This document shows, in pieces, positions 1 to 45,383 of a stretch of 45,383 nt of DNA; the first letter of the stretch is position 1, and every line of letters begins with the position of its first letter. Under the pieces are notes generated by a model that saw only the letters and a list, made by a program, of their open reading frames with translations, was not told the DNA's origin and made no database searches. Origin of the DNA: Aquaspirillum serpens DSM 68. GTDB taxonomy: Bacteria; Pseudomonadota; Gammaproteobacteria; Burkholderiales; Aquaspirillaceae. Location: contig NZ_ATVC01000011.1 in the NCBI RefSeq assembly GCF_000420525.1, forward strand, positions 1-45,383, given 5' to 3'. Both the position numbers and the translations under genes were made by a program.

Positions 1-1333
1 CAGTTTGCAGAACAAATCAATTACCAACGTGCGATTGAAGGTGAGTTGGCCCGCACGATTGAATCTCTCAACGTCGTTGAGTCGGCTCGTGTTCACCTCG
101 CTATACCAAAAAATAGTGTCTTTTTGCGTGAACAACAAAAGCCCACTGCTTCTATCATGGTGTCGCTGTTTCCTGGTCGTGTGCTCGATGCAGGTCAAAT
201 CTCTGGTGTGATTAATTTGGTGTCTTCCAGTGTCCCCGGATTGCCTGCTAAAAACTTCCAGTGTCCCCGGATTGCCTGCTAAAAACATTACTATTGTTGA
301 TCAAGAAGGCAATTTACTATCCAACTTGTCGGATATTAACAACGACAATTCTGGTTTAAATAAACGCCAGTTAGCCTATGTCAGACAAATAGAGCAAGAT
401 TTTGTTAAGCGTATTCAAACTATCTTAGAGCCTATTTTTGGTAAGGAAAATGTTCGTGCTGAAGTGACGGCAGCTGTCGATTTCTCTGAGGTTGAACAAA
501 CGGCAGAAATCTATACCCCTAACTCACCGCCGAACCAGTCTGCCATTCGTAGTCAACAAACGGCTGAAAGTGTAAAACGCGACACCGATCAAGTTGGTGG
601 TGTGCCAGGTGCTTTGGCTAATCAACCACCGAATGCCGCTGCTGCTCCGATTCAGTTACCCCCTGGTACTCAGGCAGGTCTGTTGCCTGGTGGTCAACAA
701 GCGGGCAATGCGCCTCCGGTGGCGTCAAACCGTGAAACAACCACTAATTTTGAGGTCGATCGCACTATTCAACATACCAAATCACCTGTAGGGACAGTAA
801 AACGTCTGTCTGCGGCGGTGGTGGTTAATTACAAGCGTCAGGTTGATGCCGAAGGTAATGCCAAATTTGTACCTTTGAGCGCCAACGAACTGCAACAAAT
901 CAATAACCTGGTCCGTGAAGCCATGGGGTATAGCCAAGATCGTGGCGATTCCTTAAATGTGGTCAATACTGCTTTTGCAGAAAACTTAGATACACAAACC
1001 TTACAAGATCGCGTTATCACTTATGCGACAGAGAATGCAGAAAGTCTGATCAAATATGTCTTGATCGGTCTATTGTTACTCTATCTGTTGTTCTGGATTG
1101 TTCGTCCAATTGTACGAGACATTCTCAATCCACCGCCTCCTCTACCTGGTATGGAGGGATCGGAAGAGACAGGAGCTGCGCCGAAAGATGAAATTACCGG
1201 CGAACCATTGGATGAACGCGAAATTCAACGACGTCTGTATGAGGCCAACCTTGAGGCTGCACGTCAAATCGTGAGAAATGACCCACGTATGGCGGCACAA
1301 ATCATTAAAGAATGGGTGAGTGGCGATGAGTGA
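1..1333 (+). pseudogene. fliF: Flagellar MS-ring protein FliF, 5'-truncated by window edge and frameshifted
   Basis: FliF forms the MS ring of the flagellar basal body in the inner membrane. The window opens inside the gene, in frame 1 (QFAEQINYQRAIEGELARTI), and the ring-building domain continues as ESARVHLAIPKNSVFLREQQKPTAS. A perfect 31-bp tandem duplication at 224-285 shifts the frame and brings in a stop at 280-282. The rest of the protein is open in another frame up to 1333. It contains the Gln/Pro/Gly-rich periplasmic stretch, the second membrane helix (about YVLIGLLLLYLLFWIV) and the C-terminal FliG-binding tail. Removing one copy of the repeat restores a normal FliF. The fliG start overlaps the stop by 8 nt. 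Identity is secure; whether the gene is really broken depends on whether the duplication is real. Confidence 0.93.
224..285. repeat. Perfect 31-bp tandem duplication inside fliF
   Basis: Bases 224-254 are repeated exactly at 255-285 with no spacer. The unit runs from CTTCCAGTGT to GCTAAAAA. Since 31 is not a multiple of 3, fliF is frameshifted and terminates at 280-282. The protein motif SSVPGLPAKN is encoded twice, in different frames. Confidence 0.97.
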
Positions 1334-2347
1334 TGCCGGTGTTCGTCGTAGCGCAGTGCTGCTGTTTAGTTTGGGACAAACCGATGCTGTAGAGGTATTC
1401 AAATACCTTGGCCCAAAAGAAGTACAAAAAATTAGTACTGTCATGACACAAATCTCATTAGTACTGTCATGACACAAATCTCAAATTTGAGTTTTGATGA
1501 AATTGATTTAGCCGTCAATTTGTTCCGTGAGGAAGCACAAATGCGTGCTTCTGTCGGTGCATCTGATGAATACCTGCGTAATGTGTTAACAGAGGCCTTA
1601 GGTGAAGATAAGGCCGCTAACCTGCTTGATAAGATTATGCAGGGGAATGACCACGCAGGTATTGAAAGCCTGAAATGGATGGATCCATCGAATGCAGCAG
1701 ATCTGATTCGCAATGAACACCCCCAGATTATCGCGACCATCCTTGTCCATTTAGAACCAGACCAAACCAGCGCGATTTTGCAGCATTTCACCGAACGTCT
1801 GCGCAATGACGTGTTATTGCGGATTGCTACCTTAGAAGGCGTGCAGCCACAGGCGTTGCGTGAATTGAATGAAGTTCTGACGCAGCTGTTGTCTGGCTCT
1901 GATCGTGTTAAGAAAAGCGCGATGGGTGGTGAACAGCTTACTGCTGAAATCCTTAACTTCTTGGGTAGCGGTGTTGAAACCTCGGCTTTGGGCGCTATTC
2001 GCGAGTACGACCCCGAGTTGGCGCAACGTATCCAGGACAAGATGTTTGTATTCGAAAATCTTATCGAATTGGACAACCGTTCTATTCAGGTCATTATGCG
2101 CGAGATTTCTTCCGAATCTCTTATCATTGCGCTTAAAGGTACCAGTCAGGAACTCAAAGAAAAAATCTTCAAGAATATGTCTCAGCGTGCTGCTGAAATG
2201 TTGAAAGATGACTTCGAAGCCAAAGGTCCAGTGAAAGTCTCTGAGGTTGAAGCAGAACAGAAAGAAATTCTGAAAATTGTGCGCAAATTGGCCGACGAAG
2301 GCCAGATTGTGTTGACGAAGGCTGGAGAGGAAGGCGTTGTCGAGTAA
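1326..2347 (+). pseudogene. fliG: Flagellar motor switch protein FliG, frameshifted
   Basis: FliG is the switch-complex protein that couples the stator to the MS ring. ATG 1326 overlaps the end of fliF (MSDAGVRRSAVLLFSLGQTDAVEVFKYLGPKEVQKIS). A perfect 26-bp tandem duplication (1431-1482) puts the frame out, and translation from the normal start ends with the TGA just after the second copy begins. The remainder is open from ATG 1469 to 2347 and carries the FliG middle domain (EHPQIIATILVHLEPDQTS) and the C-terminal torque helix region (ELDNRSIQVIMREI). With one copy removed, the product would be about 331 residues, the usual FliG length. Internal initiation at 1469 could give an N-terminally truncated FliG lacking the FliF-binding domain. 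Confidence 0.93.
1431..1482. repeat. Perfect 26-bp tandem duplication inside fliG
   Basis: Bases 1431-1456 are repeated exactly at 1457-1482. The unit runs from ATTAGTACTG to AAATCTC. The duplication shifts the fliG frame by +2 and also duplicates an in-unit ATG (1443 and 1469). Confidence 0.97.
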
Positions 2348-3116
2348 GATTATTTCTGCCCAAGAAGGTGTCCAATGGACGCCTTGGGCCTTATCGCCTT
2401 TACATCAACTTGAAGAGGCTGTTGCCACCGCACCGACCACGGCCAGTGAGGGTGTCCCTGATGCATCGATCTCAGAATACGCCTCGGATTCTCCTACTGA
2501 AGAAGATTCAGACCCGGTTGTTGTCGAAACTGTTGAGATCGAGCCCGCTCGTATTTATCCCACAGCAGCAGAAATCGAAGCTATCCATCAAGAAGCCTTT
2601 CAGGCGGGCTTTGAGGCCGGCAAAACCGCAGGGTTTGAAGCAGGACATAAAGAAGGTTGGCAAGCTGGCCACACTCAAGCAAGCACTGAGTTCAACCAAG
2701 CTTATGAACAGTTCCTTGATATTCAACAGCGCCTACAGGTGTCGGTGACGGAGGTTGACCAAACCATCGCACCGGCATTATTACAACTCGCCTTATCCTG
2801 TGCACAAAAGATCGTTGCCTCGCATATTCAAATCAAACAAGACGCTGTATTGGATGTGTTAAAACAAGCCCTCTCGACGCTTCCCGACTCGATTCAACAG
2901 GCTAAATTGCGGCTTCATCCAGATGATATTGAAGCGATGAAACATTATCTGAGCGAAGAGCGCTTATCCCAATCATGGCAACTGATTCCGGATGCCGCAT
3001 TGGAGCGTGGAGGGTGTTTGTTAGATAGTCCTGTGCTTAGTATCGACTTGTCTTTACAGCAGCGTTGGCAAGCACTATCCAATGCTTTGGGAATTGACAA
3101 TGTCAGCACCAATTAA
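2337..3116 (+). CDS. fliH: Flagellar assembly protein FliH
   Basis: FliH is the stator-like regulator of the FliI export ATPase on the cytoplasmic side of the export gate. The start is chosen at TTG 2337, which overlaps the fliG stop and is preceded by a GGAGAGG ribosome site at 2323-2329. The N-terminus is acidic and low in complexity. A GxxxG-type repeat typical of FliH follows ([20 protein letters not shown]), then a coiled-coil segment and a conserved C-terminal domain ([31 protein letters not shown]). The product is 259 residues. Position between fliG and fliI supports the call. Confidence 0.92.
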
Positions 3117-4500
3117 ACCATGGTTGGATTATCTGTCTTTGTGCCAACAGACCATTGCACATTCCCCGTTATGGTTGATTAAAGGGCGACTGACACGGGT
3201 AACCGGTATGGTGATGGAGGCTGTCGGAGTTCGCCTACCGGTAGGCAGTGCCTGTGTTGTTGAGTTGCCGGAAGGACGACATGTTGAAGCGGAGGTTGTC
3301 GGTTTCTCTGCAGATAATATGTACTTGATGCCGGTATCCAATGTACAGGGTTTAGTACCTGGTACGGCAGTGGCCCCATTACGTCCTTATCACCCCCCAC
3401 GTTATGGTCAGCAAAATGTGGCCGTTTGTCCGCAAGGGCCGTATGGCCGACAAGTCCCGGTGGGACACAAATTGCTTGGACGAATCCTCGATTCACTGGG
3501 CCGCCCCCTTGATGATGCTGGCCCTCTAGAGCCAGATGATTTTTACCCCTTGTATAGCCAGCCAATCAATCCACTTGATCGTACGCCAGTGCGAGATGTG
3601 TTGGATGTCGGTGTGCGTGCAATCAACGGCCTTTTGACTGTCGGTCGTGGTCAGCGTTTGGGGTTATTTGCTGGTTCTGGTGTTGGTAAATCGGTATTGC
3701 TTGGCATGATGGCACGCTTCACCAAAGCGGATGTGGTTGTAGTGGGTTTAATTGGTGAACGGGGTCGTGAGGTAAAGGACTTTATTGAAGAAATTCTTGG
3801 CGAGGAGGGGCTCGCTCGCTCGGTTGTGGTTGCCGCACCTGCTGATATGCCGCCGCTGATGCGATTGCACGGTGCTGCCTACGCCACAACTTTAGCAGAA
3901 TATTTTCGCGATCAAGGTTTAGACGTCTTATTGTTGATGGACTCGGTTACTCGATATGCAATGGCTCAGCGTGAAATTGCCTTGGCGATTGGTGAGCCGC
4001 CGGTAACCAAAGGCTATCCTCCCTCGGTGTTTGCCAAATTACCACAGTTAATCGAGAGGGCGGGTAATGGTAAAGCCGGTGGTGGTTCAATCACGGGCTT
4101 CTATACTGTGTTATCTGAAGGTGACGATCAGCAAGATCCTGTTGCCGACTCGGCCCGTGCTATTTTGGATGGTCACTTTGTCTTGTCTCGGCAAATTGCT
4201 GAATCTGGGGTTTATCCTGCAATCGACATTGAACAATCGATTAGTCGGGTGATGAATGACATTGTGTCACGTGATCAACTGCAAGCTGCTCGCTACTTTA
4301 AACAGCTTTACTCACGCTACTTGCGCAATCGTGATTTAATCAATGTCGGTGCTTATATGAGTGGTTCTGATCCAATGTTGGACAAAGCCATTCAATTGCA
4401 TCCTGTGATGCAAGAATTTTTAATGCAAGAAATGCGGCAATCTCATGACTACCAAGAAAGTATTGGTCATCTGTTTCAACTGGTGAATGGAGCCAACTGA
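3100..4500 (+). CDS. fliI: Flagellum-specific export ATPase FliI
   Basis: FliI is the hexameric ATPase of the flagellar type III export apparatus, related to the F1 beta subunit. Walker A is [14 protein letters not shown] at about residues 188-200. Walker B is in [17 protein letters not shown], and the [12 protein letters not shown] loop is present. ATG 3100 is preferred because GGGA lies 8 nt upstream and the start MSAPIKPW fits; an in-frame ATG at 3082 would add six residues. The gene overlaps fliH by 17 nt and its TGA overlaps the fliJ ATG by one base, implying translational coupling. No key residue is missing. Confidence 0.96.
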
Positions 4501-4949
4501 TGCCTCCCCCCAGTAAGTACCAACTTTTGATTCGCTTAGCACAAGAAAAACTTGATGCCGCAGCGAATCGCATGGGCATGGCACAGCAAAGCTTATCGAC
4601 TGCCCAACGTAAGTTACAACAGGTTGAATCATTTTTGGCTGAGTACCGCAACCGTCGCATAGAAAGAGGTGCGGTTGGGATTGGTGTGGCGCAGTGGTTG
4701 GATTACCAACGTTTTTTAGAGCGTTTAGAGTCTGCGGTCGAAGTCCAACTACAAGAAGTGAAAACGTGTGAAGTGATATATGCAGAAACACGAGAGCTAT
4801 GGCAGACTGCCCGCCAACACCTCAAGGCAATGGAAACTTTGCATACGGCAGAACAGCAACGCTTGTTGCAGCAACAAATGCGGCGTGAGCAAAAACAGAC
4901 TGATGAGTTAGCAACGCGAGCTTTCACTGTCCGTTCGCTGTCCCAGTAA
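4500..4949 (+). CDS. fliJ: Flagellar export chaperone FliJ
   Basis: FliJ is a small coiled-coil protein that sits in the FliI hexamer and links it to the export gate. The 149-residue product is almost entirely helical and rich in Gln, Glu, Arg and Leu. It has long heptad-like stretches such as AAANRMGMAQQSLSTAQRK and TAEQQRLLQQQMRREQKQTD. The start ATG overlaps the last base of the fliI stop. Sequence conservation in this family is low, so the call rests on length, coiled-coil character and the fliI-fliJ-fliK order. Confidence 0.85.
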   Translation: MPPPSKYQLLIRLAQEKLDAAANRMGMAQQSLSTAQRKLQQVESFLAEYRNRRIERGAVGIGVAQWLDYQRFLERLESAVEVQLQEVKTCEVIYAETRELWQTARQHLKAMETLHTAEQQRLLQQQMRREQKQTDELATRAFTVRSLSQ

Positions 4950-5024
4950 CTAATTTCGTGAAAAGAGCATGGTGTAAAAGTTGCTTTACTTTGTCACTTG
5001 TCTCTTTCTTCTCAGGAGCTGATT

Positions 5025-6224
5025 ATGGCGATTACTGTCGTCAGCAGTGCACCCTCTGTCCCAGACTCATCCACGGGTTTAATGCCATCAGGTCAAGGAC
5101 CCGAGAGCGCGGATGTTTTTTCCAAACTTTTGCAGGTTAGTTCTGAGTTGACGATGCAAAACGAGGAAATACAGACTGCTGAGCTTTCCTCCCCTGTGCT
5201 ATTTCCTACATCTAAAACAAATAAAATCAAGGATACAGGCTTTGATAAACAAGAGAATTTTTCGCTAGATCAAAAAAAAGAATCTGAGGATGCTGAGAAT
5301 TTATTAGCCAGTTTACTTGCTTTAAATTCTCCCTCTGCTATTCGTGCTAACTCTGCGGTGATGGTACAAGAAGAAACCAAACTTACAAAATCATCGGATA
5401 AAGAATCTATATCCTCAGATGATCTTGAGCCTAGTCTGGGTACAGAACCGAAGTTATTTGAACCTTTACCTGTTGCTATCCACTCTAATGCCAAGCTAAC
5501 ACCGACAGAACTAGCTACTGATCAACATACTGCCATAGCAGCAGGATCTCCCATTGCTGAAGCAATCTCCTCAAAGTCAGCTCGTCCTGATCGTATGCTC
5601 GAACTCGGCAAAAATTTGCCGTTGACAGAGAATATTTTGCCGGCACTTGCCGATGAAACTGCTTCCACCCCTGTTGCCCCAAATGTGGTGACATCTCTGC
5701 TGGGTCCTCAAGAAAAATCTCATATGCAGTCGCCAGAGGCAGCTAAGGTGCTACACGTTCATGCACCAATGTCACCTGATCCGAAATGGGGTAAGGAATT
5801 AGGCCAAAATTTATTGATGATGGTTAATACCAAGATGGATGTGGCTCAAATACAGGTGAATCCACCGAATTTGGGGCCAATTGAAGTCTCTCTCCGTTTA
5901 CATCAAGATCAAGCGAGCGTTCTGTTTGTTGCAGCAACACCACAGGCTAAGGATACCTTAGAACAACATCTACCCCGTTTGGCTGCCATGCTGTCAGATA
6001 ACGGTATTCAGTTGAATGGCGCGCAAGTTTCTTCTGGTGATTCACAAGAGCGCCAAGCGGCTCAGATGGCCTTTATGCAACAAAATCAATCTTCTCGCCA
6101 AGATGAATCGGCTCCTAAATTCTCTGTTCATGGGATGCCAATTGCTGCACCTGTCTCCGAGCCTGTACTGCCTGCTGCGGTGAAATCTGTTGATGGTGAT
6201 GATCAACTGAGTGTTTACGCGTAA
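5025..6224 (+). CDS. fliK: Flagellar hook-length control protein FliK
   Basis: FliK is secreted through the export gate, measures hook length and triggers the switch to filament export. ATG 5025 is chosen because AGGAG sits at 5014-5018; a TTG at 4998 is open but has no ribosome site. The first 250 or so residues are Ser/Thr/Glu-rich and of low complexity, as usual for FliK. The C-terminal hook-length domain is clear (VNPPNLGPIEVSLRLHQDQ, then LPRLAAMLSDNGIQL). The tail is Gln-rich. The product is 399 residues. A hairpin follows the gene, so fliL onwards may be partly uncoupled. Confidence 0.9.
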   Translation: MAITVVSSAPSVPDSSTGLMPSGQGPESADVFSKLLQVSSELTMQNEEIQTAELSSPVLFPTSKTNKIKDTGFDKQENFSLDQKKESEDAENLLASLLALNSPSAIRANSAVMVQEETKLTKSSDKESISSDDLEPSLGTEPKLFEPLPVAIHSNAKLTPTELATDQHTAIAAGSPIAEAISSKSARPDRMLELGKNLPLTENILPALADETASTPVAPNVVTSLLGPQEKSHMQSPEAAKVLHVHAPMSPDPKWGKELGQNLLMMVNTKMDVAQIQVNPPNLGPIEVSLRLHQDQASVLFVAATPQAKDTLEQHLPRLAAMLSDNGIQLNGAQVSSGDSQERQAAQMAFMQQNQSSRQDESAPKFSVHGMPIAAPVSEPVLPAAVKSVDGDDQLSVYA

Positions 6225-6272
6225 TGTTCGGAACCCTCGCTTTTGGGGTAATATCTGGTGGCAGCCGATATT

Positions 6273-6302
6273 GAGGGCCTTTGTTGTGAACAAATGGCCC
6301 TC
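6273..6302 (+). terminator. Hairpin between fliK and fliL
   Basis: GAGGGCC-TTTGTT pairs with AACAAA-T-GGCCCTC across a 3-base loop, with one bulged T. No U-run follows, so it may be a processing or attenuation hairpin within the flagellar operon rather than a full terminator. Confidence 0.5.
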
Positions 6303-6396
6303 TCTCTAAAATGTCCTCTGCTATTTGGCAAAGGTGCATTTTGTGTTGTAAAGAGTGGCCTTTTAAGATTCTGTTTCAAATTGCATGGGTAAAGTT

Positions 6397-6873
6397 ATGT
6401 CAGAAGAAAAAGCACCTAGCGGTAACAAAAAAACAATGGTCATTCTGGTTGCTGGCTTATTAGTCGTCGTGTTAGCGCTGGCTGGTGCCGTTGCCTATTT
6501 GTTTTTAGGTAAAAAAGAGGAAGGTCACGGGGGCGCTGCACCGAAAAAAGCGTCTGAACTACCAGTCTTCGAGAAAATTGATACCTTTGTCGTCAATCTA
6601 GCCGGTAGCGGCGGGATGCTTCAAATTGAGTTCCAAGCAGAATTGGCTGATGGTGGCCATGCCCAAGTCCTTAAAGCCTATATGCCAAAAATTCGTAGTG
6701 CATTGATTATGTTGCTTTCTTCTAAGACCAGTGAAGAACTTGCTACCCCAGAAGGTAAGGCAAAATTAAAAAATCAGATTCGCCAAGTTATTAATGAATC
6801 TGTGTCAGACTCAGGTCTTTCTGCACCGGTCACTGGCGTTGTCTTCACTTCTTTCATCGTACAGAATCAGTAA
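6397..6873 (+). CDS. fliL: Flagellar basal body-associated protein FliL
   Basis: FliL is a single-pass inner-membrane protein with a periplasmic stomatin-like domain that surrounds and stabilises the stator. A membrane helix follows a short basic N-terminus (MVILVAGLLVVVLALAGAVAYLFLG). A periplasmic domain then holds FVVNLAGSGGMLQIEFQAEL and ends IRQVINESVSDSG...VVFTSFIVQNQ. ATG 6397 (MSEEKAPSG) has GGGTAA just upstream; ATG 6385 would add four residues. The product is 158 residues, normal for the family. It lies 9 nt before fliM, so the two are probably co-translated. Confidence 0.93.
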   Translation: MSEEKAPSGNKKTMVILVAGLLVVVLALAGAVAYLFLGKKEEGHGGAAPKKASELPVFEKIDTFVVNLAGSGGMLQIEFQAELADGGHAQVLKAYMPKIRSALIMLLSSKTSEELATPEGKAKLKNQIRQVINESVSDSGLSAPVTGVVFTSFIVQNQ

Positions 6874-6882
6874 CGGGCGAAT

Positions 6883-7893
6883 ATGGCAGACGATATTCTC
6901 TCCCAGGAAGAAGTTGATGCCCTGCTGCGCGGGGTAACTGGGGACGACAATGATGACGAGGCGCGACTGGGGGGGACCCCAGTACGTAACTACGATATTG
7001 GTCGTCAGGAGCGCATTGTTCGTGGTCGGATGCCAACGCTGGAGATTATCAATGAGCGTTTTGCTCGTAATCTCCGGATTGGTTTGTTTAACTTTATCCG
7101 TCGTAATGCAGAAATTTCTGTTGGTCCTGTTAAAGTACAAAAATATAGTGAGTTTATTCGCAATCTAGTTGTACCCACCAACCTCAACCTCTGCCATGTC
7201 AAACCCCTGCGTGGGACTGCCCTGCTGATTTTCGACCCCGATTTAGTATTTCTAATTGTCGATAATCTTTTTGGTTCGGATGGTCGTTATCACGTTCGAG
7301 TCGAAGGCCGTGATTTTACGGCAACTGAACAACGTATTATTCGTCGTCTTTTAGATGTCGTCTTTTTGGAATACCAAAAAGCTTGGCAGCCGGTATATGA
7401 AATAGAATTCAACTACATTCGTTCAGAAATGAACACTCAGTTCGCTAACATCGCAACACCGACGGAAGTGGTTGTTTCGATGACGTTCCGGATTGAACTC
7501 GGGGCTGGTGGTGGTGATTTCCATGTTTGTATGCCATATTCGATGGTTGAACCGATTCGTGACTTGTTATCGAGTACGATGGCTGCCGACCGTACCGAGG
7601 TGGACAACCGCTGGGTAAATTTGTTGTCCCGCCAAGTGCAAACTGCTGCAGTTGAATTGGTGGCAAATTTGGCGGAAACAGAAATCACGCTGCGTGATAT
7701 CCTCACCCTAAAAGAAGGTGACATCATTCCGTTAGAAATACCAGAAACGATTGTTGCTGATGTCTCTGGTATTCCCGTTTTACAGTGTAAATATGGCGTT
7801 GTAGGCGGACAGTACGCGCTGAAGGTGGATCGAGTACTCGCTGGTGCTCAAGAAATCAGCGATGTCAGCAGCTTAGGAAGCGATGCTATTTAA
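6883..7893 (+). CDS. fliM: Flagellar motor switch protein FliM
   Basis: FliM is the switch-complex component that binds phosphorylated CheY. The N-terminal CheY-P binding peptide is intact (MADDILSQEEVDALLRGV). The GGXG-like CheC/CheX-type middle domain follows (RMPTLEIINERFARNLRI; FGSDGRYHVRVEGRDFT). The C-terminal SpoA (FliN-like) domain starts near residue 255 (ETEITLRDILTLKEGDII). The product is 336 residues, the usual length. The gene shows no damage, in contrast to fliF and fliG upstream. Confidence 0.96.
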   Translation: MADDILSQEEVDALLRGVTGDDNDDEARLGGTPVRNYDIGRQERIVRGRMPTLEIINERFARNLRIGLFNFIRRNAEISVGPVKVQKYSEFIRNLVVPTNLNLCHVKPLRGTALLIFDPDLVFLIVDNLFGSDGRYHVRVEGRDFTATEQRIIRRLLDVVFLEYQKAWQPVYEIEFNYIRSEMNTQFANIATPTEVVVSMTFRIELGAGGGDFHVCMPYSMVEPIRDLLSSTMAADRTEVDNRWVNLLSRQVQTAAVELVANLAETEITLRDILTLKEGDIIPLEIPETIVADVSGIPVLQCKYGVVGGQYALKVDRVLAGAQEISDVSSLGSDAI

Positions 7894-7910
7894 ACTTGGA
7901 TGGCGTGTCA

Positions 7911-7930
7911 GGTGACGAATACAAGTCACC
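7911..7930 (+). other. Small inverted repeat between fliM and fliN
   Basis: GGTGAC (7911-7916) and GTCACC (7925-7930) form a perfect 6-bp stem with an 8-base loop in the 68-bp gap between fliM and fliN. No U-run follows. It may tune the fliM/fliN ratio at the RNA level, but this is only inferred. Confidence 0.35.
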
Positions 7931-7961
7931 GCCAAGGCCAATTTTTTGTGGGTAATTTAAA

Positions 7962-8396
7962 ATGAGTGACGAACCAGTAAGTATGGATGATTGGGCAGCC
8001 GCTATGGCGGAACAACAGGAATCAACTGATTCCGATCACGAATCTGCGCCTGCAGAACCTGCTCAATCTGGGCCCACTTTGGCTACCGGCCTGTTCCAAG
8101 AACTCGCCCCTTCTGATCCGATAACCGCTGCAGGCGGTAATCTGGATATGATTCTCGATATTCCTGTGAATATGACGGTTGAGCTTGGTCGAACAAAAAT
8201 TGCAATCCGGAACCTGTTGCAATTGGCTCAAGGATCGGTGGTTGAGTTGGATGGGATGGCTGGCGAACCAATGGATGTATTGGTTAACGGCTGTTTGATT
8301 GCCCAAGGTGAAGTGGTGGTGGTGAACGATAAATTTGGTATTCGTTTAACCGATATTATTACGCCTGCTGAACGTTTACGTCGGTTACAGAAGTGA
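7962..8396 (+). CDS. fliN: Flagellar motor switch protein FliN
   Basis: FliN builds the lower C-ring with FliM and docks the FliH-FliI export complex. The first 50 or so residues are acidic and variable (MSDEPVSMDDWAAAMAEQQ). The conserved SpoA domain follows, starting at about residue 62 (DIPVNMTVELGRTKIAIRNL, then GQ-like LAQGSVVELDGMAGEPMDVLVNGCLIAQGEVVVVNDKFGIR). The product is 144 residues. Its stop overlaps the GTG start of fliO. Confidence 0.95.
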   Translation: MSDEPVSMDDWAAAMAEQQESTDSDHESAPAEPAQSGPTLATGLFQELAPSDPITAAGGNLDMILDIPVNMTVELGRTKIAIRNLLQLAQGSVVELDGMAGEPMDVLVNGCLIAQGEVVVVNDKFGIRLTDIITPAERLRRLQK

Positions 8397-8887
8397 TACA
8401 TGCTGTCGGTTGTTGGTTCAACAAAGCGCTGTCCTTCGTGGCAGCGCTTCTGTTTACATCTTTCTCTTCCATTGCCTTGGCCGCACAAGATAATGCCCCA
8501 GCCTCGCCACTGTTGACCTCGCCCGTTTCCCAGTTTGCTCAGGCTGCATTTGGCCTTGTTGTTGTGCTTGGTTTGATTTTTTTGATGGCGTGGGCACTCA
8601 AAAAGTTAGGTGGGCAATCTGGTTTTGGTTTACCTGCTCATGCCAAAGTAGTGGGAAATTTAATGGTGGGGCCTCGTGAGCGTGTGGTGATCGTTGAGAT
8701 TGACCAATCTTGGCTAGTATTGGGGGTGGCGCAAGGGGGAGTAAATTTATTACACACCTTACCACGTCCTGCCGATGCAGATACCATCGCTCCTGTCTCT
8801 TTCGCTGAGCGTTTGCGTACTGCGCTTACTCACGTCAAAGGGCAGGCTGCACATGCCCAAGATCAGAATCGTTCTTCTCATGAATAA
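8393..8887 (+). CDS. fliO: Flagellar biosynthesis protein FliO
   Basis: FliO is a membrane scaffold needed for assembly of the FliPQR export-gate core. The start is GTG 8393, overlapping the fliN stop. A signal-like hydrophobic segment ([17 protein letters not shown]) is followed by the family's membrane helix ([22 protein letters not shown]). A small cytoplasmic domain comes next, with [18 protein letters not shown] and [17 protein letters not shown]. The length of 164 residues fits. The last eight bases overlap fliP. Confidence 0.92.
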
Positions 8888-9629
8888 AAAAGCATTCTTA
8901 TTCTGTTTACCCTTATTATTTGGGTTAGCTGGATTTGCCTTTGCTGCACCTTCATTTCCATTGATGAATAGCACGCCAACTGCGGGTGGAGGCACTAATT
9001 ATTCACTCTCATTACAAATGTTGGTGTTTATCACTGCATTAGGATTTATCCCTGCAGCGATATTAATGATGACTTCTTTCACCCGTATTGTGATTGTGCT
9101 TGCCTTACTGCGACAAGCCCTCGGGACAATGCAATCACCACCAAATCAGGTTTTATTGGGATTAGCATTGTTTCTAACTTTTTTTATCATGGCACCTGTG
9201 TTTGATGACGCCTATAAAAATGCTTGGCAGCCGTTTGCTGAAGATAAAATGACTATGGATCAGGCTTTTGAGCGAGGAAGTAAACCATTCAAAGAGTTTA
9301 TGATGAGACAAACTCGAGAAAAAGATCTAGAGTTTTTTATTGAAATTTCTCGTAGTCCAAAACCCAATGGACCAGAAGATATTAGTTTAAAAACCTTAGT
9401 ACCTGCTTTCGTGATTAGTGAAATCAAAACTGCTTTTCAAATTGGTTTTCTTGTTTTTATTCCATTTTTAATTATTGACTTAGTTGTAGCAACAGTCTTG
9501 ATGTCAATGGGTATGATGATGGTTTCGCCAATTATTATCTCACTCCCTTTTAAGCTAATGCTATTTGTGCTAGTGGATGGGTGGACTCTATTGATGGGGT
9601 CTTTGGTACAAAGTTTTTATGTTTCTTAG
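8880..9629 (+). CDS. fliP: Flagellar export gate protein FliP
   Basis: FliP forms the pentameric core of the flagellar type III export gate. ATG 8880 gives [24 protein letters not shown], a cleavable signal peptide as in known FliP proteins, and 249 residues in total. An upstream in-frame TTG at 8775 lies inside fliO and is unlikely. Conserved stretches are [44 protein letters not shown] and [31 protein letters not shown]. The gene is followed after 8 nt by fliQ. Confidence 0.96.
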
Positions 9630-9637
9630 GAGAAATT

Positions 9638-9907
9638 ATGAGCCCAGAACTTGCCATTAACTTAATTCAAAATGCACTGTTTATTTTAATTATTGTTTCA
9701 GCACCATTACTTGCTGTTGCCTTAGTCATTGGTTTGCTAGTGAGTGTTTTACAAGCCGCAACTCAAATTAACGAAATGACCTTAACTTTTATTCCAAAGT
9801 TGTTAGCTATGTTCGTGGTGCTTATTTTAGCCGGTCCTTGGATGCTGCGAACAATGATGGAATTCACCGTTCGTTTGATTAGTGGTATTCCAAATATGAT
9901 TGGTTGA
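9638..9907 (+). CDS. fliQ: Flagellar export gate protein FliQ
   Basis: FliQ is a small two-helix membrane subunit that wraps the FliP-FliR core. ATG 9638 is preceded by AGGAGA at a good distance and gives an 89-residue protein, the family's standard length. The first helix is LFILIIVSAPLLAVALVIGLLVSVL. The motif QAATQINEMTLTFIPKLLAM is diagnostic, and the second helix is FVVLILAGPWML. An upstream ATG at 9581 lies inside fliP without a ribosome site. The stop overlaps a possible TTG of fliR. Confidence 0.95.
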   Translation: MSPELAINLIQNALFILIIVSAPLLAVALVIGLLVSVLQAATQINEMTLTFIPKLLAMFVVLILAGPWMLRTMMEFTVRLISGIPNMIG

Positions 9908-9921
9908 GTAAAGGCCAAAAT

Positions 9922-10716
9922 ATGGGTATGGTAGAAATCTCTGATACAGAGATTGCATTACTGTTATCAGGTTTTTTTTGGCCATTCTGCCGTATCGCCG
10001 GTTTTATTATGGTTGATCCGTTTTTTGGTACACGAACGATTCCCCGACAAGTTCGTGTTGCTACCGCTATTGCATTAACTATTATTATTGCACCGCTATT
10101 ACCTGCGATGCCAGAAGCACCGGTTATTTCTGCTGAAGGGCTTGCCAATATTTTTTATCAAGTCATTATTGGCGCAGCAATGGGTATGGTGATGCGATTG
10201 GTAATTGCTGCAGTGGAAATGGCTGGTATGCTGATGAGTATGCAAATGGGTCTGGGTTTTGCAATGTTTTTTGATCCACAATTTGGCGCACAAGTTCCTG
10301 CGCTTTCCCGATTTTTATCCACCTTTGTCTTCTTGCTTTTCTTAGCGATGGATGGCCATTTGGTTTTAATCTCTGCATTGGTCGATAGTTTCCGCATATT
10401 ACCCGTTGGTTTAGAGTCAATTCCTAAAGCCAGTTTTAAAGTATTGGCTGAATGGGGTGCTAAGATATTTTCTCTAGGATTTTTATTATCTATTCCCGTT
10501 GTTGGTGCTTTGCTGATTACTAACTTGGCAATTGGTGTGATGACTCGCGCTGCGCCACAGTTTAATATCTTTACCTTTGGTTTTCCCCTAACACTGACGA
10601 TTGGTTTTATTGCCTTATATTTCTCTATTCCTGCATTTGCTCATGTGATCGGTGAAATTTATGAGCAAAATATTCAGGCAATGTTGCAATTACTCACAAC
10701 AATAAAAACACCTTAA
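9922..10716 (+). CDS. fliR: Flagellar export gate protein FliR
   Basis: FliR completes the FliPQR export gate. ATG 9922 is chosen because AAAGG lies 9 nt upstream; a TTG at 9904 overlapping fliQ would add six residues. The product is about 264 residues with six or so membrane helices. Conserved parts are FFWPFCRIAGFIMVDPFFG, the MQMGLGFAMFFDPQFGAQVP segment and the C-terminal APQFNIFTFGFPLTLTIGF. The stop lies inside the terminator hairpin of the converging spoVR operon. Confidence 0.95.
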   Translation: MGMVEISDTEIALLLSGFFWPFCRIAGFIMVDPFFGTRTIPRQVRVATAIALTIIIAPLLPAMPEAPVISAEGLANIFYQVIIGAAMGMVMRLVIAAVEMAGMLMSMQMGLGFAMFFDPQFGAQVPALSRFLSTFVFLLFLAMDGHLVLISALVDSFRILPVGLESIPKASFKVLAEWGAKIFSLGFLLSIPVVGALLITNLAIGVMTRAAPQFNIFTFGFPLTLTIGFIALYFSIPAFAHVIGEIYEQNIQAMLQLLTTIKTP

Positions 10717-10733
10717 CCATGAGGCTAAGGTGT
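10701..10733 (-). terminator. Rho-independent terminator of the prkA-yeaH-spoVR operon
   Basis: ACACCTTA (10708-10715) pairs with TAAGGTGT (10726-10733), with CC/GG extending the stem. Read on the minus strand, the stem is followed by TTTTTATT (10707-10701). It begins 17 nt beyond the spoVR stop and overlaps the 3' end of fliR. On the plus strand no U-run follows. Confidence 0.8.
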
Positions 10734-10750
10734 GAAAAAGGAATAGTTAA

Positions 10751-12268
10751 TTAAAATAAACTGTTGTGTTCGGGGGCTTTGCATTCACTGGTTTGTATAA
10801 CCTGCCCCTGTTGGTCAACGGATTCTAGGCGCACATCAAACCCCCACAATCGGCACACATGCTTCAACACTTCTTCCGTTGTTTTTCCTAACGGCCGTCT
10901 TTGATGCATAAAATGGCGCAAGGTTAAACTGCGATCACCGCGCAAATTCACCGACCATACCTGAATATTGGGCTCTCTTGAACCTAAATTATATTGCTCG
11001 GATAAAGTACGGCGAATTTCAGCATATCCTGTTTCATCATGAATGGCAGGGATTAACAGTTTATCGTCCTTGTCGTCATCTCTTACGGCAAACAATCGAA
11101 AATCACGAATCACTTTTGGTGAAAGATATTGTGAGATAAAACTTTCATCTTTGAAATTGCGCATAGCAAATTCAATACTTTCCCGCCAATCTTTGCCGAC
11201 TAATTCAGGGAACCATGCTCTGTCTTCATCTGTTGGTTCGCGACAAATCCGGCAAATATCTTGATACATCGCAAATCCAAGGGCATAGGGATTAATTCCC
11301 GAGTACCAATGACTATGTACCGGCGGTTGTAGCACAACATTGGTGTGAGATTGTAGAAACTCCATCATAAAACCATCGGTAACCAACTGTTTTTCATATA
11401 GTCGGTTTAAAATGGTGTGATGCCAAAAAGTTGCCCACCCTTCATTCATGACTTGAGTTTGGCGCTGTGGATAAAAGTATTGGGCGATTTTTCGTACAAT
11501 TCGAATAACTTCACGTTGCCACGGTTCTAATAAAGGTGCTGATTTTTCGATAAAGTAAAGGATATTCTCCTGTGGCTCTGCCGGAAAACGAATTGGGGCA
11601 TTAATTTCCATATCGGTATTTCGCCGAGGAATGGTTCGCCACAGGTCATTCACTTGCAATTGAAGATAATGTTCACGCTCACTTTGACGGATTTTTTCTT
11701 TTGCCAATGACAATTTTTGTGGCCGCTTGTAACGATCGACACCATAATTCATCAAGGCATGGCATGAATCTAATAAATCCTCAACCGCATCAATACCATA
11801 CATTCTTTCGCAATCGGCAAGATAATTTTTTGCGAAAACTAAATAATCAATAATTGCTTCTGCGTCTGTCCAAGTTCTGAATAAATAATTGCCTTTAAAA
11901 AAACTGTTATGGCCGTAAGCCGCATGAGCTGTGACTAATGCTTGCATCATCATGGAATTTTCTTCCATTAGATAAGCAATACAAGGATTAGAGTTAATTA
12001 CAATCTCATAGGCTAAACCCATTTGACCACGTTTATAACTTTTTTCTGTTGCAACAAACTGTTTGCCAAAAGACCAGTGATGGTAATTAACCGGCATCCC
12101 CACAGACGAATAGGCATCCATCATCTGTTCGGCAGTGATAATTTCTAGTTGCACTGGGTAAATATCAAGGTGATATTCACCACAGGCAATTTTCATAATC
12201 TCTCGGTCATATTTTTCAATTAGATCAAAAGACCATTCTGACGAAGTTGAAATAGGTGTCGGTTTCAT
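10751..12268 (-). CDS. spoVR: SpoVR family protein (YcgB)
   Basis: This is a member of the SpoVR/YcgB family, named from a Bacillus spore-cortex gene; its biochemical role is not settled. The 505-residue length and family motifs are present: YPVQLEIITAEQMMDAYSSVGMP, YEIVINSNPCIAYLMEEN, VMNEGWATFWHHTILN and NPYALGFAMYQDI. The conserved His/Glu residues in NEGWATFWHH suggest a metal site, which is inference. It is the last gene of the prkA-yeaH-spoVR set, 29 nt after yeaH. In enterobacteria these genes form a stationary-phase and nutrient-stress regulon. Confidence 0.95.
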   Translation of the reverse strand: MKPTPISTSSEWSFDLIEKYDREIMKIACGEYHLDIYPVQLEIITAEQMMDAYSSVGMPVNYHHWSFGKQFVATEKSYKRGQMGLAYEIVINSNPCIAYLMEENSMMMQALVTAHAAYGHNSFFKGNYLFRTWTDAEAIIDYLVFAKNYLADCERMYGIDAVEDLLDSCHALMNYGVDRYKRPQKLSLAKEKIRQSEREHYLQLQVNDLWRTIPRRNTDMEINAPIRFPAEPQENILYFIEKSAPLLEPWQREVIRIVRKIAQYFYPQRQTQVMNEGWATFWHHTILNRLYEKQLVTDGFMMEFLQSHTNVVLQPPVHSHWYSGINPYALGFAMYQDICRICREPTDEDRAWFPELVGKDWRESIEFAMRNFKDESFISQYLSPKVIRDFRLFAVRDDDKDDKLLIPAIHDETGYAEIRRTLSEQYNLGSREPNIQVWSVNLRGDRSLTLRHFMHQRRPLGKTTEEVLKHVCRLWGFDVRLESVDQQGQVIQTSECKAPEHNSLF

Positions 12269-12297
12269 GGCCAGAAGTCCTTTTCCGATACTGCCAG

Positions 12298-13572
12298 TTA
12301 GGTAACAGTATGAGGTTGTTTTTTGAACAATTCACGGAAAACCGGATAAATATCTGCTGCCGTTCTTATTTTTTGCATGGCAAAATGTTTAATTTGTTCG
12401 GCAATTTTCTGATATTCATGCCATAGGTTTTGTGGCTCACCCTGTGTGATTTCAATATAAGCGTAATATTGCACACAGGGTAAAATCTTCTCTAATAAAA
12501 TAGAACTACATTGGCTAGAATCACTGTCCCAGTTATCGCCATCAGATGCCTGCGCGACGTAAATATTCCAATCTTCGGTTGGGTAGCGTTTTTGAATAAC
12601 CTCCGAACAGAGTGTTAGGGCAGAAGACACGACTGTTCCGCCCGATTCACGAGAGTGGAAAAAATCATGTTCAGAAACTTCTGTCGCACTGGTGTGATGT
12701 CGAATAAAAACCAGCTCTATTTTTTCGTATTGTTTTTCTAAGAAAAGATATAGCAAAATAAAAAATCGTTTAGCAATATCTTTTTTGTTTTCATCCATTG
12801 AGCCAGAGACATCCATGATGCAAAACATCACTGCCTGACTGGTCGGGAAAGGCCGTTTAACACGGTTGTTATACCTTAAGTCAAAGGGATCGATAAAAGG
12901 AATGGTATAAAGCCTGCTGCGTAAATGACGAATTTTTTCCCTTAAATCTCTCACCCGAAAAGAATCTTCCTCGGCAAGTTCAAGCAGCTCATCCAATTCT
13001 TCTTCTGCTTGGGTAAGCTCGGATAAGATCGGGGCCGATAGGGCGATACGTCGAGAAAGCGCCCCGCGTAATGAGCGAACAATATTGATATTGGTCGGTG
13101 TACCATCGTTGATAAAACCCGCCCGCACACTTTTCATTTCTTGAGTGCCAAGCAACTGCGTTTTGACTAAATTAGGCAAGGCCAAGTCTTCAAAAAAGAC
13201 TTTCATAAATTCTTCTCGGCTTAGTTCAAAGACAAAATCATCCTCTCCCTCGCCTTGATTACTGGCTTTACCGCCCCCGCCCCCTCCACCACCGCCCTGT
13301 GGGCGTGCGATACGATCACCTCGAATAAAATCTTGGTTGCCTGGGTGAATAATTTCCTTGATGCCTCCTGAACCATGTTGGAACACTGGCTCAGAAATAT
13401 CCTTTGATGGAATGGAAATTTTCTCACCCGCTTGAATATCAGTGATGGCGCGTCCTTTAATCGCCTTTGCAACCGATTGTTTAATTTGTGCTTTAAAACG
13501 ACGCAAAAAACGCTCACGGTTGACGGCTGACTTATTTTTTCCGTTTAGACGGCGGTCTATTAAATGGGCCAT
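12298..13572 (-). CDS. yeaH: YeaH/YhbH family protein (DUF444, VWA-like)
   Basis: This is a DUF444 protein that partners the PrkA/YeaG kinase; it is needed for stress survival in enterobacteria, with unknown chemistry. The ATG at 13572 has GGAG upstream; a TTG two codons earlier is less likely. An N-terminal basic region precedes a run of nine glycines (about residues 93-101). A von Willebrand A-like fold then carries a MIDAS-type DVSGS at 254-258 (IMDVSGSMDENKKDIAKRFF). ASDGDNWDSDS near the C-terminus probably completes the metal site. The product is 424 residues. Confidence 0.94.
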   Translation of the reverse strand: MAHLIDRRLNGKNKSAVNRERFLRRFKAQIKQSVAKAIKGRAITDIQAGEKISIPSKDISEPVFQHGSGGIKEIIHPGNQDFIRGDRIARPQGGGGGGGGGKASNQGEGEDDFVFELSREEFMKVFFEDLALPNLVKTQLLGTQEMKSVRAGFINDGTPTNINIVRSLRGALSRRIALSAPILSELTQAEEELDELLELAEEDSFRVRDLREKIRHLRSRLYTIPFIDPFDLRYNNRVKRPFPTSQAVMFCIMDVSGSMDENKKDIAKRFFILLYLFLEKQYEKIELVFIRHHTSATEVSEHDFFHSRESGGTVVSSALTLCSEVIQKRYPTEDWNIYVAQASDGDNWDSDSSQCSSILLEKILPCVQYYAYIEITQGEPQNLWHEYQKIAEQIKHFAMQKIRTAADIYPVFRELFKKQPHTVT

Positions 13573-13619
13573 GGTCAACTCCAGATAAAATGAGGCAAAG
13601 AGGACGCGCCAAGACTGCT

Positions 13620-15551
13620 TTAAGAAGATTTACGTACGCGGAGGTACCATTCACACAATAGCCGGACCTGTTTCGGTGTATAACCTTTGGTTACCATGCG
13701 ATTGACAAAATCTTCATGTTTTTTCACATCTTCTGCGCTTGCTTTGCTATTAAAGCTAATCACAGGCAGTAGTTCTTCTGTATTCGAGAACATTTTCTTC
13801 TCGATAACTTGCCGCAATTTCTCGTAACTTGTCCAATGTGGGTTTTGTCCTGCATTATTGGCTCGCGCCCGCAGCACAAAGTTGACGATTTCGTTACGAA
13901 AGTCTTTTGGATTGGAGATACCGGCTGGTTTTTCGATTTTCTCCAATTCGCTATTAAGCGAGTTACGGTCAAAAATTTCTCCGGTGTCTGGGTCGCGATA
14001 TTCTTGGTCTTGAATCCAATAATCAGCGAAGGTGACATACCGATCAAAGATATTTTGACCATATTCAGAGTAGCTTTCCAGATACGCCTTTTGAATCTCT
14101 TTACCAATAAATTCTACGTATTTGGGTGCTAAATACTCTTTTAAGAAGGTTAAATATTTTTGCTCTACTTCTTGTGGAAATTGTTCACGTTCAATTTGTT
14201 GCTCGAGTACATACAACAAATGAACAGGGTTGGCTGCGACTTCGGTGTGGTCGAAATTAAAAACACGCGACAAAATTTTGTAGGCAAAACGAGTGGATAA
14301 GCCGGTCATCCCCTCATCAACCCCTGCAAAATCTCGGTATTCCTGAATCGATTTTGCTTTTGGATCGGTGTCTTTTAGGTTATCACCATCGTATACCAGC
14401 ATTTTGCTAAATAAGTTTGAGTTTTCTGGCTCTTTAAGGCGCGACAGAATGGCAAATTGTGCCATCATTTTTAAAGTGCCAGGGGCACATGGGGCTTGGG
14501 TAAGTGAGGAGTGCCGAATCAATTTTTCGTAAATCTTGATTTCATCACTGACCCGTAGGCAATAAGGCACTTTGACAATATAGATACGATCTAAAAAAGC
14601 CTCGTTATTTTTATTGTTACGGAATTGCTTCCACTCCGATTCATTTGAGTGCGCTAGAACAATTCCATCAAATGGAATAGCGCCAAAGCCTTCAGTGCCT
14701 TTGAAATTGCCTTCTTGTGTTGCGGTTAACAGTGGATGTAACACCTTAATCGGTGCTTTGAACATTTCAACAAATTCGAGCAGCCCTTGGTTCGCCAAGC
14801 ACAGCCCACCCGAATAGCTATAGGCATCGGGGTCGTCTTGTGCGTATTTTTCCAGCTTACGGATATCAACCTTACCAACCAAAGACGAAATATCTTGGTT
14901 GTTTTCATCACCGGGTTCTGTTTTGGCAACGGCCAATTGTTTCAAAACCGAGGGATAACGTTTCACTACACGGAATTGATTGATGTCACCGTTGAATTCG
15001 TGCAAACGTTTCACCGCCCAAGGGCTGGGAATGGTGCGTAGGTAACGACGCGGAATGCCGTATTCCTCTTCCAATAACGCCCCGTCTTCTTGGTCGTTAA
15101 ATAGTCCCAGTGGCGATTCATTAACTGGACTCCCTTTCAGACAATAGAAGGGAACGTGTTGAACTAACTCTTTGAGTTTTTCTGCAATCGAGGATTTACC
15201 GCCACCAACTGGCCCAAGCAGATAAAGAATTTGCTTTTTCTCTTCCAATCCTTGGGCGGCATGCCGGAAATAGGCCACCACTTGTTCGATAGCTTCTTCC
15301 ATGCCATAGAACTCGCGGAAAGCGGGATAGAGTTTGATGACTTTGTTGGCAAAGATGCGTGACAGGCGTGGGTCATTGCGTGTGTCGAGCAGCTCTGGTT
15401 GCCCAATGGCAGTCAACATCCGTTCTGCTGCAGTGGCGTACGCGCTGGGATCGTTTTTGCAAATCTCCAGATACTCCTGCAAGGAGAACTCTTCTTCACG
15501 CGACTTATCGTATCGGGCAGAGAAACGACTAAAGATATCGGCATTCATCAT
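13620..15551 (-). CDS. prkA: PrkA family serine protein kinase / AAA+ protein (YeaG)
   Basis: PrkA/YeaG combines an N-terminal AAA+ domain with a C-terminal PrkA kinase-like domain and acts in stationary-phase and nitrogen-starvation responses. Start ATG 15551 (MMNADIFSRFSARYD) follows AGGAG and gives 643 residues, matching E. coli YeaG (644). Walker A is GPVGGGKSS at 113-121. Conserved blocks include EFVEMFKAPIKVLHPLLTATQEG, FDGIVLAHSNESEW and GMTGLSTRFAYKILSRVF. It heads the prkA-yeaH-spoVR operon. Confidence 0.96.
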   Translation of the reverse strand: MMNADIFSRFSARYDKSREEEFSLQEYLEICKNDPSAYATAAERMLTAIGQPELLDTRNDPRLSRIFANKVIKLYPAFREFYGMEEAIEQVVAYFRHAAQGLEEKKQILYLLGPVGGGKSSIAEKLKELVQHVPFYCLKGSPVNESPLGLFNDQEDGALLEEEYGIPRRYLRTIPSPWAVKRLHEFNGDINQFRVVKRYPSVLKQLAVAKTEPGDENNQDISSLVGKVDIRKLEKYAQDDPDAYSYSGGLCLANQGLLEFVEMFKAPIKVLHPLLTATQEGNFKGTEGFGAIPFDGIVLAHSNESEWKQFRNNKNNEAFLDRIYIVKVPYCLRVSDEIKIYEKLIRHSSLTQAPCAPGTLKMMAQFAILSRLKEPENSNLFSKMLVYDGDNLKDTDPKAKSIQEYRDFAGVDEGMTGLSTRFAYKILSRVFNFDHTEVAANPVHLLYVLEQQIEREQFPQEVEQKYLTFLKEYLAPKYVEFIGKEIQKAYLESYSEYGQNIFDRYVTFADYWIQDQEYRDPDTGEIFDRNSLNSELEKIEKPAGISNPKDFRNEIVNFVLRARANNAGQNPHWTSYEKLRQVIEKKMFSNTEELLPVISFNSKASAEDVKKHEDFVNRMVTKGYTPKQVRLLCEWYLRVRKSS

Positions 15552-15604
15552 GGTGCTCCTTCGTAAGGCCAATGGGCGGTGTGATGTCAACGGGCCGCAC
15601 TTTT

Positions 15605-15613
15605 GGTATAGCA
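15605..15613 (-). promoter_or_regulatory. Possible sigma-S-type -10 element for prkA
   Basis: On the minus strand TGCTATACC lies about 55-60 nt before the prkA start, resembling the CTATACT-type -10 favoured by RpoS. No good -35 is visible, which is tolerated by RpoS. The link is inferred from the known stress control of this operon elsewhere. Confidence 0.3.
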
Positions 15614-15726
15614 CAATAAATTTCGCCGATAGGCTAAAAAATGAATAAATTGTATGCTTTTAGATTTTTAAGGGCAAAAAACAGCGGATATGAGGGGAAA
15701 CAGGTCGAAAAGCGGTGGATGAGTGT

Positions 15727-16050
15727 TCAGTAATACGGCAAAACTTCGACGATACTGACACCGATTTCATAAAGATCACCACGTTCAAGCCGTTCACAGC
15801 GTTTGACTTCAACGCGGGCGCGCAGTGGTTCTGTGTTACGGCCACCGATTGAGGGAGGAATCACTACCACCTCGAGTTGTTCTTCAAAGCGAGGGACGTA
15901 AGTGCAAAACAGCGCCATTCCTCCTGCACTGACATTAAAGCAGCGCGCTTCAAAAGTCTCTTGAGTCAACAACACTCGCACTTGTGCTGGACAATGGGCA
16001 GGGACACGAAGTTCCCCTCGGCGATCGCGATGGCGTTCAAAGGCGCTCAC
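15727..16050 (-). CDS. PilZ domain protein, probable c-di-GMP receptor
   Basis: This is a single-domain PilZ protein of 107 residues, predicted to bind cyclic di-GMP in the cytoplasm. The two binding motifs are present: an Arg-rich RHRDRRGELRVP near residue 6, and NVSAGGM near residue 39, matching (D/N)xSxxG. The start is GTG 16050, overlapping the Nudix gene by 14 nt, with GGAG upstream. It is the last gene of the DUF2062-Nudix-PilZ set. A role in motility or surface behaviour is plausible given the flagellar genes nearby, but nothing in the sequence names a target. Confidence 0.88.
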   Translation of the reverse strand: MSAFERHRDRRGELRVPAHCPAQVRVLLTQETFEARCFNVSAGGMALFCTYVPRFEEQLEVVVIPPSIGGRNTEPLRARVEVKRCERLERGDLYEIGVSIVEVLPYY

Positions 16051-16594
16051 GTGCTAATGCTCCAGATAAAAACGCATTTAACCAAAATAGGCCAGTGATG
16101 GTTTTGCTATCACTGATTTTTGCTTGCAAGGCGAGTTGTTGTAGGGTGTTGATCGAGTAGGGTTTGACGTTCAAAAACTCCCCCTCATCCAAATTTTGCC
16201 CAACCCACGTTAGATCTTCTGCCACGAAATACATAATTCGTTCATTGGAATAACCAATGCACGGATGTGCCTCACCAAGGGCATACCAATTTGCTGCTTG
16301 ATAGCCGGTTTCTTCTTGCAACTCGCGTTGTGCTGTGGCGAGTGGTGTTTCCCCAGCATCAATTTTTCCAGCCGGTACTTCGAGAAAAGTCCGATGGAGG
16401 GGATAACGAAATTGTTCGACCAATAACACCGTGTCCGGCGCAGTAAAGGCAAATACAGCCACTGCACCTGGGTGTTCAAGGTATTCACGTTCCGCCTGTT
16501 GACCATTAGGAAGTACCACCGTGTCGCGTTTAAGGGTCAGAAAATGCCCTTGGGCAAGGATGGAGGAAGCCAGCGTTTGTTCAGCGAGCTGCAC
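16037..16594 (-). CDS. nudF: Nudix hydrolase, ADP-ribose pyrophosphatase type
   Basis: This is a predicted ADP-sugar pyrophosphatase, hydrolysing ADP-ribose to AMP and ribose 5-phosphate. The Nudix box is complete at residues 76-98: Gly76, Glu82, Arg90-Glu91, Glu94-Glu95, Gly97. The preceding LLVEQFRYPLHRTFLEVPAG and the following HPCIGYSNERIMYFVA match the ADPRase subgroup. Start GTG 16594 is chosen because AAAGG lies just upstream, giving 185 residues; a longer ORF to 16675 runs through the DUF2062 gene. It overlaps both neighbours by 14 nt. Confidence 0.9.
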   Translation of the reverse strand: MQLAEQTLASSILAQGHFLTLKRDTVVLPNGQQAEREYLEHPGAVAVFAFTAPDTVLLVEQFRYPLHRTFLEVPAGKIDAGETPLATAQRELQEETGYQAANWYALGEAHPCIGYSNERIMYFVAEDLTWVGQNLDEGEFLNVKPYSINTLQQLALQAKISDSKTITGLFWLNAFLSGALARERL

Positions 16595-17132
16595 GTTGCA
16601 CCTTTCGACGATGCCATAAATACACGATAAATCCCCGCCACGCGATGATGACCAATAGATAACCGACAACGGCAAATGACAAACCCAAGGCCGGCAAACC
16701 TACCAATAAAGCAGGGCCTAAAGAAACCGCCCAATCTACCATTTGTGCTAGCCAACTGCCAAACGTGGCGAGTGAAAAATCGGGTGCCATACTGATATTG
16801 GCTTGTGTGTCAGTGCCTAACAACCATGCGCCATAGCGATAGGCTAATAAATATAGAGGTACGATAGTGAGTGGGTTGGTATAGAGCGTAACAAATAAAG
16901 TGAGGGGTAAATTTGCCCGTAATAACAAGGCCATAACCCCGCCGGTTAACATCTGTGTTGGCCCGGGCATCAGGCCAGCAAACAAGCCAATTGCTACCGC
17001 CCGCGCCATATTGCGCCGGTGTAGCGTCCAAAGATAATGGCCTGCTAACCAAGGTTGCATCCAGCGTAAATAGCGATTTTGTGAAATATGTTCTGCACTA
17101 GGAAGATTGGCTTTTAACCATTTGCGGGACAT
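16581..17132 (-). CDS. DUF2062 domain membrane protein
   Basis: This is a small inner-membrane protein of unknown function, 183 residues from ATG 17132 (MSRKWLKANLPSAEHI). An amphipathic N-terminus leads into a conserved hydrophobic core: RAVAIGLFAGLMPGPTQMLTGGVMALLLRANLPL, then FVTLYTNPLTIVPLYLLAYRYGAWLLG. Another membrane helix lies near the C-terminus (GLSFAVVGYLLVIIAWRGF). Upstream in-frame residues to 17237 lack a ribosome site. Its end overlaps the Nudix GTG start, suggesting coupled translation. Confidence 0.85.
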   Translation of the reverse strand: MSRKWLKANLPSAEHISQNRYLRWMQPWLAGHYLWTLHRRNMARAVAIGLFAGLMPGPTQMLTGGVMALLLRANLPLTLFVTLYTNPLTIVPLYLLAYRYGAWLLGTDTQANISMAPDFSLATFGSWLAQMVDWAVSLGPALLVGLPALGLSFAVVGYLLVIIAWRGFIVYLWHRRKVQRAAR

Positions 17133-17361
17133 GAACTGTTTTCCTATTGGTGCGTCGTAGCCTTGAAGTGGTGTCGTAAGACAGATTTTTCGATGTTGTT
17201 CAAGCCACTTTTTCGTTGCGTTGTTGCCATGCAACAAACAACTGTTCCAAACAATCGTTTGAAAAATCGTTGCGTTCTACAAAAAAGGGCGATACGCTTC
17301 ACCCCGTTGCTTAACTGCTAACAGGACGACACAGTCCTGACCCACGGATCGGAGAAACATC

Positions 17362-19171
17362 ATGCCTGCTTACAAAGCCCCTCTACGCGATTTCGACTTT
17401 GTGCTCAACGAGTTGATTGAAGTCCAAAATATCATTCCAACCTTGCCTGGCTATGAAGAAGCCACTGCCGATGTATTTGCGTCTTATCTCGAGGCCGGTG
17501 CCAAGTTTTGTGAAAATGAATTAGCACCTATTAACCGTGCTGCCGACGAGGCTGGTTGTGCTTATGACCCTGCTACCAAATCGGTGACTACGCCTGCTGG
17601 TTTTAAAGAGGCTTACCAACAATTCTGCGAATTGGGCTTTACTGGCTTGGATTGTGATCCCGAATATGGTGGTCAAGGGATGCCAAAAACCCTCGGTTTC
17701 CCGATCATGGAAATGCAGTGTTCTGCTAACGTTGCATGGTCGATGTACCCAGGTTTGAGTCATGGTGCTTACTCTGCCATCCATGCTCACGGCACCCCAG
17801 AACAAAAAGCGACTTACTTGCCTAAATTGGTGTCCGGTGAATGGACTGGCACCATGTGTTTAACTGAGCCACATTGCGGTACTGACTTGGGTTTATTAAA
17901 AACCCGCGCTGAACCGGCTGGGGATGGCAGTTATCTGATTACTGGTACCAAAATTTTTATCTCGGCAGGTAGGTGAACACGACTTGTCCGACAACATCAT
18001 TCACTTGGTGTTGGCACGTTTGCCTGACTCCCCGAAAGATGTGAAAGGGATTTCGCTGTTTATCGTGCCGAAATTCCTGATTAACGAAGATGGCTCGTTA
18101 GGCGAGCGTAATCCAGTGAGCTGTGGCGCGCTGGAACATAAAATGGGCATTAAAGCCAATGCTACTGCAGTGATTAACTTAGATGGTGCAAAAGGCTATC
18201 TGATTGGTGAGGTCAATAAAGGCTTGGCATGTATGTTCACCATGATGAACGCTGCGCGTTTAGGGTGTGGTATGCAAGGCTTAGGTTTGGGTGAGGCAGC
18301 GTTCCAAGGTGCGTTGGCATACGCTAAAGAGCGTTTGCAAATGCGTGCATTGAATGGGCCAAAAGCACCAGAAAAAGCTGCTGATCCAATCATCGTGCAT
18401 CCTGATGTCCGTCGTATGTTGTTGACCCAAAAGGCCTATACCGAAGCCGGTCGTGCTTTTACTGCTTTCTTGGCCTTGCAGTTGGACATTGAAGAAAAAT
18501 CGCCTGATGCCGAAGCCCGCCAAGAAGCGGCAGATTTGGTGGCCTTGTTAACCCCAGTGGCAAAAGCCTTTATGACCGACAATGGTTATCTGGCAACCAA
18601 TTTAGGGATGCAAGTGTTTGGCGGTCATGGCTTTATCCGCGAATGGGGGATGGAGCAGTTGGTGCGCGATTGCCGTATCTCGCAAATTTATGAAGGCACC
18701 AACGGAATTCAAGCGATTGACCTGTTAGGCCGTAAGGTGTTGATGGATCAGGGACAGAAGCTGCGTAAGTTTACTAAGCGCATCCACAAATTCTGCGAAG
18801 CAAACAGCGCCGACAGCCGTTTGACACCATTCCTCGAACCTTTAAACGGTTTGAACAAGCAAATGGCCGAAATCACCATGCAAATTGGCATGGGTGCGAT
18901 GATGAATAAAGATGAAGCTGGCGCGGCGGCAACGGATTATCTGCGCTTGGTGGGTCATCTGACGTATGGTTATTTCTGGGCGTGGATGGCAAAAGTCGCG
19001 CTTGAAAAGTTGGACGCTGGTAGTGCTGAGACGGGCTTCTATGAGGCGAAGGTGAAAACAGCGCAGTTCTATTTCAGCAAGCTGTTCCCTGAGATTCATA
19101 GCTTGATTGTGACGTTGAAAGCAGGCGCTAAGCCGTTGATGGATTTGGAAGAAGATCACTTTGCTTTCTAA
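17362..19171 (+). pseudogene. Acyl-CoA dehydrogenase, large (about 600 residues), frameshifted
   Basis: This is an FAD-dependent acyl-CoA dehydrogenase of the roughly 600-residue class with an extra C-terminal domain, the group that includes DmdC. The N-terminal part (MPAYKAPLRDFDFVLNELIE ... MCLTEPHCGTDLGLL) runs 17362-17976. A 4-bp tandem duplication AGGT at 17967-17974 brings in a stop. The remaining frame continues as EHDLSDNIIHLVLARLPD. It holds the flavin region, the catalytic Glu in IYEGTNGIQAIDLLG and the C-terminal helical domain to 19171. Removing one AGGT restores ISAGEHDLSDN. Substrate cannot be told from sequence. A strong terminator follows. Confidence 0.9.
17967..17974. repeat. 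4-bp tandem duplication in the acyl-CoA dehydrogenase
   Basis: AGGT at 17967-17970 is repeated at 17971-17974. One copy gives ISAGEHD, the expected protein sequence; two copies give ISAGR and a stop. Confidence 0.9.
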
Positions 19172-19217
19172 GGTGTGATCTGTGTAGTGCAGTCAAATTG
19201 GGTGTGGCTCTACTTGA

Positions 19218-19247
19218 ACAGCCTCTAGTGATAGAGGCTGTTTTTTT
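19218..19247 (+). terminator. Rho-independent terminator after the acyl-CoA dehydrogenase
   Basis: ACAGCCTCTA pairs perfectly with TAGAGGCTGT around a GTGA loop and is followed by seven T (19241-19247). It marks the left edge of the AT-rich insert. Confidence 0.93.
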
Positions 19248-19317
19248 ATGTGCATAGTAAATCGGTAGGTAGGTATGGTTACAAGTAACCCAATGTGGGT
19301 ATGATATTGTTTGTTAG

Positions 19318-19348
19318 TTCAATTTTTTGAAAAAATTAGCAGTATAAT
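19318..19348 (+). promoter_or_regulatory. Likely promoter of the AT-rich two-gene insert
   Basis: A perfect -10 TATAAT lies at 19343-19348. The best -35 is weak (TTCAAT at 19318-19323, spacing 19). It is 53 nt before the first gene of the insert, which has AAGGAG at its start. Nothing else is recognised in the 230-bp gap apart from the terminator and a GGTA triple repeat near 19264. Confidence 0.45.
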
Positions 19349-19401
19349 CCATAGCATGTTTTCTAACTTTTAGATATAAGATAAGAAGGAGATTGTTTTT
19401 C

Positions 19402-19854
19402 ATGGAGTCTTCGGAAATTTCAAAAATAATAGAATGTATTGCTCCTTTTGTATCAGTAGCATCCTTTTTAGTATCAATAGCATCTGCTGTCTTTGCTAAA
19501 ATAACTAGCAATGCAGCTAAAAAAGCAAATGATATTAATCTTCATGTGTACCAGAAAAAAATATATGATGCGTTCCTTGAGTTGAGAATGCATATGATTA
19601 TGAAAAGTATATCTGCTGAAATGTCAGAGGTGTCTAAATTTTATTACCCAGCAAAAGAAGCAGAGTTTTATTTCTCTTCAGAAATTGCAAAGCAATTTCA
19701 AACATTCTTTGATCTTTGCTTTGAGGTTGCTGATCTTGCTAGAGTTCAACGTACACCAACAGAATTATCTGAAGCTACTGATAAAGTCCATTTAGCATTA
19801 GGTATTGCTAAGCAACTAGAGGAAAAAATTATTGGAAAAATTACCCTTGTTTAG
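19402..19854 (+). CDS. Small membrane-anchored helical protein of unknown function
   Basis: I do not recognise this 150-residue protein. ATG 19402 has AAGGAGA at 19386-19392. A hydrophobic segment near the N-terminus (about residues 14-32, IAPFVSVASFLVSIASAVF) is probably one membrane helix. The rest looks like a cytoplasmic helical bundle, with IYDAFLELRMHMIM and a pattern KEAEFYFSSEIAKQF. That pattern recalls small uncharacterised one-helix proteins with an 'EAxFxFxxEI' motif, from memory only. Composition is much more AT-rich than the neighbours, like the DpnI-like gene 70 nt downstream. The two probably arrived together. A role in defence is a guess from association. Confidence 0.65.
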   Translation: MESSEISKIIECIAPFVSVASFLVSIASAVFAKITSNAAKKANDINLHVYQKKIYDAFLELRMHMIMKSISAEMSEVSKFYYPAKEAEFYFSSEIAKQFQTFFDLCFEVADLARVQRTPTELSEATDKVHLALGIAKQLEEKIIGKITLV

Positions 19855-19924
19855 AATAAAAAATGAACCATACTTGCTCACTTTTCTGTATTAAGAATTA
19901 CATATTGTTTGGTGGATTGTAAAA

Positions 19925-20656
19925 ATGATTTATAAAAACAAATCTCAGCTAGCTAGAGTCGAAACTGAAAATTGGGCATTAGCAAATCTTTTTTGTCCAA
20001 AGTGTAGTGTGGCTTTTATGGCAGAAAAGGCGAATACAAAAGTATTTGATTTTAGGTGCGCTTGTTGTGATGAAACTTACCAGCTCAAATCAACTTCTAA
20101 AAAAATAACAAGGAAGCTGCTTGGTTCGGAATATTATTCCTTTGTTAACGCAATAAAAAATAACAATTGCCCAAATTTTTTGATATTAGAATATAGTATT
20201 GTTGCTGATCATTTTTTTGTTAACAGAGTTATTTATATTGCAAAGGAATTTATTACAGAAGATGTTGTTGAAAAAAGGAAGCCTCTTTCTGTTGATGCGC
20301 GTAGGGCTGGTTGGACAGGGTACAATTTACTAATTGACCATATCCCGCTGGAGGCCATGATTACAATTTATGAAGAATCACAGTTTGTTTCAATTCAAAA
20401 TATACTCTTTGCTATAGAAAAATCTAAAAATATCAGCAAGAAAGATTGGGGTAATGAAATAATAAATATTATCAGAGAGCTTGCGGTTAATTTTTCATTG
20501 TCTGATATTTATAAATATGAAGAAAAACTGAAAATCCTTTTTCCAAAAAATAAGAATATCAAGCCAAAAATTAGACAGCAATTACAAATTCTTAGAGATG
20601 CAGGAAAGATTGATTTTCTAGATAGAGGTAAATATAAAAAATTAGATTTTCTTTGA
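19925..20656 (+). CDS. DpnI/Drg-family methyl-directed restriction endonuclease
   Basis: The protein (243 residues) resembles DpnI, which cuts GATC only when the adenine is methylated, along its length. A zinc finger C24-x2-C27 ... C45-x2-C48 surrounds the nuclease core. DpnI's catalytic Asp, Glu and Lys align with D42, Q53 and K55, so the Glu is Gln here. The family block RKPLSVDARRAGWTGYN is conserved. The C-terminal winged helix ends IRQQLQILRDAGKIDFL, then RGKYKKL, nearly as in DpnI. Related Drg proteins replace dam in some Neisseria. No methyltransferase lies beside it, as expected, since host DNA must lack Dam methylation. It is strongly AT-rich and probably acquired by transfer. Activity is uncertain because of the Gln. 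Confidence 0.9.
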   Translation: MIYKNKSQLARVETENWALANLFCPKCSVAFMAEKANTKVFDFRCACCDETYQLKSTSKKITRKLLGSEYYSFVNAIKNNNCPNFLILEYSIVADHFFVNRVIYIAKEFITEDVVEKRKPLSVDARRAGWTGYNLLIDHIPLEAMITIYEESQFVSIQNILFAIEKSKNISKKDWGNEIINIIRELAVNFSLSDIYKYEEKLKILFPKNKNIKPKIRQQLQILRDAGKIDFLDRGKYKKLDFL

Positions 20657-20693
20657 TTGAAATGTATGTAAATAAATCTGCATTAAAAACTAT

Positions 20694-20717
20694 AAAAAAA
20701 CCCGCACATTGTGCGGG
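20694..20717 (-). terminator. Rho-independent terminator after the acyl-CoA-binding protein gene
   Basis: CCCGCAC (20701-20707) pairs perfectly with GTGCGGG (20711-20717) around ATT. On the minus strand it is followed by TTTTTTT (20700-20694). It lies 21 nt past the stop of the minus-strand gene. It marks the right edge of the AT-rich insert. Confidence 0.9.
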
Positions 20718-20737
20718 TGAAGAGAGAGAAGCAGAAA

Positions 20738-20998
20738 TCACTTACCTAACAACCGATTGACCAAGTCAATATACGCTTGCATTGCGCTATCTGAAGATTG
20801 GCCTTTTAACTTTTCCCAAGCATCGTACTTACTGCGATTGATGAAATCCATCATCCCTGGGCGTTCGCCACTGACATCACCACTGCTAGCTTGTTTAAAC
20901 AAGGCATACAGCTGCAACAGGGTTTGTGGGTCTGGCTTTTCTGCCAGTGTTTTCACATCGGCTTGAGCTTGGGCAAACAAAGAGGCCAAATCAGACAT
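20738..20998 (-). CDS. Acyl-CoA-binding protein (ACBP)
   Basis: This is a small soluble four-helix protein that binds medium- and long-chain acyl-CoA esters and buffers their pool. The product is 86 residues from ATG 20998 (MSDLASLFAQAQADVKTL), the classic ACBP length. It shows LLQLYALFKQASSGD (the YxxYKQA-type binding motif with Phe-Lys-Gln) and KYDAWEKLKGQSSDSAMQAYI. An upstream ATG at 21064 would add 22 non-conserved residues; AAGGGA lies before 20998. ACBP is scattered in bacteria, and here it lies close to an acyl-CoA dehydrogenase on the other side of the AT-rich insert. Confidence 0.93.
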   Translation of the reverse strand: MSDLASLFAQAQADVKTLAEKPDPQTLLQLYALFKQASSGDVSGERPGMMDFINRSKYDAWEKLKGQSSDSAMQAYIDLVNRLLGK

Positions 20999-21076
20999 CG
21001 TATCTTTCCCTTGGTGGAAATCAGGAGATGGGCTGATTGTGCCAGTGGTTATCGATGCTGTCAAACAGTCGTTTGA

Positions 21077-21820
21077 TTATTTTTTCTGGTTCAACAGTTT
21101 TTCAATATCTTCCGCTGGAATTGCGCCAGCAACCAACTTACCGCTTTCAAAAATCAACGCCGGTGTGCCCTGAATGCCCAATTTCTGGCCTAAGGCTTGA
21201 ATCTCGGCCAAGGGTGTTTTGCAATCGCCGCTGCCACTGGTGGCTTGGTTATTGCGCATGGTTTGTGCCCACGCCTGTAGCTTATCTTTTGAACACCAAA
21301 TCTGTGCCGATTTACGCATTGCATCCGGATGTAATTGCTCTAATGGATAGAGAAAGGTGTAAATCGTGACATTATCGAGCTTGGCGAGGCCTTCTTTTTC
21401 TAACTTCTTGCAAAACGGGCAATCTGGATCAGAAAACACCGCGATTTTCCGCTGACCGTTACCACGTTTATCTTGAATGGCGTGCTGGAGGGGTAAGGTT
21501 TTCCAATCGACACGGGACAGTTCTGCCACCCGTTCCTCGGTGAGGCTCACTCGGCCTTCAATATCGATTAACTCACCAACAAACATGTGCGCAACTTTGG
21601 CATCGGTATAGACGACCTGCCGTCCAGCTAACACCACTTCATACACCCCACTGACTGGGCTGGCTTGTACCTGCACCACTTCACGTTGTGGAAACTTTTG
21701 GCTAAACAATTTTTTGACCGTTTGGCTTTCATCGGCGGCTTGCGCTTGGCAGGCGAGCAGGGTTGCGCTCAGGGTCAGTAACGTAGTGGTGCGCAAAAAG
21801 CGGCGGGGAATAGCAAACAA
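21077..21820 (-). CDS. dsbC: Thiol:disulfide interchange protein DsbC
   Basis: DsbC is the periplasmic disulfide isomerase that shuffles wrong disulfides. TTG 21820 follows AAGGAG and gives a signal peptide (MFAIPRRFLRTTTLLTLSATLLACQAQA) with a mature start at about Ala29. The N-terminal dimerisation domain is followed by a thioredoxin fold with C134-PF-C137 (FSDPDCPFCKKLEKEG). A second cysteine pair follows further on (WCSKDK ... SGDCKT). The longer ORF to 22006 overlaps ubiI and has no ribosome site. The active site is CPFC rather than the CGYC of E. coli DsbC. It is 10 nt after ubiI, probably co-transcribed. Confidence 0.9.
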   Translation of the reverse strand: MFAIPRRFLRTTTLLTLSATLLACQAQAADESQTVKKLFSQKFPQREVVQVQASPVSGVYEVVLAGRQVVYTDAKVAHMFVGELIDIEGRVSLTEERVAELSRVDWKTLPLQHAIQDKRGNGQRKIAVFSDPDCPFCKKLEKEGLAKLDNVTIYTFLYPLEQLHPDAMRKSAQIWCSKDKLQAWAQTMRNNQATSGSGDCKTPLAEIQALGQKLGIQGTPALIFESGKLVAGAIPAEDIEKLLNQKK

Positions 21821-21830
21821 AATACACTCC

Positions 21831-23000
21831 TTAAAAGCCGATGGCGTAACGTGCCAACTGGCGTTTGACTGGGCCAATATGGTTGGTGAGGTTGAGTCCG
21901 GTGTTGCGTACCCAACGCGATAACGGTAGTTGGGTATGGAACAACTGATGCAGTGCATCACATCCGAGTTGCATTGCCAGCACGGCTTCACGGCGGGCAC
22001 GTTCATAGCGCCGCAATAATAGCCATTCGCCTACATCGCTGCCCTTGGCATTGCCCAATAAGCGTTCTAATTCGCGGGCATCACCAAACCCTAGGTTGAC
22101 ACCTTGTCCGGCGAGAGGATGCACCGTGTGGGCGGCATCGCCAGCGAGTACCACCCGTTGGCTAATCATGTGTTCGGGTTGAATTAACCGCAGTGGGAAG
22201 GCTTGCGCGGGGGTGAGGGTGGTGAAATGCCCGAGGGCATGTTGGCCTGCAGCGGCAACTTTTTCGGCTAATACTTCGGCGGATAATGACAGTAAGGTAT
22301 CGGGGTTGGGATGAGACCAGACAATCGAAATGCGCTGTTGTGGCAACGGCAGCCACGCCAAAATACTGTCACCGACAAACCATTGACGGGCAATGTCCCC
22401 GTGTAAGTATTGGCAATGGAAATTTGCCACTACGCCCGATTGACCATAGGGTTTGATTTTTGCCTTGATGCCAATTTGTTCACGCACCCATGAATTGGCA
22501 CCATCACATCCAACCAGCAAAGCCGCTTCGAGCTGGCTGCCATCCTGTAGGGTGAGCAGCACTCGATCTGGTTCACGAACCAAAGCACTGACTTGGGCGG
22601 GGGTATAAAGCGAGACTTCGGACACCAACAACTGCTGCCAAATGCTATGCAACAGCCAACGGTTTTCGACAATCGATGCCAGCCGTTTTTGTTTAGCGTC
22701 GTGGGCATCGAACATAATTTCGCCACCGTGATCGCCCTTTACCTGCATGGCGTGGACATTACCAATTCGGTGTTCCTGTGGCCACGCGCCCAATTGTTCT
22801 AACCATTGGCGATTGGCTGGACTGATGGCATAAATTCGTGCATCCCACTCGTTGTCATCATCCAGTGTGGTTTGCCGTTCGCTGGGAGGATGCGGCTCAA
22901 TCACCGCAATGTGTAATCCTTTGCGGGACAACGCTAATGCTAAGCTAGCACCGACTAAGCCGCCACCCAGAATTACCACATCATAATGGGCTGTATTCAT
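21831..23000 (-). CDS. ubiI: UbiH/VisC/COQ6-family FAD monooxygenase, likely UbiI
   Basis: This is an FAD-dependent aromatic hydroxylase of the ubiquinone pathway. It has the dinucleotide-binding motif GGGLVGASLALALSRKGL near the start, the DARIYAISPANRQWL block, LLVGCDGANSWVRE, and the second FAD motif LAGDAAHTVHPLAGQGVNLGFGDA. The length is 389 residues. It lies 3 nt after ubiH, a paralogue, so the pair probably hydroxylates two different ring positions. Which paralogue does which step (UbiI C5, UbiF C6 or UbiH C4) cannot be fixed from sequence alone; VisC/UbiI is the best guess from gene order. Confidence 0.88.
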   Translation of the reverse strand: MNTAHYDVVILGGGLVGASLALALSRKGLHIAVIEPHPPSERQTTLDDDNEWDARIYAISPANRQWLEQLGAWPQEHRIGNVHAMQVKGDHGGEIMFDAHDAKQKRLASIVENRWLLHSIWQQLLVSEVSLYTPAQVSALVREPDRVLLTLQDGSQLEAALLVGCDGANSWVREQIGIKAKIKPYGQSGVVANFHCQYLHGDIARQWFVGDSILAWLPLPQQRISIVWSHPNPDTLLSLSAEVLAEKVAAAGQHALGHFTTLTPAQAFPLRLIQPEHMISQRVVLAGDAAHTVHPLAGQGVNLGFGDARELERLLGNAKGSDVGEWLLLRRYERARREAVLAMQLGCDALHQLFHTQLPLSRWVRNTGLNLTNHIGPVKRQLARYAIGF

Positions 23001-23003
23001 TGC

Positions 23004-24191
23004 TTAACGCTCCAAGCCAAAGACTAATTTATGCGTAAATCGCTGCCGTAGTGGGGTCAGCATGTCCAAAGCCGACAGCGCAATGCCGCGTCCCAAACGG
23101 CTGATAGGGTCGTGATGATCGAATAGACCAATCAGACTGTGGGTAAAAGCGGTAATGGTCAGACGGTCGCGTTGACGTTGGCGTTGGTAGCGGTGTAGCA
23201 ATGCCGGTGCGCCGATGTCGCGGACATTGGCTAATAATGGCAATAAGGTATCCGCATCACGCAAGCCAAGGTTTAACCCTTGTGCTGCCACTGGGTGTAG
23301 GGTTTGCGCTGCATTTCCCACCAATACCACCCGTCCGGCATGCAGTTTGTTCGCTAATTTTAAGCGCAGGGGAATGGCCTGTGGTGGGCTGACACAGGCG
23401 GCAAAACACAGTTTATGACCGCAAATTTGATGCAACGCATCAAGAAATTCAGCTGGCGAGCTATTGAGCAAGGCTTCGGCTGCAGCATGGCGGCGTGTCC
23501 ACACTAACATCATGTCTTGCCCAACTGGCAGTAAAGCAAAGGGCCCACCTTCGGCAAAGCGTTCATAAGCGATATGTTGGTGTTGATAACCCTCGGCGAG
23601 GGCTAAACGGCACAATAGAGCCGATTGTTCATAGTCGTGCACATGATGGTGCAGACTGGGGAGTTGCTGTAAAACACTGCCGCCCTCGGCGGCAATCAGT
23701 AGTTTGCTGGTCAACAGTTGTTGACCGTGTTCGGGGTGTTGAATGGTTAAGCTGGTATAGGTGGCGAGATTACCAATTTTTTCCCCACGCCAACCTTGAA
23801 ACAAGTGGATGGGCGCTTGGTTGAGTGCCTGTCCCACCGCTTGGTCGAGATCGTGATAGGCGATGGTATAACCCAAGTCGCTGACACCAATATCGGCCCC
23901 ACTGAGTAAAGTACGGCCAAAGGCCCCTGCTTGGCTGACGTGGACTTGTTGAATTGCCGTCAGTTGGTCGGGGGGGAGGGTGATGCCGGCTTGTTGTAAC
24001 AAGTCCACGCTCAAGCGCGAAAGTGCCAAAATACGCGGGTCTTGTGCCGCGCTGTCGGTATTGGGACGGCTGGCACGGGCTTCAACAACCGCCACCCGTC
24101 GCCCTTGCTTTGCCAACTGTAGCGCAAGGACGGTACCCACTGGGCCAGCCCCGATAATGATGGCATCAAAGTCATGACTTATCGTTTGCAT
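23004..24191 (-). CDS. ubiH: 2-octaprenyl-6-methoxyphenyl hydroxylase UbiH
   Basis: This is a ubiquinone biosynthesis FAD monooxygenase. It has IIGAGPVGTVLALQLAKQGRRV near the N-terminus, the DPRILALSRLSVDLLQQAGI block, LLIAAEGGSVLQQL, and VLVGNAAQTLHPVAAQGLNLGLRDADTL near residue 290. The product is 395 residues. It starts 6 nt after pepP and is followed 3 nt later by ubiI; pepP-ubiH-ubiI is a well-known proteobacterial arrangement. Assignment as UbiH rather than another paralogue rests on order and the GNAAQTLHP motif. Confidence 0.92.
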   Translation of the reverse strand: MQTISHDFDAIIIGAGPVGTVLALQLAKQGRRVAVVEARASRPNTDSAAQDPRILALSRLSVDLLQQAGITLPPDQLTAIQQVHVSQAGAFGRTLLSGADIGVSDLGYTIAYHDLDQAVGQALNQAPIHLFQGWRGEKIGNLATYTSLTIQHPEHGQQLLTSKLLIAAEGGSVLQQLPSLHHHVHDYEQSALLCRLALAEGYQHQHIAYERFAEGGPFALLPVGQDMMLVWTRRHAAAEALLNSSPAEFLDALHQICGHKLCFAACVSPPQAIPLRLKLANKLHAGRVVLVGNAAQTLHPVAAQGLNLGLRDADTLLPLLANVRDIGAPALLHRYQRQRQRDRLTITAFTHSLIGLFDHHDPISRLGRGIALSALDMLTPLRQRFTHKLVFGLER

Positions 24192-24197
24192 GATGGG

Positions 24198-25514
24198 TTA
24201 TCCCTTCGTGGTTGCCATCAATGTCTCAATCGCCACCGGATCAGTCGGAACTTCGGCCGTCAGCACTTCATGTCCCTGTTCGGTGATTAACACATCGTCT
24301 TCAATACGGATGCCAATATTGGCGAATTCAGCAGGTACACCGTCGCCAGCTCGGATATATAAGCCTGGTTCGATGGTGGTTACCATCCCTGCTTGTAGCG
24401 GTCGCCATACCCCTTGTTGCTTATACGCTCCAACATCGTGGACATCCAAGCCCAGCCAATGGCCGATGCGGTGCATATAAAAACGTTTGTAGCTTTCGTT
24501 TTCGATATTGCTGTCAACGCTGCCTTGTAATAAGCCTAAATCGATCAGGCCCTGTACCAAAATGGTGAGGGCGGCATTGGCTGGGGTATCCCAACTTGCT
24601 CCAACCTGACACGCGGCAATCGCTGCTTGCTGACTAGCCAACACAATGTCGTACACCGCTCGTTGCGCGGCAGTGAAACGGCCATTGATTGGGAAGGTGC
24701 GCGTAATATCGCCGGCGTAACCGTGGTATTCACACCCCGCATCAATCAGCAACAACTCACCATCACGCAGGCGATCGCGATTGCTGACATAGTGCAAGAC
24801 ACAGGCATTTTTACCGCTGGCAACGATGGATTCATAGGCTGGTGAACGTGCGCCACTGGCCACGAAATGATGCAGCAACACTGCTTCAATTTCATATTCA
24901 TAGCGCCCTGGGCGGCTGGCTTGCATGGCAAGGCGGTGGGCTTGGGCGGAAATACGGGCAGCTTGGCGCAGTAAGGTGCGCTCGTGTTCATCCTTGAACA
25001 AACGCATTTCTGCCAGCAAAGGTTGCAAATCATGCAACTGCGATGGAGCCTGAATGCCTAAACGCGCTTTGCTACGAACTTGGTCTAGCCAATCGAACAC
25101 TTGCTTATCAAAATTGGCACATTGGCCCAATGGGTAGTAAATCGCTGGTCGGTCTGCCAGATAGGTTGGCATCTGGTTGGCTAATTCCTCGATCGGATGC
25201 GCTTCATCAAACGAAAATTCCTCAGCCGCTGCCGCAGGGCCATAGCGGAAACCGTCCCAAATCTCGCGTTCTTCGTGTTTACTGCGGCAAAACAAAATAC
25301 TTTTACCTGTCCGGCCATCTAATACCACCACCGCCTCGGGTTCGGTAAAACCCGTCAGATAGTAAAAGTTGCTATCAAAGCGATAGGGGTAGTGGGCATC
25401 GGCATTGCGCTGGCGCTCTGGTGCGGTGGCTAAGACCACCACACTATCGCCCACCTGCTGCAAGAGATGTTGTCGGCGATGAAGATAAACCGAGGCAGGA
25501 TGGGCGATAGACAT
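24198..25514 (-). CDS. pepP: Xaa-Pro aminopeptidase PepP
   Basis: PepP is a cytoplasmic aminopeptidase P (M24B) that removes N-terminal residues before proline, with two metal ions. The N-terminal creatinase-like domain includes FYYLTGFTEPEAVVVL. The C-terminal pita-bread domain carries the metal ligands: Asp in LLIDAGCEYHGYAGDITRTFP (two), His in HRIGHWLGLDVHDVG, and Glu in TIEPGLYI and IGIRIEDDV. The length of 438 residues is normal. It lies 32 nt after yebC and 6 nt before ubiH. Confidence 0.96.
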   Translation of the reverse strand: MSIAHPASVYLHRRQHLLQQVGDSVVVLATAPERQRNADAHYPYRFDSNFYYLTGFTEPEAVVVLDGRTGKSILFCRSKHEEREIWDGFRYGPAAAAEEFSFDEAHPIEELANQMPTYLADRPAIYYPLGQCANFDKQVFDWLDQVRSKARLGIQAPSQLHDLQPLLAEMRLFKDEHERTLLRQAARISAQAHRLAMQASRPGRYEYEIEAVLLHHFVASGARSPAYESIVASGKNACVLHYVSNRDRLRDGELLLIDAGCEYHGYAGDITRTFPINGRFTAAQRAVYDIVLASQQAAIAACQVGASWDTPANAALTILVQGLIDLGLLQGSVDSNIENESYKRFYMHRIGHWLGLDVHDVGAYKQQGVWRPLQAGMVTTIEPGLYIRAGDGVPAEFANIGIRIEDDVLITEQGHEVLTAEVPTDPVAIETLMATTKG

Positions 25515-25546
25515 GGCATTTCTTTCTTGTTTAATTCAATCGACAA

Positions 25547-26275
25547 TTAGGCTTGGTCAAACACGGCAGAGGTATAGACCTCTTGCACATCGTCCAGACT
25601 TTCTAAGGCGTCTAAAAGTTTCTGCATTTTGACAGCATCATCGCCTTCTAGCTCTGTGTCATTCTGAGCCCGCATGGTGACTTCGCCCATCTCGGCTTTA
25701 AAGCCAGCCTTTTCTAATGTCTCACGAATGTTGACAAAGTCATAGGGTGGAGTGATGACCTCTAACGAACCATCTTCATGGTTAATCACATCATCCGCAC
25801 CGGCCTCTAACGCCGCTTCCATCAGCGCGTCTTCATTGATACCAGGGGCAAAGATGAGGTAACCACAATGGGTAAATTGGAAGGCTACACAGCCATCGGT
25901 GCCGAGGTTGCCACCATGTTTGCTAAACGCATGACGCACATCGGCTACGGTACGGGTTTTGTTATCGGTCAGACAATCTACCATCACCGCCGCACCGCCA
26001 ATGCCATATCCCTCGTAGCGCATTTCTTCGTAGTTCACCCCTTCTAAATTGCCGGTGCCACGATCAATTGCCCGTTGAATATTATCTTTTGGCATATTGG
26101 CATCGAGTGCTTTATCGACAGCCAAACGCAAGCGAGGGTTGATTGCCGCATCACCGCCGCCCATTTTGGCGGCAACGGTAATCTCTTTAATCAAACGGGT
26201 GAAAATTTGTCCGCGTTTTGCATCCTGACGGCCTTTGCGGTGTTGGATATTGGCCCACTTAGAATGACCTGCCAT
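25547..26275 (-). CDS. yebC: YebC/PmpR family protein (TACO1-like)
   Basis: YebC-family proteins were described as transcriptional regulators, and more recent work ties them to translation of proline-rich stretches. The start [22 protein letters not shown] is universal for the family. Also present are [39 protein letters not shown] and [16 protein letters not shown]. The product is 242 residues and intact. A link to the Pro/Ala-rich RNase E tail encoded in this window is possible but speculative. Confidence 0.96.
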
Positions 26276-26332
26276 GTTGTCCTCAAATGATTAGGAATAC
26301 GATACGGCAGCCATTTTAGCACAGCGCCTTTT

Positions 26333-27106
26333 TTAGGCTGAAAGCGTCTGTGTGGGCACGATAATTGGCCGGTGTGGTGGGTGGGGATGGGGCAGCAGGA
26401 CAACTTCTTGTTGCCAAATGGCATGAATTTGTGCGGCGGTTAAACAGGTTTGCGGTGGGCCTGTATCGACTAAGCGACCGTTTTGCAATAGCCATACTAC
26501 ATCAGCATGCCGCATGGCTTGGTTGAGATCGTGCAGCACCATCACCACCCCAATCTGTTCTTGTTGTGCCAGTTGCTGACAATACTGCAATAGCTGTTGT
26601 TGGGCGGCTAGATCGAGGGCGGCGCAGGGTTCATCTAACAACAAATAGCGCGGCGTAACATCCGAACAGCGCAGCTGTAACACCGCATGTGCAAATGCCA
26701 CCTTGGCGCGCTCACCCCCTGACAGATGTTGATGTAAACGTTGTCGGAGCGGGGTGAGATCTAACTCGGTGAGTAAGCGGTCAATTTGTTGCGGCGCAGG
26801 TGGGCGGCGCGTGGCAAAGGTGGCGGTTTCTAATACTTCTGCCACTGTTAATCCAAGAATGGGGGTCGAATCTTGCAACATCAGTGCGCGGTGTCGTGCC
26901 AGTGTGGCCGAGGGATAATCGTGTAGTGGTCGCTGATGCAAGGTAACGCTGCCGCGAGTGGGGGTTAACAACCCAGCAAGCAGATGTAACAAACTCGATT
27001 TACCAGCGCCATTGCGCCCCAAAATGGCGGTCACTTGGCCGGTCGGCCATGTGCCATTGATATCATGTAACCGGTGATCGAGACTTAAGGCATGACAACT
27101 TAGCAT
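26333..27106 (-). CDS. hmuV: Heme/iron-siderophore ABC transporter ATP-binding protein (HmuV-like)
   Basis: This is the ATPase of a FecCD-type importer for heme, B12 or siderophore. Walker A is AILGRNGAGKSSLL, the signature is HLSGGERAKVAFAHA, and Walker B is PRYLLLDEPCAALD. The switch His is in MVLHDLNQAMRHAD. The wording around Walker B and the signature is closest to HmuV in memory. The start overlaps the permease end by 7 nt. No periplasmic binding protein or TonB receptor gene is present nearby, so the ligand is not established. With fur about 2 kb away, iron-related control is plausible. Confidence 0.88.
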   Translation of the reverse strand: MLSCHALSLDHRLHDINGTWPTGQVTAILGRNGAGKSSLLHLLAGLLTPTRGSVTLHQRPLHDYPSATLARHRALMLQDSTPILGLTVAEVLETATFATRRPPAPQQIDRLLTELDLTPLRQRLHQHLSGGERAKVAFAHAVLQLRCSDVTPRYLLLDEPCAALDLAAQQQLLQYCQQLAQQEQIGVVMVLHDLNQAMRHADVVWLLQNGRLVDTGPPQTCLTAAQIHAIWQQEVVLLPHPHPPHRPIIVPTQTLSA

Positions 27107-28047
27107 GGTCGTTGTTGCTGGCGCAGTAGGTAGAGAAAGAACGGCGCACCGGCGAGGCTGGTCATTGCGCCAACCGGTAAATCCAGCGGTGGGGCGCTGT
27201 ACTGCGCCACACTATCGGCAGCTAGAGCAAGACCGGCGCCGGCAAGCGCCGCCAGTGGAATTAACTGGCGGTGATGTCCGATACCACAGCGGCGTAGGAT
27301 GTGTGGCACCATCAGCCCGATAAAACCGACCATGCCTGTCATCGCCACTGCACCACCCACGCCACAGGCCACCACCAAATTAAGTCGCTGCTGTTCTCGT
27401 TTGACATCCAAACCGAGTGCGTAGGCCTGTGCTGCGCCCAGCAGCAGCACATTCAGTGCGGTGGCGCAGCGTAAGAAATAGCCACCCACCACCAAGCTGA
27501 GGCTGCATAGCGCCACCGCTTGTGGTAATGAGGTATAGGCAAAACTGCCTAACAACCAGAATTGGATACTGCGTAAAATCGGATCGGGTACCAGACTAAA
27601 CAGCACCGCTAAAATTGCCCCACTCAAGGCATTAATGGCAACACCGGCTAACAGGAGATACTGCGGTTGCTGTTGTTGGTTGAGAAATTGTGCCAGCACA
27701 TTAGCCCCTAGCGCACCGGCAAAAGCTGCAATAGCGACCACCGCCGCTGGACTATGCAGGGCAATCGCCAACGCCGCGCCCAACCCCGCCCCGCCTGCGA
27801 CACCGACCAACCCTGGATCGGCTAATGGGTTGCGAAATTGGGCTTGCATGGCAGTACCACATACCGCCAAGATCGCCCCGACACTGATGGCTGTCAGCAA
27901 ACGCGGCAGCCGTAGTTGCCACACAATGTCGCTGACAGCATGGCGTGGCAGGGAAGCGGTATCAATGAGCAGCAAATAGGCACTGTTGATTAGCAAGAAT
28001 AACAACAAGCCAAGGGCAAAGCGCCTACTGCGAGACAAAGAGAACAA
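27100..28047 (-). CDS. hmuU: FecCD-family ABC transporter permease (HmuU-like)
   Basis: This is the membrane subunit of an iron/heme/B12 importer, 315 residues with about nine or ten helices. Family motifs are WQLRLPRLLTAISVGAILAVCGTAMQAQFRNPLADPGLVGVAGGAGLGAA in the first third, and VGFIGLMVPHILRRCGIGHHRQLIPLAALAGAG near the end. The start is TTG 28047, directly following the TGA of dapB, so it is probably coupled to dapB. No substrate-binding partner gene is adjacent. Confidence 0.9.
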   Translation of the reverse strand: MFSLSRSRRFALGLLLFLLINSAYLLLIDTASLPRHAVSDIVWQLRLPRLLTAISVGAILAVCGTAMQAQFRNPLADPGLVGVAGGAGLGAALAIALHSPAAVVAIAAFAGALGANVLAQFLNQQQQPQYLLLAGVAINALSGAILAVLFSLVPDPILRSIQFWLLGSFAYTSLPQAVALCSLSLVVGGYFLRCATALNVLLLGAAQAYALGLDVKREQQRLNLVVACGVGGAVAMTGMVGFIGLMVPHILRRCGIGHHRQLIPLAALAGAGLALAADSVAQYSAPPLDLPVGAMTSLAGAPFFLYLLRQQQRPC

Positions 28048-28869
<822 letters not shown>

Positions 28870-28888
28870 TCAAAAAGAAAAATTAAGA

Positions 28889-29257
28889 TCAGGATTGGGG
28901 CGTGTTGGTGTCTTCACGCTTTTTGTTGTCTGGCAAAGCTTGACCTTCAATCCGTTCTAAAACATCGCCTTTGAAGTACAAAGTCAGATGGGCATTGCCA
29001 ATCAACTGATGCTTATGATAGTGCTGATAGGTGTAGTCCCAACGATTGGCATGGAACATATCTTTTAACAACGGCGTGCCGACAATCGCTTGTACCTGTT
29101 GCCGCGTCATACCGGGACGCAGTTTATCAACTTGGTCTTGCGTGATGGCATTACCCTGTTGGATATCAATCGCGTGTGGCGATAACCAATTAGGTAGCTG
29201 AGAGATACTGCAGCCGCCAAGTACAGCGGCAAGGCAAACAGAAAGTAAAATTCGCAT
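28889..29257 (-). CDS. bamE: Outer membrane assembly lipoprotein BamE (SmpA)
   Basis: BamE is the small lipoprotein of the BAM complex that inserts beta-barrel proteins in the outer membrane. ATG 29257 gives MRILLSVCLAAVLGGCS, a lipoprotein signal with the modified Cys at 16. The BamE fold follows: ITQDQVDKLRPGMTRQQVQAIVGTPLLKDMFHANRWDYTYQ. The product is 122 residues, and the highly charged tail is variable. It is divergent from fur with about 100 bp between starts, the classic fur-bamE arrangement. Confidence 0.94.
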   Translation of the reverse strand: MRILLSVCLAAVLGGCSISQLPNWLSPHAIDIQQGNAITQDQVDKLRPGMTRQQVQAIVGTPLLKDMFHANRWDYTYQHYHKHQLIGNAHLTLYFKGDVLERIEGQALPDNKKREDTNTPQS

Positions 29258-29358
29258 GACAGTCCTGTGCAACAGCATGGGCGCCTGCCTGTGATTAGGC
29301 AACTGGCGGTGAAGGGCTGTATCATAACCGAATGATTTGACTTTGCGACACACTCGTT
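29258..29358. promoter_or_regulatory. Divergent bamE/fur promoter region
   Basis: This 101-bp gap must hold both promoters. On the minus strand TATGAT near 29319-29324 is a good -10 candidate for bamE. On the plus strand TTTGACT near 29336-29342 resembles a -35, but it is too close to the fur start to use. No clear Fur box was found by eye. Confidence 0.4.
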
Positions 29359-29796
29359 ATGAACCCAGCTCATCATCTTAAAGACATTGGTTTAAAAGCA
29401 ACTGGCCCTCGGCTTAAGATTTTAAACCTTTTTGAAACCTCTGAACTGCGTCATATGTCGGCAGAAGATGTCTATCGTCAGTTGCTGCTAGAAAATATCG
29501 ACGTTGGTTTAGCGACGGTGTATCGAGTGCTGACCCAGTTTGAACAAGCTGGCATCTTAACTCGACATCATTTTGAAACCGGCAAAGCGGTATATGAGCT
29601 CAATCAAGGCCATCACCACGATCATCTGGTTTGTGTGCAATGTGGGCGTGTGGTGGAGTTCTTTGATGCAGAAATTGAAGCTTTGCAAGACAAAGTCGCG
29701 GCTAAGCATGGTTTTCGCATTCAAGAGCACGCGATGTATCTGTACGCAGAATGTACCAAGACCAACTGTGAGCACTTGCAAAACAACGCGACATGA
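29359..29796 (+). CDS. fur: Ferric uptake regulator Fur
   Basis: Fur is the Fe(II)-dependent repressor of iron uptake. The winged helix ([18 protein letters not shown] ... [31 protein letters not shown]) precedes the metal and dimer domain with [19 protein letters not shown]. The CVQC pair and the neighbouring histidines are intact. The product is 145 residues. Its last four bases overlap the start of aat (ATGA). The FecCD/HmuV pair 2 kb away is a likely target, by inference. Confidence 0.96.
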
Positions 29797-30503
29797 TTCC
29801 GTTTTTGTCGCCTGAGGCGCCTTTCCCTTCGCCCGAGCGGGCTTTAACACAGCCAAATGGCTTGTTGGCGGCCGGAGGGGCGCTGTCGCCTACGACTTTA
29901 CTGCGCGCTTATCAGCAAGGGATTTTTCCTTGGTATTCTGCCGGTGAGCCGATTCTTTGGTGGTCTCCCGATCCAAGAATGGTGTTGTATACCGACGAAC
30001 TGCATCTATCCCGTGCCTTGGTTAAAGTACGCCGTAACCGGCCGTGGCGGGTGACGTTTGATACCGACTTTCCGGCGGTGATGCGCGCTTGTGCCGCAAT
30101 GCCGCGCCCAGGGCAAGATGGCACTTGGATTACCCCGCAGATGATCGCGACTTACACCGAGTTGCATCGCCTTGGGTATGCCCATTCGGTGGAAACATGG
30201 ATGGATGGCGAGCGTGTCGGCGGTTTGTATGGGGTGGCGATTGGGCGCATGTTTTACGGAGAATCGATGTTTTCATTGCGACCAGACGCATCTAAGCTAG
30301 CATTAGTTTGTCTGGCCGAGCATTTACAACACGCCGGTTTTTCGTTGATAGATTGTCAAATCTACACCCCTCATTTAGCCCGTATGGGGGGACGTTTAAT
30401 CCCTCGGGCCAGTTTTTTGCAACATCTTGCGACTGCCACACAACAGGAAGCGCCTGCTGGCCTGTGGGAAAAGGAATTCGCTCATGACCCATCGTGCCCC
30501 TGA
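29793..30503 (+). CDS. aat: Leucyl/phenylalanyl-tRNA--protein transferase Aat
   Basis: Aat adds Leu or Phe from its tRNA to proteins with N-terminal Arg or Lys, marking them for ClpAP (the N-end rule). Family motifs are [61 protein letters not shown] and [11 protein letters not shown]. The product is 236 residues. ATG overlaps the fur stop. It overlaps the following gene, bpt, by 20 nt. The aat-bpt pair places both N-degron transferases in one unit. Confidence 0.96.
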
Positions 30504-31218
30504 TCGCTTAACCAGCCTACATTTTTATTCCACCGCACCCTATCCGTGCAGCTATTTGGCCGACCACATGGCGCGTTCACAAGTCGCGGTGCCAAGCGAT
30601 GGCATGGACGTCCACACCTATAGCCAACTGGTACGCAGTGGTTTTCGTCGCAGCGGCTATTTTATTTACCGGCCCTATTGTGATGACTGTGTGAAATGTA
30701 TCTCGGTGCGGGTGCCGGTGGCAGAATTTGAACCCAGTCGTACCCAGCGCAAATTGTGGCGGCGGCATCAGCCGCTACAGGCCCAACTGCACAATCTGCA
30801 TTTTGATGAAGAACATTATCAGCTCTACAACCGCTATCAACAGGCTCGGCATGATGGCGGTAGCATGGCGGAAGACGATCGCCAACAATACAGCGACTTT
30901 ATTCTGAAAAGTACGATGGAAAGCTGGTTGGCAGTGTTTCGTGAGCCAGATCAAACCTTGCGTATGGTCAGTTTGATTGATCGTTTAGACGATGGTCTGT
31001 CGGCGGTATATACCTTTTTCGATCCTCAACCAGCGAATGCGAGTTTTGGCACTTACAACGTACTGTGGCAAATCGAACTGTGCCGCCGCTTGCGTTTGCC
31101 CTATCTCTATCTTGGGTATTGGGTGCAGGAATGCCGGAAGATGGCGTATAAGACCAACTTCCAGCCATTAGAACGTCTCAGTCAAGGCCGCTGGCAGCGG
31201 CTAGATGGGGTGTTTTAA
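30484..31218 (+). CDS. bpt: Aspartate/glutamate leucyltransferase Bpt (arginyltransferase family)
   Basis: Bpt transfers Leu to proteins with N-terminal Asp or Glu, feeding the N-end rule together with Aat. ATG 30484 ([17 protein letters not shown]) gives 244 residues; the ORF opens earlier, inside aat. It has the Cys-rich block [18 protein letters not shown], then [14 protein letters not shown] and [24 protein letters not shown] near the C-terminus. Its stop codon overlaps the stop of converging pyrD (31215-31218), with no visible terminator between them. Confidence 0.95.
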
Positions 31219-32378
31219 GAAGACGTCTGTTGTTTTGCTTTTTCTGCTTCGGCGGCCGCTTGTGCCTCGGCTGCTAGCCGTGCTGCTTCTGCCTCGGCGC
31301 GGGCGTGTTGCCACAGGGCCCGTTGTTGTTGTCGTTTGGCCTCGAGTTCAGCCAAGAAGGGGCGGGCAGCTTCGACACATTCGTTAACCAACACGGGACC
31401 TCGGAAAATCAAGCCACTGTAGATTTGAACTAAGCTGGCACCGGCATCAATTTTTTCCCACGCATCCCCGCCGCGAGTGATCCCGCCGACACCGATAATC
31501 GGCACTGCGCCTTCGAGCTGCAATGCCAATTCGCGAATCACCAGTGTTGATTTGCTATTCAGCGGTGCCCCACTCATCCCACCTTGTTGTTCTGCCCCCG
31601 GGAGGTGCATTAAACCATCACGAGATAAGGTGGTATTGGTGGCAATCACACCATCAATCCGATGTTCAATAAATAATTTCGCTATCCCTGCAATCGCCTC
31701 GGTGGTCAAATCGGGGGCAATTTTTACGACCAACGGCACATAACGGCCCGTCTGATCGGCCAACTCTAACTGACGCATTTTGAGCTGAGACAGCAACACC
31801 GATAAGGCTGCTTCATTTTGCAGATCGCGCAGACCTTTGGTATTCGGTGAAGAAATGTTGATGGTGATATAACTGGCGTAGGGGTACACCTTATTCATAC
31901 AAATCAGGTAATCATCAACCGCTGCTTCAATCGGCGTGGTGGCGTTTTTACCGATATTAATTCCCAAAATACCGCGATAGCGGGTCTTTTTCAGGTTTTC
32001 CAGCAGTGCATCCACACCGTGATTATTAAACCCCATGCGGTTGATGATGGCATCTGCCCCCGGAAAGCGGAACAGGCGTGGTTTATCGTTCCCTGCCTGT
32101 GGTTTTGGCGTCACTGTACCAACTTCGATAAAGCCAAAACCCAAGCCAGCTAAGGCATCAATATACTCGCCATTTTTATCTAACCCTGCGCCAATCCCGA
32201 CTGGATTAGGGAAAGTCATGCCCATTACTTCAATCGGCAGCGGTGCTGGACGTGAACCAAACAGGGCGTCAAGACCATAGTTATTACAAAAGCGCAGCCC
32301 ATTGAGGCTGACTTCATGCGCTTGCTCAGGATCTAAACGAAACAGCAAGGGACGCAGCAAAGAATAAAGCATGCTCAT
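31215..32378 (-). CDS. pyrD: Dihydroorotate dehydrogenase (quinone), class 2 PyrD, with extra C-terminal tail
   Basis: PyrD oxidises dihydroorotate to orotate in pyrimidine synthesis, passing electrons to quinone at the inner membrane. The class 2 N-terminal membrane-binding helices ([24 protein letters not shown]) are present. [18 protein letters not shown] and the catalytic-loop [15 protein letters not shown], with Ser as base, follow, along with IGVGGI. The core ends at about residue 345. A further 42 residues rich in Ala, Glu, Arg and Gln look like a charged helix and are unusual for the family. It lies last in a minus-strand run after motD. Confidence 0.95.
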
Positions 32379-32407
32379 CGCAATACAATCAAAAAAAAGA
32401 AAAGAGG

Positions 32408-33208
32408 TTATTCACTGCGGTCAACGCTGCTGAGGGCATCAATCGGCACCGAGCTGTCATTGCGGCGATCGAGCAGAATACTGATCGCAACGCGGCGGTT
32501 TTTAGCGCGGCCTTCTGCCGTTTGATTATCCGAAATCGGTCGTGTCTCGGCGCGGCCAATCGCCACTAAACGAGCAGGGGGCACACCGCTTTCTTGGAAC
32601 AGCCGCACAATACTGCCGGCGCGTGCGGCTGACAGTTCCCAGTTCGACGGATATAAGGCCGTGCTGATCGGGATGTTGTCGGAAAAACCTTCGACTCGCA
32701 CGGGGTGGTCGTCATTGGCGAGGATTTGCCCGACTTGCCCTAAAATGTCTGCCGACATGCCGCGTGGCAGTGCGCGCCCCGATTCAAACAGCGCACTGTC
32801 GTTGATTTCTACCGCGATTGAAAATTTGTCTTGAGTGACTTTGACTTGGCCTGTTTTTACTAACGGGTCGAGGGCGGCTAACAGCGCACGGTTTAGCCGT
32901 GCAATGCGCTCTTGGCGTTCGATTTCCGTATTGCTTTTGACATGCTCGGCAATGGTTTTAGGGTCTTCAATCGCCACCATCGAGTTGGCCGCTTGTCCGG
33001 TTTGTTGCAGCACCGTCGGGGTAATCGAACCATCACGAAACGCTGAAATCACTGCCGCCGATAATTCTTTATATTTGCCTTCGTTGACCGAGGAGATGGC
33101 ATACATCACCACAAAGAACGCAAATAACAAGGTGACAAAGTCGGCATACGACACCATCCACCGTTCTAGGTTTTCGTGTTCTTCCGTGTTTTGACGACGG
33201 CGGGCCAT
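32408..33208 (-). CDS. motD: Flagellar motor stator protein MotD (MotB family)
   Basis: MotB-type proteins anchor the stator to peptidoglycan and carry the ion-binding Asp. The sequence begins [39 protein letters not shown]; the Asp in SYADF is the ion site. An OmpA-like domain follows ([33 protein letters not shown] ... [25 protein letters not shown]). The EHENLERW N-terminus is that of the MotD group known from Pseudomonas, which pairs with MotC. No motA or motC gene is adjacent. ATG 33208 follows GGAG and gives 266 residues. Confidence 0.9.
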
Positions 33209-33230
33209 GTTGGATCTCCTCAAACAACGA

Positions 33231-34175
33231 TTAACGCAATTGTGGGCTGAATAGCTGGTTTAGATAGCTGTGCACACCACTGCTAAATTCGACACCAAAG
33301 CGTTTTGCAAAGCGGTCTGCTAAATCACCACGAGGTGAAAAATCGACCACTTCCTCCGCTTTAATCACATCGCGGGCCACCGATTGTACACTGCCATAGC
33401 CGTCTGCCAATCCCAGCGGAATGCTTTGCTCTCCCAACCACACCAAACCACTGAATAAATCAGGATCGTTGCGTAAACGCTGGCCGCGACCTTGTTTCAC
33501 CGCCTGAATAAACTGGTTGTGAATGCCATTTAACAGTTGTTGCCGCCATTGTTGATCGCTCTCTTTGCTTGGGGAAAACGGATCACCCAAGGCTTTGTTG
33601 TTGCCGGCGGTTTGCAAGCGACGTTCCACGCCTAATTTCGCCATCGCTTCAGTAAAGCCAAAGCCATCGGACAACACCCCGATCGAACCGATAATGCTGG
33701 CCTTATCCACAAAAATTTTATCAGCAGCACTGGCAATGTAATAACAACCGGAGGCACAGACTTCTTCAACCACTACATGCACTGGAATTTCAGGGTGTTT
33801 TTGTCGCTGGCGGCGGATTTCATCAAAGACGCGGCCTGACAATACAGGGCTGCCGCCTGGACTGTTGGCTTGGATGATAATGCCTTTGGTGTTGCTGTCT
33901 TGATAGGCGCTGTCGAGGCCTTCAATCAGATAGTCGGCGGTTTGGTTTTCGCTGGAAATCGCCCCTTCCAAACGAATCAGCGCCGTGTGGCCGTTGATGC
34001 TGCTGGCAAGGTGTTCTGGTTTGGTACCAAACAGACTGCTAAATACCAGCAAAGCAATCAAACTCAGCCACACAAAACGAAAGAAAATTTGCCACCGACG
34101 GGCACGGCGTTGTTCGGTAACGGCGGCCAGCGCCACCCGTTCTAATACACTGCGTTCCCAATTTGGGTCATTCAT
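33231..34175 (-). CDS. sppA: Signal peptide peptidase SppA, 36-kDa type (S49)
   Basis: SppA is an inner-membrane serine protease that degrades cleaved signal peptides. A single N-terminal membrane helix (FVWLSLIALLVFSSLFG) precedes the S49 domain. The nucleophile Ser lies in EEVCASGCYYIASAADKIFVD, and the Lys base is expected further downstream. SPGGSPVLSGRVFDEIRR and IIGSIGVL are also conserved. ATG 34175 (MNDPNWERSV) follows GGAGAG; the product is 314 residues. It overlaps the Rieske gene by 4 nt and precedes motD by 22 nt. Confidence 0.92.
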   Translation of the reverse strand: MNDPNWERSVLERVALAAVTEQRRARRWQIFFRFVWLSLIALLVFSSLFGTKPEHLASSINGHTALIRLEGAISSENQTADYLIEGLDSAYQDSNTKGIIIQANSPGGSPVLSGRVFDEIRRQRQKHPEIPVHVVVEEVCASGCYYIASAADKIFVDKASIIGSIGVLSDGFGFTEAMAKLGVERRLQTAGNNKALGDPFSPSKESDQQWRQQLLNGIHNQFIQAVKQGRGQRLRNDPDLFSGLVWLGEQSIPLGLADGYGSVQSVARDVIKAEEVVDFSPRGDLADRFAKRFGVEFSSGVHSYLNQLFSPQLR

Positions 34176-34534
34176 TGCGAATTCTCTCCATTGCAAGCGG
34201 GCGGTACCAGATAGACCTGCCCATCACGTTCTTCAACCTTGACCGAGTGTAACCGGCTGCCACGGCATGGCCCTCGCACACATAATCCGGTGTCTGGTTG
34301 ATAAGTCGCACCATGTAGCGCACAGATAAGATAGTGTTTTGATAAATCAAAAAAATCACCATCACGATAATCCATTTCAACCGGAATATGCCGACACTGA
34401 TTTAAGTAGGCATACACATGGCCTTGATAGCGAATGGCAAAAGCAGCTTGTCCTGCGACTTCAAAGCGCACGCCAAGCCCACCCTCGCTTAGATTGTCGC
34501 TGCTGCAGAGCCACTGAGCCGAGGGCGTAGCCAT
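34172..34534 (-). CDS. Rieske [2Fe-2S] domain protein
   Basis: This is a stand-alone Rieske ferredoxin-like protein of 120 residues. The cluster ligands are C47-x-H49 (NQCRHIPVEMD) and C71-x2-H74 (LICALHGATYQ). The second motif is short on the usual downstream residues but complete in ligands. The partner and reaction are unknown. It overlaps the gph end by 46 nt, an unusually long overlap, and its stop overlaps the sppA start. Similar small Rieske proteins sit next to gph/sppA in other betaproteobacteria, from general knowledge. Confidence 0.88.
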   Translation of the reverse strand: MATPSAQWLCSSDNLSEGGLGVRFEVAGQAAFAIRYQGHVYAYLNQCRHIPVEMDYRDGDFFDLSKHYLICALHGATYQPDTGLCVRGPCRGSRLHSVKVEERDGQVYLVPPACNGENSQ

Positions 34535-35175
34535 TGGTCACACTCAACAAAAGAAGAAAAACAAGCCAGTGGCTGTGTCTGTTGTAGGGCATCGGCAGGA
34601 TGTGCACCAGAGGCAATGCCAATACCGTGGGTGTTCGCGTGTTGGGCCATCAATAAATCATGTGTGGTATCACCAATCATCACCGTTTCTGTTGCATCAA
34701 CCGCGAAATAAGCCATCAACTCTAACAACATCTGTGGATGAGGTTTAGATTGGCATTCGTCCACTGTCCGCGTGGCATGAAACACGCGGTCTAAGCCGGT
34801 GCTATTTAACACGCGATCCAATCCCATCCGGCTTTTCCCTGTGGCAACCGCCAGAAAAATATCTGGTTGTTGTTGGTAATGCGCCAAAGCGGCTTCCACG
34901 CCATCAAATAATGCCACTTCGGTATCGCGTGCCAAATAATGATGGCGGTACGCTGCGACCATCTCAGCGTACTGTGTTGGTTTAAGTTCGGGGCAAGCAT
35001 GTTGTAGTGCATCAACCAATCCCAACCCAATCACGTGGCTGGCGCGCTCACGCGAGGGAATGGGCAAGCCTAAATCTTGACAAGCCAGTTGAATCGAACG
35101 GGTGATGTGGGCGGTGGAGTCCATCAAGGTTCCATCCCAATCGAACACTACAAGGCGAAATTGAGAGGCAATCAT
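34489..35175 (-). CDS. gph: HAD-family phosphatase, phosphoglycolate phosphatase-like
   Basis: This is a haloacid dehalogenase phosphatase. Motif I is VVFDWDGTLMDSTAHI, with the nucleophile Asp. Motif II is in VATGKSRMG, the Lys is in SKPHPQMLLELM, and motif IV is VMIGDTTHDLLMAQHANTHGIGI. The length of 228 residues and the cap domain fit phosphoglycolate phosphatase or the PGP/5'-nucleotidase group; the substrate is not determined. Its start overlaps the rluC stop (ATGA). rluC-gph coupling is common in proteobacteria. Confidence 0.88.
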   Translation of the reverse strand: MIASQFRLVVFDWDGTLMDSTAHITRSIQLACQDLGLPIPSRERASHVIGLGLVDALQHACPELKPTQYAEMVAAYRHHYLARDTEVALFDGVEAALAHYQQQPDIFLAVATGKSRMGLDRVLNSTGLDRVFHATRTVDECQSKPHPQMLLELMAYFAVDATETVMIGDTTHDLLMAQHANTHGIGIASGAHPADALQQTQPLACFSSFVECDQWLRPRLSGSAAATI

Positions 35176-36107
35176 GGCTGTAACTCGGTTAAGAAACGGC
35201 TTAAATCATCAGGCAGCGGCGCTTCAAGCACCAACAGCTCATCAGTCAGTGGATGTTTGAGTTGCAGACGGGCGGCATGAAGGAACATCCGCTTCAGTCC
35301 TTGTTTGGCGAGCTGTTTGTTGAGAGAAAAATCGCCATATTTATCATCCCCTGCAATCGGATAGCCAGAGGATTGCATGTGAACCCGAATTTGGTGGGTA
35401 CGGCCAGTTTTTAACTGCGCTTCGACCAAGGTAAAATCACCATAAGGTTGCACAATCCGAAAACGGGTATGGGCGGCTTTGCCATCACTCTGTACCTGCA
35501 CCCGCCGCTCACCATCTGGCAGCAAATACTTATGCAACGGTAAGGTCACATCTTTTAGCTTAGCGGGCCATTGACCACAGGCCAACGCCAAATAGCGTTT
35601 ATCAATGCGTGGGCCACGCATCACTTCGTGCATTTTCACCAAACAACTGCGCTTTTTCGCAATCATCAACAAACCCGAAGTTTCACGGTCGAGGCGATGG
35701 ATTAACTCTAAAAAGTGGCTTTCAGGGCGGGCTGAACGCAATTGTTCAATCACACCAAACGACACCCCCGACCCGCCATGCACGGCGACGCCGGCTGGTT
35801 TGTTGATGACCAATAAAGCGTCATCTTCAAAAACCACGGCAAATTGTTGGGCTGGCGCGATAGGGCCAGTTTGGCTGCGTTCGGCCACGCGCACCGGCGG
35901 AATTCTGACAATATCGCCGGCATTGAGACGATAACTCGCATCAATTCGGCCTTTATTGACGCGGACTTCACCGCTGCGGAGGATGCGATAGACATGACTT
36001 TTTGGCACCCCTTTGAGGTGGCGCAGTAAAAAGTTATCGATGCGTTGTCCGGCATCGTTGTCATCAAGTGTCAACAATGTGACAGAGTCTTTGCTTATGA
36101 GGGTCAT
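35172..36107 (-). CDS. rluC: 23S rRNA pseudouridine synthase RluC
   Basis: RluC converts three uridines of 23S rRNA to pseudouridine (955, 2504 and 2580 in E. coli). An N-terminal S4 RNA-binding domain (QRIDNFLLRHLKGVPKSHVYRILRSGEVRVNKGR) precedes the catalytic domain. The active Asp is in ELIHRLDRETSGLLMIAK. Other motifs are LKTGRTHQIRVHMQSSGYPIAGDDKYG and LFLHAARLQLKHP. ATG 36107 gives 311 residues; the ORF extends to 36227 without support. It is divergent from rne, the usual arrangement. Confidence 0.94.
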   Translation of the reverse strand: MTLISKDSVTLLTLDDNDAGQRIDNFLLRHLKGVPKSHVYRILRSGEVRVNKGRIDASYRLNAGDIVRIPPVRVAERSQTGPIAPAQQFAVVFEDDALLVINKPAGVAVHGGSGVSFGVIEQLRSARPESHFLELIHRLDRETSGLLMIAKKRSCLVKMHEVMRGPRIDKRYLALACGQWPAKLKDVTLPLHKYLLPDGERRVQVQSDGKAAHTRFRIVQPYGDFTLVEAQLKTGRTHQIRVHMQSSGYPIAGDDKYGDFSLNKQLAKQGLKRMFLHAARLQLKHPLTDELLVLEAPLPDDLSRFLTELQP

Positions 36108-36569
36108 CTTGCTTATACTTCGTTGGCTTTTGCTTGCCTTTGCCCTGTTGGCGCGGCAAAAAAGCAAACCGCGATCTGGCGGTTGGGGTGATGCACAATG
36201 ATGCAAGAACTGCCGACACCTCGACACAAAGCCGGCGATGACAGAGTGGTTTTCCCTCCGGTTTCATCGACCTGATGCTTTGGCCTGCCAACTTCATTGT
36301 GATCGTTTAGGCAGTTCTCGGTTGTATTCGCTCACCGAAAAGCAGCGATGGTAAAGCATTTACACGCGACACGCACTCACGAGATTTCCGTCCCCTGTCT
36401 TGAATCGACAAGGGCATTGCAGCAAAGTTTGACCCAACATAGGAATAGTCCCCGCGTTGAAGCCCTGCGCCATAGCCCAAAAAAACTGTGAACAAGGCTG
36501 GCGGCTCGCTAAATTACCCTCGATCCTGCTCTTTATTGTCTGTTACTGAAAATCTTTTGATCGATCTAT

Positions 36570-36591
36570 CGTTCTGAACGGAAACAGAACG
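36570..36591 (+). promoter_or_regulatory. Leader hairpin upstream of rne
   Basis: CGTTCTG (36570-36576) pairs perfectly with CAGAACG (36585-36591) around an 8-base loop AACGGAAA, 20 nt before the ribosome-site hairpin. Confidence 0.6.
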
Positions 36592-36610
36592 TGTCAAATA
36601 CTCGCTGCGT

Positions 36611-36633
36611 CCTTGCGTGTGTGTCGCGCAAGG
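36611..36633 (+). promoter_or_regulatory. rne: Hairpin covering the rne ribosome binding site
   Basis: CCTTGCG (36611-36617) pairs perfectly with CGCAAGG (36627-36633) around a 9-base loop. The AAGGA ribosome site (36631-36635) is partly inside the 3' arm, 7 nt before the ATG at 36642. Folded RNA would hinder translation. Confidence 0.6.
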
Positions 36634-36641
36634 AACACATG

Positions 36642-39600
36642 ATGAAACGTATGTTATTTAATGCTACTCAAGCAGAAGAACTGCGAGTGGCGATTGTCGA
36701 TGGACAAAAACTGGTTGATTTAGATATTGAAACCGTCGGCAAAGAACAAAAAAAAGGCAACATTTATAAAGCAATCATTACCCGTATCGAGCCTTCGCTA
36801 GAAGCGTGTTTTGTCGATTACGGTTCTGAACGCCACGGTTTTCTACCGTTCAAAGAAATCTCTCGCGCCTATTTCCATACCCAAGATGCTGGTCGTGATG
36901 CACGCATTCAGGATGTGTTATCCGAAGGCATGCAACTGATCGTCCAAGTGGAAAAAGACGAGCGTGGCAACAAAGGCGCGGCCCTGACCACCTATATCAG
37001 CTTGGCCGGTCGTTATTTGGTGTTGATGCCAAACAATCCGCGTGGCGGTGGTGTGTCGCGCCGGATTGAAGGCGAAGAGCGCAACGAACTGCGCGAGTTG
37101 ATGAGCCAGCTGTCCACGCCGCGTGGCATGAGCCTGATTGCCCGCACCGCCGGTATTGGTCGTTCGCTCGAAGAATTGCAGTGGGATTTAAACTATCTCT
37201 TGCAACTGTGGAGTGCGATTGAAGGCGCTGCTGGCGCACAGCCAGCACCCTTCTTGATTTATCAAGAAGGTAGCTTGGTCATCCGCGCCATTCGCGATTA
37301 TTTCCAGCCTGATATTGGCGAAATTTTGATCGACACCGAAGAAGTGTACGAACAAGCACGCCAATTTATGAGCCATGTCATGCCGGGTAATGTGGCACGG
37401 GTGCGCTTGTACCATGATGATGTGCCGTTGTTCTCGCGTTTCCAAATCGAACACCAAATCGAAACCGCCTATTCGCGCCAAGTGGGTTTGCCGTCTGGCG
37501 GGGCGATTGTGATTGACCATACCGAAGCTTTGGTGTCGGTGGATGTCAACTCGGCACGGGCAACCAAAGGCGCCGACATCGAAACCACCGCGCTCAATAC
37601 CAATTTGGAAGCGGCGGAAGAGATTGCACGTCAGTTACGTTTGCGCGATTTAGGTGGTTTGATCGTGATCGACTTTATCGACATGGACAACCCAAAAAAT
37701 CAGCGCGAAGTGGAAAACCGCTTAAAAGACGCGCTGAAAACCGATCGGGCGCGGGTGCAAATGGGCAAACTGTCCCGTTTTGGCCTGCTGGAATTGTCGC
37801 GTCAACGCCTGCAACCTTCCCTCGGTGAAACCAGCCACATGCCTTGTCCGCGTTGTCATGGCACCGGTTTTATTCGTGGCACCGAATCGTCTGCCTTACA
37901 CATTCTGCGCATCATTCAAGAAGAAGCGATGAAAGACCATAGCTTGGCGGTGCATGCTCAAGTGCCGGTGGATGTCGCGACTTTCTTACTGAATGAAAAA
38001 CGGGCGGAATTGTTTGGCATTGAAGCACGCTTGCGCGTCAGTGTGGTGTTGATTCCGAATATGCATTTGGAAACACCGAATTATCAAATCTCGCGCATTC
38101 GCCAAGATGAAATGAACGAGGCGGAAGACAATCTGCCGAGCTATCGCCGTGCCGCCAAGCCAATCGAATCTCTTGCTACTAGCTATACCCAAGAGCGTGA
38201 ACGGCCAGCGCGACAACAAGCAGCAGTGCAAGGGATTACTCCCGATCAACCTGCGCCAATTTCTAGCCGCGATCAGGCTGCTGCTGCGCCTGCCCCTGCA
38301 CCGACTCCCGTCCCTGCGCCACAACCCATGGGTTTGATCGACCGCATTGTGGCGTGGTTTAAAGGTAGCCCCGCGCCGGCGCCGGTGGTGGTTGCACCGC
38401 CGGTTGCTGAGCCAGTGAAGCGCGAACCGCCGCCCCGCCGAGAGCCTCGTCGTCCAGCGCCTGCTGCCCGCCCACCACGGCCAGAGCGTCCCGTCGCTGC
38501 GCCAGTAGCAGAAGAACCAACGCGCGAATCACGCCGTCGGCCACCTTCTCCTGCTATCGAAAGTCGTACGCCGCAAGAGACCAAAGAGCCGCGTGAACCA
38601 CGTCAAACCGACCGTCGCGCGCCACGAGTCGAGCAAGAAGCGGCCGATATGGTGGAAGCACCGCGCGAACGTCGTCGTCCTCGTCGTGAGCCTAACCCTG
38701 TACCAGCGGCTCAAGCTGCTAATACCGCACCTGAAGCGGTGGTAACACCTGCCCCTGCGCCGATGATGGCCATGACCACTGCCGATTTGCCACCAGAGCA
38801 TGAAGAACGGGTTGAGGAAACACGCGAACGGCCAAACCGTCGCCGTCGTAATCGCCGTGGTGAGCGTCGTGACGATGCACAAAACCAAACTACGGTGGCG
38901 GCTGAAGAATCTGCGGCAACGCCGGTGGTAGCAACAGCCCCCGTTGTGCCGACTAATGTAGTGGTGGCACCGACTGTGGTTGAAGCCGCGCCGGCAGCAC
39001 CTGCACCTGCTCCGGTGGTCGCAACACCCGTTGTGGCGCCTGTGGTTGAACCCGCTCCGGTTGTCGTGCCCGTGCCCGTCCCTACCCCTGTGGCTGAAGT
39101 TGTTGCAGCACCGGCACCGGTGATGAGCACCACGGCTGATTTACCCCCAGCAGTAGAGGAAGCCCCTGCCCCTGTTGCCGTGGTTGAGCCTGTGGTAACG
39201 CCGCCGGTAGTAGAAACCGCGCCGGCCGTGGTTGTCGAACCTACGCCGCCTGCGGTTGTGGTAGCGGCTCCTGTGATGGCGCAAATTGAAACAACACCGG
39301 TGGCAACGCAAGTTGAATCTACTCCCGTTGTTGTTGCGCCTGCCCCTGTGGTGGTGGAATCTACCCCAATGGTGGAACAGCCACTGCCTGCACCGGTTCC
39401 CGCACCGGCTCCGGTAGAAGTTGTCACGCCGGTTGTGATGGAGACACCTGCGGTGATTGAACCTGTGGCATCAGTGGTTGCCGAGGTCAGCGAACCCCAG
39501 CCGGTGGTGGAGGTTGAGACAGTTGCAGCAGTGACGGTCCCAGAAGCGGTCAATACACCTGTGGCAGCTGTTGCGGCGGTTGAGGCAATGCCGGAGCCTG

Positions 39601-39860
39601 TTGCACCAGCACCAGCACCAGCACCAGCACCAGCACCAGCACCCACCGCTGGCTGGCGTGCAGCTCGAGCACAGTGGTTTACGGCACCTGCCTCGGCCAG
39701 TGCGCCTGCTGCCTTGCAGCAAGTGGAAACCTCGGTTGCGCCTGCTGTGGTGATGGTTGAGCCTGTACCGGCAAATGTGGTGCGCCGCCGCGATGTGGCG
39801 CGTCCAAACGCAGCCGCGACAACTGCCACACCGTTGGTGCAAGTCGAAACGCAAGGCTAA
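36642..39860 (+). CDS. rne: Ribonuclease E
   Basis: RNase E is the membrane-associated endonuclease of the degradosome, processing mRNA, rRNA and tRNA. ATG 36642 gives [22 protein letters not shown], as in E. coli. The S1 domain comes next ([35 protein letters not shown]). Catalytic Asp301 ([12 protein letters not shown]) and Asp344 ([10 protein letters not shown]) match E. coli D303 and D346. The zinc-link Cys are C402 and C405 ([14 protein letters not shown]). The tail beyond about residue 520 is disordered. It has Arg-rich RNA-binding blocks ([22 protein letters not shown]) and long Pro/Ala/Val runs. The product is 1072 residues. The leader suggests autoregulation. Confidence 0.97.
39603..39643 (+). 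repeat. GCACCA hexanucleotide repeat in the rne tail
   Basis: Six full copies of GCACCA (39603-39638) and a partial copy encode a run of Ala-Pro. The 6-bp unit keeps the frame, so slippage would change linker length only. Confidence 0.95.
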
Positions 39861-39868
39861 GCGAAAAA

Positions 39869-39893
39869 GGGGATGAACTTTTTGTTGATCCCC
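39869..39893 (+). terminator. Hairpin after rne
   Basis: GGGGAT-g-AAC pairs with GTT-g-ATCCCC around a short T-rich loop, 9 nt past the rne stop. It lacks a following U-run, so it may be a weak terminator or a 3'-end stabiliser. Confidence 0.55.
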
Positions 39894-39895
39894 TG

Positions 39896-39924
39896 TTGAC
39901 AACGGAGGCGGGTTACTCTATTAT
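39896..39924 (+). promoter_or_regulatory. Sigma-70 promoter of tRNA-Asn
   Basis: Perfect -35 TTGACA (39896-39901) and -10 TATTAT (39919-39924), with 17-bp spacing. Transcription should start near 39932, about 20 nt before the tRNA. Confidence 0.85.
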
Positions 39925-39950
39925 TCGCCTCCTCGATGCAACGCATCTGT

Positions 39951-40026
39951 TCCTCGATAGCTCAGTCGGTAGAGCGCCGGACTGTTAATCCGTAGGTCCC
40001 TGGTTCGAGCCCAGGTCGAGGAGCCA
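39951..40026 (+). tRNA. tRNA-Asn (anticodon GTT)
   Basis: This is a 76-nt tRNA with CCA encoded. The acceptor stem TCCTCGA (39951-39957) pairs with TCGAGGA (40016-40022). The D arm holds AGCTCAGTCGGTAGAGC. The anticodon loop is CTGTTAA with GTT, reading Asn codons. The T arm is GTTCGAG-type with flanking CCTGG and CCAGG. It has its own promoter and terminator, so it is a single-tRNA transcription unit between rne and the crotonase gene. Confidence 0.97.
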
Positions 40027-40033
40027 AGAACAC

Positions 40034-40069
40034 AAACCCCAGTCATTGCTGACTGGGGTTTTTGTTTTG
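40034..40069 (+). terminator. Rho-independent terminator of tRNA-Asn, probably bidirectional
   Basis: AAACCCCAGTC pairs perfectly with GACTGGGGTTT around ATTGCT, followed by TTGTTTTG on the plus strand. On the minus strand the stem is followed by TTTGTGTT, so it may also end the crotonase transcript that stops at 40083. Confidence 0.9.
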
Positions 40070-40082
40070 TGCGGTGATGGCT

Positions 40083-40859
40083 TTAATCGTCTGTTTCCCG
40101 CCACCACGGTGCCATCCTTTGCTGATAGGCTTGCAGGCCTTGTTCTGCCTCTTGTGGTGATTCAGGCCACGCATTAAACAGCAGGTGAAACGCAGGCATG
40201 GTGTTGAGCGATTGTTGTTTGAGCTGGCGCTGTAAATGCGGTGCACCTTGCCGCCATTCTTGTGCCAAGCTCAGTGCGGCAATTTTGGCGCACCCGCTCT
40301 CCACTTTCTCTTCAATCAGCCCAATGTGTTGCGCCATCTGGCTGCTGATTGTTTGTCCACTGATCATCAAACGTTGTTGCCAAATGGGACTGACCCGCCT
40401 AGCCAGTAAGGCCGAAGCAAAGTAGGGCGTTAAACCGTGGGTGACTTCGGGATAGCCTAAGCGGGCCGGTGTTTCTGCAACACAGACATCACACGCCAAT
40501 GCCCAATCTAATCCCCAACCCAGTGCATAGCCATTGATAGCGGCAATCGTTGGCAGGGGGAATTGCAACAGTTGTTGTAATAACTCAGCAAAAGCGGCAT
40601 GGCTTGCTTGACGCTCGCTTTGGTTTTGTTGTGCCAACTGATCGAGGTCGGCACCCGCCGAGAAATAGCGTTCACCCGCGCCAGTAATAATCAACACCCG
40701 CCACGGTGCATCGGGTTCGCTAATCTGGTGTTGTAACTCGCTTAACTGCTGTTGAAAGGCGTGGATGACATCAAGTGTCCACGTATTGGCATGGCCATGA
40801 GTCAGCGTGAGCATCACCGTATCGTTGAAATACGCTTGGCGAGAAAAATAACTAGGCAT
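40083..40859 (-). CDS. Enoyl-CoA hydratase/isomerase family protein (crotonase fold)
   Basis: This is a crotonase-superfamily enzyme acting on acyl-CoA thioesters. The oxyanion-hole regions are ITGAGERYFSAGADLDQL and AAINGYALGWGLDWALACDVCVA. The second contains Asp where many hydratases have Glu, while LGYPEVTHGL keeps the other acidic residue. The exact reaction (hydratase, isomerase or other) cannot be assigned. ATG 40859 (MPSYFSRQAYFND) follows GAGGAG and gives 258 residues; the ORF opens eight codons earlier. It stands alone on the minus strand. Confidence 0.88.
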   Translation of the reverse strand: MPSYFSRQAYFNDTVMLTLTHGHANTWTLDVIHAFQQQLSELQHQISEPDAPWRVLIITGAGERYFSAGADLDQLAQQNQSERQASHAAFAELLQQLLQFPLPTIAAINGYALGWGLDWALACDVCVAETPARLGYPEVTHGLTPYFASALLARRVSPIWQQRLMISGQTISSQMAQHIGLIEEKVESGCAKIAALSLAQEWRQGAPHLQRQLKQQSLNTMPAFHLLFNAWPESPQEAEQGLQAYQQRMAPWWRETDD

Positions 40860-40953
40860 GGCGTCAACTCCTCTCAAAAGCAAATGGCGAATCTAAACAA
40901 AGGCTCCTTTCTCTACATAGTGTATTTTTTCGGCGTTGTCGCCTTGTTTTGCA

Positions 40954-40986
40954 TAAAAAAACACCGCCAGACTATGCCGGCGGTGT
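40954..40986 (-). terminator. Rho-independent terminator of the aminotransferase gene
   Basis: ACACCGCC (40961-40968) pairs perfectly with GGCGGTGT (40979-40986). On the minus strand it is followed by TTTTTTT (40960-40954), 22 nt past the aminotransferase stop. Confidence 0.92.
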
Positions 40987-41007
40987 GATGACTGCGCGAG
41001 TGAAAAA

Positions 41008-42213
41008 TTATTTCACGACAGCGGCGATAGCGTCAGCCACCGCATCGATGTTGTTGCTATTCAAAGCAGCCAAGCAAATGCGGCCAGTGCCGACGGCATA
41101 GATGCCAAATTCATTGCGTAACACATCGACTTGTGCCGAGGTTAAACCGGTGTACGAGAACATGCCGCGTTGTTTCACCACGAACGAGAAGTCTTGATTC
41201 ACGCCCTTAGCTGCCAGTTTTTCGACCAAGCTGCTACGCATGGCACGGATACGATCACGCATACCGGCTAATTCATCTTCCCACATTTGACGCAGTTCGC
41301 TGCTACCCAACACCGCAGCCACCACTGCACCACCGTGAATGGGTGGGTTGGAGTAGTTGGTACGAATGACGCGTTTCAGCTGCGACAACACGCGGCCGGC
41401 TTCTTCTTTGTCTGCGGTGATGATCGACAAGGCGCCAACGCGCTCGCCATATAAAGAGAAGCTCTTCGAGAACGAGCTAGAGACAAAGAATTGCAAGCCC
41501 GATGCTGAGAAAGCACGCACAGCCACAGCATCTGCATCGATGCCATCCGCAAAACCTTGATAAGCCATATCCAAGAACGGCACCAAACCACGCTCACGGC
41601 AAGCCTCAACCACTTCATCCCACTGGGCATCGCTTAAATCGGCGCCAGTTGGGTTGTGGCAGCAAGCATGCAGAATCACCACCGAACCGGGGGCCATCGC
41701 CAACAATTTGGCTTTCATGCCTTCAAAGTTCACACCACGAGTTTCAGCATCGTAGTAGGGATAGGTATCAACAGGGAAACCTGCCGCTTCAAACAAAGCG
41801 CGGTGATTTTCCCAAGAAGGATCGCTGATATACACGGTGGCATCGGCATTCAGGCGTTTGAGGAAATCAGCACCAATTTTCAAGGCACCTGTCCCACCCA
41901 AGGCTTGTGCAGTCACCACACGGCCAGAGGTGGCTAATTCAGAACCGGTACCAAATAACAGATTTTGCACCGCCGTGTTGTAGGCGGCATTGCCTTCGAT
42001 AGGCTGATAGCCACGCGGTGGGGCGGCTTTCAGACGCGCTTCTTCGGCGGTTTTGACTGCGGCCAACAGCGGAATTTTGCCGTTGTCGTCGTAATACACG
42101 CCTACGCCCAAATTGACTTTGGTGCTGCGGGTATCGGCATTAAACGCTTCGGTTAAGCCGAGGATAGGATCGCGAGGGGCCATTTCGACGGCGGCAAACA
42201 AAGAGGCGCTCAT
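41008..42213 (-). CDS. aspC: Aspartate/aromatic amino acid aminotransferase (class I, PLP)
   Basis: This is a PLP-dependent transaminase of subgroup I-alpha, moving amino groups between aspartate or aromatic amino acids and 2-oxoglutarate. It starts MSASLFAAVEMAPRDPILGL and holds YQPIEGNAAYNTAV and LHACCHNPTGADLS. The Schiff-base Lys is in SSSFSKSFSLYGERVGALS. The C-terminal part has Arg in TGRICLAALN for the substrate carboxylate. The product is 401 residues. AspC and TyrB cannot be separated by eye. A ribosome site GGAG precedes the ATG. It follows the sensor kinase gene by 38 nt. Confidence 0.9.
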   Translation of the reverse strand: MSASLFAAVEMAPRDPILGLTEAFNADTRSTKVNLGVGVYYDDNGKIPLLAAVKTAEEARLKAAPPRGYQPIEGNAAYNTAVQNLLFGTGSELATSGRVVTAQALGGTGALKIGADFLKRLNADATVYISDPSWENHRALFEAAGFPVDTYPYYDAETRGVNFEGMKAKLLAMAPGSVVILHACCHNPTGADLSDAQWDEVVEACRERGLVPFLDMAYQGFADGIDADAVAVRAFSASGLQFFVSSSFSKSFSLYGERVGALSIITADKEEAGRVLSQLKRVIRTNYSNPPIHGGAVVAAVLGSSELRQMWEDELAGMRDRIRAMRSSLVEKLAAKGVNQDFSFVVKQRGMFSYTGLTSAQVDVLRNEFGIYAVGTGRICLAALNSNNIDAVADAIAAVVK

Positions 42214-42251
42214 TCAGGTTTTACTCCAAAAGGGGTGGGCAAAAAATAATT

Positions 42252-44273
42252 TTAACATGCCGTTGCTGTGCTTTGGCATGGCTCGGTGGTGTTTGCTTGT
42301 AGTGGCAAGGTGAAATAAAAACAAGCCCCGCCTAAACCACAGTTGGGTAGGCAATCAAGGTCATACAAGGCAAATTGGCCGCGATGGTGTTCAATAATTG
42401 AACGACAGATATTTAGGCCCATGCCCATGCCTTCTTCTTTACTGGTAAAAAATGGCGTAAACAACTGTTGCCGTGCTTCTGTGCTCAAACCTGGGCCATT
42501 GTCGGCGACTTCGACTCGCCAATGGTCGGCCTCGACATAACTGGCAACATGCACCCGCCGTTCCTGTTGTGCTGTTGCACTGACCGCATCAATGGCATTG
42601 CGTAATAGATTCACTAACACTTGTTCAATTAACACCGGATCCATTTCTAAGGCAGGAACGGCATCCAATCGAGTGTCAACTTGCACTTTTCGTTCCGTGA
42701 GCAAGGAGTGGGTCAGGGTTAACGCCGATTGAATGACACGGGCCGGCTCGCTGAGTTGCAAACGGGGCGCCCGTTTTTTCACAAATCCCCGAATGCCACG
42801 AATCATATCCGCTGCCCGTTGTGATTGCGCCACCATTTTTTCCAACGGTTCACGCAGTTTAGTATGGCCTGCTTCTTGTTCTAATAGCCGCAGCGAACCT
42901 TTGGAATACGTGGTGATTGCAGCCAAAGGCTGGTTAAGCTCGTGTGCCAAACTCGATGCCATTTCGCCCAATGCCACCAAACGGGCGGTATTTTCTAACC
43001 GACTATGCGCCAGCTGAATTGCCTCCCGTTTACGTTTTAATTCGGTGATGTCATAACACGACGCCAACCACACCCCTCGGCCACGGCTTTGTGGTGGGAG
43101 CGGGGCGGCATACAGACGAATATCGAGTGCCTCGCCTTGCCGATGTTGACAGCGCAATTCAAAACCAAATTTTGGCACTTCACCAGCTTGAATGGCATTC
43201 AGCGCGCTGTGCCACGCGGGATATTGTTCTGGATGAACAAAACGATAAGGCGGTGCGTCGCCGATCAACTCGGTTTGACTATACCCCAGCATATCACCTA
43301 AGGCGCGGTTGACCCGCACAATTCGTCCCTGTTCATCTAGGACTAATAAGCCATTTTGCATGGTGTCTTCGATGGCAGCGCGTAACTCCATTTCTGCCCG
43401 TAAATGCGCCTCGACCTGTTGCCGATGGCGGATATGTTGCCGCACGCGCCATAGGCTCAACAGCAGAAACACCAATGATAACAACATCCCCCCACCTAGT
43501 AAGGGCAAACTCAATCCCAATCCGACACGATAGGCGGTGGCGCGTAGGCGTAGGCCATGCCCCGGGGGGGTAAAGTCAATTTCATGGCTTAAGGCGGCGG
43601 CGCGTTCACCAATATTGAATTTACTGGCTAACACAGCGCCATCGAGATTGACGATGCTGATTTGATATTTTTGTGCAATCCACCACGGCACATGATGGTA
43701 GAGCAAACCATTGAGCGCATAAGTGAGCCGTACAGTGCCAGCATATTCCCCGTGGCGATACATCGGCATCACCATATCGACCAACGGGCGTTTATGAATG
43801 GGCGAATAAAGAATGCTATAGGCAGCACCACGCATTTTACGGCCACTGTCGAGGGCATCTTGTTGGGCAAATTCGCTGGCGCTGTCGTTGGCGGTGACTT
43901 CATCACTGACACGGCTGACGTGCCAAATCAATTGGTGTTTGGGATCGAGATAATCGACTTGCACCAGTTCGCGGTTTTCCCGTAGCAACAAACGGGCGGC
44001 TGATTTGAAATGCACGGCATTGATATTGTCGCGAGCAAGATCTTGTGCGATGGCCGCTGCCCAATCTTGATGGCTTTGAAAATGCAGGCGCAGTGTTTGT
44101 TCTAACCACAAAATATCTTGAATTAGCCCATCACGCCGTTCGTCTTGGGTGTCGCGATAAATCAGTGCAATCAATAAGCTAAATGCAATCAATAAGCTAA
44201 ATAACACCAACAACCCCACCACGGCGAAGGCTGGTCCCCACCATAACCAACGCCCCGTTAACGGCTTTTTCAT
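42252..44273 (-). CDS. dctB: DctB-type sensor histidine kinase
   Basis: This is a membrane sensor kinase, probably sensing C4-dicarboxylates for the divergent TRAP binding protein. The first membrane helix is near the start, then a periplasmic sensor domain of about 230 residues, a second helix (LSLPLLGGGMLLSLVFLLLSLW) and a PAS domain (LLVLDEQGRIVRVNRALGDMLGYS). HisKA follows, with the phospho-His in SLAHELNQPLAAIT, then HATPase_c (LLRNAIDAVSA; VADNGPGLS; GMGMGLNICRSIIEHHRG). Start ATG 44273 (MKKPLTGRWLWWG) gives 673 residues; ATG 44321 is possible. An 18-bp in-frame duplication lengthens the first helix. No response regulator gene is in view. Confidence 0.85.
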   Translation of the reverse strand: MKKPLTGRWLWWGPAFAVVGLLVLFSLLIAFSLLIALIYRDTQDERRDGLIQDILWLEQTLRLHFQSHQDWAAAIAQDLARDNINAVHFKSAARLLLRENRELVQVDYLDPKHQLIWHVSRVSDEVTANDSASEFAQQDALDSGRKMRGAAYSILYSPIHKRPLVDMVMPMYRHGEYAGTVRLTYALNGLLYHHVPWWIAQKYQISIVNLDGAVLASKFNIGERAAALSHEIDFTPPGHGLRLRATAYRVGLGLSLPLLGGGMLLSLVFLLLSLWRVRQHIRHRQQVEAHLRAEMELRAAIEDTMQNGLLVLDEQGRIVRVNRALGDMLGYSQTELIGDAPPYRFVHPEQYPAWHSALNAIQAGEVPKFGFELRCQHRQGEALDIRLYAAPLPPQSRGRGVWLASCYDITELKRKREAIQLAHSRLENTARLVALGEMASSLAHELNQPLAAITTYSKGSLRLLEQEAGHTKLREPLEKMVAQSQRAADMIRGIRGFVKKRAPRLQLSEPARVIQSALTLTHSLLTERKVQVDTRLDAVPALEMDPVLIEQVLVNLLRNAIDAVSATAQQERRVHVASYVEADHWRVEVADNGPGLSTEARQQLFTPFFTSKEEGMGMGLNICRSIIEHHRGQFALYDLDCLPNCGLGGACFYFTLPLQANTTEPCQSTATAC
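44167..44202. repeat. Perfect 18-bp tandem duplication in the first membrane helix of dctB
   Basis: Bases 44167-44184 repeat exactly at 44185-44202 (unit GCAATCAATAAGCTAAAT). It is in frame and duplicates FSLLIA, giving FSLLIAFSLLIALIYRD. The helix becomes about 28 hydrophobic residues, long for one membrane span. Confidence 0.95.
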
Positions 44274-44347
44274 TCTGGTTTTGCCTTCTTGTGCTTCATT
44301 GCTGTGCCTATCATGGCCCATTTTGTCGCTTCTCGGTATCGCGATAG

Positions 44348-45383
<1,036 letters not shown>

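Follow-up and report, generated by a model that had tools for sequence, protein, structure and literature searches.

Aquaspirillum serpens DSM 68 very probably owns a solitary type IIM enzyme of the DpnI family that would restrict Dam-methylated foreign DNA. Its gene lies in the 45,383-nucleotide stretch of contig NZ_ATVC01000011.1 analysed here (the window), is an orphan and is located away from any dam locus. In the mechanism that we propose, the protein, if expressed, would recognise the closely spaced pair of methyl groups in fully methylated Gm6ATC twice, once with its winged helix and once with its catalytic domain; the latter, holding its metal on D42 and Q53 and assisted by K55, would cut within the GATC site. 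Since the host has no recognisable Dam, its own GATC sites should be unmethylated, so that the DNA cut would be incoming only, from Dam-positive hosts or Dam-carrying phages.

Identity and contact residues of the nuclease

The reading frame contains no internal stop over its 243 codons. The encoded protein matched the Pfam profiles PF06044 (DpnI; 5.7e-45, 153.6 bits versus a cut-off of 26.7) and PF17726 (DpnI_C; 1e-26, 93.3 bits versus a cut-off of 23), as well as the PADLOC profile mREase_II for methyl-directed type II enzymes (2e-54). Its sole sequence match in the PDB was R.DpnI (4esj; 1.1e-42, residues 3-240). These E-values rule out a chance match. A structure predicted from the window protein and 43 relatives reached a mean pLDDT of 91.3 and a pTM of 0.71, and its top Foldseek match was again R.DpnI (4kyw, 1.9e-24). 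Structure comparison gave Z scores of 22.6 against 4kyw (235 residues aligned, rmsd 10.2) and 20.6 against 4esj; so high an rmsd would be in keeping with the freely oriented domains reported for R.DpnI (PMC4117772). Judged by sequence and predicted model, the window protein is a full-length DpnI-family nuclease. Mobile-element searches matched it on plasmids to two Neisseria gonorrhoeae records (2.2 Mb) and to four sequences by the winged helix only, and the single phage match and three viral-contig matches were likewise confined to the winged helix.

Residues of R.DpnI that bind the metal, contact the G:C pairs or contact the methyl groups were taken from PMC4117772 and compared with the window protein by alignment. 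In the catalytic domain, 10 of the 12 positions compared are identical: Q18, N48, D53, L65, K66, R126, L129, R135, W138 and G140 of R.DpnI are kept as Q8, N37, D42, L54, K55, R118, L121, R127, W130 and G132. The other two differ, E64 being replaced by Q53 and D78, which touches DNA by its main chain (PMC4117772), by G67. All four zinc cysteines are retained (C24, C27, C45 and C48), as are the DNA-binding residues K229 and R231 of the winged helix (K215 and R217 here), whose loss impairs R.DpnI (PMC4117772). The active site is of the PD-(D/E)XK-like type, D42...Q53-x-K55, and follows the family pattern Asp...(E or Q)-x-Lys.

Family membership had been proposed in a first-pass annotation from the zinc cysteines, D42, Q53-x-K55, an RKPL...ARRAGWTGYN block and the winged helix. 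All of these features are present, and the proposal is borne out by profile, sequence and predicted structure. The match of the nuclease core claimed there holds for D42 and K55; the presence of Gln at the position of Glu64 had passed unremarked.

The kept residues also bear on an unlikely alternative, a DpnI-fold nuclease that would need adenine methylation in another or looser context than GATC. The long branch of the window protein (see below) and the change of the conserved D78 to G would suit such an enzyme; moreover, the winged helix of R.DpnI already tolerates Sm6ATS, and another modified context is listed among the escapes from genomic conflicts (both PMC11037411). However, R118, R127, N37, Q8 and W130, the readers of both outer G:C pairs and of the methyl groups, are all kept.

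Features of the window around the nuclease gene (positions of the whole stretch)
Feature	Positions	Strand	Basis
AT-rich stretch, 30.2% GC, holding the nuclease gene and one small ORF	19244..20699		GC count, hairpins
Hairpin resembling a terminator, downstream of the acyl-CoA dehydrogenase gene	19216..19243	+	Hairpin search
Hairpin resembling a terminator, downstream of the acyl-CoA-binding protein gene	20700..20718	-	Hairpin search
150-aa ORF, no assigned family	19402..19854	+	ORF list
DpnI-family (type IIM) endonuclease gene, 243 aa	19925..20656	+	ATG start, intact frame; Pfam, PDB and PADLOC matches
Catalytic domain at the N terminus, PF06044, residues 3-172	19931..20440	+	Pfam; strands and helices of the predicted model
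C-terminal winged-helix domain, PF17726, aa 171-239	20435..20641	+	Pfam; K215 and R217 equal to R.DpnI K229 and R231
D42 codon, equal to catalytic D53 of R.DpnI	20048..20050	+	Residue comparison
Q53-L54-K55 codons, equal to R.DpnI E64-L65-K66, Glu to Gln	20081..20089	+	Residue comparison
W130 codon, equal to W138 of R.DpnI, main contact to both methyl groups	20312..20314	+	Residue comparison; PMC4117772

The AT-rich stretch and its neighbours

The nuclease gene had been described as lying alone in an AT-rich insert. The stretch is indeed AT-rich, with 30.2% GC versus 48.7% at 17362-19171 and 52.1% at 20738-25514, and it is bounded by the facing terminator-like hairpins of two convergent neighbours (two found versus 0.5 expected from shuffles), identified by Pfam as acyl-CoA dehydrogenase and acyl-CoA-binding protein genes. 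Its composition suggests that the stretch was acquired and makes it a putative insert, but an empty site was not found in relatives: the acyl-CoA-binding protein occurs in 5 of 6 genomes of the host's family, and, among 15 other window proteins compared, none matched beside it in four relatives. As for lying alone, no methylase was found among the neighbour genes scanned with Pfam, but the stretch does hold a second ORF, of 150 codons.

This 150-aa ORF has no family in Pfam (E 0.1), NCBIfam or PADLOC, gave only weak PHROG matches (E 0.018-0.06) and no match in the plasmid, phage and viral-contig searches. Among 300 genomes of the order it matched five, the host, G004, G005, G079 and G149, and a search for DpnI in the last four gave no match. 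An obligate partnership with the nuclease was rejected, as these relatives sit in four genomes without DpnI. In G004 the relative lies about 5 kb from an acyl-CoA dehydrogenase gene whose product is 44-46% identical to that of the window. The family (L191, L192 and L193 besides the window member) has an apparently hydrophobic N-terminal stretch and is scattered in the order.

The N- and C-terminal parts of the window acyl-CoA dehydrogenase are encoded in different frames (17362-17976 and 17984-19171), and both parts were matched in one frame in the G004 relative (L196). The split points either to a disrupted frame or to an error in the assembly.

The Q-x-K form and the methylases beside family members

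A genome scan gave at least 592 pattern matches, including at least 532 relatives. The best 80 of these at least 532, picked by likeness to the window protein, were retained and joined by five loci of the order (L002-L005 and L007), yielding an 85-locus sample biased towards the window protein. At the position of Glu64 these loci (best 80 of at least 532, plus five) have E in 55 cases and Q in 30, a proportion that describes a window-biased sample and not the family as a whole. The Q loci of this sample (best 80 of at least 532, plus five) keep D53 and K66 in 30 of 30 cases and W138 in 29 of 30. Only 2 changes are required to place the Q label on an 86-row tree, versus 25 in shuffles, and the window protein falls inside a supported 28-row set (26 Q and 2 E). 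Its placement is unsure because its branch is long (2.14 versus a median of 0.39, one of the two longest of the tree), which indicates that the sequence has drifted. The Q-x-K members with which it groups come from archaea, Nitrospirota, Acidobacteriota and other lineages (L018-L026 and others) and share the same Gln; they reach at most 45-46% identity to the window protein (L018), and several have a methylase gene alongside, whereas the window gene has none. One of the loci of the order, L007 (genome G041), carries at 907-1353 a DpnI-domain ORF of 148 aa with a Q-x-K site; its match ends short of the profile end, and the reading frame is too short to hold a winged helix.

Gln at this position is compatible with activity in other nucleases. 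NhoI (QVK) and Eco15I (QIK), in which Gln binds the metal together with Asp, are both active (PMC11347163), and further Q-x-K sites are described in the BisI family (PMC4926085) and in type ISP enzymes (PMC3874165). PMC11037411 uses 'QXK' for Mrr-type fusions only, and our literature search found no assay of a Q-form DpnI. Because Q-x-K occurs in 30 of the 85 loci of the biased sample (best 80 of at least 532, plus five) and BisI enzymes with this motif are active, we predict that the window enzyme is likely to be active despite the change of Glu to Gln.

Dam genes were sought in 50 genomes (29 Q, 21 E) drawn from the best 80 of at least 532 loci. None of the 29 Q genomes had a Dam score over the cut-off, versus 4 of the 21 E genomes (p 0.026; mostly MAGs, from lineages that are not independent); at E 0.001 the counts were 4 of 29 Q and 6 of 21 E genomes of the same mostly MAG sample (p 0.29). 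The four E genomes over the cut-off are those of L040, L059, L069 and L076; the match of L059 is shortened and adjoins DpnI, and full-length Dam matches lie elsewhere in the genomes of L040 and L069. Mutual exclusion of DpnI and Dam thus appears not to be strict in the family, or else the methylases concerned are unexpressed or act at different sites.

These data argue against a second alternative, that cleavage was lost through the Glu-to-Gln change and drift, leaving a decaying gene or a mere binder of methyl-GATC. The replacement of a metal ligand (E64 to Q), D78 to G and the long branch would be expected of such a protein, but the frame is intact; Q is present in 30 of 85 loci (best 80 of at least 532, plus five), all with D53 and K66; the Q forms cluster in the tree almost without intermixing, with two changes in 86 rows; Q-x-K serves as the active site of BisI-family and type ISP enzymes (PMC11347163, PMC4926085, PMC3874165); and the Dam counts over the cut-off give no hint that Q forms tolerate Dam, the difference having p 0.29 at E 0.001. 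We consider loss of cleavage very unlikely.

Methylase genes adjoin DpnI at a number of loci. An ORF for an N6/N4 methylase of the PF01555 type lies within the stored flanks of 18 of the 85 loci (best 80 of at least 532, plus five). Nine of these 18 are of the permuted type, all at most 210 bp from DpnI (L019, L020, L021, L022, L030, L033, L035, L040 and L066 of the same sample, best 80 of at least 532, plus five); Pfam confirms the methylase family in five of the nine, the other four resting on the flank survey. The permuted methylase accompanies 7 of 30 Q loci versus 2 of 55 E loci (p 0.008; best 80 of at least 532, plus five), and five of the seven Q cases form one clade of the 86-row tree. 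This adjacency could be taken to mean that the window gene once belonged to a conventional restriction-modification pair and encodes its remaining nuclease, which would cut unmethylated DNA. That reading is exceedingly improbable: a single clade accounts for five of the seven Q cases, the methyl-binding pocket is kept in the window protein, and the D12, TIGR00571 and PF01555 searches revealed no methylase in the host that would protect its GATC sites.

A D12 methylase ORF or a piece of one lies directly upstream of DpnI at 8 of the 85 loci (best 80 of at least 532, plus five). The dam pieces span about 25 residues in L085, about 70 in L069, L075 and L076, and 240-250 in L059 and L079; dam is nearly whole in L091 and L095. 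DpnI genes directly behind dam genes or remnants were seen in several phyla (L045, L059, L069, L075, L076, L079, L085, L091 and L095), and the upstream pieces resemble the drg insertions of Neisseria (PMC4269198). Adjacency of methylase and DpnI is not new in kind: PMC11037411 already describes more than 1,000 fusion proteins with the winged helix, 87% of which lack an adjacent methylase; some do have one, broken in named cases.

A more speculative idea, which we hold to be quite improbable, is that the Q-x-K half of the family is a functionally distinct branch in which the permuted N6/N4 methylase adjacent to several members might set a modification, such as m4C in GATC, by which host GATC is protected from the Dam of an incoming phage and hence from the nuclease of the host itself; in that case the window gene would be an orphan of this branch that moved into a Dam-less betaproteobacterial lineage.

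Methylation in the host and likeness to known systems

For a solitary enzyme restricting Dam-methylated DNA, the role already proposed in the first-pass annotation, the host should lack Dam, as was predicted there. In the genome (2,612,795 bases, completeness rating 99.97%) profile searches for D12 methylases, and for Dam with TIGR00571, gave no match. PF01555 gave four matches in three genes, all on contigs other than that of the window: one adjoins an MvaI/BcnI endonuclease gene (C30, L115), one is the modification gene of a type III system, accompanied by the restriction gene of that system (C9, L130), and one is a BREX PglX gene next to BrxC (C6, L127). Type III and BREX systems methylate a single strand, and relatives of MvaI/BcnI act on CCNGG-like sites, so none of the three should make fully methylated GATC. 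None of these PF01555 methylases is of the Dam or DpnA type, the search for methylases covering D12, TIGR00571 and PF01555. MutH and SeqA are absent from the host, an uninformative result because they are absent from all 12 genomes searched.

Across 300 genomes of the order, TIGR00571 gave any match in 47 and a match over the cut-off in 24. The absence of Dam from the host lends the proposed role weak support, because most of the order also lacks dam. DpnI occurs in 7 of the 300 genomes. G125, one of the seven, carries two Dam-family genes together with a DpnI split over two reading frames (L006/L008, L012, L016); in G133 a D12 match covers 51 positions.

GATC counts were ambiguous. Over 440,383 host bases the maximal-order Markov ratio of GATC was 0.63, the lowest of 16 palindromes, and its Karlin-type ratio was 0.89 (rank 4 of 16), above the limit of 0.78 used in PMC4687349. 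The GATC ratio was 0.98-0.99 in relatives without DpnI, and the Markov ratio was 0.72 in G004, which also lacks DpnI. The host does not clearly avoid GATC. Counted against restriction of Dam-methylated DNA are E64Q, D78G, the long branch, the rarity of Dam in the order, the non-strict exclusion of Dam and the lack of clear GATC avoidance.

The gene adds a divergent Q-x-K member from a new lineage to the DpnI family and points to the uncharacterised Q-x-K part of that family. The general view of restriction is unchanged. The reading predicts that plasmid or phage DNA from a Dam-plus source would be cut on entry into the host bacterium.

Among known systems, a conventional restriction-modification pair needs an adjacent cognate methylase, and the window gene has none. 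NhoI and Eco15I of the BisI family share the Q-x-K motif and match the fold of the catalytic domain (Z 9.3), but they have no winged helix and target 5-methylcytosine (PMC11347163). Drg (NmeBII), the product of the dam-replacing gene of Neisseria, belongs to the DpnI family and is encoded by an AT-rich gene in a richer genome of a host without Dam (PMC4269198); a protein of G134 that is likely to be of the Neisseria type shares 38% identity with the window protein. Drg occupies the leuS/dam locus (PMC4269198), whereas the window gene is flanked by the acyl-CoA dehydrogenase and acyl-CoA-binding protein genes, in a genome where the D12 and TIGR00571 searches found no dam piece. With R.DpnI of Streptococcus pneumoniae (4esj, 4kyw) the window protein shares length, domains, zinc cysteines and contacts to GATC and methyl groups at 38% identity, and it has Gln and Gly in place of Glu64 and Asp78. 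In the pneumococcal cassette, DpnD is the gene beside that of R.DpnI, and DpnC is the name of the R.DpnI gene itself. A DpnD-like second gene was not recognised in the window stretch, whose 150-aa ORF has no Pfam family; the earlier description of the locus as lacking DpnC is a slip. By its sequence, the window enzyme is an ordinary, somewhat divergent DpnI member, and the change of Glu to Gln in its active site is shared by roughly one in three of the relatives compared.
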